From Sandaracinus amylolyticus (GTDB lineage: Bacteria > Myxococcota_A > Polyangia > Polyangiales > Sandaracinaceae): DNA of 64,000 bases. Positions within the stretch are counted from its first letter, which is position 1, and every line of letters begins with the position of its first letter. A model generated the notes under the pieces. The model was not told the origin of the DNA. It ran no database searches and saw nothing but the letters and a program-made list of their open reading frames with translations. Location of the stretch: assembly GCF_021631985.1 (NCBI RefSeq), contig NZ_CP070225.1, positions 9,424,001 to 9,488,000 on the forward strand, read 5' to 3'. Shown in pieces: positions 1-64,000 of the stretch. Position numbers and translations under genes: made by a program.

Positions 1-1
1 G

Positions 2-1543
2 AGCGTGCTCGGCCGCGGCGGCATGGGCGTGGTCTACGCGGGCGTGCACCTCGAGCTCGAGCGCGACGTCGCGATCAAGGTGCTCCCCGGCGTCTACGCG
101 CGCAGCGCGGAGGCGATGAAGCGCTTCGAGCGCGAGGCGCGCACGGCGAGCCGTATCTCGCACCCGAACGTCGTCACGATCTTCGACTTCGGTCGCCTCG
201 ACAGCGGCGAGCCCTACCTCGTGATGGAGCGCCTCACCGGGCGCGACCTCGACATGGTGCTCATCGAGAAGCGGCGCCTCGATCCGCGCGAGCTCGTGAA
301 GCTGCTCGCGCAGATCGGTCAGGCGCTCGACGCGATGCACGCGCAGGACGTGGTGCACCGCGACCTCAAGCCGTCGAACGTGTTCTATGCGGCCGACGGT
401 ACGGTGAAGCTCGGCGACTTCGGGCTCGCCGCGCTCGCGACGAGCAAGGGCGAGCGTCTCACCGAGCACGGCACCGTCGTCGGGACCGCGGAGTACATGG
501 CGCCCGAGGCGGCGCGCGGCGCGCTCGTCGATGCGCGCGGCGACGTGTACTCGCTCGCGGCGATGGCGTACGAGCTCTTGTGCGGCGCGCTGCCGTTCCA
601 CGGACAGCCGGTGCAGGTGCTCGTCGACAAGGTGAGCCAGCCCGCGCCCTCGATGCTCAAGGCGTCGGGCCTGCGCTTCTCGGAAGAGATCGAGCGCGTG
701 ATCGCGCGCTCGCTCGATCGACGTCCCGCCGCGCGACACACGAGCGCGGGCGAGTTCGTGCGCGAGCTGACGGCCGCCGTCGAAGCGGCGCCCGCTGCGG
801 TGCAGGAGCGCGCGGTGCCGGCGTCCGAGCCGCGCGTGCGCGGTGAGTCCACCGAGGTCGTCCCCCCGCCGCAGCGACGCCGTGGTGCGTGGGTCGTCGC
901 GGCGCTGCTCGTCGTGCTGATCGGCCTCGGCTTCGGCGTGTGGAGCGTCGCCGGTGGAGGCGCGGAGACGGCCGCCGCGAGCACCACCGTCGTCGTCGTT
1001 CCGCCGGTCGCGCCGCTGGTGCCGGGGCCCGAGGTCGCGGTGGTCGCGCCGACTCCGGTCGCCGCGCCGCCCGCGGAGCCGAGCGAGCCGGTGATCGAGG
1101 CACCCGCGCCGAGCGTGCCCGCCGCGCGCCCGACCACGCGTCGCACCACGACCACGGCCACGACGAGCGCGCCCGAGGCGGTCGCCGCGACCACGAGCGC
1201 GCCCGAGCGCATCGCGCCGGTCGAGACCGCGCCGCCGGTTCGTGTTGCCCCTCCGCCCGAGGCGCCGCCTCGCGAGGACGGGGCCGCGCGCGCCGCCGAG
1301 CTCGTGCGCGAGGCACAACGCGCGCTGCTGCGCGGTGAGGTCCCGCGCGCGCGAGATCTCTATCGCGAGGCCACCGGCGCGGCGCCGCGGGATGGTGCCG
1401 CGTGGCGCGGGCTCGGCCTGGCGAGCGAGCGCATGGGCCTCACGCCGGAGGCGATCCAGGCCTACGAGCGCTACCTCCGCATCGCGCCCAGCGCGGGCGA
1501 TGCCGACGCGATCCGCGAGCGCATCGCCCGCCTCCGAGGCTGA
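2..1543 (+). CDS. Ser/Thr protein kinase with TPR tail (5' end cut by window)
   Basis: This is a Hanks-type Ser/Thr kinase. The frame opens inside the glycine-rich loop (GRGGMGVVYAG), so the true start lies left of the window. Counting from the GTG at base 5, the ATP-binding Lys is in VAIKVL (about residue 25), the catalytic loop HRDLKPSN is near 119-125, DFG is at 138-140 and the APE-like motif follows GTAEYMAPE. A juxtamembrane linker leads to one membrane helix (about 297-316). After it comes a long Ala/Pro/Thr-rich stretch and a C-terminal TPR-like segment (about 430-505). This gives a cytoplasmic kinase with an outer sensory or docking part, a layout common in myxobacteria. The substrate is unknown. 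The next gene is on the same strand 41 bases on. Confidence 0.93.
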   Translation, partial: SVLGRGGMGVVYAGVHLELERDVAIKVLPGVYARSAEAMKRFEREARTASRISHPNVVTIFDFGRLDSGEPYLVMERLTGRDLDMVLIEKRRLDPRELVKLLAQIGQALDAMHAQDVVHRDLKPSNVFYAADGTVKLGDFGLAALATSKGERLTEHGTVVGTAEYMAPEAARGALVDARGDVYSLAAMAYELLCGALPFHGQPVQVLVDKVSQPAPSMLKASGLRFSEEIERVIARSLDRRPAARHTSAGEFVRELTAAVEAAPAAVQERAVPASEPRVRGESTEVVPPPQRRRGAWVVAALLVVLIGLGFGVWSVAGGGAETAAASTTVVVVPPVAPLVPGPEVAVVAPTPVAAPPAEPSEPVIEAPAPSVPAARPTTRRTTTTATTSAPEAVAATTSAPERIAPVETAPPVRVAPPPEAPPREDGAARAAELVREAQRALLRGEVPRARDLYREATGAAPRDGAAWRGLGLASERMGLTPEAIQAYERYLRIAPSAGDADAIRERIARLRG

Positions 1544-1584
1544 TCCCGCTTGGGTGCGCGTCCCTGGGCGGCTAAGTAGCGCGG

Positions 1585-2892
1585 GTGCGTAGCGAAGCTC
1601 TCCGAGCCGCGCCCGCGGTCTCCCCGGCGCGTCGGTTCTCGTCTTGGACGAGCAGCGCGCTCGTGGCGCCGTTCCTCGTCGCGCTCGCGCTGCGGCTCGC
1701 GCTCGCGGTCGCGTTCCCGGTGAGGCCCGTCTGGGACGGCGTGATCTACGAGCGCGCCGCCGATGCGATCGCGCGCGGTGAGGGCTACACCCGCGGCTCG
1801 ATCGATCCCGACGCGTCCGACGCCGACGAGGCGACCGCGTTCTATCCGGTCGGCTTCTCCGCGATGATCGCGCCGCTGCGCTGGGTGCGCGCCGCGCCCG
1901 CGCTCGATCTCGTCGCGCAGTCGTGTGCCGGCGCGCTGATCGTGATCGGCGCGGGACTGCTCGGGCGACGTGCCGGTGGCGCGCGCACCGGACGCCGCGC
2001 CGCGTGGCTCGTCGCGCTGTGGCCGGGCGGGATCCTGCTCTCCGCGTCGTGGCTGAGCGAGCCCTTCTTCGCGCTCTTCGTGTGCGCGGCGAGCCTCGTG
2101 ATCGTCTACGCGCGACGCCGCCACGCGCTCCGCGCGACCGCGCTCGCCGCGCTGATCCTGGGCGTCGGCGCGTACGTGCGACCGACGTCGATTCCGATGC
2201 TCGCGCTCATGACGATCGGCGTCGCGCTGGTGTCCTCGCGCGACGTCGTCGGTCGCGCGCGTGCGCTCGTCATGCACGGTGCCGTCGCGGCGATCGTCGT
2301 CGCGCTCGTGCTCGCGCCGTGGGCGCTGCGCAACGCATCGGCGCTCGACGGAGCCGCGCTCACCTCGACGAACGGCGGCGCGAACCTGCTCGTCGGCACG
2401 CGCGGCGAGGGCGGCTACGCGACGCTCGAGCCCGACGACGACGGAGACTGCGGCGGGCTCGGTGAGGTCGCGCGCGATCGGTGCCTCGCCGACCTCGCGA
2501 CGGCGCGCATCACGGAGGACCCGCTCGCGTGGCTCGCGCGCGGCGTGCTCAAGATCACGTCGACGTTCGGGCACGAGTCGAGCCCGGCGCAGGCGTGGGG
2601 CGAGGCGACGCAGCGCGCGGGCGTGAGCGGCGAGGCGCACGCGCTGTGGGCGCTCGGGATCGAGCGCGCGTGGTGGCTGGTGTTCCTCGCGGGCGTGATC
2701 GCGGGCGGTGTGATCCTCGCGCGACGATCGGGCGACGGACGCGTGAAGGTCGCGCTCTTCGCGCCGCTGCTGGGGCTCGCGGCGCTCCACTTCGTGTTCC
2801 TGGGTGGGGATCGCTACCACGCGCCCGTCGTGCCGCTGATGGCGGCGCTCTGCGCTCTGGCCATCACCGCAGCACGCCGTCCGGCACGGTGA
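1585..2892 (+). CDS. GT39-like (ArnT/PMT-type) membrane glycosyltransferase
   Basis: This polytopic membrane protein of 435 residues has about nine hydrophobic helices and looks like a glycosyltransferase of the ArnT/PMT_2 superfamily. After the first helix it has the acidic loop motif VWDGVIYERAADAIARGEGY, where these enzymes carry the catalytic Asp. The segment FYPVGFSAMIAPL then resembles the family's conserved P(x)GF/Y region. Such enzymes move a sugar from a polyprenyl-phosphate carrier to a lipid or protein outside the membrane. The acceptor cannot be told. The start is GTG; no strong ribosome site is visible. A DUF2723 enzyme of related fold lies 4 kb away on the other strand. Confidence 0.75.
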   Translation: MRSEALRAAPAVSPARRFSSWTSSALVAPFLVALALRLALAVAFPVRPVWDGVIYERAADAIARGEGYTRGSIDPDASDADEATAFYPVGFSAMIAPLRWVRAAPALDLVAQSCAGALIVIGAGLLGRRAGGARTGRRAAWLVALWPGGILLSASWLSEPFFALFVCAASLVIVYARRRHALRATALAALILGVGAYVRPTSIPMLALMTIGVALVSSRDVVGRARALVMHGAVAAIVVALVLAPWALRNASALDGAALTSTNGGANLLVGTRGEGGYATLEPDDDGDCGGLGEVARDRCLADLATARITEDPLAWLARGVLKITSTFGHESSPAQAWGEATQRAGVSGEAHALWALGIERAWWLVFLAGVIAGGVILARRSGDGRVKVALFAPLLGLAALHFVFLGGDRYHAPVVPLMAALCALAITAARRPAR

Positions 2893-2905
2893 TAGCTTCG
2901 CCGAC

Positions 2906-4171
2906 GTGCGACGCTCGATCTGCTTTCTCTTGGTGCTCGCCTCGCTCGTGGTCGGTTGCGGCCCCTCGCGCACGCTCGACGACGACGACACCGACCCGGT
3001 GCGCATCGGCCTGGTCCTCTCGCTCTCCGGCGATCTCGGCGCGTCGGGCCAACACCGGCTCGACGCGGTGCGGCTCGCGGTGCGCGAGGTGAACGCGGCG
3101 GGCGGCGTGCTGCCCGCGCGGCGCGTCGAGCTCGTCAGCGCCGACGGCGAGAGCATGCCCGAGGTCGCGGTGAGCGCCTCGCGCGGCATCCTCGCGGCGA
3201 GCCCCGACGTCGTCGCGCTGATCGGCGACTCGGGCAGCACGAGCACGCTGCGCATCGCGATGGAGGTCACGCAGCCCGCGGGCATCCTGCACGCGAGCGG
3301 GAGCTCCACGTCGACGCTGCTGACCGATCTGCAGCGCTCGCTCGAAGAGGACGAGCGCTGGTTCTTCCGCACCGCGCCCTCCGACGCGTCGCAGGCACCG
3401 GTGCTCGCCGAGGTGATGCACGCGCGCGAGTGCACCAGCGTGATGATCGTCCACGTCGACAACGACTACGGCATGCCGTTCGAGGCCGGGGTGCGCGCGC
3501 GCTTCACGCAGCTCGCGGGCGCGGGCGCGCTGATGCCCTCGCTCGCGATCACCGACAACCGCGCGGACTACACGAGCGACGCGATGGCGGTCGCGGCCGC
3601 GGCGCCCGCCTGCGCCGCCCTCATCGCCTATCCGGGCTCGGGCGGTCGCCTGATGCGCGCGTGGAATTCGATCGCGACGCGCCCGAACGTGCGCTGGTTC
3701 GGCGCGGACGCGCTGCGCCAGCCCGCGTTCGTCGAGGAGGCGGGCTCGGGCGTGCTCACCGGGTTCCTCGGGACCGCGCCGCTCACCGATCCCGAGACGC
3801 CCGCGAACAACGCGTTCCGCGCCGCGTACGCCGCGACGTTCGGACGCGAGCCCGCGACGTTCGACGCGAGCTTCTACGACGCGGCCGCGCTCATCCTGCT
3901 GTCGATCGCGGCGGCGGGCATCGACGAGCCGGTCGCGATGCGCGATGCGCTGCGCACGCTCTCGGATCCCAGCGGCGTGGTGGTGCGCGCGGGATCGCTC
4001 GCCGAGGGCATCCGGCTGCTGCGCGACGGACGCGTGATCAACTACGAGGGCGCGAGCGGGCCGGTCGACGTCGACGAGCTGGGCGAGGTCGAGGGGGTGT
4101 TCGAGGTCTGGCGGGTGAACGCCGAAGGCGCGTTCGAGCGGGACGAGACGCTCTATCCCGCGACGCTCTAG
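2906..4171 (+). CDS. ABC transporter substrate-binding lipoprotein (LivJ-like)
   Basis: The product is a 421-residue periplasmic binding protein of the branched-chain amino acid type (Peripla_BP_6). A lipobox (LVVGCG) follows a short hydrophobic signal. The mature start VRIGLVLSLSGDLGASGQHR matches the family's first strand and ligand loop (IGxxxPLTG). Further on, VMIVHVDNDYG and YPGSGGRLMRAW fit the second lobe. It starts 13 bases after the upstream glycosyltransferase gene and probably shares its transcript. No permease or ATPase gene is adjacent, so it may act as an orphan receptor or work with a transporter elsewhere. The start is GTG. Confidence 0.85.
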   Translation: MRRSICFLLVLASLVVGCGPSRTLDDDDTDPVRIGLVLSLSGDLGASGQHRLDAVRLAVREVNAAGGVLPARRVELVSADGESMPEVAVSASRGILAASPDVVALIGDSGSTSTLRIAMEVTQPAGILHASGSSTSTLLTDLQRSLEEDERWFFRTAPSDASQAPVLAEVMHARECTSVMIVHVDNDYGMPFEAGVRARFTQLAGAGALMPSLAITDNRADYTSDAMAVAAAAPACAALIAYPGSGGRLMRAWNSIATRPNVRWFGADALRQPAFVEEAGSGVLTGFLGTAPLTDPETPANNAFRAAYAATFGREPATFDASFYDAAALILLSIAAAGIDEPVAMRDALRTLSDPSGVVVRAGSLAEGIRLLRDGRVINYEGASGPVDVDELGEVEGVFEVWRVNAEGAFERDETLYPATL

Positions 4172-4249
4172 GCGAGCGACGCAACGACGAGCCCGTCGTC
4201 TCGATGGGGCCCGCTCCGGCGCACGCACCCGCGTCCGGAGGAGGTCCCC

Positions 4250-5029
4250 ATGGATCGTGTGTCGATCGCTCGTCTCTTCGCTTCACTCGTCGTGCTCTGC
4301 GCGGCGCCGACCGGTTGCTCGGCCGTCGAGAGCCCGTCGGCGCTCACGCTCGAGCTCAGCGCCGCCGGCCCGGGCGGCGTGACCTATCGGCTCCGCGACG
4401 CCGAGCTCACGGTCGCCGGCCCGGAGAGCGTGACGGTGTCCACCGAGACCGATCCCGACGCCTCGGTCATCTCGCTCTCGCTCCCGGCGGGCGCGTACAC
4501 CGTCGCGCTCGCGAGCGGCTGGCGTCTCGAGCGCGTGGTGGACGGCGTCGCCACCGACGTCGAGGCCACGCTGATCTCCGCCAATCCCGCGGAAGCCCTG
4601 CTCACCGCGGACGCCGTCACGCAGGTGCGCTTCCGCTTCCAGCTCGCCCGCGAGGTCGTCGAGACCGGGCCCGGGCAGCTCGACATCGGCATCGACGTCG
4701 TGCCGGCTCCGCCCGAGAGCGGCACGCTGCGAGTGCGCTGGACGTTCCCCTCGCCGCGGACCTGCGCCAGCCATCCGGGTGAAGACGGCATCGAGATCGT
4801 CGCCACGCCCTTCGGCGGCGGCGCTTCGCTGACGGCGTTCTTCGACTGCGAGGCCGGCATCGGCGAGATCTCGGATCTCGCGCTCGGCGACTACGAGGTG
4901 AGCGTGTCGCTCGTCGACGCCGCGGGTCGCGTCCTCGATCGCACCGACCTCTACGTCCTGACGGTCGGCGAGCCGTGCGTGGAGGTCGTCGACGGCGCGT
5001 GCGTGGTCGTGCTCCCGACCACGTTCTGA
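4250..5029 (+). CDS. lipoprotein of unknown function
   Basis: This 259-residue protein has a signal peptide and lipobox (APTGCSA at about residues 19-25). The mature part is beta-rich, with short repeats of the form RLRDAELTVAGPE and VRFRFQLARE and an even spacing of hydrophobic strands, which suggests an Ig-like or lipocalin-like sandwich. A good ribosome site (GGAGG, 4250 minus about 9) supports the ATG. It has four Cys in the mature C-terminal half, probably two disulfides. I do not recognise a family. It faces the next gene, with a strong hairpin between them. Confidence 0.75.
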   Translation: MDRVSIARLFASLVVLCAAPTGCSAVESPSALTLELSAAGPGGVTYRLRDAELTVAGPESVTVSTETDPDASVISLSLPAGAYTVALASGWRLERVVDGVATDVEATLISANPAEALLTADAVTQVRFRFQLAREVVETGPGQLDIGIDVVPAPPESGTLRVRWTFPSPRTCASHPGEDGIEIVATPFGGGASLTAFFDCEAGIGEISDLALGDYEVSVSLVDAAGRVLDRTDLYVLTVGEPCVEVVDGACVVVLPTTF

Positions 5030-5035
5030 TCGACG

Positions 5036-5066
5036 CGAGGGGGCCGCAGCGAGCGCGGCCCCCTCG
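5036..5066. terminator. GC-rich hairpin between convergent genes
   Basis: A 12-base perfect inverted repeat (5036-5047 with 5055-5066) has a 7-base loop and outer flanks (GACGCGA ... TCGCGTC) that can extend the stem. It sits in the 43-base gap between two genes that meet tail to tail, so it can end transcription from both sides. There is no run of T on either side, so a purely intrinsic mechanism is not certain. Confidence 0.6.
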
Positions 5067-5072
5067 TTCGCG

Positions 5073-7025
5073 TCACCGCACTGCGAGCGTGCCGTAGCCC
5101 GGGATCGTGATCGCGGTGACGCTCGTGTCCGGCACCGGGACGTACAGGATGCCGCCGTCGACGTGGCTCACCGGGAGCAGGGTCGCGTCCACCGCGATCT
5201 CGCCGCTCGCGCTGGTCCACGTCGCGTCGAGCGCGTCGCCGTCGGGCGGGACGACCAGCTCGACCTCGCTGCCCCACGAGAGCGATCCGTCGACGTCGAC
5301 CACCACCGTCGCGTATCGCGTCGGCGCGCCCGAGAGCGACGCGCTCCCGCGCACTCCGCGGATGCGATCGAAGATCAGACGATAGTTGTAGTCGCTGATC
5401 CACTGGTCGTCGCAATAGCCCATCACGTCGGTGTGCTGCGACGGATTGAGCAGCTGATTCGAGAGCAGGTCGTATCCCCAGCTGCCGATTCGACCACCGG
5501 AGTACGGATAGGACGCCTCCGCGCCCGACGCGCCGCCGCACGGTGCGTGAGGACGACCGAGCGAGTGCCCGACCTCGTGCACGAACGTGTCCTCGGTGCC
5601 GCGATATCCGAGGCCGATGCTCGCGCGCGAGAACGTGTCGCGCACCGAGGGGACCGGGCCGAGCCCCGCCACGCAGCCGCGCCCGCAGAACTGCGAGAAC
5701 GTCGAGGCCGGATTGAACAGACAGTAGTAGTAGGTGTCGGCGGGCGGACGATCGGACTGCCGCAGATTCATGCACTCGTTGAGCAGCTGCGACCATCCGC
5801 TGCCGTCGGCGCCGATTCCGTTGTTCCACACGAGCGGGCTCGAGCGCACCGTGATCTCGACGTCTTCCACCGGGAAGACGCTGCGCATGAAGTCGCGATA
5901 GGCCGCGACGTTCGCGGCGCTGGTGTCGGGCAGTCGGTTCGAGCCGTCGGCGCCGTAACGCACCGGCACCAGCACCACGCGGAACGTGCCCCCGTTGTCG
6001 CGCGCCGCGAGCGTCGCGGTGCCCGAGCTCGGGAAGCGCGCGCCACCGGTCGCGCCGCCTCCGCCGCCGCAGGTCGTCGCGACGTCGTAGATGCCGACCG
6101 AGATCGGCACGTCGGGCGTGATGCGATCGCCGGGGATCCGCAGGTTCAGCGTCGAGGCGAGATCGGCGTCGGTCGACGAGCCCTGGATCCGCCCGCGCAC
6201 CTCGATCGGCGCGCCATCGCCGAGCGCGACCCGCGCCACCACCTCGCGCGCGACGAAGCCCGCGCGCGGCTCGACGAAGAGCCGCACCAGCGCGTCGCGC
6301 CCCGCGACGATCGGCGCGCTCGGCGCGACCGCCGAGCCATCACGCGCGATCGTGATCTTCACGCCCTGGTAGATCGCGACCTCGCGCAGCGCGACGTCGC
6401 CGACCGGCGCTTCTCCGGCGGGCGGGAGCAGCGCGTCGTAGTCGCAGCGCATCGCGTCGATGCGCCCGGTGCGCGCGATGCCGCCCACCGTCGCCGACCA
6501 CTCGCCGGTCGCGCCGCTCGCGGTGCGGGTGAGCGTCACCGCGATCGACGTCGGCGCGCACGCGCCCTCGGCGGTGCACATCGTGGCGGTCGTCGTGAAG
6601 GACGAGCCCGCGCCGGCCTGGATGGGCACGAAGCGCGTCGGGTCCGGCGTGGTGAACGAGCGCGCGTGCGCCATGCAGTCCGGGGGGTCGCTCGAGAGCA
6701 CGAGGAATTCGCGCTCCGCGCCCTCGCTGCAGCGGGTGCCGATCGTCGCGCTCGGATAGAGCGGCGCGGGCACGAACGCGTCCGGCATCTCGACGACGGT
6801 GCCCGCGTCGACGCCGGGCGGGACCCAGGCATCGACGGGCACGGGGAGCGGACCCCCGTCGACCCCGGGCGGGACCCACGCGTCGACGCCGGGGATCGGT
6901 GTGCCGCCGTCGACCGGCGGTGGTGGAGACGTCCGCCGACCCGGTGCTTCGGAGAGCTCGCCGACACAGCCGGTGAGCGCGATGAGGAGCGCGATCGCGA
7001 GGTGGGTGGGGCGGAGGTGCTGCAC
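5073..7025 (-). CDS. secreted zinc metallopeptidase (metzincin-type)
   Basis: The 650-residue lipoprotein (lipobox ALTGCVG) carries the metzincin zinc site HEVGHSLGRPH at about residues 481-491, and DVMGY about 45 residues later as a probable Met-turn. Upstream lies a linker of Asp/Pro/Val repeats in which the unit VDAWVPPGVD occurs twice, then beta-rich domains. Cys pairs around the active site (for example FCGRGCVAG and PCGG) suggest disulfides. The likely role is extracellular or surface protein degradation, which fits a predator or scavenger. The exact family (M66-like) is a guess. The chosen start is a GTG 20 codons before the lipobox Cys. Confidence 0.85.
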   Translation of the reverse strand: MQHLRPTHLAIALLIALTGCVGELSEAPGRRTSPPPPVDGGTPIPGVDAWVPPGVDGGPLPVPVDAWVPPGVDAGTVVEMPDAFVPAPLYPSATIGTRCSEGAEREFLVLSSDPPDCMAHARSFTTPDPTRFVPIQAGAGSSFTTTATMCTAEGACAPTSIAVTLTRTASGATGEWSATVGGIARTGRIDAMRCDYDALLPPAGEAPVGDVALREVAIYQGVKITIARDGSAVAPSAPIVAGRDALVRLFVEPRAGFVAREVVARVALGDGAPIEVRGRIQGSSTDADLASTLNLRIPGDRITPDVPISVGIYDVATTCGGGGGATGGARFPSSGTATLAARDNGGTFRVVLVPVRYGADGSNRLPDTSAANVAAYRDFMRSVFPVEDVEITVRSSPLVWNNGIGADGSGWSQLLNECMNLRQSDRPPADTYYYCLFNPASTFSQFCGRGCVAGLGPVPSVRDTFSRASIGLGYRGTEDTFVHEVGHSLGRPHAPCGGASGAEASYPYSGGRIGSWGYDLLSNQLLNPSQHTDVMGYCDDQWISDYNYRLIFDRIRGVRGSASLSGAPTRYATVVVDVDGSLSWGSEVELVVPPDGDALDATWTSASGEIAVDATLLPVSHVDGGILYVPVPDTSVTAITIPGYGTLAVR

Positions 7026-7124
7026 CTCGGCCCTGTGCGTCTGCGCGTCGGAGAGCGATCACGGCGAGGTCGATTTTGGTGCGTCGGGTGCGCACATGTC
7101 GGACGTCGACGTGAACGGCTCCGG

Positions 7125-9002
7125 CTAGGGGCCCACGGTGAAATCGGACACGTCGATCGGGGTCTCTCCGTCGGCCTCCGCGAGCCGCTGCGAGAGGGCG
7201 CGCAGCTCGAGCGCCTCGGGCTGGATCGCCAACGCGCGCGACACCGACTCCCGCGCCCGCTCGAGCACGCCGACCTGCGCGTAGTAGAGCGCGTCGACGT
7301 AGTGGGCCCAGAGGAGCTGGTTGCGGGTCTCGGGGTCGTCCTGCCGCGGGCCCAGCGCGCGGGCGAGCGACTCCAGCGATGCGGCCCGGCGCGCGGCTCC
7401 GCCGCGCACGTCGGCGTCGGTCGCGCCTCCGTCGACCACCTCGTAGAAGCCGGGCCCCGGCACGATGGTCTCGTAGAGCGCGCGCGGCACCCGCACGTCC
7501 ATCTCGATCAGCAGCGGGCGCGACGCCGCGAGCGACTGCAGGTTGGGCTGGCGCAGCTCGCCGTCGACGAGATAGCCGCTCAGCAGCTCGCGCAGCGAGG
7601 GGTCGCGCTCCACCAGGTGATCGACGACCCCGGGGTAACCGAGGAACGGGATCGGCACGAGCGTCACGTCGGGGCGCGCGTGCTCGGTCTGCGCGAGCTC
7701 CCAGTGGCGGAACACGGTCTGGGGCAGGTGCGCGATCACCACCGCGCGCGGCGGCAGCGCGCGGATGCGGCGATCGTCGAAGTCGTCGGTCGCGTGGAAC
7801 GTCGCGAGCGAGGCGTGGGCGCGGCTCTGATCGAGCTGCGCGAGGCCGAGCGCGGCGGTCACCAGCGCGAGCACGGTGAGCATCGTGCGCGGCGCACGCG
7901 CGCTCCCACCGCCGAGCTGCGCCATCAGCGCGCCGACGAACGCCGCGGCGAGCGCGGCGATGCCCATGAACGCCGGGAGCAGATAGCCGAGCGCATCGGG
8001 GTTGCCCGCGGTGTGCCCCAGCCAGGTGCGACCGAGGCACGCGAACAGCACGATCGCGGCCCACACCCAGCCGAGCCGCCGCGCGCCCGGCGCCCGCAGC
8101 AGCGCCCACAGCCCGGCGAGCGCGAGCACGAGCAGCAGCGGGTGCACGGTCTCGACGATCGCGATCATCACGTCGATGGCGCGATCGATCGGGCCCGCGT
8201 CCTCGAGCACGTTCGTGTGCTGGTAGGCGCGCGCCGAGACGACCCAGAAGAAGCGCGAGAGGTCGGTGGGGTGACCGAGATCGACCGGAGGATCGGTGCT
8301 CGAGCGCACCGGCAGGTAGACGTACGCGGCGAGCCCGGCGGCGAGCGCGCCCGCCGCGACCACCAGCGAGCGCGGGCCGCGCGCGCGGTAGACCCGGGCG
8401 AGCGTCGGCGCGATCGCGGGCAGCGTCATCACCGCCATGAAGTGGTGGTTCGCGAGCGCGAGACCGAGCGCGAGCGCGGCGACCGAGAGCGGTCGGACGT
8501 CGTGGGTCGGCCACGAGGCCTCGAGCGCGACGATGCGCTCGATCGCGATCGCGAGGAGCAGCGCCTGGAGCGCGTAGACCTCGGGGCGCACCGACTGGAA
8601 CCACCACGCGTACGAGCAGGCGACGCTCCAGGTCGCGCCGAGCGCGATCGGGATCGAGAGACGATCGTGGCGGACCTCCATCGCGCGCACGGTCGTGTCG
8701 ATCGCGCGGAACAGGAACCCCGCGGCGACGGCGCCGCAGAGCGCCTGGGCGAGCGCGATGCGCAGCGCGAGCGGGCCGAGCGGCAGGAACGTGAAGAGGT
8801 GCCCGACGAGCGCGGCGAGCGGATGCCCGGGCGGGTGCGCGATGTCGAGGGCGACCGCGGCGGCCGCGAGCTCGCCGGAGTCGAGCCAATAGGCGTGGGG
8901 CGAGGCGGTCGCGAGGTACGCGGCGAACGGGACCCCCACCGCGAGCGCATACGCGATCAGCGAGACGCTGGGGTCGCGGGGGTGCTTCGGGATGAGGGCC
9001 AT
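7125..9002 (-). CDS. DUF2723 membrane protein (TMEM260-like glycosyltransferase)
   Basis: This 625-residue protein has roughly a dozen membrane helices followed by a soluble C-terminal part with helical TPR-like segments. The first outer loop has the DUF2723 signature WLDSGELAAAAVALDIAHPPGHPL, in which the Asp and Glu are the expected catalytic acids (family members have DSGEF...HPPGYPL). Members of this family, including eukaryotic TMEM260, are O-mannosyltransferases that use lipid-linked sugar (GT-C fold). The bacterial acceptor is not known. The gene diverges from the small gene at 9583, and the space between them is full of repeats. Confidence 0.85.
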   Translation of the reverse strand: MALIPKHPRDPSVSLIAYALAVGVPFAAYLATASPHAYWLDSGELAAAAVALDIAHPPGHPLAALVGHLFTFLPLGPLALRIALAQALCGAVAAGFLFRAIDTTVRAMEVRHDRLSIPIALGATWSVACSYAWWFQSVRPEVYALQALLLAIAIERIVALEASWPTHDVRPLSVAALALGLALANHHFMAVMTLPAIAPTLARVYRARGPRSLVVAAGALAAGLAAYVYLPVRSSTDPPVDLGHPTDLSRFFWVVSARAYQHTNVLEDAGPIDRAIDVMIAIVETVHPLLLVLALAGLWALLRAPGARRLGWVWAAIVLFACLGRTWLGHTAGNPDALGYLLPAFMGIAALAAAFVGALMAQLGGGSARAPRTMLTVLALVTAALGLAQLDQSRAHASLATFHATDDFDDRRIRALPPRAVVIAHLPQTVFRHWELAQTEHARPDVTLVPIPFLGYPGVVDHLVERDPSLRELLSGYLVDGELRQPNLQSLAASRPLLIEMDVRVPRALYETIVPGPGFYEVVDGGATDADVRGGAARRAASLESLARALGPRQDDPETRNQLLWAHYVDALYYAQVGVLERARESVSRALAIQPEALELRALSQRLAEADGETPIDVSDFTVGP

Positions 9003-9041
9003 CTTCGGGCGGGGCGATGATAGCTGGCGCTTCGGTGAGAG

Positions 9042-9226
9042 GCGCGTGGTGGTGGGTCCGACGCCCGGGGTGCTCGCGGGCTGCTGTCATGAGGGGCGCG
9101 AGCTTCGGGCGGCGGTGGTCGCATCGCGGCGCGCGCGCTGCCGCGCCGCCGCGATGCTTCGATCACGCTGTGGTCGGAGTCTGCGAGCCCCCGTCGCACG
9201 AGGGCGTCGGACCCACCACCACGCGC
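9042..9226. repeat. 25-base perfect inverted repeat with nested hairpin
   Basis: Bases 9042-9066 and 9202-9226 are exact reverse complements over 25 positions (left arm starts GCGCGTGGTGGTGG). Inside lies an 11-base inverted repeat, 9121-9131 with 9147-9157 (GCATCGCGGCG / CGCCGCGATGC), with nearly the same centre. No reading frame in the 185 bases looks like a gene. It could be a folded RNA, a small mobile repeat such as a REP/MITE remnant, or a recombination scar. Confidence 0.7.
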
Positions 9227-9314
9227 CCGGTACCGCGGTTCTGCCGTCGCACTGGGTTGCGCTGGGGTGGCTCGCGACGGGTCCGCGCTTCGCCGCGGCC
9301 CCGACGCTCGCGGT

Positions 9315-9371
9315 TCGGGCTCTGCTTCGCACTCGCCCGGATCGGTCGGGCTCTGCTTCGCACTCGCCCGG
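9315..9371. repeat. 26-base direct repeat, two copies
   Basis: The same 26 bases (TCGGGCTCTGCTTCGCACTC and six more) occur at 9315-9340 and 9346-9371, a period of 31. They lie between the large inverted repeat and the 45-base tandem block, in a stretch with no convincing gene. Confidence 0.75.
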
Positions 9372-9390
9372 GTGAGAAAGGAGGCGACGG

Positions 9391-9545
9391 CACGCGCGGA
9401 GCGCGGGACGGCGACGGGGGTGAACGAGGAGCGGTCACGCGCGGAAGCGCGGGACGGCGACGGGGGTGATGGAGGCGACGTCACGCGCGGAGCGCGGGAC
9501 GGCGACGGGGGTGATCGAGGCGACGGCACGCGCGGGAGCGCGGGG
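9391..9545. repeat. 45-base tandem repeat, about 3.4 copies
   Basis: Units begin with CACGCGCGGA at 9391, 9436, 9482 and 9527, so the spacing is 45, 46 and 45 bases. Each unit has a small palindrome (CGCGCGGAGCGCG) followed by GGACGGCGACGGGGGTGA. The last copy is partial and ends about 38 bases before the start codon of the next gene, so the array may sit in its promoter or leader. The single-base change in spacing rules out a coding repeat. Confidence 0.8.
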
Positions 9546-9582
9546 TGTTACCCATGCGCGTAGACGAACCGAGGAGACGAGC

Positions 9583-9996
9583 ATGGCAATCGAGTACTTC
9601 CTGCGGGGTGATTTCGACGTCGACAGCACCCTGAGGGAGCGCTTGCTCGGCGCGCTGGGCGACGACGTGCGGGCGCTCGAGCCCGTCGGACCGCGGCAGG
9701 TCTTCGTGCTCGCTTCACCGCTCCTGTGGATCGCGGGCTCCGAGGCGGGAGGCGGTCGGGACTCGACGCTCCATCTCCGCGTGATCGACAAAGAGCGAGT
9801 GATGGAGGCGACGGAGCAGATGGTCGCGTGCGTCGCCGCCGTGCTCGAGGATCTCGGGGGTGACGAGGCCGAGCTGTGGCTCGACGAGCACGTCATCCTG
9901 CGGCGGAAGGGCGACAGCGTGCGCCTGAAGGACCCCGGCGAGTGGCTCTTCTGGAACGCAGAGCGCCGACGCATCCTCGGAATGCCGCGGCGATAG
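9583..9996 (+). CDS. small protein, possibly SitI3-like immunity family
   Basis: This 137-residue soluble protein begins MAIEYFLRGDF and ends with strands VILRRKGDSVRL...WLFWN. That overall pattern (short alpha/beta protein, ending in a Leu-Arg-Arg strand and an aromatic FW) reminds me of the SitI3 immunity proteins of Myxococcus, but I cannot confirm it. The ATG is backed by a GAGGAGA ribosome site 6 bases upstream; longer in-frame starts would run through the repeat block. No toxin gene is next to it. Non-coding arrays flank it on both sides. Confidence 0.7.
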   Translation: MAIEYFLRGDFDVDSTLRERLLGALGDDVRALEPVGPRQVFVLASPLLWIAGSEAGGGRDSTLHLRVIDKERVMEATEQMVACVAAVLEDLGGDEAELWLDEHVILRRKGDSVRLKDPGEWLFWNAERRRILGMPRR

Positions 9997-10059
9997 GCGC
10001 GATACCCCGGCTCCTGTGTCGAGGGTGAGTCGCTCCGGCCCGCGCAGCCCGCACGGGAG

Positions 10060-10310
10060 GTGCGCGGGGGGCGCTGGTACGGCGCAATCGCGCGGCTGGG
10101 TCGTCGCGGGGCGCGCTGGTACGGCGCGAAGGCGCACCTCGGGTGGCCGGGGAGCACGTTGGTACGGCGCAGATGCCCACCTCGGGCGTCCGGGGAGGAC
10201 GTTCGTACGCTGCCAACGCCCACCTCGGACGTCCGGGGAGGGCGTTGGTACGGCGCAAACGCGCACCTCGGGTGCCCGGGGAGGGCCTGGGCGGGCGCAA
10301 TCGCGCTCCG
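10060..10310. repeat. 42-43-base tandem repeat, about 5.5 copies
   Basis: A unit of the form TGGTACGGCGCAnACGCnCACCTCGGnnGnCCGGGGAGnnCGT recurs. The YTGGTAC element (or a variant) stands at 10074, 10116, 10159, 10202, 10245 and 10287, giving spacings of 42, 43, 43, 43 and 42. Each unit contains an imperfect palindrome, CCTCGGACGTCCGGGG in the best copy. The array lies in the 387-base gap between the tails of two converging genes. I see no gene in it. Confidence 0.85.
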
Positions 10311-10383
10311 CGGCCCTTCCCATCGTCGTCGGGAGCGCGAACGAGACCTCCGCGGCGCGCCCGGCCCCGGTATCGAGCCCGGC

Positions 10384-11028
10384 TCAGGCCTCGTCGTCGC
10401 CGCCCCCTCGGGCTCGCTCGGTGCGGAAGAACCGCGCCGGCCAGTCGCGCGGGAGGCCCCGCTCCGCGGCGCGGGTCACCAGCGCGGCGTGCAGGCCGTC
10501 GCGCTCTCGGGTGAGGTCGAGTGCGAGCTCTTCGCGGCCCACCCGCGCCGCGCCGCGCACCTGCGCGCTCGCGGCGGTGCGATCCAGCGCCGCCTGCGCC
10601 GCGTCGCTCCATCGCGTGAGCGCCGGGCGATGGGTCTCGAGCAGCGCATCGCCGGTGATGGTGAGCCAGCCGCGCACGCCGGCGATCTGGGTGACGAGGC
10701 GCTGCACGACCCAGCGGCTCACCTGGCGGTTGAAGAAGCGGGTCCAGCGCGCCGAGGTCGGCTCGGCCTCGAGCGCGAGACGGTTGCCGAAGTCGCGGCA
10801 GGCATCGTCGAGGCGCGCGTTCGCGACGGTGCGATGCGCGCTGGCGCCGGCCTCGGCGATCCGCGCCGCGCGCTCGCGGGCGCGCTGGGCGTCGACCAGG
10901 GCGAGCCAGCCCTCCGTGTCGGTCACCAGGTCGGCCGCGTCCTCGTCGGCCTCGAGCGCGGCGTGGGTGAAGAGGACCTCCTCTTCGAGCGTGTCGAGCG
11001 ACTCGTCGGCTTTGATCTTGCGCGGCAT
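10384..11028 (-). CDS. hypothetical helical protein
   Basis: The 214-residue soluble protein starts MPRKIKADESLDTLEEEV and is predicted to be almost wholly helical, with many Ala, Arg and Glu and a strongly charged C-terminus (ARGGGDDEA). A purine-rich stretch (AGGGGGGCAGG) before the ATG gives a ribosome site; the frame stays open further upstream, but only as an antisense shadow of the next genes. No family is recognised. It is 32 bases downstream of a lipoprotein gene on the same strand and may be cotranscribed with it. Confidence 0.65.
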   Translation of the reverse strand: MPRKIKADESLDTLEEEVLFTHAALEADEDAADLVTDTEGWLALVDAQRARERAARIAEAGASAHRTVANARLDDACRDFGNRLALEAEPTSARWTRFFNRQVSRWVVQRLVTQIAGVRGWLTITGDALLETHRPALTRWSDAAQAALDRTAASAQVRGAARVGREELALDLTRERDGLHAALVTRAAERGLPRDWPARFFRTERARGGGDDEA

Positions 11029-11060
11029 TCCTGCCCCCCTCGGGCGCGAGAATAGCGCGG

Positions 11061-11492
11061 CTACCGGCGGAAGCCCTCGAAGGTGGCGTGCCCGTTCACG
11101 CAGGTGTTCTCGACCTGGGCTCGGTAGCGCCAGTCGCCCGAGATGAAGTCGTCGTCGAGGACGAGGGTCCCGGTCGTCAGCTCGAACTGGGCCGAGCGGC
11201 CCTCGGGGTCGGTCACGAGGCAGTGGGTGCGGGCCGTGCTCGCGTAGGTCTCGGTCCGCACGTACAGGTCGATCCGGCACGCCCCGTCGATGAACACGCC
11301 CATCGCGTCCCGGTCGATCTGCAGCGTGGTCTCGGTGGTCACCTCGTCGGACTCCTCGCCTTCGCCGTCGCAGGGCGTGACCCGCTCGGTGAACGTCACG
11401 TCGTAGGCGCCGAGCCACACGTCGGAGGGCTCGGGGGGCTCGGCGCAGCCGGTCAGGGGGAGCAAGGCGAGGAGCAGCGTCGCTGGTCGCAT
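11061..11492 (-). CDS. small lipoprotein of unknown function
   Basis: The product is about 143 residues with a classical lipoprotein signal (LLALLPLTGCAEPP). The mature part has six Cys and a predicted all-beta fold (VTFTERVTPC, ETTLQIDRDAMGVFIDGAC, FELTTGTLVLDDDF). ATG at 11492 (MRPATLLL) is preferred over the ATG four codons earlier, because it gives a normal n-region. I recognise no family. It follows the RCC1-like gene by 32 bases and may be in its transcript. Confidence 0.7.
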   Translation of the reverse strand: MRPATLLLALLPLTGCAEPPEPSDVWLGAYDVTFTERVTPCDGEGEESDEVTTETTLQIDRDAMGVFIDGACRIDLYVRTETYASTARTHCLVTDPEGRSAQFELTTGTLVLDDDFISGDWRYRAQVENTCVNGHATFEGFRR

Positions 11493-11524
11493 GGCGCCGA
11501 CCATCGCACGCCGCGCCCTCGCCG

Positions 11525-12769
11525 TCAGGGCTCGACCTGGACCGGGGTCGCCTGGGCGCCCGAGGCTTCGTCGCCGAGCTGGCCCGCGGCGTCGTCGCCC
11601 CAGCAGTAGGCGCGACCGCCCGCGAGCGCGCAGGTGTGGCTGCCGCCCGCGGCGATGACGCTGACGTCATCGAGCTCCATGACGCTCACCGGCGTGCGGC
11701 GGATGACCGGCAGGCCGCTGAGGTCGGATCCGTCGCCGAGCTGGCCACGCGCGCCGTAGCCCCAGCAGCGCGCGGTGCCGTCGGCGAGGCGGGCGCAGGC
11801 GTGTCGGGAGCCCGCCGCGATCCCCAGCGCGCCGGTGATGCCGGGCACCGGCGCGGCGGTGGGGCGATCGCCGCTGCTGCCGTCGCCGAGCTGGCCCGCG
11901 TCGCCGGCGCCCCAGCACGTCACGCTCGTCGCGGTGCGCGCGCAGGTGAACCCCTGGCCGCCGTCGAGCTCGACGACGCCGGTCACGTCGGTGGCCTCGA
12001 CCGGCTCGGGGCGGTTGGTGGTGGTGCCGTCGCCGAGCTGGCCGTCGGTGTTGAGGCCCCAGCAGCGCACGGCGCCGCCGGCGAGCACGGCGCACGAGTG
12101 GTAGTCGCCGGCGCCGATCGCGATGGCGCCCGAGATCCCGGGGACGGCGCCCGGCGCGGCGCGCTCGGTGGTGGTGCCGTCGCCGAGCTGGCCGAATTCG
12201 TTGGCGCCCCAGCAGTGCACGGCGCCGGCGGCGAGCGCGCAGGAGTGCGACGCGCCGAGGGCGATGGCGGTGACGCCGGTCAGGCTCGCGATGGTGGCGG
12301 GGACGCTGGAGCCGACGCTCGTGGTGCCGCGTCCGAGCTGTCCGTCCGAGTTCTCGCCCCAGCAGGCGACCGAGCCGTCCTCCAGCACCGCGCACGAGTG
12401 ATCCTCGCCGCCCGCGATCGCGACGACGGCGCCGAGCTCCTGCACGTCGGCGGGCGTCGACACGGTGGAGCCGGTCTCGGGGAGGCCCGCTTGTCCGATC
12501 GCGTTCGAGCCCCAGCACTGCGCGGTGCCGTCGGTGGTGATCGCGCAGGAGTGGCGGTAGCCGAGCCCGAGCGACGCGTACCCCGAGGTCGCGCCGGCGT
12601 CGTCGTCGGGGGGAGCGGAGGCGTCGGTCGCGCCGGAGTCCGGCGGGGCGCTCGCGTCGAGGCCGGGTCCGGCGTCGCCGGGCGCGTCGTCGTCCGATCC
12701 GCACCCCGCGACGAGCGCGAGGGCGAGCAGCGCGGCCCAACGCCGAGCAGGAAGTGTCGTGTGTGCCAT
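11525..12769 (-). CDS. RCC1-repeat lipoprotein (beta-propeller)
   Basis: This 414-residue protein has a signal and lipobox (LVAGCGSD), then an Asp/Pro/Ala linker and seven RCC1-type blades. Each blade repeats xHSCAL...G.v.CWGxNxxGQLGDGT with about 48-50 residues per blade, consistent with a closed seven-bladed propeller. Every blade has a Cys pair (CA...CWG), unlike eukaryotic RCC1, so the blades are probably locked by disulfides outside the cell. Such lipoproteins are common in myxobacteria and are thought to bind partners at the cell surface. No enzyme motif is seen. Confidence 0.92.
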   Translation of the reverse strand: MAHTTLPARRWAALLALALVAGCGSDDDAPGDAGPGLDASAPPDSGATDASAPPDDDAGATSGYASLGLGYRHSCAITTDGTAQCWGSNAIGQAGLPETGSTVSTPADVQELGAVVAIAGGEDHSCAVLEDGSVACWGENSDGQLGRGTTSVGSSVPATIASLTGVTAIALGASHSCALAAGAVHCWGANEFGQLGDGTTTERAAPGAVPGISGAIAIGAGDYHSCAVLAGGAVRCWGLNTDGQLGDGTTTNRPEPVEATDVTGVVELDGGQGFTCARTATSVTCWGAGDAGQLGDGSSGDRPTAAPVPGITGALGIAAGSRHACARLADGTARCWGYGARGQLGDGSDLSGLPVIRRTPVSVMELDDVSVIAAGGSHTCALAGGRAYCWGDDAAGQLGDEASGAQATPVQVEP

Positions 12770-12861
12770 GAGAGAGATTCCGTTCTCGCGTGCCCGCGGA
12801 AGAGTGACCGGCGGCGATGGACTCGCGCGCCCGTCCGGATATTCGCGCCTCTCGCCGAGAC

Positions 12862-14334
12862 CTACTCGTCCGAGATCGCCACGTCGTCGAGCAGCTCTCC
12901 AGTCGCGTGCGCGATCTGGAGATCCGCGCTCACGAGATCGATCATCGCCCGCAGCCGGCGCCGCTGCGCATTCCGCAGCTCCGACTGCGCCTCGAGCACC
13001 ACCGTCGGCGTGCTCGCCCCGAGCTCGAAGCGCTCCTGCTCGGCGCGCGCCAGCTCCTCGGCGATGCGCACCGTCTCGTCGGCCAGCGCCAACCGACGGC
13101 GCGCGACGCTCGCGCGATCGAGCAGCGTCGCCGCCTCGGCGCGCACCCGATCGCGCGCCGCTTCCAGCCTCCGCTCCGCGACCTCGATCGCCAGGCTCGC
13201 CCGCTCGAGCTGGGCGCGACGCTGCGCGTCGTCGAGCGGCATCTCGAACTCGAGCGAGATCATCCCGGTCACCGCCGCGAACCGACCGACCTGCGCGAAG
13301 GGCTCGCCCGCGTCGTCGTAGCCCATGCCGTGCAGCCCGAGCTCGCCGCTCAGATCGAGGCGCGGCTCGAGCTGTGCGCCCGCCGTGCGCTCCGCTTCCT
13401 CCGCGCTGCGCACCTGCATCTCGAGCTCGAAGAGCTCGGGCGAGCGCTCGATCGCGATCGCGATCACGTCGGCATCACGGGGCGCTGGCAGCGCCGGCGC
13501 GTCGTCGTGCGGATCGAGCGCGCTCGATCGATCGCCACCGATCACCCGCCCGAGCTCGAGCTGGCGCGCCCGCAGCTCGCCCTCCGCGGCCGCGACCGTC
13601 TCCTCCATCGCCGCGAGCTGCCGCGCGAACGAGAGCACGTCGGCGCCCGCGACGCTGCCGAGCTCGCGCCGCGCGTTCGCATCGGCGTGCTGCCGCTCCG
13701 CGACCCGGCGCGCCTCGACGTCGACCTCGAGCGCCTGGCGCGCGTACCACAGCTCCCAGTAGGCCGAGAGCGCGTCGCGCACCAGCTCGCTCGCCGCGCG
13801 GTTGCGCGAGGCGGTCGCCGCGTCGAGCTCCACCCGCGCCTGGCGCAGCGTCGCGAGGCCGTTGCGCTCCCAGCCGTTGCGCAGCAGCGACTGGGTCACG
13901 CCGAGCGTCACGTCGAACGAGTACCCGGGCCCGATCGCGATCGGCGTGGGGATCGTCGCGAGGAGGATCGCGCGGCGGAACTGGCGCGCCCCCGCGACCC
14001 GCAGCTGCATCGACATGCCCCACTCGAACGCGCGCGAGAGCTGCGCGCCGAGCACGACCTGCTCGTGATAGCTCTGCGCGACGCCCATCGAGGTGAGCGA
14101 GGGCGTGTCGCCGATGTCGAGCGACGCGTCCATGCCGAGCACGAACGTGTAGCGAGCCTCCTCCGAGAGGACGAGCTGCGATGCGCGCCGTCGCTCGAGC
14201 AGCGCGGCGCGCAGCGTGGGGCTCTGCTCCGCGGCGAGCGAGACCACGCCGTCGGGGCTCAGCACGTCGCTCGTCTGCGCGTGCACCGGCGCGGTGACCA
14301 TCAGCACCGCGACGATCGCGATCCACCTATTCAT
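12862..14334 (-). CDS. tolC: TolC-family outer-membrane efflux channel
   Basis: The 490-residue protein has a cleavable signal ([20 protein letters not shown]) and two OEP halves rich in long coiled helices (for example [20 protein letters not shown] and [20 protein letters not shown]), with short strand pairs for the barrel. Together with the three genes upstream it completes a tripartite exporter that spans both membranes. Its ATG overlaps the end of the permease gene by 8 bases, which ties it to that operon. The gene symbol names the family, not a proven ortholog. Confidence 0.9.
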
Positions 14335-15529
14335 GTCGGAGCGCCTCGATGGGATCGAGCCGCGCTGCGCGGCGCGCCGGGTACCACCCGAAGAACACGC
14401 CGACGAGCGCCGAGAAGACGAACGAGCCGAGCACCACGTCGGGCCCGAACACGAAGGGCAGCCCGAGCCCGCGCGCCGCGAGCGCGCTCGCGCCGAGCCC
14501 CAGCGCGATGCCCGCGACGCCGCCGACGATCGAGAGCACGACCGCCTCGACCAGGAACTGCGAGAGGATCTCGCGCGAGCGCGCGCCGATCGCGAGCCGG
14601 ATGCCGATCTCGCGCGTCCGCTCGGTCACCGAGACCAGCATGATGTTCATGATCCCGATGCCGCCGACGAGCAGCGACACGCCCGCGATCGCGCCGAGGA
14701 GCGCGGTGAGCACGCCGGTGACGACGCCCAGCATGTTGCTGATCTCGCGGAGGTCGCGGACCGAGAAGTCGTCCTCCTCGCCGTGCTGGATGTGGCGGCG
14801 CTGGCGCAGCAGCGCGGTGATCTCCGACTGCACGCGCGAGGTCGCGCCGTCGTTCGCCGAGACCGCGATCACCGCGATGTCGTCGCTGCCGAGCATCCGC
14901 CGCTGCACCGCGAAGAGCGGCATCACGATGAAGTCGTCCTGGTCCTGGCCGAACGTCGACTGACCGCGCGACTCGAGCACGCCGATCACCTCGCACGCGA
15001 CGCTCGCGACGCGGATGCGCGCGCCCACCGGATCGCCGGTGCCGAAGAGCTCGCGCCGCACCGTCTCGCCGAGCACGCAGACCGCGGTGCCCGAGCGCAC
15101 CTCGCCCTCGTGGAAGCGCCGGCCGATCGCGACGTCCCAGTCGCGCACCACGAACCAGTCGTTGGTCGCGCCGGTGACCGAGGTGCTCCAGTTGCGCGCG
15201 CCGTAGACGATGCGCGCCGCGGCGCCGGCGTTGGGCGCGACCGCGAGCGCGTCGGGGATCTGCTCGTCGATCGCGCGGGCGTCGGCGAGGGTGAAGGGGC
15301 GCGACGCGCTCGAGGGGCCGCGCTGGTTCGCCGCGCCGGGCACGACGATGAGCAGGTTGTTGCCGAGCGAGGCGATCTCGTTGGTCACCTTCGCGGTCGC
15401 GCCGCGCCCCAGCGTGACCATCGCGATCACCGACGCGACGCCGATCACGATGCCGATCGTCGTGAGGAACGAGCGCAGCGGGTTGCGGCGCAGCGAGCGC
15501 AGCGCGAGGAGGATCGTCGCGCCGATCAC
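14327..15529 (-). CDS. MacB-type ABC transporter permease
   Basis: This 400-residue protein begins [20 protein letters not shown], then a membrane helix ([21 protein letters not shown]), a periplasmic MacB-PCD domain of about 220 residues and three more helices with the FtsX-like region ([20 protein letters not shown]). It ends in [11 protein letters not shown], a normal MacB tail. The GTG start shares four bases with the stop of the ATPase gene (GTGA), so translation is coupled. In E. coli MacB the ATPase is fused N-terminally; here it is a separate gene. It likely couples ATP use to export of a peptide, lipid or drug from the periplasm. Confidence 0.92.
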
Positions 15530-16227
15530 GACGGGACCTCGTTCTTCTCGTCGGAGAGGATGCGCCCGTCGCGGAACGTCACGAGCCGCTCGCAGTACGC
15601 GGCCATGTCGGGCTCGTGGGTGACCATCACGATGGTGATCGACTGCTCGCGGTGCAGCGACTGGAGCAGCTTCATGATCTCGACGCTGCGCTGGGAGTCG
15701 AGGTTGCCGGTGGGCTCGTCGGCGAGGATCACCGCGGGATCGGTGACCAGCGCGCGCGCGATCGCGACGCGCTGCTGCTGTCCGCCCGAGAGCTCGCTCG
15801 GCATGTGGCGGGCGCGATCGGCGAGGCCCACGCGGTCGAGCGAGGCGAGGGCGCGGGCGCGACGCTCGTCGCTGCGCACCCCGCGATAGAGCAGCGGGAG
15901 CTCGACGTTCTCGAGCGCGCTGGTGCGCGCCAGCAGGTTGAACCCCTGGAACACGAAGCCGAGGTGGAGCCTCCGCAACATCGCGCGCTGATCGCGATCG
16001 AGCCCGCCCACCGACACGCCGTCGAAGAGGTACTCGCCGCCCGTCGGCTGATCGAGACAGCCGAGGATGTTCATGCACGTGCTCTTGCCCGAGCCGCTCG
16101 AGCCCATCACCGCGACGAACTCGCCGCGCCCGATCAGCAGGTCGACTCCGTCGAGCGCGCGCACCTCGGCGTCGCCGTGGCCGTACACGCGCTCGACCGC
16201 ACGCAGCTCGAGGAGCGCGGTGGTCAC
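15526..16227 (-). CDS. MacB/LolD-type ABC ATPase
   Basis: The 233-residue ATPase has Walker [10 protein letters not shown] at residues 42-50, the signature [17 protein letters not shown], Walker [14 protein letters not shown] and the switch His in VTHEPD. The length and the GNLD motif are typical of the MacB/LolD subgroup, which drives mechanotransmission rather than ordinary transport. It overlaps the genes on both sides by four bases, in the order adaptor, ATPase, permease, TolC. Confidence 0.95.
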
Positions 16228-17417
16228 CGCGGCTCCACCATCCCGGTGAGCACCTCGGTGCCCTCGGTGATGCCCTCGCCCTCGACCACGGTGCGCACGC
16301 CGTTGCTCGCGACGACGCGCACCACGTGGGGGCGCGGCGTGCCGTTCTCGAGCGTCCAGATGCGCGCGCCCTCGGGAAGGCTCGCGGTGGGATCGGGCCC
16401 GCTGCGCGGCGGAGGCGGCGCGAAGCGGAGCGCGGGATCGGGCACCAGCAGCACGCCGTCGAAGCGCTGGGTCACGATCGTCGCGGTCGCGGTCATGCCG
16501 GGGCGCAGCAGCGCCTGGGCGTTGTCGACGTCGAGCATCGCGCGGTACGCGACCACGCCGCCCTCGGTCGTCGGCGCGAGATCGACGCGGTGGATCGTCG
16601 CGTCGAAGGTGCGGTCGGGGTAGGCGTCGACGGTGAACGTCGCGCGCTGACCTTCCTGCACGCGCCCCACGTCCGCCTCGTCGATGTCGACGGTGAGGCG
16701 CATGCGCGCGAGGTCCTCGGCGACCTCGAAGAGCTCGGGCGTCTGGAACTGCGCGGCGATCGCCTGTCCTGGCTCGACCGATCGCGTGAGCACCACGCCG
16801 GAGATCGGCGAGCGGATCACCGCGCGCTCGAGGTTCGCGTCCTGGCGCGCCAGGGTCGCGCGCGCGACCTCGAGCTGCGCGTTCGCGCTCGCGAGCTGGG
16901 CCTCGGCGCGCTCGCGCGCGGCGTTCGCCTGCTCGAGCTCGCTGTCGGGCACGAGCCCGCGGCCGTGCATCGCGGCGGCGCGGGTCGCGGTGCGCGCCGC
17001 TTCCTCGGAGGTCGCGCGCGCCACCCGCAGCGAGGCCTGCACCGCCGAGACGTTCGCGCGCGCCTCGCGCACCTGGGCCTGGAGCTGGATCGGGTCGAGC
17101 TCGACCAGCACGTCGCCGACGTTCACCCGATCGTTCGGCTCGACCAGCACGCGCGCGACGCGGCCCGAGACCTCGGCGCCGATCGTGACGGTGTTGGTCG
17201 CCGCGAGGGTGCCGGTCGCGGTCACCGTCGCGGTGAGATCACCGCGCTCGACGCGGGCGGACTCGTAGGGCGAGGGGGGCGGCGTCCGCCGGCGCCACGC
17301 CAGCACCGCGAGCGCGAGCGCCGCGATCGCGACCACGACCGCGAGGGCCACGATCACCGTGCGGCCTCGCGACCGCGTCGGGATGCCGAGACGCTTCAGC
17401 GCGTGCGCGTCCGCCAT
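16224..17417 (-). CDS. MacA/HlyD-type periplasmic adaptor
   Basis: The 397-residue membrane-fusion protein has one N-terminal anchor helix ([22 protein letters not shown]). It then has the lipoyl/barrel-sandwich start ([20 protein letters not shown]), a long helical hairpin (about 95-205), the second lipoyl half ([19 protein letters not shown]) and the beta-barrel ([13 protein letters not shown]). It bridges the permease and the TolC channel. It is the first of four overlapping genes and begins 57 bases after the hybrid histidine kinase gene, so the kinase may be part of the same transcript. Confidence 0.93.
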
Positions 17418-17474
17418 GATGGGCGAGGTGTGTACCTGCCGCGCGGGCGAATTGCATCCGGGCTTCGCAGTTCT

Positions 17475-19016
17475 TTACGCGAGCGCGCGCGCGACCGCCT
17501 GCGAGAGCTCGGCCTCGTCGAAGGGCTTGGAGAGCACCTCGCGGACGTCGAGGATCGGCTGCGCCTCGTCCCCCACGAGCCCGGTGGTCATGACGATGCG
17601 GACCTCGGGGTCGATCGCGCGCAGCGCGAGCGCGGTCTCGCGCCCGTCCATGCCGGGCATCACGAGGTCGAGCACCACCGCCGACACCCGCCCCCGCGCC
17701 CTGCGGAACGCCTCGATCGCGTCGCGCCCGCTGCCCGCGACGATCACGTCGTAGCCCAGCGATTCCAGGGTGTTCGCGGTCATGCTCAGCACGAGCGGCT
17801 CGTCGTCGACGACCAGGATCGTCCCGCTGCCGCGCACCGTGCGCGCGGTGGCCGGCGCGCTGCGCTCGATCGCCGCGTCGCACGCGGGCAGCCACACGCG
17901 CATCGTCGTGCCCGCGGGCCCGGTGTCGGCGATCTCCGCCGCGCCGCCGTGGGCGCGCGCGACGCCGTACACGGTCGAGAGCCCGAGCCCGGTGCCCTTG
18001 GTCGCGCCGACCAGCTTGGTCGTGACGTAGGGCTCGAACACACGATCGCGCACCGCGGGATCGATGCCCGCGCCGTCGTCCTGCACCTCGAGCACGAGGT
18101 GATCGCCGGGCGCGAGCACCGCGTGGCCCTCGGCGATGCGCTCGCGGCGGGTGCGCACCACGACGTGCCCCGGCCCGGGCAGCGCATCGCGCGCGTTCAT
18201 CACGAGGTTCATCGCGACCTGCTCGAGCTGGATGGGATCCCCCAGCACGACGTCGGGGGCCGCGTCGAGCTCGGCGCGCACGACGATGCGCCGCTCGAAG
18301 GTGCGCTGCGCGAGCTCGACGATCGGCGCGACCACCTCGTGGAGCGACATCGGGCGCGCGACGTGCTGCCCGCGGCGCGCGAAGCCGAGCAGCGAGCGGG
18401 TGAGCTTCGCGGCGCTCGCGGCGACGTCGTCGAGGTGCTGCACCAGCGCGAGGCGCGCCGGGTCGCGCTCGTTCTTGCGGAGCTGCGTCGCGACGAGCTT
18501 CACGATCGCGAGCAGGTTGTTGAAGTCGTGCGCGATGCCGCCCGCGAGGCTCCCGACCGACTCGAGCCGTCGCACCGCCTGGAGCCGCTGCTCGCTCTCC
18601 GCGCGCGCGCGCTCGGTCTCGACCTCGCGCGTGATGTCGGTGAACGCCTCGACCACGTAGGCGATCCCGCCGTCGTCGTCGAAGAGCGGGCGCGCGAGCA
18701 CGCGCAGGTAGCACTTCGTGCCGTCGTGGCGGTGGATGACGAGATCGTCGAGCACCTCGGTGCGCTTGCTGCGCATCACGCGCTCGAACGGCATCTGGTC
18801 CTCGGGGTACCGCTCGCCGCTCGGGAGGTGCACGCCGTAGGGACCGACGTAGTTGCCGCGCGTCGCGCCCTCCGGTGGAGCGATGCCGAGGATGTGCTCG
18901 AACTCCCGGTTGACGTAGACGACCTCGCCGCCCGGCGCGCGGCCCACCCAGACCGCGACCGGCAGCGCGTCCGCGAAGCGGACGATGGCCTCGAGCTCTT
19001 CTCGCGCGCGCGACAT
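17475..19016 (-). CDS. PAS hybrid histidine kinase with receiver domain
   Basis: The 513-residue soluble protein has a PAS domain (about 5-130, DITREVETE linker), HisKA with the phospho-accepting His163 (GSLAGGIAHDFNNLL), HATPase_c (N box NLVMNARDA at 270-278, G1 DDGAGI, F box VFEPYVTTK, G2 GTGLGLS) and a C-terminal receiver with Asp450 (VVLDLVMPG) and Lys497. There is no membrane segment, so it senses a cytoplasmic signal. It has no DNA-binding output; it must pass phosphate on or act through its receiver. The ATG at 19016 is used; a GTG eight codons earlier is possible. Confidence 0.93.
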   Translation of the reverse strand: MSRAREELEAIVRFADALPVAVWVGRAPGGEVVYVNREFEHILGIAPPEGATRGNYVGPYGVHLPSGERYPEDQMPFERVMRSKRTEVLDDLVIHRHDGTKCYLRVLARPLFDDDGGIAYVVEAFTDITREVETERARAESEQRLQAVRRLESVGSLAGGIAHDFNNLLAIVKLVATQLRKNERDPARLALVQHLDDVAASAAKLTRSLLGFARRGQHVARPMSLHEVVAPIVELAQRTFERRIVVRAELDAAPDVVLGDPIQLEQVAMNLVMNARDALPGPGHVVVRTRRERIAEGHAVLAPGDHLVLEVQDDGAGIDPAVRDRVFEPYVTTKLVGATKGTGLGLSTVYGVARAHGGAAEIADTGPAGTTMRVWLPACDAAIERSAPATARTVRGSGTILVVDDEPLVLSMTANTLESLGYDVIVAGSGRDAIEAFRRARGRVSAVVLDLVMPGMDGRETALALRAIDPEVRIVMTTGLVGDEAQPILDVREVLSKPFDEAELSQAVARALA

Positions 19017-19054
19017 TCGCTCCGCGCAGGATATGCGCACCGCGCCTGCCGAGA

Positions 19055-20359
19055 TCACCCGGTCAGGGAGAGCGGCGCGGCGGCGGCGGCGAGGATCTCC
19101 TCGGTGCGGGCGGCGATCCGCTCGGCGCGAGCGCGCGAGATCAGCGGGATCGTATGGCCGATCGCGATGGTGAGCGTGCCCCGGAACGTGCTGACCGCGG
19201 CGAGCAGCGGCCCGAGGATCGAGGGCGCGGCGGCGAACCCGAAGGCGCGCACCTCGAGCGCTCCGTACGCGTGCTCGACCTCGAACTGCTCGAGCACGCC
19301 GAGGTTCGTCACCGCGAGCGCACCGGTGAAGACGTGCTTGGGCAGGAGCGACGAGGTGAGCGCGCGGCCCATCAGCGCGGTCGCGGCGATGATGACCGCG
19401 CCCGCGCCCGGCGCGCTGGTCCAGTGCTGACCGGCGTCGATCGCGCGGCGCACACCGTCGGTGGCGTCGCGCGCGAGCGCGAGGGGGTCGCCCGAGGGAT
19501 CGGTGCGAAGGCGGGTCGAGACCGACGAGACGTAGTAGCCGACGACGTCGCGCGGCATCTCGGGCACTCGCCGTCGCAGATCGACGGGGTGCATGACGTC
19601 GAGCACGACCTCGCCGCGATCCATCTCCTTCGCGACCGCCATCGCGAGCGCGCCCGACACCAGGCCGTGCAGCGTGGCGCCCGCGCGGCGGGCGGCGCGC
19701 GTGAGCGCCTCGGTGCGCTCGGGGTCGATCACGATCGGGAGGACGCCGACCTCGCTCTCCTCGGGCGTGGCGAGCGCGTCGGGGCGCAGGCGCACCGGCT
19801 GGGGCGGACGCTGCATCTCGGAGAGCGCGGCGAGGGTGGGCCGGATGCGGCGCCATCCGCGCACCGGCTCGGGGTAGTACGCGGCCTGTCCGGGGGACTC
19901 GACCCGGGGCAGCACGCGCCCCGGCGCTCCGAGCAGGCGCAGCAGATCGCGCAGCACCATCACGCCCGAGCGCCCGTCGCTGACGAGGTGGTGCAGCGTG
20001 AGGACGAACGTGCGCTCGTTCGGGCCGTGACGAACGACCTCGAGCACGCCGCGCGGGCCGGCGTCGTCCCAGGTGCGATGGCGGTACGAGAACGAGGCCC
20101 AGGCGTCGGGCGCGTCGCGGAACGAGAGCGCGATCGGCGGGGCCTCGCCGAGCACGAGGTGCGTCGCGAGCCCGCCGCGTCGGATGACGCGCGCCGAGAG
20201 CAGCGGATGACGCTCGGAGAGCGCGCGCAGCGCGTCGGGGATCGCGCGCTCGTCGAGCTCGCCCCGCACGCGCGCGAGCGCGCTGAAGTCCATCGTGAAA
20301 CAGCGATCGAGCGCGTCGGTCATGCGCTCGGTCAGGTTCGTCGCACGTGTGCTCGTCAC
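19055..20359 (-). CDS. condensation-fold acyltransferase (PapA5/WS-DGAT-like)
   Basis: This 434-residue enzyme of the CoA-dependent acyltransferase fold carries the catalytic motif HHxxxDG (LHHLVSDGRSG) in its N-terminal half and, later, a DxxHPVDLRRRVP region that matches the structural DFGWG-equivalent of alcohol acyltransferases. The opening (NLTERMTDALD...LRALSERHPLLSA) is that of stand-alone condensation proteins. It probably joins an acyl-CoA to an alcohol or amine to make a lipid ester; the substrate is unknown. GTG at 20359 keeps the whole first helix; ATG at 20323 would cut into it. Confidence 0.8.
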   Translation of the reverse strand: MTSTRATNLTERMTDALDRCFTMDFSALARVRGELDERAIPDALRALSERHPLLSARVIRRGGLATHLVLGEAPPIALSFRDAPDAWASFSYRHRTWDDAGPRGVLEVVRHGPNERTFVLTLHHLVSDGRSGVMVLRDLLRLLGAPGRVLPRVESPGQAAYYPEPVRGWRRIRPTLAALSEMQRPPQPVRLRPDALATPEESEVGVLPIVIDPERTEALTRAARRAGATLHGLVSGALAMAVAKEMDRGEVVLDVMHPVDLRRRVPEMPRDVVGYYVSSVSTRLRTDPSGDPLALARDATDGVRRAIDAGQHWTSAPGAGAVIIAATALMGRALTSSLLPKHVFTGALAVTNLGVLEQFEVEHAYGALEVRAFGFAAAPSILGPLLAAVSTFRGTLTIAIGHTIPLISRARAERIAARTEEILAAAAAPLSLTG

Positions 20360-20482
20360 GTCGCGGAGCGTCCCACGTCCGCCGTGCTCGTGCTGCGACC
20401 AGGGTGATGTTCGTCGGGGGCCACGCGAGCTCGCATCGTCGCCGTTCACGTCAGCGTCTACGGGCGAGGCGACGACGACGTT

Positions 20483-21874
20483 TCAGGCCGAGGGCGGCGG
20501 CCACGTCGACACACGATTGCGGCCCTTGCGCTTCGCGTCGTAGAGCGCCGAGTCGGCGCGCGCGACCAGCGCCTCCGCGCTCTCGCCGTCGCGCGCCTTC
20601 GCCACGCCGACGCTGATCGAGAGGCGACCGAGCGGCTGCTCCTTCGTGCCCGGCAGCTCGATGCCCGCGACCGCGGCGCGCAGCTTGTCGCCGACCTTCG
20701 CCGCCTCGTGCTCGTCGGCGCCCGCGAGCACCACGAGGAACTCCTCGCCGCCCACCCGCGCGACGGTGTCGACCTCGCGCACTCCGCCCGAGAGCACGCG
20801 CGCGACTTCGACGAGCACCGCGTCGCCCGCGGGATGTCCGCAGCGATCGTTGAGCTTCTTGAAGTGATCGACGTCGATCGCGAGCAGCGACACCGCGTGG
20901 CCGAAGCGGCGCGAGTCGGCGAGCGCGTTCGCGAGGCGCTCCTCGAAGAGACGGCGGTTCGCGATCCCGGTGAGCGCGTCGTGGGTCGAGCGCGCCTCGA
21001 GCTCCTCGAAGAGCTGCGCGTTGTGGATCGCGAGCGCGACCTGATCGGCGAGCGCCTCGACGTAGCGCGTCTCCTCCTCGGTCAGCGGATCGGTCGGCGG
21101 GCGCGTCAGCGCGAGCACGCCGATCATCGCGCCCTTCACCTGGATCGGCACCGACATGAACGAGCCGGTGCGCGGGACCTCGCCCCAGAACGCGAGGTAC
21201 TCGGGCGCCGACGCGACGTCGGGCACGACCACCGACTCGCCCGTCGCCGCGGCCTCGCCCGAGAGCCCCTCGCCCACGCGGATGGTGCGGCCGAGCACGG
21301 TCGTGGGATCGGTGAAGCCCCACGCCGCGCGGATCGCGAGGCGCTCGCCCTCCTGGATCAGCACCGCGACCTCGCGGAAGCGCAGCGCAGGCCCGAGACG
21401 ATCGACCAGCGCGCGCAGCACCGAGTCGAGATCGTGGCTGCTCGCGCTCTCGCGCAGCACCTCGAAGAGCAACGCGCGCTCGCGCAGTCGCGCCTCGAGC
21501 TCCTCGGTCTTGCGCGCGAGATCGGCGGCGAGCTTGCGCTCGCGCCGCGTCGCGTCCTGCTCGCGCCGCGCCTGCGAGCTCGTCGCGGCGATGCGCATCT
21601 CGAGGAAGCGCGCGACCGCGTCGAAGCGCTGGGTCGCGCGCCGCACCGCGAGCGCGCTGGCGATCGCGGCGCCGATGCCCGCCCACGTGACGACCACGGG
21701 GGCCAGTGGCACCGCGAGCGAGAGCGCGTGCACGACGAGGGCGGCGATCGCCGAAGCGATCGCGGCGCCCAGCGCGGCGGCGAGCGGAACGGTGCGGGCG
21801 AGCGAGCGGGCGAGCCCCTCGCGCGTCGCGTGTCCCTGTCGGTCGCCGGGCCCCCCGGCCCCGCGCTCGTCCAT
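20483..21874 (-). CDS. GAF-GGDEF diguanylate cyclase
   Basis: The 463-residue protein has two N-terminal membrane helices (about 30-78), a coiled linker, a GAF domain (about 135-285) and a GGDEF domain. The active site is GGEEF at 375-379 and the metal Asp is in AIDVDHFKKLND. The inhibitory site RxxD is present as REVD at 366-369, five residues before GGEEF, so product inhibition by cyclic di-GMP is expected. No EAL domain is present. The ATG at 21874 is chosen because upstream sequence is basic and without hydrophobic content. Confidence 0.92.
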   Translation of the reverse strand: MDERGAGGPGDRQGHATREGLARSLARTVPLAAALGAAIASAIAALVVHALSLAVPLAPVVVTWAGIGAAIASALAVRRATQRFDAVARFLEMRIAATSSQARREQDATRRERKLAADLARKTEELEARLRERALLFEVLRESASSHDLDSVLRALVDRLGPALRFREVAVLIQEGERLAIRAAWGFTDPTTVLGRTIRVGEGLSGEAAATGESVVVPDVASAPEYLAFWGEVPRTGSFMSVPIQVKGAMIGVLALTRPPTDPLTEEETRYVEALADQVALAIHNAQLFEELEARSTHDALTGIANRRLFEERLANALADSRRFGHAVSLLAIDVDHFKKLNDRCGHPAGDAVLVEVARVLSGGVREVDTVARVGGEEFLVVLAGADEHEAAKVGDKLRAAVAGIELPGTKEQPLGRLSISVGVAKARDGESAEALVARADSALYDAKRKGRNRVSTWPPPSA

Positions 21875-22090
21875 CCGAACCAGCACCACGCACCTCGACC
21901 CGGAGCCGCGCACCGGGGTTCGCGCGCAACGTCCGCGTCGCGCGCTCCATTTCTTCCCGCTCGTCAGCTCGCACGCCACCCGGGACGTGCAGCCGCTCGC
22001 GATTCATACGGGGCGGGTGCGCCCTCGAAACGAGCGCGCGCCGTCGCAGAAATCTCCGAGCACGAGAAGCGGCGAGCACGAGAAGCGGAA
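21875..22090. other. non-coding spacer
   Basis: This is the 216-base gap upstream of the diguanylate cyclase. It contains a short direct repeat (GAGCACGAGAAGCG twice near 22056-22085). No gene or clear promoter was recognised. Confidence 0.4.
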
Positions 22091-22119
22091 AGCCCCGGAC
22101 CGCTGGCACGGCCGGGGCT
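22091..22119 (-). terminator. intrinsic terminator of tRNA-Met
   Basis: On the minus strand a hairpin with the 8-base stem AGCCCCGG / CCGGGGCT (22112-22119 with 22091-22098) is followed by TTTCC. It lies 18 bases after the 3' end of the tRNA, as expected for the end of a one-gene transcript. Confidence 0.75.
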
Positions 22120-22136
22120 CTGCTCTCTCACGGAGA

Positions 22137-22210
22137 TGGCGACGAGTGGAATCGAACCACTGACCTAGCGCGTATGAAACGCCCGCTCTAGCCGACTGAG
22201 CTACGTCGCC
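22137..22210 (-). tRNA. tRNA-Met (anticodon CAT), elongator
   Basis: The minus strand folds as a full cloverleaf: acceptor GGCGACG / CGTCGCC, D-arm GCTC...GAGC, anticodon stem GGCGT / GCGCT with loop TTCATAC, variable AGGTC and T-arm AGTGG-TTCGATT-CCACT. The discriminator is A and CCA is not encoded. The first acceptor pair is G-C; initiator tRNAs have an unpaired first base, so this is the elongator form. A lysidine-modified Ile tRNA with the same anticodon is less likely. Confidence 0.95.
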
Positions 22211-22263
22211 GTTTCGCTCGTTTTCCGCGGAGTTTTGGGGCCCCGCGGTCGAGGTAGCGGCGG

Positions 22264-22292
22264 AGTATTGGAGAGAGGTCGCGGGCTGTCAA
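22264..22292 (-). promoter_or_regulatory. sigma-70 promoter of tRNA-Met
   Basis: On the minus strand a perfect -35 box TTGACA (22287-22292) is followed after 17 bases by AATACT (22264-22269), a five-of-six -10 box except at its second position. Transcription would begin near 22257, about 47 bases before the mature tRNA. This is the best sigma-70 promoter in the window. Confidence 0.85.
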
Positions 22293-22360
22293 ATCCGATC
22301 TCCGGGCAGCGCTCGAATCCTTGCGCGCGGCGCGCCGTTGCGATACCCGCAGCCCTCGTC

Positions 22361-23233
22361 GTGGCAGGTCCTGCACGCGTTCCTCCGGTGGTCTGGCTCG
22401 CGCTCCCGCTCGTCGGGGCCGCGCTCGGTGCGGTGGCCCTCGCGTTCGCCGGCGAAGAGGCGGGCGAGATCGTGGTCGAGACCCGGCGCGACGAGGCGCT
22501 CGCGGCAGACGCCGGTGTGTCGCTCGCCGCGAGCACGCCCGAGGACGCAGGAGCGCACGATCCCCGGTTCGCGCCCGACGGCGCGATCCTCGCGGCGCCG
22601 AGCGACGAGGAGTACGCGTGCGTGCGCCCGGCCCTCGAGTATCCGCGCGATCCCGCGTGCGACGAGGGCGCGCCCTATCCGCGCTGTCGCTGGCAGCTCC
22701 CGACCGGGCGCGAGTCGGGCGGGCTCTGGCGCACCTGGCGCAACACCACCGACGATCATCGGTGGGCGCGGCCCGGGCTCGTCTCGCTGATCGCGGCGTC
22801 GGCTGCGGAGTACCAGCGCCGCTGGCCGGGCGAGGTCGTCTCGGTCGGCGATCTCGATGCCGCGGGGCCCCGCCACCAGACCCACGATCGCGGCGTCGAC
22901 GTCGACCTCTACCTCGAGCACGCGATGATCGCGCAGAACATCGGGGGCGGTCGTTACCCCGACAACTACGCGCAGCGTCCGGCGCGCGAGGTCGAGCTGC
23001 TGCGCGCGCGGGTGAGCGACCTCGCGAAGATCCTCGCGACGTGCTCGGGCGGTCGGCTGCGCATCTATTACAACGACCCCGATCTGGTCCGGGACTTCCG
23101 CGCGTGGTTCGAGGGTCGCGGGATGCAGAGCGACGTCGGGCCGCCGATGTTGATGCACAACCCGCTGCATCGCTTCCACTTCCACATGACGGTCGCCGAG
23201 GATCTCGCGGTGGTTCCCGCCGCGAACGAGTGA
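22361..23233 (+). CDS. MepA-like (M74) murein endopeptidase
   Basis: The protein of about 290 residues has one N-terminal hydrophobic segment (VPPVVWLALPLVGAALGAVALAFA) and a C-terminal LAS-type peptidase domain. The zinc ligands are visible as RHQTHDRGVDVDLYL (H..H..G.D.D) and the later HFHMTV. This fits penicillin-insensitive endopeptidases, which cut D-Ala-meso-DAP cross-links. It may remodel its own wall or attack prey walls. The start is uncertain: GTG at 22361 gives a normal signal anchor; GTG 22388 is also possible. Longer forms would cross the divergent tRNA promoter. Confidence 0.8.
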   Translation: MAGPARVPPVVWLALPLVGAALGAVALAFAGEEAGEIVVETRRDEALAADAGVSLAASTPEDAGAHDPRFAPDGAILAAPSDEEYACVRPALEYPRDPACDEGAPYPRCRWQLPTGRESGGLWRTWRNTTDDHRWARPGLVSLIAASAAEYQRRWPGEVVSVGDLDAAGPRHQTHDRGVDVDLYLEHAMIAQNIGGGRYPDNYAQRPAREVELLRARVSDLAKILATCSGGRLRIYYNDPDLVRDFRAWFEGRGMQSDVGPPMLMHNPLHRFHFHMTVAEDLAVVPAANE

Positions 23234-23359
23234 TCGCCCCGCCGCGCGCGAACTACGAGCGCGCGCGATGGAACGGATAGGCTCCTCGCGCGTCCCAAGC
23301 GACGAGCACCCACGGCGCGCGGCGTCACGTGGGTCCGACGACGCGTGACCAGGAGCTCC

Positions 23360-26300
23360 ATGCGCACGAGCCCGCGCTCTCTTCTTCTCTTCGCCCTCCT
23401 CCTCTTCGTCCCAGCGCTGGCGCGCGCACAGGACGCCGACGCCGCGGATCCCGCGAGCCCGGTCGGCTACGAGCTCGCGCTGCACGGGAGCACGGCCGCG
23501 GAGCGCGGCGCGACGCTGCGCCTGCACGGGACCGCGTACGAGGTGCAGGGCCTCTCCGATCTGCGCCCGACCTCGGGGCTCGAGCTCGACGTCGCGATCA
23601 CGCAGCAGCGACGGGTCGGTCACGGCCGCGACGTCGTGCTGCGCGCGCACGCGCGGAGCGTCGAGCAGGGGCGGGTGATCATCGAGGTGCCGGTGCCGCT
23701 CGAGGATCTCGCGGCGCCGTGGATCGAGGTGCACGTGCATCGCGCCGGGATCGCGGGGCGCACGTTCCGGTTCCCGATGACGCAGCTCGCGGCGCGGAGC
23801 GTCGACGTGCTGACCGATCGCAATCGTTATCAGCCCGGAGAGACGGTGCGGGTCTGGTCGCTGGTGCGCGCGGTGCGCGATCGCGCGCCGATCGGGAGCG
23901 CGCCGATCGTGTTCCGACTGCACGATCAGCAGGGCACGATGATCGCGGAGCGGCGCACCGAGACCGGTACGTCGGGCGCGGCGTCGGTCGAGATCGTGAT
24001 CCCCGAGGGCGCGGCGCTCGGGCGGTGGACGGTGCAGGCGCAGGCGGAGGGTGCATCGCTCGCCGCGCGTGCGATCACGATCGTGCGGCGCACCGTCGAG
24101 CGGCTCGCGGTGGAGGTCACGCTCGATCGCGAGGTGCTGGAGCCGGGCGCGCCGCTCGGTGGTCGGGTGCGGGTGACGACGCCCTCGGGCACGCCGGTGC
24201 GCGGCGCGCGCGTGTCGCTGACGGTCGGCGACGAGAACGCATCGCCGCTCGAGCTGGTGACCGACGACGAAGGCATCGCGGTGATCGATGCGCGCGCGCC
24301 GAGCTTCCTCGCGGGCGACGCGGCGCCGCGGCAGGTGATCGCGCGGGTGAGCCACGCCGCGCACGGCACGCTGGTGGGCTCGGCGGCGTACACGCTCGCG
24401 CGCACGCGATGGCTGGTCGCAGCGACGCCCGAGGCGGGCGGGCTGGTGCCGGAGATCGACACCGAGCTCTACCTCGCGGTGAGCGATCCCCGGGGGCGGC
24501 CGATCTCGCAGGGCGTCGAGCTCGAGGTGCGCGGGCTCGGGATCGCGAACGGTCGCGCGACCGCGCGGACCGACGCGCACGGGCTCGCGTCGGTGCGGGT
24601 GCACCTGCCGCGGGGTGCGGCGGCGCGCGCGCAGGGTGGGGCGTGCGCAGGGCAGCCCGCGACGAGCTTCGAGGTCGAAGTGCGCACCCAACCGGCGTCG
24701 ACGCTCGCGACCGTGTGCGCGCGGGTGGCGCTCGAGGCGGGCGTGCTCGCGCGGGCGCGCACGCCGGTGGTCGCGCCGGGATCGCGAGTGGAGATCGATC
24801 TGGTGCGGCGTCCCAGCGCGAACGGGCGCTTGGTGCTGGTGGAAGCGCTCGCGAACGATCGTGCGGTCGCAGCGGCGTGGGGCGACGCGAGCGCGCGCAG
24901 CGTGACGCTCGCGCTGCCCGCCGATGTGCAGGGTGTGCTGCGGGTGCGGGCGCGCCCGGTGTCGCCCGCCGATGCGTCGCGACCGCTGGGCGAGCTCGGC
25001 GCGGCGCTGATCGAGCGCGGGACGATCACCGCGATCCTGGTGCGTCCCGCGGACGCGTTCGCGCTCGACGTGACGCCCGATCGCGAGCTGCACCGAGTGC
25101 GCGAGCGCGCCGACGTCGCGGTGCGGGCGAGCGTGTCTCCGGAGCGGGGATGGATCGCGCTGCTCGCGCGCGACGAGGCGGCGCACGGTGGAGAGAGCGA
25201 CTTCGCGCTCGAGTGGATCGCGGGCGAGCTCCGCGACGTGCTGCGCGGGCCTTTCGACGCGACCAACGAGCGCTACGTGGGGGCGTCGCTCGCGAGCTCG
25301 TTGCCGCTCGACGGAGGGGTGACCCAGCCCGCGCCGCTGGTGCAGGAGCCGTGGGACACGCACGAGAGCCCGACCGGCAGCGCACCGGTGCTCGCGGGCG
25401 GCGTGCTGCGCGATCCGATCGCGTCGCGCGAGGAGCTGCGCCGGCGTGGGCTCGCGCCGGTGATGCACGCGATCGAGCGCGCGGTGAGCCAGCTGGGATC
25501 GGATCGCGCGGCGCGCGATGCGCTGGTGCGGACCAGCGGCGCGCGTGTGGAGCTGCGGCCCGATGCGGTCGAGCGCGTGGTCGCGATGCATCTGATCGCG
25601 CCGTCGCAGGCGCGCACGCTCGGTGGACAGCCGCTGACGCTCGCGATGATCACCGCGGCGGATCCGAGCTTCACCTTCGATCGCATCGCGCGTCGGGTGG
25701 CGCGCGAGCGGCTGGTGCGGCTCCTGGTCGCGCTCTCGCGGTTCGCGAACCCCGACGACGATGCGGCGCTGCGCGCGTCGGCGGGGGAGCCGCCGGAGCG
25801 CTGGCTCGCGCGGGTGGTGCAGCTCGGGATGGTGCCCGCGGATGCGCTGATCGATCCCTGGGGTCGGCCCTTCGTGTTCCGTCGGGTCGGAGGTCGCGGG
25901 CCTTCGCTCGTCGTGTCGTCGCGCGCGGTGGACTACGAGCTCGCGTCGCCCGGGCCCGATGGACGTGCGGGCACCGCCGACGACGTGCGTGATCCCTTCG
26001 AGCGCGCGGTGCCGGCGCGCACGCCGTACGCGGTGATCTCGGGTGAGGACCGCTTGATGGAGCAGCTCTCGCGGCTCGCGCCCGGCGAGCGCGTGCTGAG
26101 CGCGCTGGTGACCGCGTATCGACGGCTCGGTCTCGCGGCGGAAGAAGAGCGGCGCGCGGGACCGGTGACCGCGACGGTGAGCGAGTCGGACATGCCCGCG
26201 GAGGCGCCGCCGCCGATGGCGGTGGCCGAAGAGTCGATGGCGATCGACCAGGCGATGGGAGGCGCCGGCGGCGAGGCCACCGGCTACGCCTACGACGGTC

Positions 26301-28501
26301 GCGACGACGATGCCGAAGGCGGTCGTGGCCGGCGCGCGAGTCGCGCTCCCGCGCGCGAAGCACCGCAGGCCCAGGCGCCCGCGCAGCCCGTCACGCCCGG
26401 TCGCCTCGAAGCGATGGGCTCGGTGGTGCGCGAGGAGTTCCCGGCGACGCTCTTCTTCGTCGGCGAGGTCGCGCTCGATCCCAGCGGTGCCGCGCGCATC
26501 ACGATCCCGCTCGCCGACGCGCTCACCACCTATCGCCTCGAAGCGATCGGCTGGACGACATCGGGCTGGATCACGGCGGGGCGCGGCCGGGTGCGCGTCG
26601 ATCAGGAAGCGATGGTCGATGCGCCGGTGCCCCCGGCCGCGCGTCTCGGCGACGTGATGCGCCTCCCGGTGCGCGTGCAGAACCGCACCACCGAGCCGCT
26701 GCGCGCCCGCTTCGAGATCACGATCGAGGGCGCGGCCGGGCTCGACGTCGAGCCGCTCGCGCCGATCGAGATCCCGCCCGGCGACTCGCGCGAGGCGATC
26801 GCCGTGGTGCGCGCGAGTGGCGTCGGGGAGGGCGCGATCGTGGTGCGCGCGCTGCGCGAGGACGGCACCGCGCTCGACGCGGTGCGCCGGCCGATCGCGG
26901 TGATCGAGGACGCACGCCGCGTGGTCGAGCAGCGCCGCGAGCTCGTGGGCAGCGGCGACGAGATCACGATCGACGTGCCGGCGCGCGCGCTCCAGCGCGG
27001 CCCCGGCCAGCTGCGCGTCGCAGTCGGCGGCGCGATCGTCGGCGACCCCGCGGAGTGGGCGAGCGAGGGCGACCCGGTGCAGGCCGGATGGGCGCTCGCG
27101 ATGGCGCGCCGCCCGATGCCCGACGTCGCGCGCGACGCGATCCTCTCGCAGCTCCCCGCCGAGCCCGGCATCGACGAGGGCTGGTTCCGCGGGTGGGATC
27201 CGCTGCACCTCGCGACGTTGCTCGGCGCGGGTTGGACGCTGCCGAACCTGAGCGAGGACGCGGCCGCCGCGGCACTGCGCTCGCTCGCGACCCAGCTTCC
27301 CGAGGAGGCCGCCGACGCCCGCATCGCGCCGCCCGCGCCCGCGTCGGCGATGCTCGTCGCGCTCGCGCCCGCGATCCGCGACGCCGACGAGAACCCCGGC
27401 GCGCGCGACGATCTGCTGCGCCTCGTCGATCGCCTGCGCCGCCTCGCATCGGCCGAGGGTGCACGCGCGAGCGATGCGCCCGCGACCTGGGCCCGCGTTG
27501 CGGCGGCGCTCGCGTTGAGCCGTCGCGGCGCCGACGATCCGCGCGCGAGCGAGATGCTGCGCCGCGCCGAGCGCCACGTGTTCTCGACCGGCGATCAGGC
27601 GTGGCTCGAGCCCGACGCCGACGACGGAGGCATCGAGCCCCGCGTCGAGCCCACCGCGCACCTCGCGCTCGCGCGCATCGCGATGGGCGAGCCCGCGTCC
27701 GCGATGCCGCTCCTGCGCAACGTCGCCGACATCGCGCGCGGCGCGTCGCGCTGGCCGCCTCGGGTGCGCGCGCTCGCGTCGGCCGCCGCGGCGATGCTCA
27801 CGCGCGGAGCGATCGAGTCGATCGCGGTGACGCTCGACGGGCGCACGATCGAGAGCGCGCTCGAGGGCGGCGTCGCGAGCGCGACGCTCGACGGGCTCGG
27901 CGCGCCGGGGACCCATCGCGTCGTCGTCACGCTGCCCGAGGGCGCGCTCGCGCTCGCGACGATCGATCTGCGCTACGCGCTCCCGTGGGACGTCGCCCCC
28001 GCGCGCAGCGCGCGTCTCGATCTCGCGTGGACCGGCGAGACCGGCGCGCGCGACGTGCGCTCGGGCTCGCTGCTCACCGTGCACAACCGCGGCGCGCGGG
28101 TGATCGCGCGGCCGATCGTCGAGATCGAATTGCCCGCGGGCGCCGAGCTCGACGAGCCGACGCGCGAAGCGATGACCGCGCTCCTCGCCGCACCGCCCGA
28201 GCTCGAAGGCGCGACGCTGCGCCTCCACCTGCGCCCGATGGCGCCCGGCGGCTTCACCGCGATCCCCGTGCGGGCGCGGTGGTCGGTCGGCGGCACGCTG
28301 CGCGGCCTCGGCGCGAGCGCGTGGGACGATGCGTCCCCGGCACGCGCCGACGTGCGCGCGGTGAGCGTGCTGCCCTCGCGCGAGCTGGTGATCGCCGACG
28401 AGGGCCCCGAGCCCGAGCCGCCCGAGGCCGACGCATCGCCGCCTCCCGAGCCCAGACCGCCCGTGCCCATGCCGCGCCCGCTCTGGGAGGTGGCGCGATG
28501 A
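23360..28501 (+). CDS. alpha-2-macroglobulin-like protein 1
   Basis: This 1713-residue secreted protein has a clean signal (MRTSPRSLLLFALLLFVPALARAQ) and macroglobulin domains such as DRNRYQPGETVRVWSLVRA (about 155-173). A bait-like low-complexity stretch (about 940-1012) precedes the A2M domain (FPATLFFVGEVALDPSGAA...PLADALTTYRLEAIGWTT) and a helical toroid region. No CxEQ thioester motif is seen. A segment at about 832-880 (DPWGRPFVFRR...SPGPDGRAGTADDV) looks like the calcium-binding end of the pseudopilin GspG. Members trap or inhibit proteases. ATG 23360 has an AGGAG ribosome site; the GTG 15 bases earlier is less likely. Its stop overlaps the next start (ATGA). Confidence 0.88.
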   Translation: MRTSPRSLLLFALLLFVPALARAQDADAADPASPVGYELALHGSTAAERGATLRLHGTAYEVQGLSDLRPTSGLELDVAITQQRRVGHGRDVVLRAHARSVEQGRVIIEVPVPLEDLAAPWIEVHVHRAGIAGRTFRFPMTQLAARSVDVLTDRNRYQPGETVRVWSLVRAVRDRAPIGSAPIVFRLHDQQGTMIAERRTETGTSGAASVEIVIPEGAALGRWTVQAQAEGASLAARAITIVRRTVERLAVEVTLDREVLEPGAPLGGRVRVTTPSGTPVRGARVSLTVGDENASPLELVTDDEGIAVIDARAPSFLAGDAAPRQVIARVSHAAHGTLVGSAAYTLARTRWLVAATPEAGGLVPEIDTELYLAVSDPRGRPISQGVELEVRGLGIANGRATARTDAHGLASVRVHLPRGAAARAQGGACAGQPATSFEVEVRTQPASTLATVCARVALEAGVLARARTPVVAPGSRVEIDLVRRPSANGRLVLVEALANDRAVAAAWGDASARSVTLALPADVQGVLRVRARPVSPADASRPLGELGAALIERGTITAILVRPADAFALDVTPDRELHRVRERADVAVRASVSPERGWIALLARDEAAHGGESDFALEWIAGELRDVLRGPFDATNERYVGASLASSLPLDGGVTQPAPLVQEPWDTHESPTGSAPVLAGGVLRDPIASREELRRRGLAPVMHAIERAVSQLGSDRAARDALVRTSGARVELRPDAVERVVAMHLIAPSQARTLGGQPLTLAMITAADPSFTFDRIARRVARERLVRLLVALSRFANPDDDAALRASAGEPPERWLARVVQLGMVPADALIDPWGRPFVFRRVGGRGPSLVVSSRAVDYELASPGPDGRAGTADDVRDPFERAVPARTPYAVISGEDRLMEQLSRLAPGERVLSALVTAYRRLGLAAEEERRAGPVTATVSESDMPAEAPPPMAVAEESMAIDQAMGGAGGEATGYAYDGRDDDAEGGRGRRASRAPAREAPQAQAPAQPVTPGRLEAMGSVVREEFPATLFFVGEVALDPSGAARITIPLADALTTYRLEAIGWTTSGWITAGRGRVRVDQEAMVDAPVPPAARLGDVMRLPVRVQNRTTEPLRARFEITIEGAAGLDVEPLAPIEIPPGDSREAIAVVRASGVGEGAIVVRALREDGTALDAVRRPIAVIEDARRVVEQRRELVGSGDEITIDVPARALQRGPGQLRVAVGGAIVGDPAEWASEGDPVQAGWALAMARRPMPDVARDAILSQLPAEPGIDEGWFRGWDPLHLATLLGAGWTLPNLSEDAAAAALRSLATQLPEEAADARIAPPAPASAMLVALAPAIRDADENPGARDDLLRLVDRLRRLASAEGARASDAPATWARVAAALALSRRGADDPRASEMLRRAERHVFSTGDQAWLEPDADDGGIEPRVEPTAHLALARIAMGEPASAMPLLRNVADIARGASRWPPRVRALASAAAAMLTRGAIESIAVTLDGRTIESALEGGVASATLDGLGAPGTHRVVVTLPEGALALATIDLRYALPWDVAPARSARLDLAWTGETGARDVRSGSLLTVHNRGARVIARPIVEIELPAGAELDEPTREAMTALLAAPPELEGATLRLHLRPMAPGGFTAIPVRARWSVGGTLRGLGASAWDDASPARADVRAVSVLPSRELVIADEGPEPEPPEADASPPPEPRPPVPMPRPLWEVAR

Positions 28502-31500
28502 TGATGCGTAACTTCTTGATTCTGCTCGTGATCTCGCTCTGCGCCGCGACCGTGTCGGCCCAGAGCGCGGGTCGCACGTCGCTGCGCGGCGCCGAGATCC
28601 AGGGCCTCGAGCTCGGGCTCGAAGGGGCGCTCAGCGCGCCGCGCGGCGGGCATCTGCGGTGGCTGCTCACCGCGTACGAAGTGATCGGCACCAGCGATCT
28701 GCGCCCCGGTGCCGACGCCGGGATCCAGCTCACCACCGCGCTCGATCCCAGCGCTCCGATGATCCCGATGCGGACCGACGCGTCGGGCCGCGCGACGCTC
28801 GAGCTCGCGATCCCCGAGGACGCGCCCGACGCGTTCCCCGTCGTGCTGCGCGTGCTCTCGCGCGGTGTGGTGCGCCGCTTCGAGCTCACGGTCCGCGCGA
28901 CCGAGCCGCGCGCGATCCAGCTCTGGGTCGCGCGCGCCCAGGTGCCGCGCGAAGGACGGGTGCACGCGTTCGGTCGCCTGAGCGAAGCGCGGACCGGACG
29001 CGCGATCGCGAACGCCGAGGTGCGGCTGGTCGCGCGCGACGCGCAGGACCATCCGCTCGGCGCGCCGATCGTGGTGCGCACCGACGCCGCGGGCCTCTTC
29101 GCCCACGTCTTCGCGGTGCGGCGCGACGTGGTCGGTCAGGTGAGCATCGAGGCGCGCGCCGAGGACGCCGAGGAGAACGTGGTGAGCGCGCGCGCGAACG
29201 CGTTCGTCGCGGAGCCGTCGGCGCCTGCGCTGCTCGTGTCGATCGCGCCCGAGCGCCGCGTGATCGAGCCCGGCGCCGCGATCGCGGTCGACGTGGTCGC
29301 GCGCCGTCCCGATGGTCGTCCGGTGCCCAACGCGCTCGTCGAGCTCTCGGGGTTCGAGCACGACGATCCCGGTCGCACCGCGCGCACCGACGCGACGGGT
29401 CGCACCCGCATGGCGTGGCGTGCGCCGGCGATCGGCGGTGCGTGGTCGGACGCGACGATCCACGCGACCGTCACGCGCGAAGGGCTCGGGCGGGGCGACG
29501 GTCAGGCGTCGGTGCGCGTGTCGCGCGTCGATCACGTCGCGGCGCTCGCGGTCGAGGGCGGCGCGCTGATCCCCGAGATCGGCGGGCGCGTGCGGGTGCG
29601 CGTCGTCGATCTCGAAGGACGCGCGGCGAGCGCGGGCGTGCCGGTGCGCTTGTCGGGCCCGCGGCTCGGTGCGGAGCGCACGGCCACGACCGACGCGAGC
29701 GGCGTCGCGACGTTCGACGTGGTGCTCACCGGCAGCGATCCGAGCGGGCGCTGCGGTGGTGATGCGCAGGCGGCCGCGACGATCCGCGTCGGCGACGGCG
29801 CGCGGGCGTTCGAGCGCGAGGCGTGCTTGCCGCTCGACGTCGACGGCACCGCGCGGGTGCGCGCCGACGAGGTGCGGGTGCGCAGCGGCGCGACGCTGCG
29901 GCTCGACATCGCGCGCGCCGCGTCGGTGGCGCGTGCGCCGATCGCGGTCTCGGTGCTGGCGATCGGCAGCGGCGTCCAGCACGCCGTCGTGGCGCGGGTG
30001 CTCGCGGCGGGCGAGACGCGCATCGAGCTCCCGATCCCCGAGGACGTCGCGGGCCCGCTGCTGGTGCGCGCACGCCCGATCGTCGATGGCCGCGAGGTGC
30101 GCGGCGGGAGCGCGCTGGTGTTCGCGGAGCCGGGCGCGCCGCTCGCGATCGATGCAGCGCTCGACGCCAGCGGGCTCCGCACCGCGTCGACGATGCCCGA
30201 TGCGATCACCGCGCGTGCCTGGACGATCGCGCTGCCGCTCGACGAGGCGCGCACCCTCGCGCAGACGATGCGGCGCGACGCGCTCGGTCCGCTCGCGACG
30301 CTGCGCACCGAGCCCGCGACCGCGAGCCCCGCGCTGATCGCGGGCGCGCTCTCCGCGGCGACGCCGATCGACGTGGGCGCGCCGTTCGTGCTGCGCGAAG
30401 GCCGCACGATCCCGGTGCCCACGCCCGACGATCCCGTCGCCCAGGGCCTGCTGCGCGACCCGTGGCGCGCGCAGTCGCGCTTCCTCACCGGGCGCCTCGC
30501 GCTGGTGTTCTCCGCGATCGAGCGTCAGGTCGCCGCCGCGGTGCCGGGGCGCATCGACGACGTCGCGGTGCAGACGAACGCGCGCTGGGACTTCAACGCG
30601 CAGATCCTCGCCGCGCTGGAGGGCTCGGGCGATCTCGGCGCCGAGGGCGCGACCGGCCTCGGCGGCGAGCCGCTCACCATCGAGCAGCTGCGCCGCGTCG
30701 ATCCCGCGTTCACCTACGATCGCGTCGCGTCGCGCATCACCCGCGAGCGGCTCTATCGCCTGATGATCGCGCTGCGCCGCTTCGTGCAGTCGAACGGGTT
30801 CGATCTGCCGTGGGCACGCCTCGGCGATCCCTCGACCTGGCTGCGCCACCTGCCCTCGATGTGGATCGACGGCGTCGGACAGATCCCGGCGCGCGAGCTC
30901 GTCGACGCGTGGGGTCGGCCCTTCGTGCTGCGCGCGATCACCGGTCGCGCCCGCTTCGCGGCGTGGTCGCCGCTGCCCGGGTGGGAGCTCTTCTCGAGCG
31001 GGTCCGACGGTGTTCCCGGGAACGGCGACGACGTGGCTGATCCCAGCGCGCGTGTGCTGCCCTCGGGCTCGCCCTACGCCGAGGCGGTCGGCGAGGACGC
31101 GCTCGTCGCGCGGCTGCGCGGCGCCGAGCTCGGTCGCGCGACGATCGAGCTGCTGCAGCACGGTGGTGTCGTGCCGGTCTCGGTCGGGAGCGTTCCGTCG
31201 CAGCCCGCGGCGGCGGCGCAGCAAGAGGGCGCGCGCCTGTGGAACGACCTCCCCGCCGAGCTCGACGCCGATCCCGAGCCGCTCGCGCTGCGTCGTCCCA
31301 CCGAGCCCGGCCTCGGCGCGGGTGGTCGCATCGTGACGCTCGGAGAGCGCGTCCCGCTCGAGATCGACGAGGAGCCGCGCACCTGGGGCGCGCTCGTCGT
31401 CGCGTTCACGCCCGAGGGCAGCGTCGCGCTCGCCGAAGCACGCGCGCGGCTCGGCGCGCCGCTGATCGTCACCGGCGCGATGCCGGCGCGGCTGCGCGAG

Positions 31501-33225
31501 GGCGAGCCGGTCTCGCTCTCGCTCGTCGTGACGAACGCGTCGCCGCAGGATCGCCAGCTCGCGATCGCGGTGGGCGGCGCGGCGCCGATCGAGGGCAGCG
31601 CCGAGACGCTCGCGCTCGCTGCGGGCACGGCGCGCGCGGTCACGATCGATCTGCGCGGCACCGCGATCGGCGCGGGCGAGGCGACGATCACGCTGAGCGA
31701 GTCGAGCGAGCCGATCCGCACCGTGCGCTGGCGCGTCGCGGTCGACGCCGGTCGTCATCCCTGGCGCGTGCGCAGCGCGACCGCGCTCTTCCGCGAGCAG
31801 TGGCAGACGCGGCTCGAGCAGCCCGCGGGCGCGACGCGCGCGGTCGCGCGCGTCGTCGTGATGCACCCGAGCGCGCTCCATCGCGATCCCGATCTCGTCG
31901 AGCGCCGCGAGCACGACGCGGCGACGATCGCGTGGGCCGCGACGATGGCGGGCGCACCGATCGATCCCGATCTGCGCGCGCGCCTGCTCTCGTCGCAGCA
32001 GCCCGACGGATCGTTCACCGGGCACGATCCCGCGGTCGCGACCGCGAGCGCGATCGTCGCGCTCTCCGCGCTCGCCGAGGACGACGACGACGCGGCCTCC
32101 GCGCTCCAGCGCGCGCGCTGGGCGCTGCAGTCGACCGGCACCGGCCCCGACGATCTCGCGGCGTGGTCGCAGCAGCTCGTCGCGCTCGCGGCGGCGGGCG
32201 TGCCCGATCCCGCCGACGCCGAGGAAGCCGAGCTCGATCCGGTGAGCGCCTCCGCGGCGCAGCTGCGCACCCGCATCCGTCGCTCGCTGCGCCGCGTGCC
32301 CGAGGAGCCCTCGCTCCTCGCGCGCCTCGCCGCGGGCCTGCTGCTCGCCGATCCCCGCGACGCCTACGGCCGCGTGATGTTCGATCGTGCGCGCGCCGCG
32401 GTCGTCGAAGCGGAGAGCGGCGGCGGGCTCGTGCTGCGCCCGCGCGAGGCGCGCGACAGCGGCTTCGAGCAGCTCTCGTCGACGCTCGCGCTCGCGCTCG
32501 CGGCACACCAGCTCGGCGAGAGCGAGCTCGCGGTGCGTCTCGTCGCGGGCGCGCTCGATCGCGATCACGTGATCGCGCGCCGCGGCGGTGAGCCGCTCTT
32601 CTGGATGCTCGCCGCGGCGAGCTACGGCGTGCTCGGCGCCGGTGACGCGCCCTCGCTCGCGCTGGTCGCCGACGGTCGCTCTCACGCCGTCGAATTCACC
32701 AATGGGATCGCGGTGATCCCGATCGATGCCGCGCGCGAGATCGAGGTCTCGCTGCGCCGCAGCGGGCCCGGCGTGCACGTGATCGCGCGCGCCGAGACGG
32801 TGCTCGATCAGCCGTTCCGCGCGGTCGATCGCGCGCCGATCGAGGTCTCGCTCGACGGCGATCCCGGCGACGCGGGGGACGTGGCCGCGCTCGAGCTCAC
32901 GGTGCGCGCCCGCGAGCGGCTGCCGGGCGGCGTGGTCGTCGAGCTCCAGCTCCCGGCGGGCGTGGAGGCCGACGACGCGCTGCTCGATCTCCTGCGCGGC
33001 CGCGGCGCGCTGCACGTCGAGCGGCGCGAGCCGCGCTTCGTGCGCGTCACGCTGCCGGCGATGGAGCGCGGCGTCGCCGCGGTGCTCCCGCTGCCGCTGC
33101 GCTGGTCGGTGCACGGCACGCTCGAGGGCCTCGCGGTCGTCGCGCATCCCGCCGACGATCCCGGTGCGATCACCGTGCTCGCACCGCGCGCCCTCGCCGT
33201 CGCGCCGCCGCGCGGTCTCGAGTGA
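28498..33225 (+). CDS. alpha-2-macroglobulin-like protein 2
   Basis: This is a shorter, diverged paralog of the preceding gene (1575 residues; signal MMMRNFLILLVISLCAATVSAQ). Opening repeats match (LLTAYEVIGTSDLRPG against TAYEVQGLSDLRPT). It also has the GspG-like segment (VDAWGRPFVLR...SSGSDGVPGNGDDV, about 801-845), an A2M-like block and a toroid-like region (SSQQPDGSFTGHDPAVATAS). CxEQ is absent. The bait region is much shorter than in its neighbour (around LQHGGVVPVSVGSVPSQPAA). The 4-base ATGA overlap means the two proteins are made together and may act as a pair. Three ATG codons stand in a row; the first is chosen. Confidence 0.88.
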   Translation: MMMRNFLILLVISLCAATVSAQSAGRTSLRGAEIQGLELGLEGALSAPRGGHLRWLLTAYEVIGTSDLRPGADAGIQLTTALDPSAPMIPMRTDASGRATLELAIPEDAPDAFPVVLRVLSRGVVRRFELTVRATEPRAIQLWVARAQVPREGRVHAFGRLSEARTGRAIANAEVRLVARDAQDHPLGAPIVVRTDAAGLFAHVFAVRRDVVGQVSIEARAEDAEENVVSARANAFVAEPSAPALLVSIAPERRVIEPGAAIAVDVVARRPDGRPVPNALVELSGFEHDDPGRTARTDATGRTRMAWRAPAIGGAWSDATIHATVTREGLGRGDGQASVRVSRVDHVAALAVEGGALIPEIGGRVRVRVVDLEGRAASAGVPVRLSGPRLGAERTATTDASGVATFDVVLTGSDPSGRCGGDAQAAATIRVGDGARAFEREACLPLDVDGTARVRADEVRVRSGATLRLDIARAASVARAPIAVSVLAIGSGVQHAVVARVLAAGETRIELPIPEDVAGPLLVRARPIVDGREVRGGSALVFAEPGAPLAIDAALDASGLRTASTMPDAITARAWTIALPLDEARTLAQTMRRDALGPLATLRTEPATASPALIAGALSAATPIDVGAPFVLREGRTIPVPTPDDPVAQGLLRDPWRAQSRFLTGRLALVFSAIERQVAAAVPGRIDDVAVQTNARWDFNAQILAALEGSGDLGAEGATGLGGEPLTIEQLRRVDPAFTYDRVASRITRERLYRLMIALRRFVQSNGFDLPWARLGDPSTWLRHLPSMWIDGVGQIPARELVDAWGRPFVLRAITGRARFAAWSPLPGWELFSSGSDGVPGNGDDVADPSARVLPSGSPYAEAVGEDALVARLRGAELGRATIELLQHGGVVPVSVGSVPSQPAAAAQQEGARLWNDLPAELDADPEPLALRRPTEPGLGAGGRIVTLGERVPLEIDEEPRTWGALVVAFTPEGSVALAEARARLGAPLIVTGAMPARLREGEPVSLSLVVTNASPQDRQLAIAVGGAAPIEGSAETLALAAGTARAVTIDLRGTAIGAGEATITLSESSEPIRTVRWRVAVDAGRHPWRVRSATALFREQWQTRLEQPAGATRAVARVVVMHPSALHRDPDLVERREHDAATIAWAATMAGAPIDPDLRARLLSSQQPDGSFTGHDPAVATASAIVALSALAEDDDDAASALQRARWALQSTGTGPDDLAAWSQQLVALAAAGVPDPADAEEAELDPVSASAAQLRTRIRRSLRRVPEEPSLLARLAAGLLLADPRDAYGRVMFDRARAAVVEAESGGGLVLRPREARDSGFEQLSSTLALALAAHQLGESELAVRLVAGALDRDHVIARRGGEPLFWMLAAASYGVLGAGDAPSLALVADGRSHAVEFTNGIAVIPIDAAREIEVSLRRSGPGVHVIARAETVLDQPFRAVDRAPIEVSLDGDPGDAGDVAALELTVRARERLPGGVVVELQLPAGVEADDALLDLLRGRGALHVERREPRFVRVTLPAMERGVAAVLPLPLRWSVHGTLEGLAVVAHPADDPGAITVLAPRALAVAPPRGLE

Positions 33226-33228
33226 TGC

Positions 33229-33945
33229 TCAGAACGGCGGGACCCGGAGGCGCGCATCGAACGGCGCGATCTCCAGGCCCGCCCTGCGCGCATGCACCAG
33301 CATCGCGCTCGCGCCGAGCGACACGCCCTCCACGAGCGCGCTCGGCTCGAGCTCGATCATCGCGACCAGCCCCTCGCGGATCGCGTCGCGATCCCCGTCG
33401 AAGATCGCCTCCCACACCCGCAGCGCCGCGCCGATCCACCGCGCGTGCTCGGTGCGCTCGAAGCCCTCGTCGGGCAGCGTGTGCGCGAGCTGCGAGTACG
33501 GCTCGCCGCGCACCAGCCCGAGCGCGATGCGCGCGTACACCCCGAGGTCGCTCGGAGGGCTCGTGATCCACCGCAGGTCGCTGGCGAGCGCCTCGAAGTT
33601 CTCGATGCGCCCGACCCACATCGCCGCGTGCAGCGCGTCGAGCCACGTCGCGTACGTCGCGCGCGCGCCCGGGCCCAGCGCGCGCGGCAGCACGCTCGTG
33701 TCGTACGCGTCGTCGAGGAAGAGCTCGGTCCCGTGGCCGTCGGGATGCGCGAGCGAGGTCGCCACCTCGAGCACGTCGGCGGCGTGGAACCCCTGCAGCC
33801 GCGCGGTGAGCTCGTCGCCGGCGGCGAACGCGAGCGTCAGGTGGGCGCCCGCGAGCTCGCGCAGCAGCGCCGGCACGTCGACCGCAGCGTCGTCGCGGTC
33901 CGCGCTCCGCAGCGCACGTCGCGCGCGCTCGATGACCTCGTGCAT
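33229..33945 (-). CDS. hypothetical helical protein
   Basis: This soluble 238-residue protein begins MHEVIERARRALRSADRDD. Secondary structure looks wholly helical with Trp-rich helices (RATYATWLDALHAAMWVGRIENF, RWIGAALRVWEAIFDG). The C-terminus PFDARLRVPPF vaguely recalls Imm49-type immunity proteins, but I would not rely on that. It converges on the macroglobulin gene with only three bases between them. The ATG is the first that gives a normal N-terminus; upstream frame is a shadow of the next gene. Confidence 0.65.
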   Translation of the reverse strand: MHEVIERARRALRSADRDDAAVDVPALLRELAGAHLTLAFAAGDELTARLQGFHAADVLEVATSLAHPDGHGTELFLDDAYDTSVLPRALGPGARATYATWLDALHAAMWVGRIENFEALASDLRWITSPPSDLGVYARIALGLVRGEPYSQLAHTLPDEGFERTEHARWIGAALRVWEAIFDGDRDAIREGLVAMIELEPSALVEGVSLGASAMLVHARRAGLEIAPFDARLRVPPF

Positions 33946-33981
33946 GCGCCGCAGTATGCCCTCCCGCGATACGCTGGTGTG

Positions 33982-34245
33982 ATGGCAGAGCTCCTCGTGA
34001 CCGGGATCGGGACGCTCGCGCTCATAGCGTGGCTCAGCACGCTCGTGCACGCGCTGCTCCTGCTGCCCCATCGCCGCGACGACGTCTCGCTCGGCGCGCT
34101 GTTCTTCAGCGGCTGGCGCTTCTACGTGCGCGACACCTGGAAGCCGGAGGGCCACACGATCCATCGCCGCTTCCTCGGCTCGGCCGGGGCGTTCTTCGCC
34201 CTCGTGCTCGCCGGGATCCTCACCGGCGTGATTTGCGCTACATGA
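33982..34245 (+). CDS. small two-helix membrane protein
   Basis: The 87-residue protein has a helix at each end (LLVTGIGTLALIAWLSTLVHALLLL and GAFFALVLAGILTGVICAT) joined by a charged loop (HRRDDVS...YVRDTWKPEGHTIHRRF). The ATG lies 37 bases from the divergent gene start. I see no family signature. It is followed 26 bases later by a secreted protein gene on the same strand. Confidence 0.65.
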   Translation: MAELLVTGIGTLALIAWLSTLVHALLLLPHRRDDVSLGALFFSGWRFYVRDTWKPEGHTIHRRFLGSAGAFFALVLAGILTGVICAT

Positions 34246-34271
34246 CGTCGAGCACCTCTGGAGGCCACGCC

Positions 34272-34883
34272 ATGTCGATGCGTCGATCCGTCATCGCCCT
34301 CGCGACCCTCTCGCTCCTGCTCGCGCTCGCTGCGCCTCGCTCGCGCGCCCAGGAGGACCACGCGGACGACGAGACCGCGGCCGCGCCCGCCGGACCTCCC
34401 ACCACGCGCGGCCGCGACGAAGCGACCGCCGCGGTCGGTCAGGCGGGCATGACCTTCGAGCTCGGCAGCGGCTTCCGCGTGTTCGTCCCCGCGGGCCTGC
34501 CCATCGGCGACTCGCGCCGCATGCGCGTCGCCACCGCGCGCGCCGCGCTGAACCCCGCGCACGTCGCCGAGGGCTTCCGCCGCGTCGGCCCGATCGTCTC
34601 GTTCGACGGTGCGATCAACGCGACCCGCAGCCCCGTCGTGATCTCGCTGCGACAGCCGCGCGACCCTGGCCGCCCGGACCTGCGCCTCGTGCTCGCGATG
34701 GAGCAGGCGACGATCTGCCGCGAGGGCCTCGACCCGCTCCCCAACGTCGCGAACCTGTGCAGCGGCTGGGAGCTCGTCGAGGCGACCTGGACCGACGGCC
34801 GCATCGAGGCGCGTCTTCCCGCGCCCGGCGGCTATCGCCTGGTGTTCGGCACCGTGCCGGTGCCCGCCGCGACCGAGGAGTGA
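34272..34883 (+). CDS. secreted protein of unknown function
   Basis: The 203-residue protein has a signal peptide (SVIALATLSLLLALAAPRSRAQ) followed by an acidic, Ala/Pro-rich linker and a beta-rich domain (MTFELGSGFRVFVPAGLPIGDSRRM, VGPIVSFDGAINATRSPVVISLR, YRLVFGTVPVPA). Two Cys (TICREG, NLCSGW) probably pair. ATG at 34272 follows GGAGG (34260-34264). The domain resembles a ZU5- or Ig-like sandwich, which is a guess. Confidence 0.7.
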   Translation: MSMRRSVIALATLSLLLALAAPRSRAQEDHADDETAAAPAGPPTTRGRDEATAAVGQAGMTFELGSGFRVFVPAGLPIGDSRRMRVATARAALNPAHVAEGFRRVGPIVSFDGAINATRSPVVISLRQPRDPGRPDLRLVLAMEQATICREGLDPLPNVANLCSGWELVEATWTDGRIEARLPAPGGYRLVFGTVPVPAATEE

Positions 34884-34913
34884 TCGCGCCCGCGCGGCGT
34901 ACCATCGCCTCGC

Positions 34914-35270
34914 ATGACGCAGTGTCAGGTGTGCGGCGCGGCCGCCGCGGATCTCGACTGGGACGACGAAGGCCGCAGGAGCTGTCGCGCGTGTCGTGCC
35001 CGCGCGCAGGTCGCGCTCGGTGATCGCCGCGCGCAGGCGGCGGCGGTGGGCGGCGTCGGCGGTGCGCGACAGGCGCGCGGCCTCTTCACCTTCATCGTCG
35101 GCGGCATCCTCTCCGGCGTGACCGCGACCCTGCTCGGCGGCGTCGGCCTGCTCTACGAGGAGGGCCGGAACCTCGGCTTCTACGCCGGGATGCTCGGCTT
35201 CGGCGTGCTCACGCTGACGCTCGTGTTCGGCTGGATGCGCTGGATGGCCAAGCGCCAGCACAGCGACTGA
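34914..35270 (+). CDS. zinc-ribbon membrane protein
   Basis: This 118-residue protein has an N-terminal zinc ribbon with two CxxC knuckles (CQVCG and CRACRA), then two membrane helices (FTFIVGGILSGVTATLLGGVGLLY and FYAGMLGFGVLTLTLVFGWMRWM) and a short basic tail. Small proteins of this build occur widely in myxobacteria; their role is unknown. The gene ends exactly one base before the next gene's end on the opposite strand. Confidence 0.75.
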   Translation: MTQCQVCGAAAADLDWDDEGRRSCRACRARAQVALGDRRAQAAAVGGVGGARQARGLFTFIVGGILSGVTATLLGGVGLLYEEGRNLGFYAGMLGFGVLTLTLVFGWMRWMAKRQHSD

Positions 35271-36791
35271 TCACTTCAGCATCCACTGACACGCGCGCGC
35301 GCTCGCGACGTCGGGGAAGCGCATCACCGCGTCGTCCGGCACGTCGAGCGCGCGCGCGATCGTCCTCCACACCGGCGCGCCGGTCATCCGTCGATCGTTC
35401 ACGAGCGTGCCCTCCGCGATCGCCGCGCCGCTCGCGCCGTCGGGCATGTGATAGCTGTAGCGGTGCCCGTCGCCGTCGGCGCCGGCGACCCGCACGTCGC
35501 CGTAGTAGCCGCCGCGGATCCGACCGCCCGCGAGGATGAACCCGTTCTTCCCCTCGTCGCCCGACGATCCCGCGGCCGGCGCGCGCCCACCGTCGGTGCT
35601 CGAGATCGCGATCAGCGTGCGATCCCAGATCCCCGCCGCCTGGAACCGCTCGATGAGCCGCACGAGCGGCAGCACCGTCGTCAGCGTCTGATCGCGCATC
35701 TGCGCCTCGGTGCGCTCGCCGTGCACGTCGCCGATGTCGACCTCGAGCGCGACGCTCCGCACGAGCCCGCCCTCGATCAGCTTGAGCGCGTACGCCGCCT
35801 GCTCCCACACGTCGATGCGCGTGCGCCCGTAGCGCGCGGGCACACCCGCCGACCAGAACGCGACGTCCTCCTCGGTGAGCCGCAGATCGACCACCCGCGG
35901 GGCGCCGAGGTGCAGGAGGCGCTGCACGTCGTCGAGCTGCGCGTCGTGCGCGCTCACCGCCGACGCCGAGTACCCGCGCGACTGCAGGAGCCGCGGATCG
36001 ACGCGACCGAGGAAGCGACGCACCAGCTCCGCCTCGCCGGGATCGGGCAGCACGTTGCGATCGACGGCGGTCGCGGGGAACTCGCGCATCAGCGCATCGA
36101 CGGTCTGGAAGCGATCGGGCTCGCTCCCCGGAAGGCCCGCGCCGAAGTGGTACATCGCGTGGGCGCGCTCGGTGCCCTTGATGACGACCGCGTTGTGGAT
36201 CGTCGCGTCGTGCTGTCGCTGCCACCAGTTGTGCAGCGCGAGGGGCGTGGGCGTGCTCGAGTAGAACGCGCCCTCGGAGCTCTCGCCACCGGGCTCGCCT
36301 TCCCACATCGCGATGCGTCCGTTGCCCTCGGTGCGCGTGCGACCGGGTGAGCGCACCGGGTTCGCGGCCTCGTGCCCGTGCACCGGACCGTCGGTGAGCT
36401 CGCAGAGCTCCATCATCGCGATGTCGCCGACGTACGGGCGCAGCACTTCGGACTGCGGCGTGAGGAACACGTCGGGCGCGGCCTCGATCAGCTCGTCCTG
36501 CCGGAAGAAGAGCGCGCACTGCCGGCCGTGCTCGCCGCGCTTCAGCGCCGTGTGCCGCGCGAGCCCGGGCGGCACCATCACGTGCCCGAAGTCGAGCTGG
36601 TCCCGCATGCAGATCTCGACGAGGAACGTTCCGTCGGGCGGCAGCTGCGCGTGCGCGCGACCGAGCGCGGCCTCTTGGATCTCCGCGCGGAACGACGGCG
36701 AGAGCGCGGGCGCCGCGGCCGCGAGCGCGAGCCACTTGAGGAACGTCCGGCGCTGCGACGAGGGCAGTCGATCGACGTACGGCTTGGTCAT
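35271..36791 (-). CDS. Tat-exported DUF1501-type (sulfatase-fold) protein
   Basis: The 506-residue protein has a twin-arginine signal (SSQRRTFLKWLALAAAAPALS) and a DUF1501-like body: RTFLVEIC-type first strand (GTFLVEICMRDQLDFGHVMVP), DGPVHGHEAANP, then IWDRTLIAISSTDGGR and KNGFILAGGRIRGGYYGD, which resemble the metal-binding region of alkaline-phosphatase/sulfatase-fold proteins. In this family the body is folded in the cytoplasm and exported, sometimes with a cofactor. It is the last of three overlapping genes; its ATG shares four bases with the stop of the CxxCH gene. The substrate is unknown. Confidence 0.8.
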   Translation of the reverse strand: MTKPYVDRLPSSQRRTFLKWLALAAAAPALSPSFRAEIQEAALGRAHAQLPPDGTFLVEICMRDQLDFGHVMVPPGLARHTALKRGEHGRQCALFFRQDELIEAAPDVFLTPQSEVLRPYVGDIAMMELCELTDGPVHGHEAANPVRSPGRTRTEGNGRIAMWEGEPGGESSEGAFYSSTPTPLALHNWWQRQHDATIHNAVVIKGTERAHAMYHFGAGLPGSEPDRFQTVDALMREFPATAVDRNVLPDPGEAELVRRFLGRVDPRLLQSRGYSASAVSAHDAQLDDVQRLLHLGAPRVVDLRLTEEDVAFWSAGVPARYGRTRIDVWEQAAYALKLIEGGLVRSVALEVDIGDVHGERTEAQMRDQTLTTVLPLVRLIERFQAAGIWDRTLIAISSTDGGRAPAAGSSGDEGKNGFILAGGRIRGGYYGDVRVAGADGDGHRYSYHMPDGASGAAIAEGTLVNDRRMTGAPVWRTIARALDVPDDAVMRFPDVASARACQWMLK

Positions 36792-37966
36792 CGGGCCTCG
36801 GGGGTGACGATCGCAGCGCGGATCACGTCGGGGTGGAGGAACGCCGCGCGCGCGAGGGCGCGCAGCGAGGGATCGGGGCCCGCGTCGCGCACGATCTCCT
36901 CGATGGTGCGCGCGTCGATCGTCTGCACGCCGGGCTCGGCGAGATCGAAGCCGTACGCGAGCAGATGGCGCGTCGCGCAGGGCAGGAACGCAGCGCTCGA
37001 CGCGATCACGCGCGCGGCGTCGGGCAGCGACGCGACCTCCTGCCCGAGCATCTCGGTGCGCTCGTCGCGCGCCCGCTCGGGGGCGACGAAGTGCGACGCG
37101 TAGAGCCCCTCGACGTCGCTCACGCCGAGCTCGCCGCCCGCGAGCTGCACACCGGTCGCGTCGGCTCGGTAGCGACCGTCGCGGTCGTAGCGCACGAAGA
37201 GCTGCGCGTGCGCGCCGAACTGCCCGTGGCACGTGTAGCAGGCGAGCCCGTTGCCGAACCCCGCGCGCGCCGCGTCCTCGGTCTGATCCTCGGCGCTCGT
37301 CGCGCGGAACATCGGGATCAGCAGCTCGCGCTCGAGGCGCGGCTGCATCTCGTCGGAGATCGGATAGTCGACGCACACGAAGCGGCGCATCAGCGTGCGC
37401 GCGCGCCTCAGGTTGTAGCGGCTGTTGTTGCCCGCGAGGAACGCGCGCGTGGTGATCACGCCGGCCGCGTAGGGCGCGCCGGTGTCGCACGCGATCGCCG
37501 CGCCGCTCACGTCGACACAGTGATCGGTGGTGAGGATCCCCGACCACGGCGCGTTCGCGCGCGCCAGGTACGCCGCGAGGTTGCCCGGCAGGTTCAGATC
37601 GATCCCGTCGCGCCACCCGCTGGTGCCGAGGAGCGTCGAGATCATGTCGCGCGCCGCGCGCTCGAGGCCGGGCTCGCCGAGCCACGCGTCGATCACCGGT
37701 GCGAGCGCGGTCCCGCCGCGCTCGAGCTGCTCGATCTCGCTCTCGCGCAGCGAGCGTCGCACCAACATGGGCGCGAGGCGTCGCGCATAGCGCTCGGCGT
37801 CCTCGGGATCGATCGCATCACGACGCCGCGCGAGCGCGGCCTCGTTCTCGAGCGCCTGCGCGATGCTCCCGTCACCCACGCCCGCGTCGCTCGAGAAGCG
37901 CGTGCGATCGAGCTCGCCCGACGCGCACCCGAGCGCCAGCACCGCGAGCGCGAGCACCGCCCTCAT
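36788..37966 (-). CDS. CxxCH (cytochrome c-like) lipoprotein
   Basis: This 392-residue lipoprotein (LAVLALGCAS) carries a single heme-attachment motif, CYTCH, in the middle (about residue 235: GLACYTCHGQFGAHAQLFVRYD). The surroundings (MISTLLGTSGW, AFLAGNNSRYNLRRARTLM, TRHLLAYGFDLAEPG near the end) resemble the DUF1588/DUF1592-type partners that occur with DUF1501/DUF1552 proteins in planctomycetes and myxobacteria. That pairing is found here: the gene overlaps the DUF1501 gene downstream and a lipoprotein upstream by four bases each. It probably takes part in an electron-transfer or oxidative step at the outer surface. Confidence 0.8.
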   Translation of the reverse strand: MRAVLALAVLALGCASGELDRTRFSSDAGVGDGSIAQALENEAALARRRDAIDPEDAERYARRLAPMLVRRSLRESEIEQLERGGTALAPVIDAWLGEPGLERAARDMISTLLGTSGWRDGIDLNLPGNLAAYLARANAPWSGILTTDHCVDVSGAAIACDTGAPYAAGVITTRAFLAGNNSRYNLRRARTLMRRFVCVDYPISDEMQPRLERELLIPMFRATSAEDQTEDAARAGFGNGLACYTCHGQFGAHAQLFVRYDRDGRYRADATGVQLAGGELGVSDVEGLYASHFVAPERARDERTEMLGQEVASLPDAARVIASSAAFLPCATRHLLAYGFDLAEPGVQTIDARTIEEIVRDAGPDPSLRALARAAFLHPDVIRAAIVTPEAR

Positions 37967-38490
37967 CGCGCCACCAGCTCCGTGCTGCTGAAGAGCGCGA
38001 TGCACATCGCGCGGTACTGCGCGTCGCCTCCGAGCGACGCCGGTACCTCGGCGAGCGTCGCGTCGTACGCGTCGTAGTCCTCGGGGGTCGCGCGCCGCCC
38101 GTAGGCCGCGATCACGAAGTCCTCGAGCGCATCGCGCAGCACCGGATACCGCGCGCGCATCGCCTCCGACGCGCACACCGGTCGCAGCGCGCGCGCCCAC
38201 GACGTCATGCGCCGCGCCGACCACGAGAGATCGGGCGCCACCCCCGCGCCGTAGTCGTGGTCGCCCAGCTCGAGCCGCGCCGCGCGAAGGTCCGCGAGGA
38301 TCGCGTCCTCGGTGCCCACACCGACGGCATCCGCGACGCGCTGCAGCCGCACGTCGAACGGCAAGAGCGTCACCGACTCGAGCGCGGCGACGAACGTCGG
38401 TGGATCGCCGGGATCGTGCTCCGGCCCGCCGAGCACTCCTTCACACCCGGCCAGCGCGAGCGCGACCCACGGCACCATCGACGTCCGCAC
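37963..38490 (-). CDS. lipoprotein, first gene of DUF1501 operon
   Basis: This 175-residue lipoprotein (VALALAGCEGVLGG) is helical in its mature part, with the conserved-looking segment DLSWSARRMTSWARALRPVCAS. The last part (EDFVIAAYGRRATPEDYDAYDATLAE) resembles the DUF1585/1592 helical modules seen in multi-domain cytochromes of the same system, so it may be a split-off domain. Its stop overlaps the start of the CxxCH gene by four bases. Confidence 0.75.
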   Translation of the reverse strand: MRTSMVPWVALALAGCEGVLGGPEHDPGDPPTFVAALESVTLLPFDVRLQRVADAVGVGTEDAILADLRAARLELGDHDYGAGVAPDLSWSARRMTSWARALRPVCASEAMRARYPVLRDALEDFVIAAYGRRATPEDYDAYDATLAEVPASLGGDAQYRAMCIALFSSTELVAR

Positions 38491-38610
38491 GCGCAGGCGA
38501 ACAGCAACGACCGCGCCGCGCCAGAACCTCGCAGAAAGCGACGCGAAACACGGAACGAGCGCCGCTCCCGAGCACCCCGCGCTCCGCTGGTCCCGATCGA
38601 CCCCAGGGCG

Positions 38611-40944
38611 TCAGAGCTCGGGGCCGACCGCGCGACCGAGCCAGCCCAGGCGCAATCCGGCGGTCGCGTCGAGCGCGACGCCGAGCTGGTCCCCGCGCTC
38701 CTGCTGCATGTAGAGCCGCACCCCGAGCGTCAGCGCGAGCGGCCCCGCGAGATCGAACATCGCGTCGAACGAGCCGCGCAGCTGCCACCGGTTCTGATCG
38801 CCGAGGTCCACCAAGAACCAGTCGAGCAGCCCCTGCAGCGTCACGTGCCGCTGCTCGATGCGCGCGATGTCCCACGGCCGCAGCTGCACCACGGCGCCGA
38901 CACCCCACTCGGCTTCCCCGTTGGGATCGAGCAGCTGCGCCTGCAGACCGGTCGAGAGCTTCACGTCGAGCTCGCTCGTCAGCGGGAACCGCGCACCGAT
39001 CGTCGGGCGGAACAGCATCCAGTGCCATCCGCGTCCCGGCGGCTCGCTGAGCTCGCTCTCGAGGAAGATCTCGGCGTACGGATCGGGCACGTACCACTGC
39101 GACGGCACATCGCGCAGCCCGCGCCACGCGCCCAGCGATCGCAGCTGGATCTGATCGACCGCCTCCGCGAACGCGCCCGCGACCCCGGGCGTCATGCTCG
39201 GCGTCCACTGCGCGCGATAGCGCAGGAGCCCGCTGTTCTCCCACGACCAGTCGGGCGCCGTCGCGTCCGCGCGCAGGTTGATCTCGAGCCCCAGCGCGAT
39301 CGTGTCGCCGCGGTTGAGCAGCGCCGAGTCGTAGAGCGGCGTCCCATCGGGCCTTCGTGGGTTGTCGATCGACGAGCCCGCGAACGATCCGTCGGCGTTG
39401 GCGCTCACGATCCACTCCGGCGTCACCGCCGGATCTTCGAGCGCGTCGCGCGCGTCGAGCTCGCTCCCTCGCTGCAGCCGCTGCAGCACCACCGACCGCA
39501 GCGTGCCGAGCTCGAGCGGCTCCCAGCTCACGCCATCGGGGAGCGACGGCAGCGCACCGTCTCCGCCGCTCGCGAGGAAGCGCAGCGTCACCACGCGATA
39601 GGTCGCGCGCGCGTTCACCGGCCGCCCCAGCACGCGCGCTCCGTCGCCGTCGCGCTCCAGCCCCGGCGTCACCAGGCGCTGATCCGCGCTCCTCCGCGCG
39701 AGCTCCACCACCCACGACGCCGGCACGTCCGCGACGACCAGCGGCTCGTCGTACTCGAGCGCGATGTAGAGATCGCTCGCGGTCAGCGCGTCCTCGCGCG
39801 CCGTCCTCCACCGCTCGTCGACCGCGCCGAGGTTGATCACCGAGAGGTCCGCGTCCGCCGCCTCGAGCACCACGCGCGCCGCGAGCTCCGCGAGCTCCTC
39901 CGCATCGAGCTCGCGCGTGAGGATCCCGCCGCCGAGCACGCGCCCCCACTCCTCGCAGTAGTCCGCGCCGATGCGGTCGAGGAAGTCGAGCACCGGCGCG
40001 CCCACGTCGATGCCGCGCCCGCCCAGCGGCTGCACGACCATCTCGTAGCCCGCGCGCAGCAGCCCCTCGCGGATCAGCACCTCGATCGCATCCCCGCGCG
40101 GCGCCTCGGCGATCGCGGGCACGACGGTCGAAGGTCGCGCGAAGAGCAGCTCGCCGCTGCCCGCGAGCAGCAGCAGATCGGGCCGCCCGTCCTCGGGCAG
40201 CTCCCGCGCGAGCTCGAGCGCCGCTGCGCTCTCGATCGCCGCGATCGCGATCACGACCTCCGCGCCCATCGCGCGCGCGGTCCGCACCTCCTCGGGCATC
40301 CGCTCCGCGATCGGCAGGATCGTGAGCCCCGCCGCGTTCTCCGGCGCGATCTGCGTCGTCGCGTCGTCGGGCAGGAACGCGAGCACCGCCATGCGCCGCT
40401 GATCGACCACGTGCATCGAAGGACGATCGCTCGCGTCGACGAGCAGATCGCAGAGCACGATCGACTCGTCCTCGCAGCGCAGGTTGGTCGCGATCGACGG
40501 GATCCCCCGGCGCCGCAGCGATCGGATCACGTCGAGCAGCGACGCGCGCGGCGCGCCCAGCTCCTCGATGCCGAACGAGAGCGCGCGATACCCGAGGCGA
40601 TCGACGAGCTCCGCGAGCGCACCGGGATCCGACACCGCCGCGAACCGCGCCACGCCGTGCGGCGCGAGCAGCCCGCCGGTGTCGAGCACCATCGGCGCAT
40701 CGGGCGAGCGCGCCTCGCGCATCAGCGCGTAGGTGTAGAGCGCGGTCTGCGATGGCTCGATCGTGAGCCCGTGCTGACACAGCGGTCGCCCGAAGCGCCC
40801 GCCGATCCCACCCGACGCGAGGATCCGCGAGATGGTCCGCGACTGCACGTCGATCGACGACTGCGCGCGCACCAGCGCGGCAGGAACGACGACGGCGATC
40901 GCGACCAGTGCCGCGATCGCCGTCTTCACGACCTCGCCTCGCAC
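38611..40944 (-). CDS. degenerate 5'-nucleotidase fused to a probable beta-barrel
   Basis: This 777-residue protein has a signal (IAALVAIAVVVPAALVRAQ) and a 5'-nucleotidase/UshA layout: metallophosphatase half (about 40-260), then the C-terminal nucleotide domain (about 285-480; DLYIALEYDEPLVVADVPASWV...RLVTPGLERDG). The first-half metal residues are lost: DTGD is DTGG, the GNHE position reads GIEEL and no DxHG is present, so catalysis is doubtful. The last 270 residues alternate polar and hydrophobic positions with Trp/Tyr (SGLLRYRAQWTP, ARIEQRHVTLQGLLDWFLVDL, LTLGVRLYMQQERG) like an outer-membrane barrel. The fusion would place a nucleotidase fold on the outer membrane. Confidence 0.75.
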   Translation of the reverse strand: MRGEVVKTAIAALVAIAVVVPAALVRAQSSIDVQSRTISRILASGGIGGRFGRPLCQHGLTIEPSQTALYTYALMREARSPDAPMVLDTGGLLAPHGVARFAAVSDPGALAELVDRLGYRALSFGIEELGAPRASLLDVIRSLRRRGIPSIATNLRCEDESIVLCDLLVDASDRPSMHVVDQRRMAVLAFLPDDATTQIAPENAAGLTILPIAERMPEEVRTARAMGAEVVIAIAAIESAAALELARELPEDGRPDLLLLAGSGELLFARPSTVVPAIAEAPRGDAIEVLIREGLLRAGYEMVVQPLGGRGIDVGAPVLDFLDRIGADYCEEWGRVLGGGILTRELDAEELAELAARVVLEAADADLSVINLGAVDERWRTAREDALTASDLYIALEYDEPLVVADVPASWVVELARRSADQRLVTPGLERDGDGARVLGRPVNARATYRVVTLRFLASGGDGALPSLPDGVSWEPLELGTLRSVVLQRLQRGSELDARDALEDPAVTPEWIVSANADGSFAGSSIDNPRRPDGTPLYDSALLNRGDTIALGLEINLRADATAPDWSWENSGLLRYRAQWTPSMTPGVAGAFAEAVDQIQLRSLGAWRGLRDVPSQWYVPDPYAEIFLESELSEPPGRGWHWMLFRPTIGARFPLTSELDVKLSTGLQAQLLDPNGEAEWGVGAVVQLRPWDIARIEQRHVTLQGLLDWFLVDLGDQNRWQLRGSFDAMFDLAGPLALTLGVRLYMQQERGDQLGVALDATAGLRLGWLGRAVGPEL

Positions 40945-40966
40945 GGCGCGAGGCTTAGCTCAGTCC

Positions 40967-41105
40967 AGCTGGAGTGCTCGCTGGCGCGGGGGCCGCACGG
41001 GAACGTGCGGAGCACGTGGACGAGAGGGCCCTGCGCCGGTGAGCCCTCGAGCTGGAGTGCTCGCTGGCGCGGGGACCGCACGGGAACGTGCGGAGCACGT
41101 GGACG
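40967..41105. repeat. 56-base direct repeat with internal hairpin, two copies
   Basis: Bases 40967-41022 recur at 41050-41105 with one or two differences (G or A in the centre), a period of 83. Each copy holds the hairpin CCGCAC-GGGAAC-GTGCGG (40993-41010 and 41076-41093). The block fills the 173-base gap between the AIM24 operon's end and the nucleotidase start, so it may end one transcript or control the other. Confidence 0.8.
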
Positions 41106-41117
41106 GGAGCCGATCTT

Positions 41118-41804
41118 TCAGCCGTTCGAGCGCTGCACCGGACGGAACGGGTGCACGAAGTTCACGAGCCCGCCCGGATTGCGAGTGCTGATCCAGAGCC
41201 GCCCCTGGCCCTGGAAGTTGCACACCAGACCCTCGCCGCTGAAGAAGAGGCTCTTCAGGCCGCCGAGGCGCTGCACGTTGTAGTTGAGCCCGCCGGTGAA
41301 CGCGACGACGTGCCCGGTGTCGCACACGTAGCCGCCAGGTCCGACGTCGACCGCGTGGATGCCGCCGTAGCTCGCGAAGAACACGGGGCCCGTGCCCTCC
41401 GCCTTCAGCAGGAAGAAGCCCTGCCCGCTGAAGAAGCCGCGGGTGCCGCCCCACTTCGTGTCGAGGTTCACGCTCGGCGCCGCGCCGAGGAACGCGCCGC
41501 TGTTCATCAGGATCGGCGTGTGCCCGTCGAGCTCGAGCACCTGCACGTCGCCCTCGGGCGCCGGCGCGAAGTAGAGCGACTGGCCGGGCGCGGTCGCGGT
41601 GAACGTGTTCTGGAAGATGCTCTCGCCGCCGAGCAGCTTGCGCTTCGCCGCCGCGAGGAAGCCGCCCTGCATCGACGTCTTCATGTCGATCTTCGAATCG
41701 CGCGCGACCATCGCGCTCGACTCGCAGAGCATCGACTCGCCCTGCTGATCGAAGGTGACCTTCACCATCGTGAAGTCGGGCTTCTCGAGAAGCTCGTAAC
41801 GCAT
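41118..41804 (-). CDS. AIM24-family protein (third of three)
   Basis: The 228-residue AIM24/TIGR00266 protein is wholly beta, with double-psi-like repeats. It lacks a signal or membrane segment. Family marks are MVARDSKIDMKTSMQGG near the start (usually SMV...), then KRKLLGGESIFQNTFTATAPGQ, FFSGQGFFLLKAEG and GLKSLFFSGEGLVCNFQGQGRLWISTRN near the end. The molecular role in bacteria is not established; in yeast AIM24 is a mitochondrial inner-membrane organiser. It follows the second copy by 31 bases and has its own AGGAG ribosome site. Confidence 0.9.
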   Translation of the reverse strand: MRYELLEKPDFTMVKVTFDQQGESMLCESSAMVARDSKIDMKTSMQGGFLAAAKRKLLGGESIFQNTFTATAPGQSLYFAPAPEGDVQVLELDGHTPILMNSGAFLGAAPSVNLDTKWGGTRGFFSGQGFFLLKAEGTGPVFFASYGGIHAVDVGPGGYVCDTGHVVAFTGGLNYNVQRLGGLKSLFFSGEGLVCNFQGQGRLWISTRNPGGLVNFVHPFRPVQRSNG

Positions 41805-41835
41805 GTTCGTCGTTCTCCTCTTCTCTTTCCCGAGA

Positions 41836-42513
41836 TCACGCCCTGCGCGGCGGCAACATCGCCGCGACCGCCTGCCCGTAGGCCGGGGGATTGCGCGACT
41901 GGATCCAGATCCGCCCCTGGCCCTCGAAGTGACACACGAGGCCTTCGCCGCTCAGGAAGCTGGCGATCCACCCGCTGCCGCTCTTGCCGACCTTGTAGGT
42001 CAGGCTCGCGTCCCACGCGACGAGGTGACCGGTGTCGATCACCATGTTGCCCTGACAGACGATCTCCTCGATGCCGCCGAACGCACCGACGAGGAGCTGT
42101 CCCGGCGACTGCGCGCTCGCCTTCATCACGAACATGCCCTCGCCGGAGAAGAAGCTCTTCATCCCGCCGAGCTTCGTCTCGATCTGCACGTTCGGCGTCG
42201 ACGCGATGAACGACGAGCTCGTGAGGAAGTAGCCTCCCGGCGTCATCTCGAGCGTCACCATGTCGCCGTTGAGCGCGTGCGCGAGGAGCACCTCGCCGGG
42301 CCCGTTGCTCGCGGTGAACGTGTTGCGGAAGAAGCTCTCACCGCCGAAGAGGCGCTTGAGCCCGCCCATCAGCCCACCCTGCGACTGCGTCTGCATGTGC
42401 ACGTTGGTGCTCATGCCGACGAGCGCGCCCGACTCCGCCACGATCTGCTCGCCGTGGCCGAGCGACACCTTCGCGAGCGAGTGCGCCGGCCGATATCCGA
42501 TGTCGATCTGCAT
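41836..42513 (-). CDS. AIM24-family protein (second of three)
   Basis: This 225-residue paralog of the neighbouring genes starts MQIDIGYRPAHSLAKVSLGHGEQI. It has GLKRLFGGESFFRNTFTASN, GMKSFFSGEGMFVMKASAQ and SFLSGEGLVCHFEGQGRIWIQSRN. The genes overlap in pattern but differ in about half of the positions, so they are old duplicates that have specialised. A ribosome site (AGGAG, 8 bases) precedes the ATG. The gap to the first copy is only 12 bases. Confidence 0.9.
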   Translation of the reverse strand: MQIDIGYRPAHSLAKVSLGHGEQIVAESGALVGMSTNVHMQTQSQGGLMGGLKRLFGGESFFRNTFTASNGPGEVLLAHALNGDMVTLEMTPGGYFLTSSSFIASTPNVQIETKLGGMKSFFSGEGMFVMKASAQSPGQLLVGAFGGIEEIVCQGNMVIDTGHLVAWDASLTYKVGKSGSGWIASFLSGEGLVCHFEGQGRIWIQSRNPPAYGQAVAAMLPPRRA

Positions 42514-42525
42514 CGTCGTGACTCC

Positions 42526-43329
42526 TCAGGAGGGCATGAGCGGGGTGAGCCAGCCCGCGAGCGAGCTGAGGTTGCGCGACTGGATGTAGATGCGGCCCTG
42601 TCCGTTGAACTCGCAGACGAGCCCTTCGCCCGACGCCATGAACCCGAGCAGGCCGCCGCCCGCGCTCTTGATGTTCATGGTGAGGTTGCCCTCGTACCCG
42701 ACGAGGTGGCCGTTATCGACCATGTACGGGCCGTTGATGTCGATCGCCTGGATGCCGCCGTAGCTGGTGAACCAGAGATCACCGCTGCCGCTCACCTCGA
42801 GCATGAAGGCGCCCTCCTTCGCGAGGATCGACTTCAGCCCGCCGAACTTCATCTTCACGTCGATGTCGCCCGCGCTCGCGACGTACGCGCCGCTCGAGAG
42901 CACGAGCTTCTCGCCGGGGTTGAGGCGGCGATGCGCGATCTGCCCGCTCATCGTCGGCGCGATCCACACGCTGCCGGGCTGCGGCGCGCTGAAGTGGTTC
43001 ACGAAGAACGTCTCACCGCCGACGACCTTGCGGATGAACGCGATCATCAGCGCCCAGATCTTCGCGAAGAAGCCCGCGCTCTTGCCCGCGTTCATCTTCA
43101 CTTCCATCGCGACGTGCGAGTGGCGCGCGACCATCGAGCCCGCCTCCGCGATCACGACCTGACCGGGCTGCAGATCGACGCGCAGCATCGCGAACGAAGG
43201 GCCGTGCGTGATGGCGTGCGCGACGCTCGCGCCGCCCGTCGGCGCCGGCGAGATGCCCTGCATGGGCTGTCCGTAGCCGCCGGGATGGCCCGGGTGCTGC
43301 GGCTGCGCGTACTGCGGCTGCTGATCCAT
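42526..43329 (-). CDS. AIM24-family protein with Gln/Pro tail (first of three)
   Basis: This is the first and longest copy (267 residues). A Gln/Pro/Gly/Tyr-rich disordered N-terminus of about 35 residues (MDQQPQYAQPQHPGHPGGY) precedes the AIM24 domain (SMVARHSHVAMEVKMNAG...VVGGETFFVNHFSAPQPGSV...GLKSILAKEGAFMLEVSGSG...GLVCEFNGQGRIYIQSRN). Tails of this composition often mediate weak multivalent contacts or membrane binding. A strong ribosome site (GAGGAGACATCG) decides the ATG at 43329. The promoter for the trio should lie in the 836-base gap upstream. Confidence 0.9.
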   Translation of the reverse strand: MDQQPQYAQPQHPGHPGGYGQPMQGISPAPTGGASVAHAITHGPSFAMLRVDLQPGQVVIAEAGSMVARHSHVAMEVKMNAGKSAGFFAKIWALMIAFIRKVVGGETFFVNHFSAPQPGSVWIAPTMSGQIAHRRLNPGEKLVLSSGAYVASAGDIDVKMKFGGLKSILAKEGAFMLEVSGSGDLWFTSYGGIQAIDINGPYMVDNGHLVGYEGNLTMNIKSAGGGLLGFMASGEGLVCEFNGQGRIYIQSRNLSSLAGWLTPLMPS

Positions 43330-44165
43330 CGATGTCTCCTCCGCGACCCGCCCCACGGTCGTCCTACCGTGCGGCCAAGGCGCTCCGAATACGTCGAGGG
43401 GTGTCCCCATTTCCCCCGAGCGTTTCGCTTCTAACCCGCGCGCCGCGACGAGGGCAACGGGGTCGTCGGGCATCTGCGCGACTTCAAACTTCTTTCGGCG
43501 CTGCCCGCGGGGGCGATCGCGACGGATCCGTCACCGGGCCGTCTCGCTCCGGATCCGCGCCGACACGCCGAGGGAAACCCCATGTCTCGGGTGCGATCCG
43601 GTGCGATACGGACCCTGGCTCTTGCGGTTTTCTGGCTGGGGCACCACGACAGCTTGTATGGTTCGCGAAATGACAGTGCACATATCGTCATCTCGCGTCA
43701 TCGTCCCCGATACGTCCCGCCGGGACGCTCTCCGCATCCCCTGTGATGCACACTCAAGGCGCTGGAATCGTTGACGAAATCGGAAATGGAAAAAACATGC
43801 GTTCAGACCCCTTGACCACCCCTCCGGTGCCCGTTTATCCAGGGGGTCCTTCCACAAGCCGTCGTGGGTTCGGGTGGACGACGAGCCCACCCCTTGTAGG
43901 TGCGAGACAGCGGATTGTGTGACAGGACGTACCGTCCCCGGCCGAGGCCGGCCGGTACGTAGCTCGATCGGGGACGTGTTCCCCTTTGATGGGAAGCAGG
44001 GGGCAACCATGCCCTGGGCGCGCCGCCCAGGGACCGGGGCCTCTTTGTCCTTCTTTGTCTTGTCGTTCTTCTCCGTTGCCGTCGGGCAGGACCTGGGGGG
44101 TCTTGCCAAGACCCAGCGGAAATCGCCGCGACTGCGGCCCATGTGGAAGTGGCGGGAGGAAAGCC
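43330..44165. other. long structured leader upstream of nrdJ
   Basis: These 836 bases lie between the divergent AIM24 and nrdJ genes. They are AT-richer than the rest and hold no believable gene. Several hairpins can be drawn on the plus strand: 43713-43727 (CGTCCC loop GGGACG), 43864-43890 (9 pairs), 43927-43960 (ACGTACCG ... CGGTACGT), 44012-44032 (see separate entry) and 44098-44114 (GGGTCTT-GCC-AAGACCC). A -35-like TTGACG stands at 43771-43776, without a good -10. This looks like a cis-regulatory RNA. A cobalamin riboswitch would make sense, but I cannot find a clear B12 box. Confidence 0.5.
44012..44032 (+). terminator. possible attenuator hairpin in the nrdJ leader
   Basis: A perfect 9-base stem (CCCTGGGCG / CGCCCAGGG) with loop CGC is followed, after about ten bases, by a long pyrimidine tract rich in T (CTCTTTGTCCTTCTTTG). 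It stands 133 bases before the nrdJ start. As a terminator it is imperfect, because the T run is delayed; as the switching element of a riboswitch it is well placed. Confidence 0.4.
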
Positions 44166-47100
44166 GTGTCCGTAGATACTCGAACCGTGAGCAACACCGT
44201 CGACAGCAAGCCGCAAGGTTCCGCGAGCGCGCGTCACCACGCGTTGCCCATCGAGGAGCAAGGCCTCCGGATCGCGCGGCGCTGGACCCGTTCGGGCGTC
44301 GATCCGCTCGACGAGATCATCTACGAGCTGCGCGACAGCGTCATCACGAACCCCGACGGCTCCGTCGTGTTCGAGATGCGCGGCGCGGAGATCCCCGAGG
44401 ACTGGTCGCAGCTCGCGACCGACATCGCGGTCTCCAAGTACTTCCGCAAGGCCGGCGTGAAGGGCGACGCGAAGAAGGGCGAGACGAGCGCGAAGATGCT
44501 CGTCCACCGCATCGCGCGCACCGTGCGCGAGGCCGGCGAGGCACAGGGCGGCTACTTCGCGACGAAGGAAGATGCCGACGCGTTCGAGGCCGAGCTCTCG
44601 TACCTGCTCGTGACCCAGCGCGCCGCGTTCAACTCGCCGGTCTGGTTCAACCTCGGCCTCTACCAGCGCTACGGCATCGAGGGCCAGGGCGGCAACTGGG
44701 CCTGGGACGAGAAGAAGGACGACGTCCTCGAGACGGCGAACGCGTACGAGCGCCCCCAGTGCTCGGCGTGCTTCATCCAGTCGGTCGGCGACGACCTCAT
44801 GGGCATCTACGAGCTCGTGAAGAACGAGGCGCGCCTCTTCAAGTACGGCTCGGGCACCGGCACGAACTTCAGCAACCTGCGCGGACGCCAGGAGAAGCTG
44901 AGCGGCGGCGGCACCAGCTCGGGCCTGATGAGCTTCCTCGAGGTGCTCGATCGCGCGGCGGGCGCGACGAAGTCGGGCGGGACCACGCGGCGCGCCGCGA
45001 AGATGGTCTGCCTCGACATGGACCACCCCGAGATCGTCGACTTCATCGAGTGGAAGACCCGCGAGGAGAAGAAGGCGCGCGCGCTGATCGCGTCGGGCTA
45101 TCCCGCGGACTTCAACGGCGAGGCCTATCACACGGTCAGCGGCCAGAACTCGAACAACTCGATCCGCGTGAACGACGAGTTCATGCGTGCCGTCGAGCAG
45201 GACGGTGAGTGGCAGACGACGATGCGCACGACCGGCGAGGTCGTCGACACGTACAAGGCGCGTGAGCTCTGGCGCAAGATCTCCGACAGCGCGTGGCAGT
45301 GCGCCGATCCCGGCGTGCAGTACGACTCGACGATCAACGCGTGGCACACGTGCCCCAACACGGATCGCATCAACGCGAGCAATCCGTGCAGCGAGTACAT
45401 GTTCCTCGACGACACGGCGTGTAACCTGTCGTCGATCAATCTCGTGAAGTTCCTCGACGAGAACGGGAAGTTCGACGTCGAGGGATATCGCCACGCGATC
45501 CGGATCATGTTCACGAGCCAGGAGATCCTGGTCGATCACTCGAGCTATCCGACGAAGCGCATCGGCAAGAACAGCCACGACTATCGTCCGCTCGGGCTCG
45601 GCTACGCGAACCTCGGCACGCTGCTGATGCGGCTCGGCATCCCGTACGACAGCGACGCGGGCCGCGCGTGGTGTGGCGCGCTGACTGCCATCCTCACCGG
45701 TCACGCGTACAAGACCAGCGCGGAGATGGCGGCGAGCAAGGGCCCGTTCCCGGGCTTCATGCGCAACCGCCAGCCGATGCTGCGCGTGATGGGCAAGCAC
45801 CGCGACATGGCCTACATGATCGACAAGGCGGAGTTCCCCGCCATCGTCGGCAGCGGTGACACCGGCGTTCCCCACGATCTCCTCGGCGCGGCGCGCGAGG
45901 ACTGGGATCACGCGGTCGAGCTCGGCACGCAGTACGGATATCGCAACGCGCAGGCGACCGTGCTCGCGCCGACCGGCACCATCGGCCTGCTGATGGACTG
46001 CGACACGACGGGCATCGAGCCCGACTTCGCGCTGGTGAAGTTCAAGAAGCTCGCGGGCGGCGGGTACTTCAAGATCGTCAACCAGAGCGTGCCCGACGCG
46101 CTGCGCAACCTGAGCTATTCGCCCGCGCAGATCGCCGACATCATCGCGTACGTCAGCGGCACCAACACGTTCACCGGCGCGCCCTACCTCACGCGCTCGA
46201 TGCTGATCGAGAAGGGCCTGACCGAGAGCGAGCTGAGCAAGGCGGAGAAGGCGCTGCCCGGCGTGTTCGACGCGTCGCAGGCGCTCTCGCCGTGGGTGAT
46301 CGGGACGAGCGCGTTCGAGCGCCTCGGCATCAGGCCCGAGCAGTACAACAAGCCGGGCTTCACGCTGCTCGAGCACTTCGGCCTGACCCGCAAGCAGATC
46401 GAGGAGCTCAACGACGTCGTCATCGGCCGCATGACGGTCGAGGGCGCGCCGCACCTGCGCAAGGAGCACTACGCGGTGTTCGACTGCGCGAACCGCTGCG
46501 GCAAGCACGGCAAGCGCTTCATCGAGCCGATGGCGCACGTGCGCATGATGGCGGCGGCGCAGCCGTTCCTCAGCGGCGCGATCAGCAAGACCGTGAACCT
46601 GCCCAACGAGGCGACGATCGAAGAGGTCGAGCGCATCTATCACGAGGGCTGGAAGCTCGGGCTCAAGGCGGTCGCGCTCTATCGCGACGGGTGCAAGGCG
46701 AGCCAGCCGCTCTCGACCTCGAGCGCGGAGAAGGAAGACAAGGCCGAGGCGAAGAGCGAGAAGATCGCTGCGGCGCCCGCGCCTGCTCTGGTGCCCCAGG
46801 TCGTCACCGAGCCCGCGAAGCCGCGCACGGTCGAGAACGCGAAGGCGCCGCCGATCAGCGTGCGTCACCGCATGAGCAAGCGTCGCCGCGGCTTCACGCA
46901 GGAGGCGAAGGTCGGAGGCCACAAGGTCTTCCTCCGCACCGGCGAGTACGAGAACGGCGCGCTCGGTGAGATCTTCATCGACATGCACAAGGAAGGCGCG
47001 GCCTTCCGCTCGCTGATGAACTGCTTCGCGATCAGCGTCTCGATGGGCCTCCAGCACGGAGTCCCGCTGAGCGCGTACGTCGATCAGTTCACGTTCACGC

Positions 47101-47522
47101 GCTTCGAGCCGGGCGGTCTCGTCGAGGGCCACCCGAACATCAAGTTCAGCACGTCGATCATCGACTACGTCTTCCGCGTGCTCGGAGTCGAGTACCTCCA
47201 GCGCTACGACTTCGCGCAGGTGCCGCCCGCGGAGACGCAGATGGAGCTCTCGAACCCGACGGACGCCGACGCGGTGCAGAAGCTCCCGGCGGGGCAGATC
47301 GACAGCATGGCGCCCCCGGCGATCACCAAGGCGCCGCAGATCGAGCTCGCGTTCGCGGGCGCCGATCACGCGGCGAAGTCGGGCAGCGGCAGCGTGCTCG
47401 ACCAGCAGCTCGGCGAGATGATGGGCGACGCGCCGATGTGCGATCAGTGCGGCCACATCACGGTCCGCAACGGCGCTTGTTACAAGTGCTTGAACTGCGG
47501 CGCATCGCTCGGCTGCAGCTGA
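44166..47522 (+). CDS. nrdJ: adenosylcobalamin-dependent ribonucleotide reductase (class II)
   Basis: This 1118-residue enzyme makes deoxynucleotides from ribonucleotides with a thiyl radical generated from adenosylcobalamin, without need for oxygen. Visible residues are the first redox Cys in ERPQCSACFIQS, the catalytic Cys/Glu in SNPCSEYMFLDDTACNLSS (also holding the second redox Cys) and the phosphate-binding APTGTIGLLMDCDTTG. A C-terminal Cys cluster (CDQCG...CYKCLNCGASLGC) reloads the active site. A charged Lys/Ala linker (about 845-905) joins an extra domain typical of long NrdJ. GTG 44166 has a GGGAGGAAA ribosome site. No intein or split is seen. Confidence 0.96.
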   Translation: MSVDTRTVSNTVDSKPQGSASARHHALPIEEQGLRIARRWTRSGVDPLDEIIYELRDSVITNPDGSVVFEMRGAEIPEDWSQLATDIAVSKYFRKAGVKGDAKKGETSAKMLVHRIARTVREAGEAQGGYFATKEDADAFEAELSYLLVTQRAAFNSPVWFNLGLYQRYGIEGQGGNWAWDEKKDDVLETANAYERPQCSACFIQSVGDDLMGIYELVKNEARLFKYGSGTGTNFSNLRGRQEKLSGGGTSSGLMSFLEVLDRAAGATKSGGTTRRAAKMVCLDMDHPEIVDFIEWKTREEKKARALIASGYPADFNGEAYHTVSGQNSNNSIRVNDEFMRAVEQDGEWQTTMRTTGEVVDTYKARELWRKISDSAWQCADPGVQYDSTINAWHTCPNTDRINASNPCSEYMFLDDTACNLSSINLVKFLDENGKFDVEGYRHAIRIMFTSQEILVDHSSYPTKRIGKNSHDYRPLGLGYANLGTLLMRLGIPYDSDAGRAWCGALTAILTGHAYKTSAEMAASKGPFPGFMRNRQPMLRVMGKHRDMAYMIDKAEFPAIVGSGDTGVPHDLLGAAREDWDHAVELGTQYGYRNAQATVLAPTGTIGLLMDCDTTGIEPDFALVKFKKLAGGGYFKIVNQSVPDALRNLSYSPAQIADIIAYVSGTNTFTGAPYLTRSMLIEKGLTESELSKAEKALPGVFDASQALSPWVIGTSAFERLGIRPEQYNKPGFTLLEHFGLTRKQIEELNDVVIGRMTVEGAPHLRKEHYAVFDCANRCGKHGKRFIEPMAHVRMMAAAQPFLSGAISKTVNLPNEATIEEVERIYHEGWKLGLKAVALYRDGCKASQPLSTSSAEKEDKAEAKSEKIAAAPAPALVPQVVTEPAKPRTVENAKAPPISVRHRMSKRRRGFTQEAKVGGHKVFLRTGEYENGALGEIFIDMHKEGAAFRSLMNCFAISVSMGLQHGVPLSAYVDQFTFTRFEPGGLVEGHPNIKFSTSIIDYVFRVLGVEYLQRYDFAQVPPAETQMELSNPTDADAVQKLPAGQIDSMAPPAITKAPQIELAFAGADHAAKSGSGSVLDQQLGEMMGDAPMCDQCGHITVRNGACYKCLNCGASLGCS

Positions 47523-47543
47523 TCACTCCGAGAGATCGATGAG

Positions 47544-47577
47544 AGAGCCCGCGCGCCGAACGGCGTGCGGGCTCTTT
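47544..47577 (+). terminator. intrinsic terminator after nrdJ
   Basis: A 14-pair stem (47544-47557 with 47562-47575, one G-T) with loop GAAC is followed by TTTC. It lies 22 bases after the nrdJ stop and is the clearest intrinsic terminator in the window. Confidence 0.85.
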
Positions 47578-47650
47578 CGTCTCCTTCTCCCGATGTGCCT
47601 GACGGTTGCCCGTGCACCGAGAGAGGCTGCATCGGCGACGACTGACGCGC

Positions 47651-48277
47651 TCAGAACGAGACGCCGATCAACACCGTGCCGTCGGGCTCGTCGGTGCCGA
47701 GCCCGAAGAGATAGAGCGCGACGTCGATCGACTCCGACGACAGGCCCGCGAACGGGCCCGCGTCGACGTCTCTCGGGCTCTGATGAAAGCGCGTCCGCTG
47801 GATCGTACCGCCGACCCGGAGCCACTCGAGCGGTGACCACCCGAGCTCGGTCCAGGTGAAGAAGAACGCCTCGCCGCGTTGTGACCAGTCGACGAAGAGC
47901 TCGCCCTCGCTCGACACATCGAGCACGCCCATCACCAGCTCGGCGCGATAGGCCACGACTCCGCCCGAGGTCGCGCCCGCCGAGAGCCCGAGCGCGAGGT
48001 GCACGTCGTAGGTGAGGGTGGATCCTCCCGCGAAGTGCAGGCCACCGAGCACGGTCGCGATGTCCTCGCCCTCGTAGCCGTAGCGCGCCTCGACGTGCAG
48101 GAGATCGCGATCGACCCACAGCACGCGCGTCCACGTCACGTCGTCATCGGCGGATGGAGCGACGCTGACGTAGCTCTCGTGTCGGAACGACGGCCGTAGC
48201 TCGTCGCCGCGACAAGGCGCCGCCATCAGCGCGACGAGCGCCGCAATCGTCCCACCACCGATCTCGACCGAGCGCAT
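47651..48277 (-). CDS. probable outer-membrane beta-barrel protein
   Basis: The 208-residue protein has a short signal (GGGTIAALVALMAAPCRGDE) and alternating strands throughout (ESYVSVAPSADDDVTWTRVLWVDRD, LLHVEARYGYEGEDIATVLGGL, FFFTWTELGWSPLEWLRVGGTIQRT). It ends in VLIGVSF, with the terminal Phe typical of BAM-inserted barrels. Roughly eight strands could form. I recognise no family. It converges on nrdJ; the nrdJ terminator lies between them. Confidence 0.7.
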   Translation of the reverse strand: MRSVEIGGGTIAALVALMAAPCRGDELRPSFRHESYVSVAPSADDDVTWTRVLWVDRDLLHVEARYGYEGEDIATVLGGLHFAGGSTLTYDVHLALGLSAGATSGGVVAYRAELVMGVLDVSSEGELFVDWSQRGEAFFFTWTELGWSPLEWLRVGGTIQRTRFHQSPRDVDAGPFAGLSSESIDVALYLFGLGTDEPDGTVLIGVSF

Positions 48278-48342
48278 GAGTCCGGAGTCGCGCGCTCGAT
48301 CATCTAATCCCGCGCTCGGACTTCAGAGCGTCGATCGTCCGG

Positions 48343-48801
48343 TCATTCAGGCACGACCGCCACCGACCGTCGGGGCCGGGCCGCCTCCGACGTGGGTGCG
48401 AGCTTCGCGTGCGAGAGCGCCATCAGCGGCCCGACGATCGCCCATTGCACGATGGTGAAGGCGGTCTCGATGAGCAGGTAGTCCGGAACGGACGTCATCA
48501 CGTTCTTCGCGGCGACGGCGAGCGTCGTGAAGCTCCACGAGAGCACGGCGCCGAACGCGGCGAAGGCGAGCCCGCGCCGACCTACACCCGCGGGACGACT
48601 CGCGAACGAGCTGTCGAAGACCCAGGCGAAGAGCAGGGCCTGAATCGTCATCGACAAGAACCCGAACGGGACGATCACGTCCTGTCGATAGATCGCGAGA
48701 CGGTCGTAGTAGCTGTCGAACGCGACGAGGTGCCACACGAAACCCAACACGAACGTGGGCACGAGATAGCAGAGCGCCCCGACTCCGATCCTTCGCATCA
48801 T
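48343..48801 (-). CDS. four-helix membrane protein
   Basis: The 152-residue integral membrane protein has four helices (GVGALCYLVPTFVLGFVWHLVAF, FLSMTIQALLFAWVFDSSF, GLAFAAFGAVLSWSFTTLAVAAK, LIETAFTIVQWAIVGPLMALSH). The pattern WHLVAFDSYYDRLAIYRQDVIVPFGFLSM is found in unknown proteins near SRPBCC genes. Two ATG codons stand together; the first (48801) overlaps the TfoX stop by four bases. It is the last of four genes in the ArsR operon. Confidence 0.75.
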   Translation of the reverse strand: MMRRIGVGALCYLVPTFVLGFVWHLVAFDSYYDRLAIYRQDVIVPFGFLSMTIQALLFAWVFDSSFASRPAGVGRRGLAFAAFGAVLSWSFTTLAVAAKNVMTSVPDYLLIETAFTIVQWAIVGPLMALSHAKLAPTSEAARPRRSVAVVPE

Positions 48802-49160
48802 CGCCCGGCCCTCTTGCGCTCGGATCTGGCCCCGCTCTCCTTGGCCGGTAGCGTCTCGACGAATGCCCGCGCGAGCCGCAACCACGACTCGACGCTTCGC
48901 GCATCCAGCGTTCCCGCGACCCTGACGAAGCCCCGCATGGTGCGGCCGTTCATCACCATCGGCTCGGCGCCAGGCTTGGCGAGCGCCTCGGCTTCGCCGG
49001 GCTCGCCGACGCGCACGAGGAGGCCACGGTCGGAGCTGGCCGCGATCATGTGGCCCTTCAGCATGAAGCCGAGGCCGCCGAACATCTTGACCTCGCGCAC
49101 CTGACTCGCGTCCGCGAGGGCGGCTCGCACGTGTCCGGCCAACTCCTCGTCGATCGCCAT
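48798..49160 (-). CDS. TfoX N-terminal domain protein
   Basis: This 120-residue protein consists of the TfoX/Sxy N-terminal fold alone (MFGGLGFMLKGHMIAASSDRGLLVRVG, then MVMNGRTMRGFVRV). In Gammaproteobacteria TfoX controls competence together with a second domain; single-domain versions such as this occur in many soil bacteria beside SRPBCC/ArsR genes and their role is not known. It begins one base after the SRPBCC gene ends and overlaps the next gene by four bases. Confidence 0.9.
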   Translation of the reverse strand: MAIDEELAGHVRAALADASQVREVKMFGGLGFMLKGHMIAASSDRGLLVRVGEPGEAEALAKPGAEPMVMNGRTMRGFVRVAGTLDARSVESWLRLARAFVETLPAKESGARSERKRAGR

Positions 49161-49161
49161 C

Positions 49162-49614
49162 TCAGGCCTCCTCTCGCAGTCGCGCGTCGAGCAGGTCGAG
49201 GGCGCCGCGCCAGCCCTGCTCGTGCCGCAGGTCGGCGTCCGCGCGCCCGAGCTTGGTGTGGCGGATGGTGAGCTCGGTCCCGGCGTCGCTCGGAACCAAC
49301 GTGACGATCACCTCGGACTCGATGCCGGCGTGCTCGTCAGGCGGTTCGATCACCCAGGAGAACACGATGCGCGACGGGCGCTCGATGACGCGGTACGTGC
49401 CGCCGACGATCATCCGCTCGCCGGTCGGCACGTCGTAGGCGAACCGGTACGAACCGCCTGGGCGGAAGTCGAACGCGAGCACGGTGAGCGCGATGTCCGG
49501 CGAGGGACGCAGCCACCGTGTGACCAGCGTCGCGTCGGCGAACGCCGCGAACACCCTGTCGGGAGGGGCGCCCAAGGAGCGGCGAACGAACACGCCAGGG
49601 CTCGGAGCGCTCAT
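49162..49614 (-). CDS. SRPBCC (AHSA1-like) domain protein
   Basis: The 150-residue START-fold protein begins FVRRSLGAPPDRVFAAFADATLVTRWLRP and has FDFRPGGSYRFAYDVPTGERMIVGGTYRVIE, IVFSWV and RHTKLG, the standard Activator-of-Hsp90-like pattern. It forms a hydrophobic pocket for a small ligand. Pairs of ArsR and SRPBCC genes are very common; here the ATG overlaps the ArsR stop by four bases, so both proteins are coupled. The ligand is unknown. Confidence 0.93.
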   Translation of the reverse strand: MSAPSPGVFVRRSLGAPPDRVFAAFADATLVTRWLRPSPDIALTVLAFDFRPGGSYRFAYDVPTGERMIVGGTYRVIERPSRIVFSWVIEPPDEHAGIESEVIVTLVPSDAGTELTIRHTKLGRADADLRHEQGWRGALDLLDARLREEA

Positions 49615-49940
49615 CGCTCGGACTCCTTCAGGAGCTGCTCGAGCTGATCGATCGCGCCGGTCCAGAACGCCTGATGGCGCTCGAGCCACTCACTGGCTTG
49701 CGCGAGCGGCTCGCGACGCAGGCGAAAGCGGTGAACGCGCCCCTCGACGCGACGCTCCACGAGCCGTGCGTCCTCGAGCACCCTGAGGTGACGCGAGATC
49801 GTGGGCTGCGCGGAGCGAAAGCGCGCGCCGAGCTCACCGGCGCTGCGCGCCTCGCCGCCCGAGAGCGCGTGGATCATCGAGCGCCGCGTCGGGTCGGCGA
49901 GCGCGCGAAACGTCCGGTCGAGGGCAGCCTCACGATGCAT
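49611..49940 (-). CDS. ArsR-family transcriptional repressor
   Basis: This 109-residue winged-helix protein (FRALADPTRRSMIHALSGGE, AGELGARFRSAQPTISRHLRVLEDARLVERRVEGRVHRFRL) matches ArsR regulators of the YdfF/SRPBCC-linked type, which lack the Cys metal site (no CxC in helix 3). It probably represses its own operon. The ATG at 49940 lies inside a palindrome that overlaps the promoter (see next entries), so starts further upstream are excluded. Confidence 0.92.
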   Translation of the reverse strand: MHREAALDRTFRALADPTRRSMIHALSGGEARSAGELGARFRSAQPTISRHLRVLEDARLVERRVEGRVHRFRLRREPLAQASEWLERHQAFWTGAIDQLEQLLKESER

Positions 49941-49954
49941 AGCTGTGTAGCTAT
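49939..49954 (-). promoter_or_regulatory. palindromic operator of the ArsR operon
   Basis: ATAGCT-GTGT-AGCTAT is a perfect 6-base inverted repeat with a 4-base centre, AT-rich in a GC-rich region, of the size ArsR dimers bind. It overlaps both the presumed -10 box and the ATG, so a bound repressor would block initiation. Confidence 0.65.
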
Positions 49955-49976
49955 ATGTTCGAGGTGGCGGTGTCAA
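49948..49976 (-). promoter_or_regulatory. promoter of the ArsR-SRPBCC-TfoX operon
   Basis: On the minus strand TTGACA (49971-49976) is followed by TAGCTA after 17 bases (49948-49953), or TATAGC after 15. Initiation about seven bases further would fall at or beside the ATG at 49940, so the message is likely leaderless; no ribosome site is visible. Confidence 0.6.
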
Positions 49977-50006
49977 CGGCCCGTCGCACGGCGAGTCGGC
50001 GGGCCC

Positions 50007-50033
50007 TGTCACATCCGTGCGATGTCCGGTGTC
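50007..50033 (+). promoter_or_regulatory. ECF41-type promoter
   Basis: TGTCACA (50007-50013), 16 bases, then TGTC (50030-50033). The published ECF41 target is TGTCACA-16-CGTC; only the first base of the second box differs. It lies 31 bases before the gene that is cotranscribed with an ECF41 sigma factor, so it should be the autoregulated promoter. Confidence 0.7.
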
Positions 50034-50064
50034 TCCTTCTCGAACGCATCGCGAAGGAGGCGAC

Positions 50065-50658
50065 ATGGCAGGAACGACACGGATCCCGGCGACCGAAGTC
50101 ACCGGCATCTACGGCGCGATGATCAAGCGGCTCAGCAAGAGGATGCTCGGAGAGGTGCCGGAGTCCCTCGGCGTCTTCTGGCACAACCGTCCGGTGCTCA
50201 AGGCGTTCTTCGGGATGTCCGGTCAGGCGCAGAAGTGGGATGCCTGCGATCGCAACCTGAAGTCGTTCGCGCACATGGCGGTCGCAGCGACGGTCGGCTG
50301 CAGCTTCTGCCTCGACCTCGGCTACTTCACCGCCCACAACGAGGGCCTCGACGTGACCAAGGCGCGCCAGGTTCCGCGTTGGCGTGAGTCCGACGTCTTC
50401 ACGCCGCTGGAGCGCGACGTCATGGAGTACGCCGAAGCGATGAGCGACACCCCGCCGAGGGTCACCGACGCGATGTCCGCCCGGCTCCTCGAGCAGCTCG
50501 GCGCGCCCGCGCTCCTGGAGCTCACGGCGTTCATCGGGTTGGCGAACCTCGCGGCCCGCACCAACGTCGCGCTCGGCATCAAGGCGCAAGGCTTCTCGGC
50601 GACGTGCGGCCTGCAGCCGCTCGCGGCGCGCACCGCGGAAATGGCCTCGGCGACATGA
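50065..50658 (+). CDS. carboxymuconolactone decarboxylase/AhpD-like protein
   Basis: The 197-residue protein has the AhpD fold with the redox pair CSFC (GCSFCLDLGYFTAHNEGLD), the proton-relay His that follows, and the family opening RIPATEVTGIYGAMIKRLSKR. Proteins of this kind reduce peroxides or act as small oxidoreductases. It is the COE (carboxymuconolactone decarboxylase, oxidoreductase or epimerase) gene normally linked to ECF41 sigma factors. An AAGGAGG ribosome site precedes ATG 50065; its stop overlaps the sigma gene (ATGA). Confidence 0.92.
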   Translation: MAGTTRIPATEVTGIYGAMIKRLSKRMLGEVPESLGVFWHNRPVLKAFFGMSGQAQKWDACDRNLKSFAHMAVAATVGCSFCLDLGYFTAHNEGLDVTKARQVPRWRESDVFTPLERDVMEYAEAMSDTPPRVTDAMSARLLEQLGAPALLELTAFIGLANLAARTNVALGIKAQGFSATCGLQPLAARTAEMASAT

Positions 50659-51569
50659 GCGACGACCCGTTCGTCGCCCACCGTGGCCTGCTGTTCACCG
50701 TCGCCTACGAGATGCTCGGCTCCGCTGCCGACGCGGAGGACGTCGTGCAGGAAACCTGGCTGCGGTGGGCCAGCACCGATCGGGCCGAGGTGCGAGATCC
50801 GCGCTCCTACTTGGTGCGGATCGTCACCATGCAGGCGCTCAACCGGCTGCGCTCCCGGAAGCGGCGGCGCGAGGACTACGTGGGGGAGTGGCTGCCGGAG
50901 CCGCTCCTCGTCGGCCCCGAGGTTGCGGAAGACGTCGAGCTCGCAGAGAGCATCTCGATGGCGATGCTCACCGTGCTCGAGACCCTCGGCCCTACGGAAC
51001 GCGCGGTGTTCGTGCTTCGCGAGGTGTTCGACACGCCGTACGACGAGATCGCCGCGGTCGTCGGGAAGACCCCCGCCGCGGTGCGCCAGATCGCGCACCG
51101 CGCGCGCGAGCACGTCGCCGCGCGCCGGCCACGGATGCAGGTGACCCGAGCCGAACAGGAAGAGGTGATCGGCCGGTTCCTGAGGGCCCTCGCCGACGGC
51201 GACGTGCAAGGGCTCGTCGAAGTGCTCGCGCCCGACGTGGCGGTGGTCCCCGACGGAGGCGGCGTCGTCCGCGCGCTCCGGGTGCCGCTCGTCGGGATCG
51301 AGCCGGTCGTGCGGGCCCTCTCCGGCTTCGCGAAGCGCGCCGGTGCAGGCACCGCCGTCTCGCCGATGTGGATCAACGGCGGTCCCGCGGCACGAATCGA
51401 CATCGATGGCGTGCTCGACACCGCGATCAGCTTCGTCGTCGAGGACGGCCGAATCACCCGCATCTACGCCGTCCGCAACCCTCACAAGCTCACGCAGCTC
51501 CGGGAAGAGAAGCAGGTGACCCTGCAACGTCGCGGGTGCTCGGATCAGAGCAGCTCGACGGCGGTGTAA
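50655..51569 (+). CDS. ECF41-group sigma factor with SnoaL-like C-terminus
   Basis: This 304-residue sigma factor has region 2 (about 10-75; DAEDVVQETWLRW), region 4 (about 105-160; DEIAAVVGKTPAAVRQIAHRAREHV) and a C-terminal SnoaL/NTF2-like domain (165-285). The ECF41 marks WLPEPL (79-84), DGRI (264-267) and NPHKL (275-279) are all there. In this group no anti-sigma factor exists; the C-terminal domain itself restrains or aids the sigma and presumably senses the signal. It is coupled to the AhpD-like gene and its promoter is visible 650 bases upstream. Confidence 0.95.
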   Translation: MSDDPFVAHRGLLFTVAYEMLGSAADAEDVVQETWLRWASTDRAEVRDPRSYLVRIVTMQALNRLRSRKRRREDYVGEWLPEPLLVGPEVAEDVELAESISMAMLTVLETLGPTERAVFVLREVFDTPYDEIAAVVGKTPAAVRQIAHRAREHVAARRPRMQVTRAEQEEVIGRFLRALADGDVQGLVEVLAPDVAVVPDGGGVVRALRVPLVGIEPVVRALSGFAKRAGAGTAVSPMWINGGPAARIDIDGVLDTAISFVVEDGRITRIYAVRNPHKLTQLREEKQVTLQRRGCSDQSSSTAV

Positions 51570-52119
51570 TTCACCTCGATGACGCCGTCGCGCGTCACGA
51601 GCTCACCACCGAGCACCGCTTCGACGTTCGTTCTTCCGGCGACCGGATAGGTCGCGGGGGCGAGCTCGAACAGGCATCCATCGCCGTCGCGCTGGAGTGT
51701 GTACGAGAGACATTCCCATCCTCCGCGCTCGTCACGACGACAGATGGGTGCCAGTGCGGGATCGGGCTCTCCGAGCTGAGAGAGCCAATGGGGCTCGACC
51801 GAGAACCCACGATCGCACTCGAGGCGCGCTTCGACGACGAAGTCCTCGAGCACCCGGCCGCGCGTCGCGACGGTTCCTTCGATGACCTCGAGGTTGTCGG
51901 CATGCGATATCCCGCGGCGTCCCAGTCGACCCGTCCGTCCGCGCTCACCGACGCCTCGGCGAACCAGCCCGACGTGAACGTGTACCGGTGCGTGATCGTC
52001 GCGTTGCACGCGTCGTCGACGTCGGCTGGGCGACGCGCGGGGCCACCGTCCGAGCACCCGAGCGAGAGCGAGAGAAGGGCGGAGATCACGAGAGGAGCAT
52101 TCGAGTCACGAATCGACAT
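51545..52119 (-). pseudogene. lipoprotein gene with a one-base frameshift
   Basis: Two overlapping minus-strand frames make one sensible protein. The first (from ATG 52119) gives a lipoprotein signal (VISALLSLSLGCSD) and FTSGWFAEASVSADGRVDWDAAGYRMP. The second, one base out of phase, continues DNLEVIEGTV...FVVEARLECDRG...YTLQRDGDGCLFELAP...VEVNYTAVELL to the stop. The switch must fall near 51900-51912. The codon pattern is good on both sides, so the event is recent or a base-call error. Its end overlaps the sigma gene by 25 bases. No slippery site is evident. Confidence 0.75.
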
Positions 52120-52251
52120 GAGCGGCGCGCTGCGCAGTGCTCGTGCCAGCGTCGATGTTCGCGACTTCGACGGATTTCCCAGAGACGCGCGCGACACCAT
52201 CGTGAGCCCTCGGAGCGCGGTCTCGCAGCGCATGGAGAAGCTCGATCGCGG

Positions 52252-53184
52252 TCACGTGGGCGCGGCGCGACACGCCTCGAAGCCGCGCGCGAGCACGTCG
52301 CGATCGAGCCCGTAGCCGACGATCACCAAGCGGCTGCGTCGCGTCTCGTCCTCGCGCCACGACGCGCCGAAGCTCACGTCCACTTCGTCCGCGACGCCCT
52401 GCAGGATCATCCGCTCGTCGACGCCGCGGATCGCGAGGACGCCCTTGGTGCGCAAGAGGCGCCCGGCGACGCGCGCGAGCTCCTCTTCCATCCAGTCGAG
52501 GAAGCGATCCTCGTCGAGCTCTGCATCGAGCACCAACGACACCGACTCGATCGCGCTCTCGTGCGGCGCCTCGGGCAGCGCCCGCCAGCCGACGTCGGTC
52601 GCGCGCTGCGCGAGGAGCGCCTCGAAGCTCGAGCCCGCGACCCCTCGCGCCGACGTCGCGATCACCGCCGCACCGTTGCGCGCCGCGAGCCACTCGCGCG
52701 CTTCGTCGATCATGTGCTGTGAGCACACATCGGCGCGCGAGAGCACCACGACGTCGGCATATCCGATCTGCTCGAGCGCGAGATCGTTCTGCGCGAGCGA
52801 GGGCAACCGCGTCGCGTCCACGACCGTGATCACACCATCGAGCTGCAGCGCCTCGGTCCGACCGATCGCGCGGATCACGCCGGCGGGCGACGCCGCGCCC
52901 GACGTCTCCACGAGCACCCGCCGTGGCGCGCGCGATGCGAGCTCCGAGAGCGCGCGCACCAGCTCTCCGTAGGTCGTGCAGCAGATGCACCCGCCGGTGA
53001 TCTCGACCAGCGTCCGCGCGCGCTCCGCGAGCAGCTCGCCGTCGATCCCGATCGCGCCCAGCTCGTTCACGATCACCGCGATCTCGCCGCGCGCGTGCTC
53101 GCCGAGCCACGCGTTCACGAGGGTGGTCTTCCCCGCGCCGAGGAAGCCGGTCACCACGCTCACCGGGATCGTCCCGACCCGCAT
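52252..53184 (-). CDS. CobW/COG0523-type GTPase (metal chaperone)
   Basis: The 310-residue G3E GTPase has Walker A GFLGAGKTT (about 12-20), the metal-binding CICC inside GGCICC, Walker B ETSG, and the guanine site SRAD in place of NKxD. The C-terminal CobW_C domain is present (KGVLAIRGVDERMILQGVADEVDVSFG). Members load metal (zinc, cobalt or nickel) into target enzymes. A cobalamin link would suit the nrdJ gene 5 kb away, but no neighbour proves it. The start is the first ATG, just before VSVVTGFLG. Confidence 0.92.
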   Translation of the reverse strand: MRVGTIPVSVVTGFLGAGKTTLVNAWLGEHARGEIAVIVNELGAIGIDGELLAERARTLVEITGGCICCTTYGELVRALSELASRAPRRVLVETSGAASPAGVIRAIGRTEALQLDGVITVVDATRLPSLAQNDLALEQIGYADVVVLSRADVCSQHMIDEAREWLAARNGAAVIATSARGVAGSSFEALLAQRATDVGWRALPEAPHESAIESVSLVLDAELDEDRFLDWMEEELARVAGRLLRTKGVLAIRGVDERMILQGVADEVDVSFGASWREDETRRSRLVIVGYGLDRDVLARGFEACRAAPT

Positions 53185-53244
53185 CGTGGGCAGTCTGCGA
53201 CGGCGCGCGCTCCGCGTCGCGCGCCTCTGTTAGAGTCCGGCCCG

Positions 53245-54993
53245 ATGGTCCGCACACGCATGTCGATCGTTGCGCTGACGCTCGCGCTCGGTGCCTGCAG
53301 CTTCATCGACGACTTCGGCAAATTCGAGTTCCAGGGCGACGACATGGACGCCCGGGTCGACGGCGACGGTGGCATTCGCGCCGATGGATGCAGCGTCGCG
53401 CGCGACGAGACGTGCAACGGCGAGGACGACGACTGCGACACCCGCGTCGACGAGCAGCCGACCGAGTGCGGCGGGCCGAACGAGCTCACCTCGTGCTCGG
53501 CGGGGACCTGCACGGTCACCGGCTGCGCCGAGGGCTGGGGCGACTGCGACAACAGCGTCGACGGTTGCGAGCACGACATCGCGAGCGATCACGCGTCGTG
53601 CGGCGCGTGCGGCATCCCGTGCGCCGCGACCGCGGCGTGCGTCGCGTCGACCTGCTCCGCGGGAGAGACCGGCTGGTCGCTGCTCGTGCCCAACGTGCAG
53701 TGGAGCGCCATCGCCGCCGGCGAGCGCGCGTTGATCGCGGCGGGCACGTTCCCGGGCACGGTGACGGTCGGCGCCTCGAGCCTGGTCTCGCGTGGCTCCG
53801 ACGACGTGCTGATCACGCGCATCGACGACGCGGCGGGCACGCCGCTCTGGTCGCGCACGTTCGGCGGCAGCTCGCTCGAGCGCGTCGTCGACGCGGAGAT
53901 CGCGGGATCGCTCGGCGACGTCGTGGTCGCGGGCACGACCGCGTCGCCGACGATGATCTACGCCGACGACGCGACGCAGGCGCTCTTCGGCGCGGCGAAC
54001 ACCACCGACGCGTTCGTGATCTCGCTCGCCGACGACGGATCGCTGCGCTGGTGGGCGCAGTACGGCGGCACCGGCTACGACAACGTCGTCGCGGTCGCGC
54101 GCGACGAGGACGGCTCGACGTACGTCGCGGGCAACTACTCGGGCGGCTTCTCGATCCGCAACGATCGCGACTCGTCGGGGATCCCGATCCCCTACGCCAG
54201 CGCGCCGCCCGACGGCGTCTTCGTCGTCAAGCACGAGCTCTCGGGCCGCACCGCCTGGGTGCGGACGTTCCCGCGAGGACCGGAGTTCATCGAGGCGTTC
54301 GCCTTCGGCGGCGACACGATCTTCCTCGGCGGCGAGCTCGACGACGGGATGACGTTCGACGAGATCGTGCTCACGCCGAACGCGTTCCGCCAGGGCTACG
54401 TGGTGGCGCTCTCGGCCGCCGACGGCATGGCGCAGTGGGGCCGCATCTACGGCGTGCCGGAGAACGAAGAGGGCGAGCTGCTGCGCTGGATGACCGCCGA
54501 TCCCGAGGGGAACGTGTACTTCAGCACGCGCACCAACGGCGGCGCGGACTACGGCGGCGGCATGATCCCGCTGGCGCTCTCCGAGGGGTTCACGCTCGTG
54601 AGCCTCACGTCGAGCGCGGAGCATCGCTTCTCGCGCATCTTCTCGGATCAGTACGGCGAGGGTGGGGTGAACCGAATGCGCTTCGCGGGCGGGCACCTGC
54701 TGATCGCGGGATGGTCGGGGGCGGACGCGGACCTCGGCGGCGGCACGTTGCCCAACGTCGGGCGCAACGACGCGCTCGCGCTGCAGATCACGCCCGACGG
54801 TGCGTGGCGTTGGTCGGCGGTGATCGGGAGCACGGAGTTCGACGGTGCGAGCGCGATCACGTCGAGCGTGGACGGAGAGCGCGTCTACGCGGTGATGGGG
54901 CTCGCGGGGACCGTGGTGATCGACGGGACGACGTACGGCACGGGCGGGAGCATCCTCGTGCGCTTCGATCTGCCGGTGGGGAGCGAGCAATGA
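53245..54993 (+). CDS. MopE-type lipoprotein with beta-propeller-like repeats
   Basis: This 582-residue lipoprotein (LTLALGACSFIDD) has a MopE-type calcium/Cys motif (DETCNGEDDDCDTRVDEQP) and a Cys-rich module (CSAGTCTVTGCAEGWGDCDNSVDGCEHDI...CGACGIPC). Then come seven or so propeller-like repeats with the SBBP pattern (GDVVVAGTT, GTGYDNVVAVARDEDGSTYVAGNY, FAFGGDTIFLGGEL, ADPEGNVYFSTRTNG). It is probably anchored on the outer surface. The ATG at 53245 is used; another lies five codons on. Its stop overlaps the next gene by four bases. Confidence 0.85.
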   Translation: MVRTRMSIVALTLALGACSFIDDFGKFEFQGDDMDARVDGDGGIRADGCSVARDETCNGEDDDCDTRVDEQPTECGGPNELTSCSAGTCTVTGCAEGWGDCDNSVDGCEHDIASDHASCGACGIPCAATAACVASTCSAGETGWSLLVPNVQWSAIAAGERALIAAGTFPGTVTVGASSLVSRGSDDVLITRIDDAAGTPLWSRTFGGSSLERVVDAEIAGSLGDVVVAGTTASPTMIYADDATQALFGAANTTDAFVISLADDGSLRWWAQYGGTGYDNVVAVARDEDGSTYVAGNYSGGFSIRNDRDSSGIPIPYASAPPDGVFVVKHELSGRTAWVRTFPRGPEFIEAFAFGGDTIFLGGELDDGMTFDEIVLTPNAFRQGYVVALSAADGMAQWGRIYGVPENEEGELLRWMTADPEGNVYFSTRTNGGADYGGGMIPLALSEGFTLVSLTSSAEHRFSRIFSDQYGEGGVNRMRFAGGHLLIAGWSGADADLGGGTLPNVGRNDALALQITPDGAWRWSAVIGSTEFDGASAITSSVDGERVYAVMGLAGTVVIDGTTYGTGGSILVRFDLPVGSEQ

Positions 54994-55766
54994 CGAGGAC
55001 GATCGTGGTCGCGGCGATCGTGATCGCGGCGATGTCGAGCACGCGCGTGAGCGCGCAGGCATCGGGCAGCGACGAGCAGGCGCGCATCCACTTCCAGGCG
55101 GGCACGCTCTACTTCGAGCAGGAGCGCTTCGAGGACGCGGCGCGCGAGTACGAAGAAGCGTTCGCGCTCTCGCCGCGCCCCGAGCTCCTGCTGAACGCGG
55201 CCACCGCGTGGGATCGTGCGGCGCGCCTCGAAGAGGCGATCGCCGCGCTCGAGCGCGTGATGCAGCAGTTCCCGGGCACCGAGGCGGCGCAGCTCGCGGA
55301 GCCGCGCCTCGATCGACTGCGGCGCATGCAGGAGCGCCTCGCGCGCGAGCGCGAGGAGGCCGCGGCGTCGGCGGCGACCACCACGACGACGACCACGACC
55401 TCCGAGACGCCGAGCACCGGCGGTGGGCTCGACTACCTGCCGGGCACGATCACGCTCGCGGGCTCGGCTGCGGTCGCGGCGATCGCGATCGTGCTCGGCG
55501 TCGTGGCCCACGACACCTACTCGACGCTCGAAGAGCAGTGCGTGGGCGGCGTGTGCCCCGGCGATCTGCGCGACGATCGCGACACCGCGTCGGCGCTCGC
55601 CGATGCGTCGACGGCCCTCACGTTCATCGCCGCAGCCGGCGGCATCGCGGGCGTGGTGCTGATCGTCGTGGCGGCGGTGGACGACGCGCCCAGCCCCTCG
55701 AGCGAGCACGTGGAGCTCGTGCCGGGCCCGGGCGACGTGGGCATCGGGGCGCGTCTGCGCTTCTGA
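54990..55766 (+). CDS. TPR protein with two membrane helices
   Basis: This 258-residue protein starts with a signal peptide (VVAAIVIAAMSSTRVSAQ) and two TPR units (ARIHFQAGTLYFEQERFEDAAREYEEAFALS, LLNAATAWDRAARLEEAIAALERVMQQFPG). A run of Thr (TTTTTTTT) follows, then two hydrophobic helices (GTITLAGSAAVAAIAIVLGVVAH, ALTFIAAAGGIAGVVLIVVAAV) and an acidic loop with a Cys pair (CVGGVC). It shares an ATGA overlap with the propeller lipoprotein, which suggests the two form a complex at the envelope. Confidence 0.8.
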   Translation: MTRTIVVAAIVIAAMSSTRVSAQASGSDEQARIHFQAGTLYFEQERFEDAAREYEEAFALSPRPELLLNAATAWDRAARLEEAIAALERVMQQFPGTEAAQLAEPRLDRLRRMQERLAREREEAAASAATTTTTTTTSETPSTGGGLDYLPGTITLAGSAAVAAIAIVLGVVAHDTYSTLEEQCVGGVCPGDLRDDRDTASALADASTALTFIAAAGGIAGVVLIVVAAVDDAPSPSSEHVELVPGPGDVGIGARLRF

Positions 55767-55802
55767 TGACCCGATCGGCGCGCGCCGCGCCTCTCTCCTC
55801 CC

Positions 55803-56888
55803 ATGCGGCGCGCGCGTCTCGTCCTGGTCGGGCTCGCTCTCGTGGTCGCGGGGTGCGAGGGCATCCTGATCGAGCGCGGTGGGCTCGGCGAGATCGACGC
55901 CGGCGGCACCATCCCGAGGGTCGACGCGGCGCGCCCGATCGATCCGCCGCCGCGCGACGACGACGCGGGCACTCCGCCGCCCGATCCGATCGACGCCGCG
56001 ATCCCGCCCGACGACGTCGATGCGGGGACGCCGCCTCCGCCGCCTCCTCCTCCGCCTCCTCCTCCGCCTCCGATCGACGCGGGCACCGACACCGACGCGG
56101 GCACCGACGCCGGACCGCCCCCGCCTCCTCCGCCGCCTCCTCCTCCCCCGCCGCCTCCGCCTCCGACCGGCTTCGCCGATCTCGTCACCCGCGCGCAGTG
56201 GGACGAGATGTTCCCCCAGCGCAACGCGCTCTACTCCTACGACGCGCTCGTCGCCGCGACCGCGTTCCACCCGACGTTCGCGCGCGAGGGCACGATCGAG
56301 CAGCGCCGCCGCGAGGTCGCCGCGTTCCTCGCGAACATCGCCCACGAGACCACGGGCGGCTGGGACACCGCGCCCGGCGGTCGATACGCGTGGGGCCTCT
56401 ACTTCATCCAGGAGGTCGGCTGCGAGAGCGGCGCGTGCACCCAGTACTGCGCGCCCTCGGGCACCGATCCCTGCGCGCCCGGCCGCACCTATCACGGCCG
56501 CGGTCCCATCCAGCTCTCGTGGAACTACAACTACGGCCCGATGGGCCGCGAGCTCGGCGTGGACCTGCTCGCCGATCCCGACGCGATCACGCGTGACGGC
56601 GTCGTCGCGTTCCGCACCGCGCTCTGGTTCTGGACCACGGCGCGGTCCCCGAAGCCCTCGTGCCACGACGTGATCACCGGGCGCTGGACTCCCACCGACG
56701 CCGATCGCGCGGCGGGTCGTCTGCCTGGCTTCGGCATGACCGTGAACGTCATCAACGGCGGGCTCGAGTGCAATCGACCGGGCGACTACCGCGTCGCGGA
56801 TCGGCTCGGCTTCTACGCGCGCTTCACGTCGATGCTCGGCGTCTCGCAGGGCGACAACGTCGACTGCGCATCGATGCTCCCGTATTGA
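55803..56888 (+). CDS. GH19 chitinase-like lipoprotein
   Basis: The 361-residue lipoprotein (LVVAGCEG) has an Asp/Pro linker that includes two long polyproline runs (about 76-90 and 103-119). A GH19 domain follows: [13 protein letters not shown] with the catalytic Glu, then [16 protein letters not shown] with its conserved Gly/Arg, and [10 protein letters not shown] near the end. Cys pairs match plant-type class IV chitinases. It should hydrolyse chitin or a similar beta-1,4 GlcNAc polymer outside the cell. The proline spacer holds the enzyme off the membrane. Confidence 0.92.
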
Positions 56889-56900
56889 GCTGAGCTTGCG

Positions 56901-56924
56901 GGAGGGGTCTTGGAAGACCCCTCC
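56901..56924. terminator. hairpin between convergent genes
   Basis: GGAGGGGTCT (56901-56910) pairs perfectly with AGACCCCTCC (56915-56924) over a 4-base loop. A second, weaker hairpin (GCGGGG ... CCCCGC, 56973-56990) lies nearer the other gene. Neither has a T-run; together they could stop transcription from both sides. Confidence 0.55.
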
Positions 56925-57023
56925 CCCCGACCGGCGGAGCCGGATCGGGCCCCCCCTCCCCGAACACTGCGCGCGGGGTACCAGCCCCGCTTGCTCACGC
57001 GCCTACGCGCGAGACGTCCGAGC

Positions 57024-58193
57024 TCACTCCGCGAGCGCGCAGCGCGGCCTCAACATCACCGCTTCGCGCACCTCCGAGCCCTCGCGCTGCGCGACCGCGA
57101 GCACCCGCAGATCCTCGGTGACGCGGACCGCGCGGGTGACGTGCCACGCTGCTCCGTCGGCGAGCAGCGCGTCGATCGCGAGCTTGCGATCGCCCACCAT
57201 CATCCACCCGTACGCGTTCGGTCCGGTGACGCTCGGCCCGGTGTCGCCCCCGACGATCACTCCGTGATCGTTCACGTCGGTCGCCGCGCCCCACGCCAGC
57301 TCGGGCACCGGGAGCAGCGGGATCCGCGCGATCAGCTCGCCACGCCACACCACCGGCGTCATCGCGTCGCTGGTGAGCGACGACGCAGTGCCCACGATGA
57401 ACGCTCCGTCGTCGGAGATCGCGAGCGCCCGTGACCTCAGCGCTCCGTCGTTCGGCAGGAGGCGCAGCTCGCCCGCGCCGGTCCACACGAACGCGCGCCA
57501 CACGCCGAGCGTCTCGTCCGCGGTCGACGTGCCCACCACCGTGCTCGTCCCGTTCTGCACGATGTCCAGCGCCTGCACCACGGCGTGCCGCGTGTTCGCG
57601 TCGGGCGGCAGACCGAGCAGCTGCGTGAGCCGCGAGGCCAAGCGCAGCGACGCGCGCCGCGCCTCGTTCACGACGATCGTGCCGTTCGGGGCGATCGCGG
57701 TCGCGCTCGAGTCCTCGTCGTCGTCCTCCGAGAGATCGACGAGCCCACTCGCCTCGCTCCACACGAACGCGTGAGTGCGCTCGTCCTGCCACATCTGACC
57801 CGCGAACGATCCGTCCGGCGCCACCCCGGCGATGCGCGCGATCCGTCCCGCCGGCGACCCGGTGAGCGCATCGAGCGAGACCAGCACACCGGGCCCGTCC
57901 CAGCGATAGCTGTCGCCCAGGATCCCGAGGTACACGCGCCCCGCCGCGTCGACGTCGTAGGGCTCCGACGCGAGCTCGTCTGCGAGCACCTCGACGTCGA
58001 AGATCGCGGCGCCCGGCTCGAACGCGCACACGTCGGGCTCGACGTGCGCATCGATCGGCGGCGGGCCGCCGTCGCGCTCCGTCGCGCCGCCGTCGCGCTC
58101 CGTCGCGCCGCCGTAGCGCTCCGTCGCGCCGTGATCGAGAAAACACCCACCGAGCGCGAGGATCAGCGGCACCCAAGAAAAGCGAAAGCTCAT
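57024..58193 (-). CDS. HAF-repeat-like lipoprotein
   Basis: This 389-residue lipoprotein (LILALGGCFLD) is followed by three copies of a 7-residue repeat (GATERYG, GATERDG, GATERDG), encoded by a 21-base tandem repeat near 58078-58135. The mature part consists of beta-propeller-like units of the type AxSDDGAFIVGTA and DVNDHGVIVGGDTG with AFVWTGAGELR, as in HAF/extracellular repeat proteins. I infer a surface binding protein; no catalytic motif is seen. Confidence 0.8.
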   Translation of the reverse strand: MSFRFSWVPLILALGGCFLDHGATERYGGATERDGGATERDGGPPPIDAHVEPDVCAFEPGAAIFDVEVLADELASEPYDVDAAGRVYLGILGDSYRWDGPGVLVSLDALTGSPAGRIARIAGVAPDGSFAGQMWQDERTHAFVWSEASGLVDLSEDDDEDSSATAIAPNGTIVVNEARRASLRLASRLTQLLGLPPDANTRHAVVQALDIVQNGTSTVVGTSTADETLGVWRAFVWTGAGELRLLPNDGALRSRALAISDDGAFIVGTASSLTSDAMTPVVWRGELIARIPLLPVPELAWGAATDVNDHGVIVGGDTGPSVTGPNAYGWMMVGDRKLAIDALLADGAAWHVTRAVRVTEDLRVLAVAQREGSEVREAVMLRPRCALAE

Positions 58194-58271
58194 CGAGATA
58201 CTGCTGATTGGCCAGCAGCGCGCGCGTCCGTCACCGCACCTACGCGCGCGCCGCGACCGCGGCGATCCCGA

Positions 58272-59288
58272 TCACTGCACCTGCTGCACCGCGCTCCCGC
58301 CCTGCGCCTGCGCCATCGCCTGGCCCATCTGGCTCGCGAGCGCTTCCTGCTCGGCCGCGAGCTGCTCGATCTGCGCGAGCTCCTCCTGCCACTGCTGCTC
58401 GCCGGGGCGGATCGCGATCGCGCGCTGCAGGTCCTGCATGCCGAGCTCGTAGCTGCCGGTGTACGCGCGGATGACGCCGCGGTTGAACAGCGTCTTGCTC
58501 ACGATGTCGGCGTCCTCGGGGTTCAGCTGCGCGCTCGCGTCGTCGTAGGGCCCGAGGATCTGCGTGTAGACCTGCTCCGCGCCCTGGAGGTTGCCGGCGC
58601 GCACGAGATCGAACGCCTGCCCGCATCCGTCGGCGCCGCCGCAGTCGGTGAACGCGACCTCGACGGTGTCCGGCCACGGCAGGATCACGCGCGCGAACTG
58701 ACCGACGAACGAGCCGATCATCGACTCGAGCATCCCGCGTCCGTCGATCGGCGCGGGGCGCCCGTTGGTCGCGCTCGTCGAGCTCTGGAGCGCGTCCTGG
58801 TAGGTGCGATCGAACACGACCTGACCGGTGTTCGCGACCATCACGACGAAGCGCACGCTCGCGCTCGCGTTGCCCCAGCGCGTCGTCTGCACGCACGGGT
58901 AATTCTCGGTGCGCGTCTGCTGGCGGCCGTTCGCGTCGGTGTACTGCACGCTGCGCGAGCACGTCGTCTGCGCGGTGCTGAAGTCCTCGCGATAGCTGAA
59001 GTCCATCACGTCGCCGGTGACGATGATCCCGCCGCCCGCCGCGAGGAGTCGGATCGCGGGGTTCAGGCTGTTCGCGATGCGCTGCTGCAGCATCGTCTGC
59101 ACCTGATACGCGGCGTTGGGGTCCACCCCGTTGAACGGCTGCACGCTGAACGTGTTGCCGACCTGCGAGGCGTCGAGCAGCGCGGGGCGGACGACCTCGA
59201 AGCGAGCGCGCGATCCGCAGCCGACGGCGAGGAACGCGAAGAGCAGCGTGACGAGCGAGAGCGCGCGAGTGAGTGGCGAGCGAGGCAT
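58272..59288 (-). CDS. lipoprotein with C-terminal TPR-like region
   Basis: The 338-residue lipoprotein (LLFAFLAVGCGSR) has a beta-rich central domain (RLLAAGGGIIVTGDVMDFSYRED...WGNASASVRFVVMVANTGQVVFDRTYQ) that resembles LPS-assembly-lipoprotein or curli CsgG-like modules, then a helical part with TPR character (QAFDLVRAGNLQGAEQVYTQILG, TLFNRGVIRAYTGSYELGMQDLQRA) and a Gln-rich end. ATG 59288 (MPRSPLT) gives a normal signal peptide and is preferred to one 11 codons earlier. Confidence 0.75.
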   Translation of the reverse strand: MPRSPLTRALSLVTLLFAFLAVGCGSRARFEVVRPALLDASQVGNTFSVQPFNGVDPNAAYQVQTMLQQRIANSLNPAIRLLAAGGGIIVTGDVMDFSYREDFSTAQTTCSRSVQYTDANGRQQTRTENYPCVQTTRWGNASASVRFVVMVANTGQVVFDRTYQDALQSSTSATNGRPAPIDGRGMLESMIGSFVGQFARVILPWPDTVEVAFTDCGGADGCGQAFDLVRAGNLQGAEQVYTQILGPYDDASAQLNPEDADIVSKTLFNRGVIRAYTGSYELGMQDLQRAIAIRPGEQQWQEELAQIEQLAAEQEALASQMGQAMAQAQGGSAVQQVQ

Positions 59289-59489
59289 ATGCGCGAGCGA
59301 CGCTAGCAGCCCGCGCGCCATTCACGAAAGCGCGCGATCCGCGCGGGCGCTGTCGAGCCGCGGTCACGCCGTCGTGAAGGCGCGGCGCCAGGTGGCTCGA
59401 TCGTCCGGACCGGTCTCGATCGAGGCCGCTCCGGCGATTCAGCCTGGAGGCGGAGTGCGTTAGGGTCGCACCTTTCGCACGAGGTCAGG

Positions 59490-61256
<1,767 letters not shown>

Positions 61257-61297
61257 TCGCGCGGTGGAACGGGCGTCCCGGCTCGCCGGGACGCCCG

Positions 61298-61626
61298 ACG
61301 AGAAAAAAGGCTCGTCTGCGCCGCCGACACGCAGTCAGACGAGAAAAAAGGCTCATCTGCGCCGCCAACACGCAGTCAGACGAGAAAAAAGGCTCGTCTG
61401 CGCCGCCAACACGCAGTCAGACGAGAAAAACCGCTCGTTCGCGCCGCGAACACGCAGTCAGACGAGAAAAGAACGCGTGTCTGCGCCGCCAACAGGCGTT
61501 CTGGCGAGCCTGAGGGCGTGTTGCCGCCGCCGACAGGCGTCCTGGCGAGTCTGGAGGCGTGTCTGCGCCGCCGACGAGCGATCTGGCGCGCGCGAGCGGC
61601 GTGTGGGGGCGATCCGAGCGAGCGGA
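61298..61626. repeat. 41-base tandem array, eight units
   Basis: Unit starts (ACGAGA or GCGAG) lie at 61298, 61339, 61380, 61421, 61462, 61504, 61545 and 61586: 41 bases each except one 42. The first five are nearly identical, with an A5-A6 tract rare in this genome; the last three have drifted (A tract lost, GCGAG start, GCGTTCTG end). Best units have an inverted repeat CAGACGAG ... CTCGTCTG around the A tract. The block fills the 389-base gap between two converging genes. I see no gene in it. Confidence 0.9.
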
Positions 61627-61645
61627 GAGGTGTTCGGCGTCTCGC

Positions 61646-62191
61646 TCACTGCGCGCGACGTCGCCAGCCGCGCTTCTCGACGGCGCGCACGTCGGGCACT
61701 GCACCGAGCTCGTCGAGGTACGCCGCGAGCGCGGGGAGCTCGTCGTCGTCGGGATCGCCCTCGAAGGGCCGCACCCGCACCAGGTTGCCGTAGCTGCGCG
61801 CGATCTTCTCCGGCGAGTCGTCGACGAAGAGGATCGCCTCCTTCGCGAACCCGAGGCCGCGCAGCTTGCGGATGTCCTTGAGGTACACGGTCTCGAAGGT
61901 CTCGAGGTCGCGGTGCGGCACGCATCGATCGCGCGCGAGCACGAAGCGCAGCCGCGAGCGATCGCCGAACAGCATCGACACGACGCCGTTCGCATAGCGC
62001 TCGCCCGAGCTGGTCCACACGCCGACGTGGAACCGCTCGAGCACGTGCTCGAGGAACGTGCGCACCCCCGGCCGCTCGTACACGTGATACCCGAAGAGCA
62101 CGTGATCGGCGGGCCGCTCGAGCGCGTCCTCGCGCGCATGCACGAGCGTCTCGTCGAGATCGAGCACGAGCAGCTTCTCGAAGCGCGGCAC
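61646..62191 (-). CDS. FCP1/NLI-interacting-factor-like HAD phosphatase
   Basis: This 181-residue HAD hydrolase has the FCP1/SCP motif DLDETL (residues 11-16; both Asp are catalytic) and motif III VDDSPEKIARSYGN (123 on). No cap domain is present, as in the eukaryotic RNA-polymerase CTD phosphatases. The middle has GVWTSSGERYANGV (motif II Thr/Ser). Bacterial members are rare in most phyla but frequent in myxobacteria and planctomycetes. It is the only gene between the array and the HEAT-repeat gene 16 bases downstream of which it starts. Confidence 0.9.
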   Translation of the reverse strand: MPRFEKLLVLDLDETLVHAREDALERPADHVLFGYHVYERPGVRTFLEHVLERFHVGVWTSSGERYANGVVSMLFGDRSRLRFVLARDRCVPHRDLETFETVYLKDIRKLRGLGFAKEAILFVDDSPEKIARSYGNLVRVRPFEGDPDDDELPALAAYLDELGAVPDVRAVEKRGWRRRAQ

Positions 62192-62207
62192 GCTCCGAGG
62201 ATGGCGC

Positions 62208-63845
62208 TCACCCCTCGCCTGCGCTCGCGAGCCCGAGCTTGTTCTTCGCGGCCTTGCCGATCTTCGTGCGACCGGCCTGCTTCATCACGTGCGTGAGCAG
62301 CTCTTCGCCGAGCGGATGGCCCGCCTCGGCGAAGTGGAAGCCGGCGTAGTAGAGGTGCTCCAGCTCGAGCGCCTTGTCCTTCTTGAGCGCCGCGCCGACG
62401 TCGAAGCCGCGATCCGCGAGCGCCTCGAGCTGGGTGAGCCCCTCGTCGCCGCTGCGCATCGCGGGGCGGGTGTCGAGGTGCGAGGCGCGCAGCGCGAGCG
62501 AGGCGAGCGCGTAACGATCGTCGTCGCTCGCGTGCTCGGTGCGCGCCAGGAGACCGAGCGCGATGCGCAGCTCGCTCTCCTTGTTCCTGCTGCGCTTGAG
62601 CTTCGCGACCAGCTCGCGCAGCCCCTCGGCGAACGACTTGCTGTCGGCGTCGCGCGCGACGTCGGCGTGGGCCTGCCATCCCTCGCCGCTCGAGAGCCGC
62701 GCCAGCGCCGCCTCGACCAGCTTCTTGCGCGCCGCGGGCGGCAGCTTCTTGGTGTGGGGGCGCAGCGCGTAGCGCAGGGTGTTCGCGCGATCGGCGTCGG
62801 TCTCCGCCGCGAGCGCGGTCGCGAGCGCGGGGCCCGCGTCGTCGCGCGTCTCGAGCGCCTTTGCCGCGAGCTCGCCGCGTCGTCGATCCGCCTTCGCGAC
62901 CACCTCGACCAGCGCCTTCGTCACCTCGCCGCCGGGCTGCCTCGAGAGCTTCTCGATCGCGATGCGCGCGCGCTCGGGATCGGGGTGCGCCGCGAGCCGC
63001 GCGATGCGTCCCGCGTGCTTCGCGGGCAGCTCCACCGCGGCGAGCCCCATGATCGCCGCCTGCGCGAGCATGCGATCGTCGGCCTCCGCGGCGTCGACCA
63101 TCGCGTCGATCACGTCGGCGGTGCGCGCCTCGTCCTTCGCGATCACGTACCGCAGCGCGATCAGCGCTTCCTGCCGCACCGCGAACGGCGCGCGGGGATC
63201 GCGCGCGTACTCGAGCAGGATCTCGGTGCCCTCGTCGCGCTCGAGGTAGCCGAGGATCTTCACCGCGGTCGCGATCGGGATCGGCGAGACCGGCGGGCTC
63301 TTCTTCATCTTCTCGAGGATGCGCGTGACCTCGGAGAGCCACATGCGCCGCGTCTTCGCGTCGGCGTCCTTGATGCGCGGCCGCACCTGCAGGGCGACGG
63401 CGCGCGCGACCTCGGGATCGGCGGCCTCGAGGTTCGCGAGCAGCGTGTTCACCGCGTCCTTGCGATCGCCGAAGCGCGCGAGGATCGCATCGAGCGCCTT
63501 GCGCTCTTCGCCCTGCGCGGTGGGCACCCGCGCCTTCACCTGCTCGACGACCTCCTCGCCGCACGCGACGATCGCGTCGATCGCGAGGCGCCGCACGTCG
63601 GGATCGCGCGCGCCGGCGAGCGGCAACATCGCGGGCAGCGCGCGCGGCGCGCCGATGCGGGCGAGCGCCTCGAGGGCAGGGCGCTGCAGCGGCGGCGCGC
63701 CGGTCTCGAGCATCGCGACGAGCCCTTTGATCACCTCGGGCCCGCGCGCCTTCAGCTCACCGAGCACGATCGCCGCGGCGATGCGGCGCTCCGGCGCTTC
63801 GTGCGTGAGCAGCTGAGCGATCTCGTCGATCGGCGACTTGGCCAT
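62208..63845 (-). CDS. HEAT-repeat protein
   Basis: The 545-residue soluble protein is wholly helical, with HEAT/PBS-type repeats of about 38 residues (for example ERRIAAAIVLGELKARGPEVIKGLVAML, PALEALARIGAPRALPAMLPLAGARDPDVRRLAIDAIVACG and APFAVRQEALIALRYVIAKDE). It has no signal or enzyme motif and is probably a protein-binding scaffold. The C-terminal 120 residues are less repetitive (ELEHLYYAGFHFAEAGHPLGEELL). It begins the operon that contains the FCP1-like phosphatase gene. Confidence 0.85.
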   Translation of the reverse strand: MAKSPIDEIAQLLTHEAPERRIAAAIVLGELKARGPEVIKGLVAMLETGAPPLQRPALEALARIGAPRALPAMLPLAGARDPDVRRLAIDAIVACGEEVVEQVKARVPTAQGEERKALDAILARFGDRKDAVNTLLANLEAADPEVARAVALQVRPRIKDADAKTRRMWLSEVTRILEKMKKSPPVSPIPIATAVKILGYLERDEGTEILLEYARDPRAPFAVRQEALIALRYVIAKDEARTADVIDAMVDAAEADDRMLAQAAIMGLAAVELPAKHAGRIARLAAHPDPERARIAIEKLSRQPGGEVTKALVEVVAKADRRRGELAAKALETRDDAGPALATALAAETDADRANTLRYALRPHTKKLPPAARKKLVEAALARLSSGEGWQAHADVARDADSKSFAEGLRELVAKLKRSRNKESELRIALGLLARTEHASDDDRYALASLALRASHLDTRPAMRSGDEGLTQLEALADRGFDVGAALKKDKALELEHLYYAGFHFAEAGHPLGEELLTHVMKQAGRTKIGKAAKNKLGLASAGEG

Positions 63846-63886
63846 GCGAAGAGGATACGCCGTTGCTCCGAGCGGAGAGCACGAGC

Positions 63887-64000
63887 ATGCTCGCGCGCCG
63901 GTCGATGCTGGATCTCGCGAGCACACGCGCACGCTGGGCGCTCCGGGGCGTCGTGATCGCGTCGGTCCTCGTCGCGGTGGCGCTGCTCGTCGATGCGATC
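63887..64000 (+). CDS. membrane protein, 3' part outside window
   Basis: Only the first 38 codons are in the window: MLARRSMLDLASTRARW, then one membrane helix (VVIASVLVAVALLVDAI). A weak ribosome site (GGAGAG, 63875-63880) supports the ATG. It diverges from the HEAT-repeat gene, 41 bases away. Confidence 0.45.
   Translation, partial: MLARRSMLDLASTRARWALRGVVIASVLVAVALLVDAI

Follow-up and report, generated by a model that had tools for sequence, protein, structure and literature searches.

The leader of nrdJ in Sandaracinus amylolyticus raises the question of whether this gene, which encodes an adenosylcobalamin-dependent ribonucleotide reductase, is controlled by an RNA that senses its cofactor or by proteins acting on DNA. 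A preliminary description of the locus had proposed a cis-regulatory RNA, possibly a cobalamin riboswitch, the described nrdJ-motif RNA or a new class. All positions below refer to the window, the whole 64,000-nucleotide stretch of DNA that was analysed, unless a contig (C1) or leader (L) number is given.

The nrdJ leader

The locus comprises two divergent genes and the region between them:

42526-43332, minus strand: TIGR00266-family gene, divergent neighbour of nrdJ
43333-44165, plus strand: intergenic control region, flanked by the divergent TIGR00266-family gene and by nrdJ
44166-47522, plus strand: nrdJ, class II adenosylcobalamin-dependent ribonucleotide reductase, with TIGR02504 and PRK06556 matches

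The nrdJ product scores 599.6 bits against TIGR02504 (cut-off 399.95) and 1322.1 bits against PRK06556 (cut-off 859). Its reading frame starts with GTG at 44166, preceded by a GGGAGG Shine-Dalgarno sequence, and the nrdJ orthologs of the family have a similar start context. The region 43333-44165 is indeed free of genes, as the preliminary description had stated. Its claim that the leader is AT-richer than its surroundings holds for the middle part, 43601-43999, where the GC content is 60.7% compared with 66.7% for nrdJ and 72.6% for the whole window, but not for 43333-43600 (69.8%). The sister genome (G001, same genus) has a full-length leader that is 88% identical. Within the order nrdJ is present in 169 of 183 genomes, and the segment 43600-43935 was matched by blastn in two of the 183, the genome under study counted. 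The leader region is real and regulatory, with promoter and operator DNA as the parts most clearly conserved.

The leader was compared with a sample of 90 nrdJ leaders from the 169 nrdJ-bearing genomes of the order, nine of them from its own family and 81 from outside it, and with 20 leaders from 72 further genomes of the class that had a match. Tests that required the proximal box pair, promoter P2 or the distal box pair (described below) used 48, 51, 44, 27 or 26 leaders. The genome searched comprises 10.96 Mb in two contigs.

B12 sensing at the class I reductase

The search with cmscan that the preliminary description had suggested returned one tRNA in the whole window and no Rfam family at cut-off in the nrdJ leader, which matched none of the Rfam 15 models at that level. 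At E ≤ 10 the leader gave no cobalamin match; the only hit was MEG3_2 on the minus strand, at 18.7 bits against a cut-off of 60. The weak likeness to a B12 box that had been pointed out at 43990-44008 is therefore not reflected in a cobalamin match even at this permissive threshold. At gathering scores no Rfam match was obtained in the 73 leaders scanned of the 90.

Six RF00174 matches, one of them partial, were found in the genome. RF00174 lies ahead of the B12-independent class I nrdA both here (100 bits) and in the sister genome (96.7 bits), two of the six nrdA-like loci scanned. The expectation that the B12-dependent reductase would be under a cobalamin riboswitch is thus reversed: with RF00174 on nrdAB and not on nrdJ, B12 sensing sits on the B12-independent isozyme. 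A B12 riboswitch also controls class I nrdAB in Streptomyces.

The nrdAB leader of this genome (C1:8505542-8505826, corresponding to L024 355-639) contains, in addition, an NrdR-like pair of boxes at L024 355 and 388, 33 bp apart. The riboswitch occupies L024 426-639, between this pair and the nrdA ATG at 844, and the beta-subunit gene is next. Double control of the alternative reductase, by the NrdR-like pair and the riboswitch, is possible.

A pair of NrdR boxes at the predicted main promoter

NrdR boxes precede nrdJ in many bacteria. The nine family leaders were first read by eye; the recurring blocks were a TTGACC promoter followed by palindromic boxes and, further upstream, another set of boxes. 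In the window the promoter and the nearer boxes are the following:

43812-43841, plus strand: main promoter P2, TTGACC-18 bp-TATCCA, predicted, recurring in relatives
43846-44165, plus strand: predicted 5' UTR of nrdJ from P2 (start predicted), with local hairpins
43852-43867: proximal NrdR box 1, CCACAAGCCGTCGTGG, 10/10 scored positions, just downstream of the predicted start
43884-43899: proximal NrdR box 2, AGCCCACCCCTTGTAG, 6/10 scored positions, C4 and G13 kept, spacing 32 bp

Box pairs were scored by their matches to CCACNANNNNTNGTGG, with 10 scored positions per box and 20 per pair. The pair 43852/43884 is the sole pair in the 64-kb window with a score of at least 16/20. Among the 90 leaders, pairs scoring at least 16 occur in 7, 15, 18 and 27 leaders at start-to-start distances of 30, 31, 32 and 33 bp, respectively. 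Off this peak, spacings of 17-60 bp are each found in at most two leaders, except for six each at 35 and 51 bp, and the shuffle mean is 0.04; because real leaders outscore shuffles at every spacing, the off-peak spacings are the better control. Altogether 54 of the 90 leaders carry such a pair (6/9 within the family and 48/81 outside it) and 36 do not, compared with 0 of 90 tiles of the window. As the motif was first spotted by eye in the family leaders and at nrdA, near-independent tests are provided only by the leaders from outside the family (81) and from outside the order (20). Outside the order, 13 of the 20 leaders have a pair scoring at least 15 at 30-33 bp; at this threshold nine leaders have pairs at 31 bp and five at 32 bp, versus four at 34 bp and three at 24 bp.

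Both pairs seen in the window, 43852/43884 and the more distant 43612/43644, have a spacing of 32 bp, within the NrdR range of 30-33 bp start to start, and they adjoin the predicted promoters P2 and P1 of nrdJ. An NrdR operator consists of two 16-bp boxes separated by 14-17 bp, a spacer range taken from PMC12051234. C4 and G13 are present in all four boxes of the window; across the relatives they are kept in 113 and 114 of 114 sites, which were selected by a score that includes both positions. Against acaCwAtATaTwGtgt, which we take to be the canonical consensus, the window boxes reach at most 11/16, a value equalled elsewhere in the leader. The box form in the order is mostly CCMCNANNNNTNGTGG, and a near-canonical box, ACACAATATATAGTGT, occurs in one leader outside the order (L141).

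Evidence for P2 comes from relatives: of 51 leaders, 44 have TTGAC or TTGAT at 34-47 bp ahead of the proximal pair, with a background of about 4%; a consensus promoter scan of the window did not list P2. The first 61 nt of the nrdJ UTR are identical in the sister genome and the remainder has diverged. NrdR itself is encoded once in the genome, at C1:2837360 (TIGR00244, 199.4 bits, cut-off 124.65), not beside nrdJ. The protein retains D15, R17 and the RRRR sequence; D15, R17 and the arginine run of NrdR are tied to DNA binding in PMC9110341.

A second box pair and a predicted distal promoter

Further upstream, a second pair of boxes overlaps a candidate promoter element:

43612-43627: distal NrdR box 1, ACCCTGGCTCTTGCGG, weak in sequence and assigned by its position in relatives, C4 and G13 kept
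43644-43659: distal NrdR box 2, CCACGACAGCTTGTAT, identical in the sister genome, 32 bp from distal box 1
43657-43662, plus strand: TATGGT, predicted -10 element of P1, overlapping distal box 2

The distal pair of the window scores 14/20, a score that nine pairs in the 64-kb window reach, so that its assignment rests on position in relatives. When second pairs scoring at least 14 were collected, the place not being preselected, one 10-bp offset bin held 20 of the 48 leaders that had a proximal pair and sufficient upstream sequence, and the other bins at most two each. A second pair scoring at least 13 is located 237-258 bp upstream in 29 of the 48 leaders, a place window that was picked after the offset-bin result; the shuffle mean was 0.58 and the maximum 3. 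In a stricter listing of 27 genomes, the centre-to-centre distance of the two pairs is 240 bp in the window and the sister genome, 237 bp in G008, 247-251 bp in 22 more genomes, and 258.5 and 263.5 bp in two. Likewise, proximal box 1 follows distal box 2 at a distance of 205-219 bp in all but two of the 27 genomes, which have 226 and 231 bp. These genomes span 10 genera of three families, plus a weak case, G092, from another family; a single genus (g9) contributes 16 of them, so that the count overstates their independence.

Of 26 leaders, 24 have a TANNNT sequence at position 14 of their distal box 2, compared with a background of 0.3% per position. This overlap would account for the fact that distal box 2 mostly ends in GTA rather than GTG. 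The -35 element of P1 is poor in the window. Two separate pairs scoring at least 15 were seen in none of the 20 outside-order leaders, which suggests that the second nrdJ promoter may be a later addition.

RNA folding of the leader

Perfect hairpins, of which the leader had been said to be full, are present in the form of short ones at 44012-44032 and 44098-44114 and of a longer one in the transcribed operator:

43864-43890, plus strand: hairpin of the transcribed operator, nine pairs closing a 9-nt loop, formed between the facing halves of the proximal boxes

Overall folding goes only mildly beyond that of shuffled sequences, with z = -2.15 for 43846-44165 (3/100 shuffles as stable) and z = -2.26 for the whole 836 nt (1/20 shuffles as stable). 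The hairpin with a T tract, which would have been a terminator, corresponds to one site (44036-44051); since 0.7 such sites are expected by chance, a terminator is without support. The whole UTR was aligned with that of the sister genome alone, and one of 96 pairs was compensatory. A UTR stem at 44084-44107 (GGCAGGACC/GGTCTTGCC) still pairs in the sister genome, where it shows one compensatory change.

Because the proximal boxes are inverted repeats, their transcript can form a hairpin, and the sequence 43864-43890 is identical in the sister genome. In the window the operator spacer has a z of -1.3, and 22 of 200 spacer shuffles are equally stable. Over the 44 leaders that have both P2 and a proximal pair, real spacers on average fold better than shuffled ones, with a mean z of -1.49; values are negative in 18 of the 22 named genera, the mean over 23 groups is -0.78 and the mean for genus g9 (16 genomes) is -2.98. 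The effect is absent from the distal pairs (mean z -0.22, 26 pairs) and from the pairs outside the order (mean z -0.05, 13 pairs). In the 26 distinct sequences with 33-bp spacing, 89.4% of the cells across four spacer pairs are paired, and 17 cells in three of the four pairs changed on both sides, versus 1-5 when the pairing was slid. The 15 distinct sequences with 32-bp spacing, which include that of the window, yielded no consensus structure. Alifold analysis of the proximal region in the 16 g9 genomes gave a z of -3.95. The covariation terms of the alifold runs were small and positive, at 1.2 and 0.49. For the P1-P2 interval, RNAalifold performed no better than on column-shuffled alignments (z -0.23 with 16 genomes and -0.31 with five), and no structure was obtained with all 31.

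The covariation check put forward in the preliminary description turned out differently for different parts of the leader: the operator hairpin gave a positive result, chiefly in a single genus, the P1-P2 interval gave none, and in the UTR of two genomes one pair of 96 was compensatory. Since the operator hairpin covaries, if mainly in a genus other than that of the window, it may have an additional role in RNA. The two-fold symmetry of the NrdR complex is a possible reason for the spacer pairing at the level of DNA, although the distal pairs show no such effect.

Other elements of the leader

Two additional candidate sites are located upstream of the proximal operator:

43521-43532: palindrome GACGGATCCGTC, candidate protein-binding site, in 8/9 family leaders
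43670-43691: dyad ATGAC-N12-GTCAT, candidate regulator site, just downstream of P1

The palindrome is found in none of the 81 leaders outside the family (mono-shuffle mean 0.0). The dyad, in the form RTGRC-N10-12-GTCAY, is present in 16 of the 90 leaders, other families included, with a mono-shuffle mean of 1.8. Exact-match searches found neither the dyad block in genome_contigs nor the P2 block in viral_contigs, although very near records may be omitted from such results.

A copy of 43600-43844, 81% identical and without the proximal NrdR pair, is located at C1:944306-944549 of the same genome (G000; L004 4307-4550), and its dyad differs by two bases. A 112-aa reading frame follows 169 bp downstream of the copy, and a Phage_integrase gene is 1.3 kb away. 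The 112-aa frame has no Pfam match, and a search of 18 other genomes revealed no relative. ARAGORN detected no tRNA near the copy, and no second copy of the upstream control region was found in the sister genome. A shared RNA was considered as the basis of this copy and rejected; the copy stops at the P2 start predicted here, in keeping with the copying of a promoter.

Control of nrdJ by LexA was also considered and not adopted. The sequence GTTCAG beside P2 resembles half of what we take to be the Myxococcus LexA box, but among the aligned relatives it occupies that place in the sister genome only; CTGAACRG occurs elsewhere in 16 of the 90 leaders (mono-shuffle mean 3.3). The segment 44083-44139, which by blastn resembles a sequence at C1:8365563 and one in the sister genome, was rejected as a dispersed repeat, with three forward and one reverse pattern sites versus two and one in the reversed control. 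In leaders of family f4, e.g. that of G040, TGTGGATAA-like sequences are seen a few bases after proximal box 2. They resemble a DnaA box and were not seen in the window.

Proposed mechanism and alternatives

The region 43333-44165 is very probably the transcriptional control region of nrdJ, with two NrdR-gated promoters and with B12 sensing placed elsewhere. The best reading is a known type of control, by NrdR, in an unusual form with two promoters and two operators. The transcription starts, the NrdR binding and the repression at nrdJ are predictions from sequence. The sigma-70-type promoter P2 would start the nrdJ transcript near 43848. NrdR, reading the dATP/ATP balance, would bind as a tetramer to the two 16-bp boxes at about +4 and +36, three helical turns apart, and when deoxynucleotides are plentiful the bound NrdR would block P2. 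P1, at about 43660, would be governed by a weaker NrdR pair of its own, which overlaps the -10 element of P1 and is centred 240 bp upstream of the proximal pair; with an NrdR pair at each of P1 and P2, nrdJ would have two NrdR-gated promoters. B12 would be sensed through the cobalamin riboswitch on the alternative class I nrdAB. One genome thus seems to split its signals, with deoxynucleotides read via NrdR sites on both reductases and B12 via a riboswitch on the B12-independent one.

A leader that senses B12 as a cobalamin riboswitch or as the described nrdJ-motif RNA would suit a B12-dependent enzyme in a genome with six cobalamin riboswitch matches. The leader has no such match at gathering score or at E ≤ 10, none was found in the 73 related leaders, and RF00174 stands at nrdA of this and the sister genome instead, so this explanation is almost certainly wrong. 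A regulatory RNA of a new kind, either the operator hairpin or stems within 43900-44165, acting alongside NrdR on DNA, is unlikely, though it has more in its favour: the hairpin-prone proximal spacers, the compensatory changes in the 33-bp set, the alifold and UTR z values, and the lack of effect in distal and outside-order pairs, the distal ones lying outside the predicted P2 transcript. The spacer effect, however, comes mostly from g9, the 32-bp set that includes the window has no consensus structure, the covariation terms are small and positive, the UTR has its one compensatory pair of 96, and the boxes pair with each other simply through their shared palindrome. What the preliminary description called a cis-regulatory RNA is a regulatory region, not a riboswitch or a known RNA class, with a small RNA element inside the operator as a possibility. 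We tentatively allow the proximal operator a double role, with low probability, as an NrdR site that shuts P2 in DNA and as a 5' hairpin that acts on message stability, translation or regulation in RNA.

The P1-P2 interval, 43663-43845, could instead be a small non-coding RNA gene driven by P1. Such a gene would account for the near-constant length between distal box 2 and proximal box 1 and for the conserved sequence islands in between; given that RNAalifold did no better than on column shuffles and that Rfam gave no match, it is very unlikely. Equally improbable is that the distal boxes serve the divergent TIGR00266-family gene and not nrdJ. That gene does start at 43332, 280 bp from the distal pair and in the opposite direction, but the distance between the distal and proximal centres is kept at 237-251 bp in 25 of 27 genomes and the distal TANNNT reads towards nrdJ in 24 of 26. 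The proposed NrdR control of both promoters replaces the riboswitch guess with a mechanism that can be tested. Its less usual features are the near-fixed distance between the operators in several relatives and the hairpin from the transcribed operator, which raises the question of whether a single sequence could act in control at the level of both DNA and RNA. NrdR tetramers on the two pairs, which are 240 or about 250 bp apart with a difference of one helical turn, might possibly be joined by a DNA loop. The word 'loop' is absent from the main text of PMC12176259, and a literature search of open-licence papers found no title reporting a two-pair nrdJ arrangement.

Comparison with known systems

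The cobalamin riboswitch family RF00174 occurs at a reductase operon of this genome, but at the class I nrdAB operon and not at nrdJ. A close parallel for nrdJ is provided by Streptomyces coelicolor, in which both the class II nrdRJ and nrdAB carry NrdR operators (PMC9110341). In both systems the promoter of a class II reductase has two palindromic boxes spaced by about three helical turns, each box contains two critical GC pairs that are 9 bp apart, and NrdR has D15, R17 and the arginine run. In contrast to S. coelicolor, the boxes described here are CCAC...GTGG-like, nrdR is not beside nrdJ, and two box pairs accompany two predicted promoters.

Two NrdR pairs upstream of one operon or gene are also found at nrdAB of Listeria monocytogenes, where, according to PMC12051234, the distal pair binds more weakly than the proximal one; the authors term the layout atypical and consider it unclear what the distal pair does. 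The Listeria nrdAB is a class I operon of the Bacillota, whereas nrdJ is a class II gene, and a separate promoter is predicted here at the distal pair. The second NrdR pair of nrdJ recurs at a near-fixed distance of about 240-250 bp in several genera, which makes the role of the distal pair testable by altered spacing.
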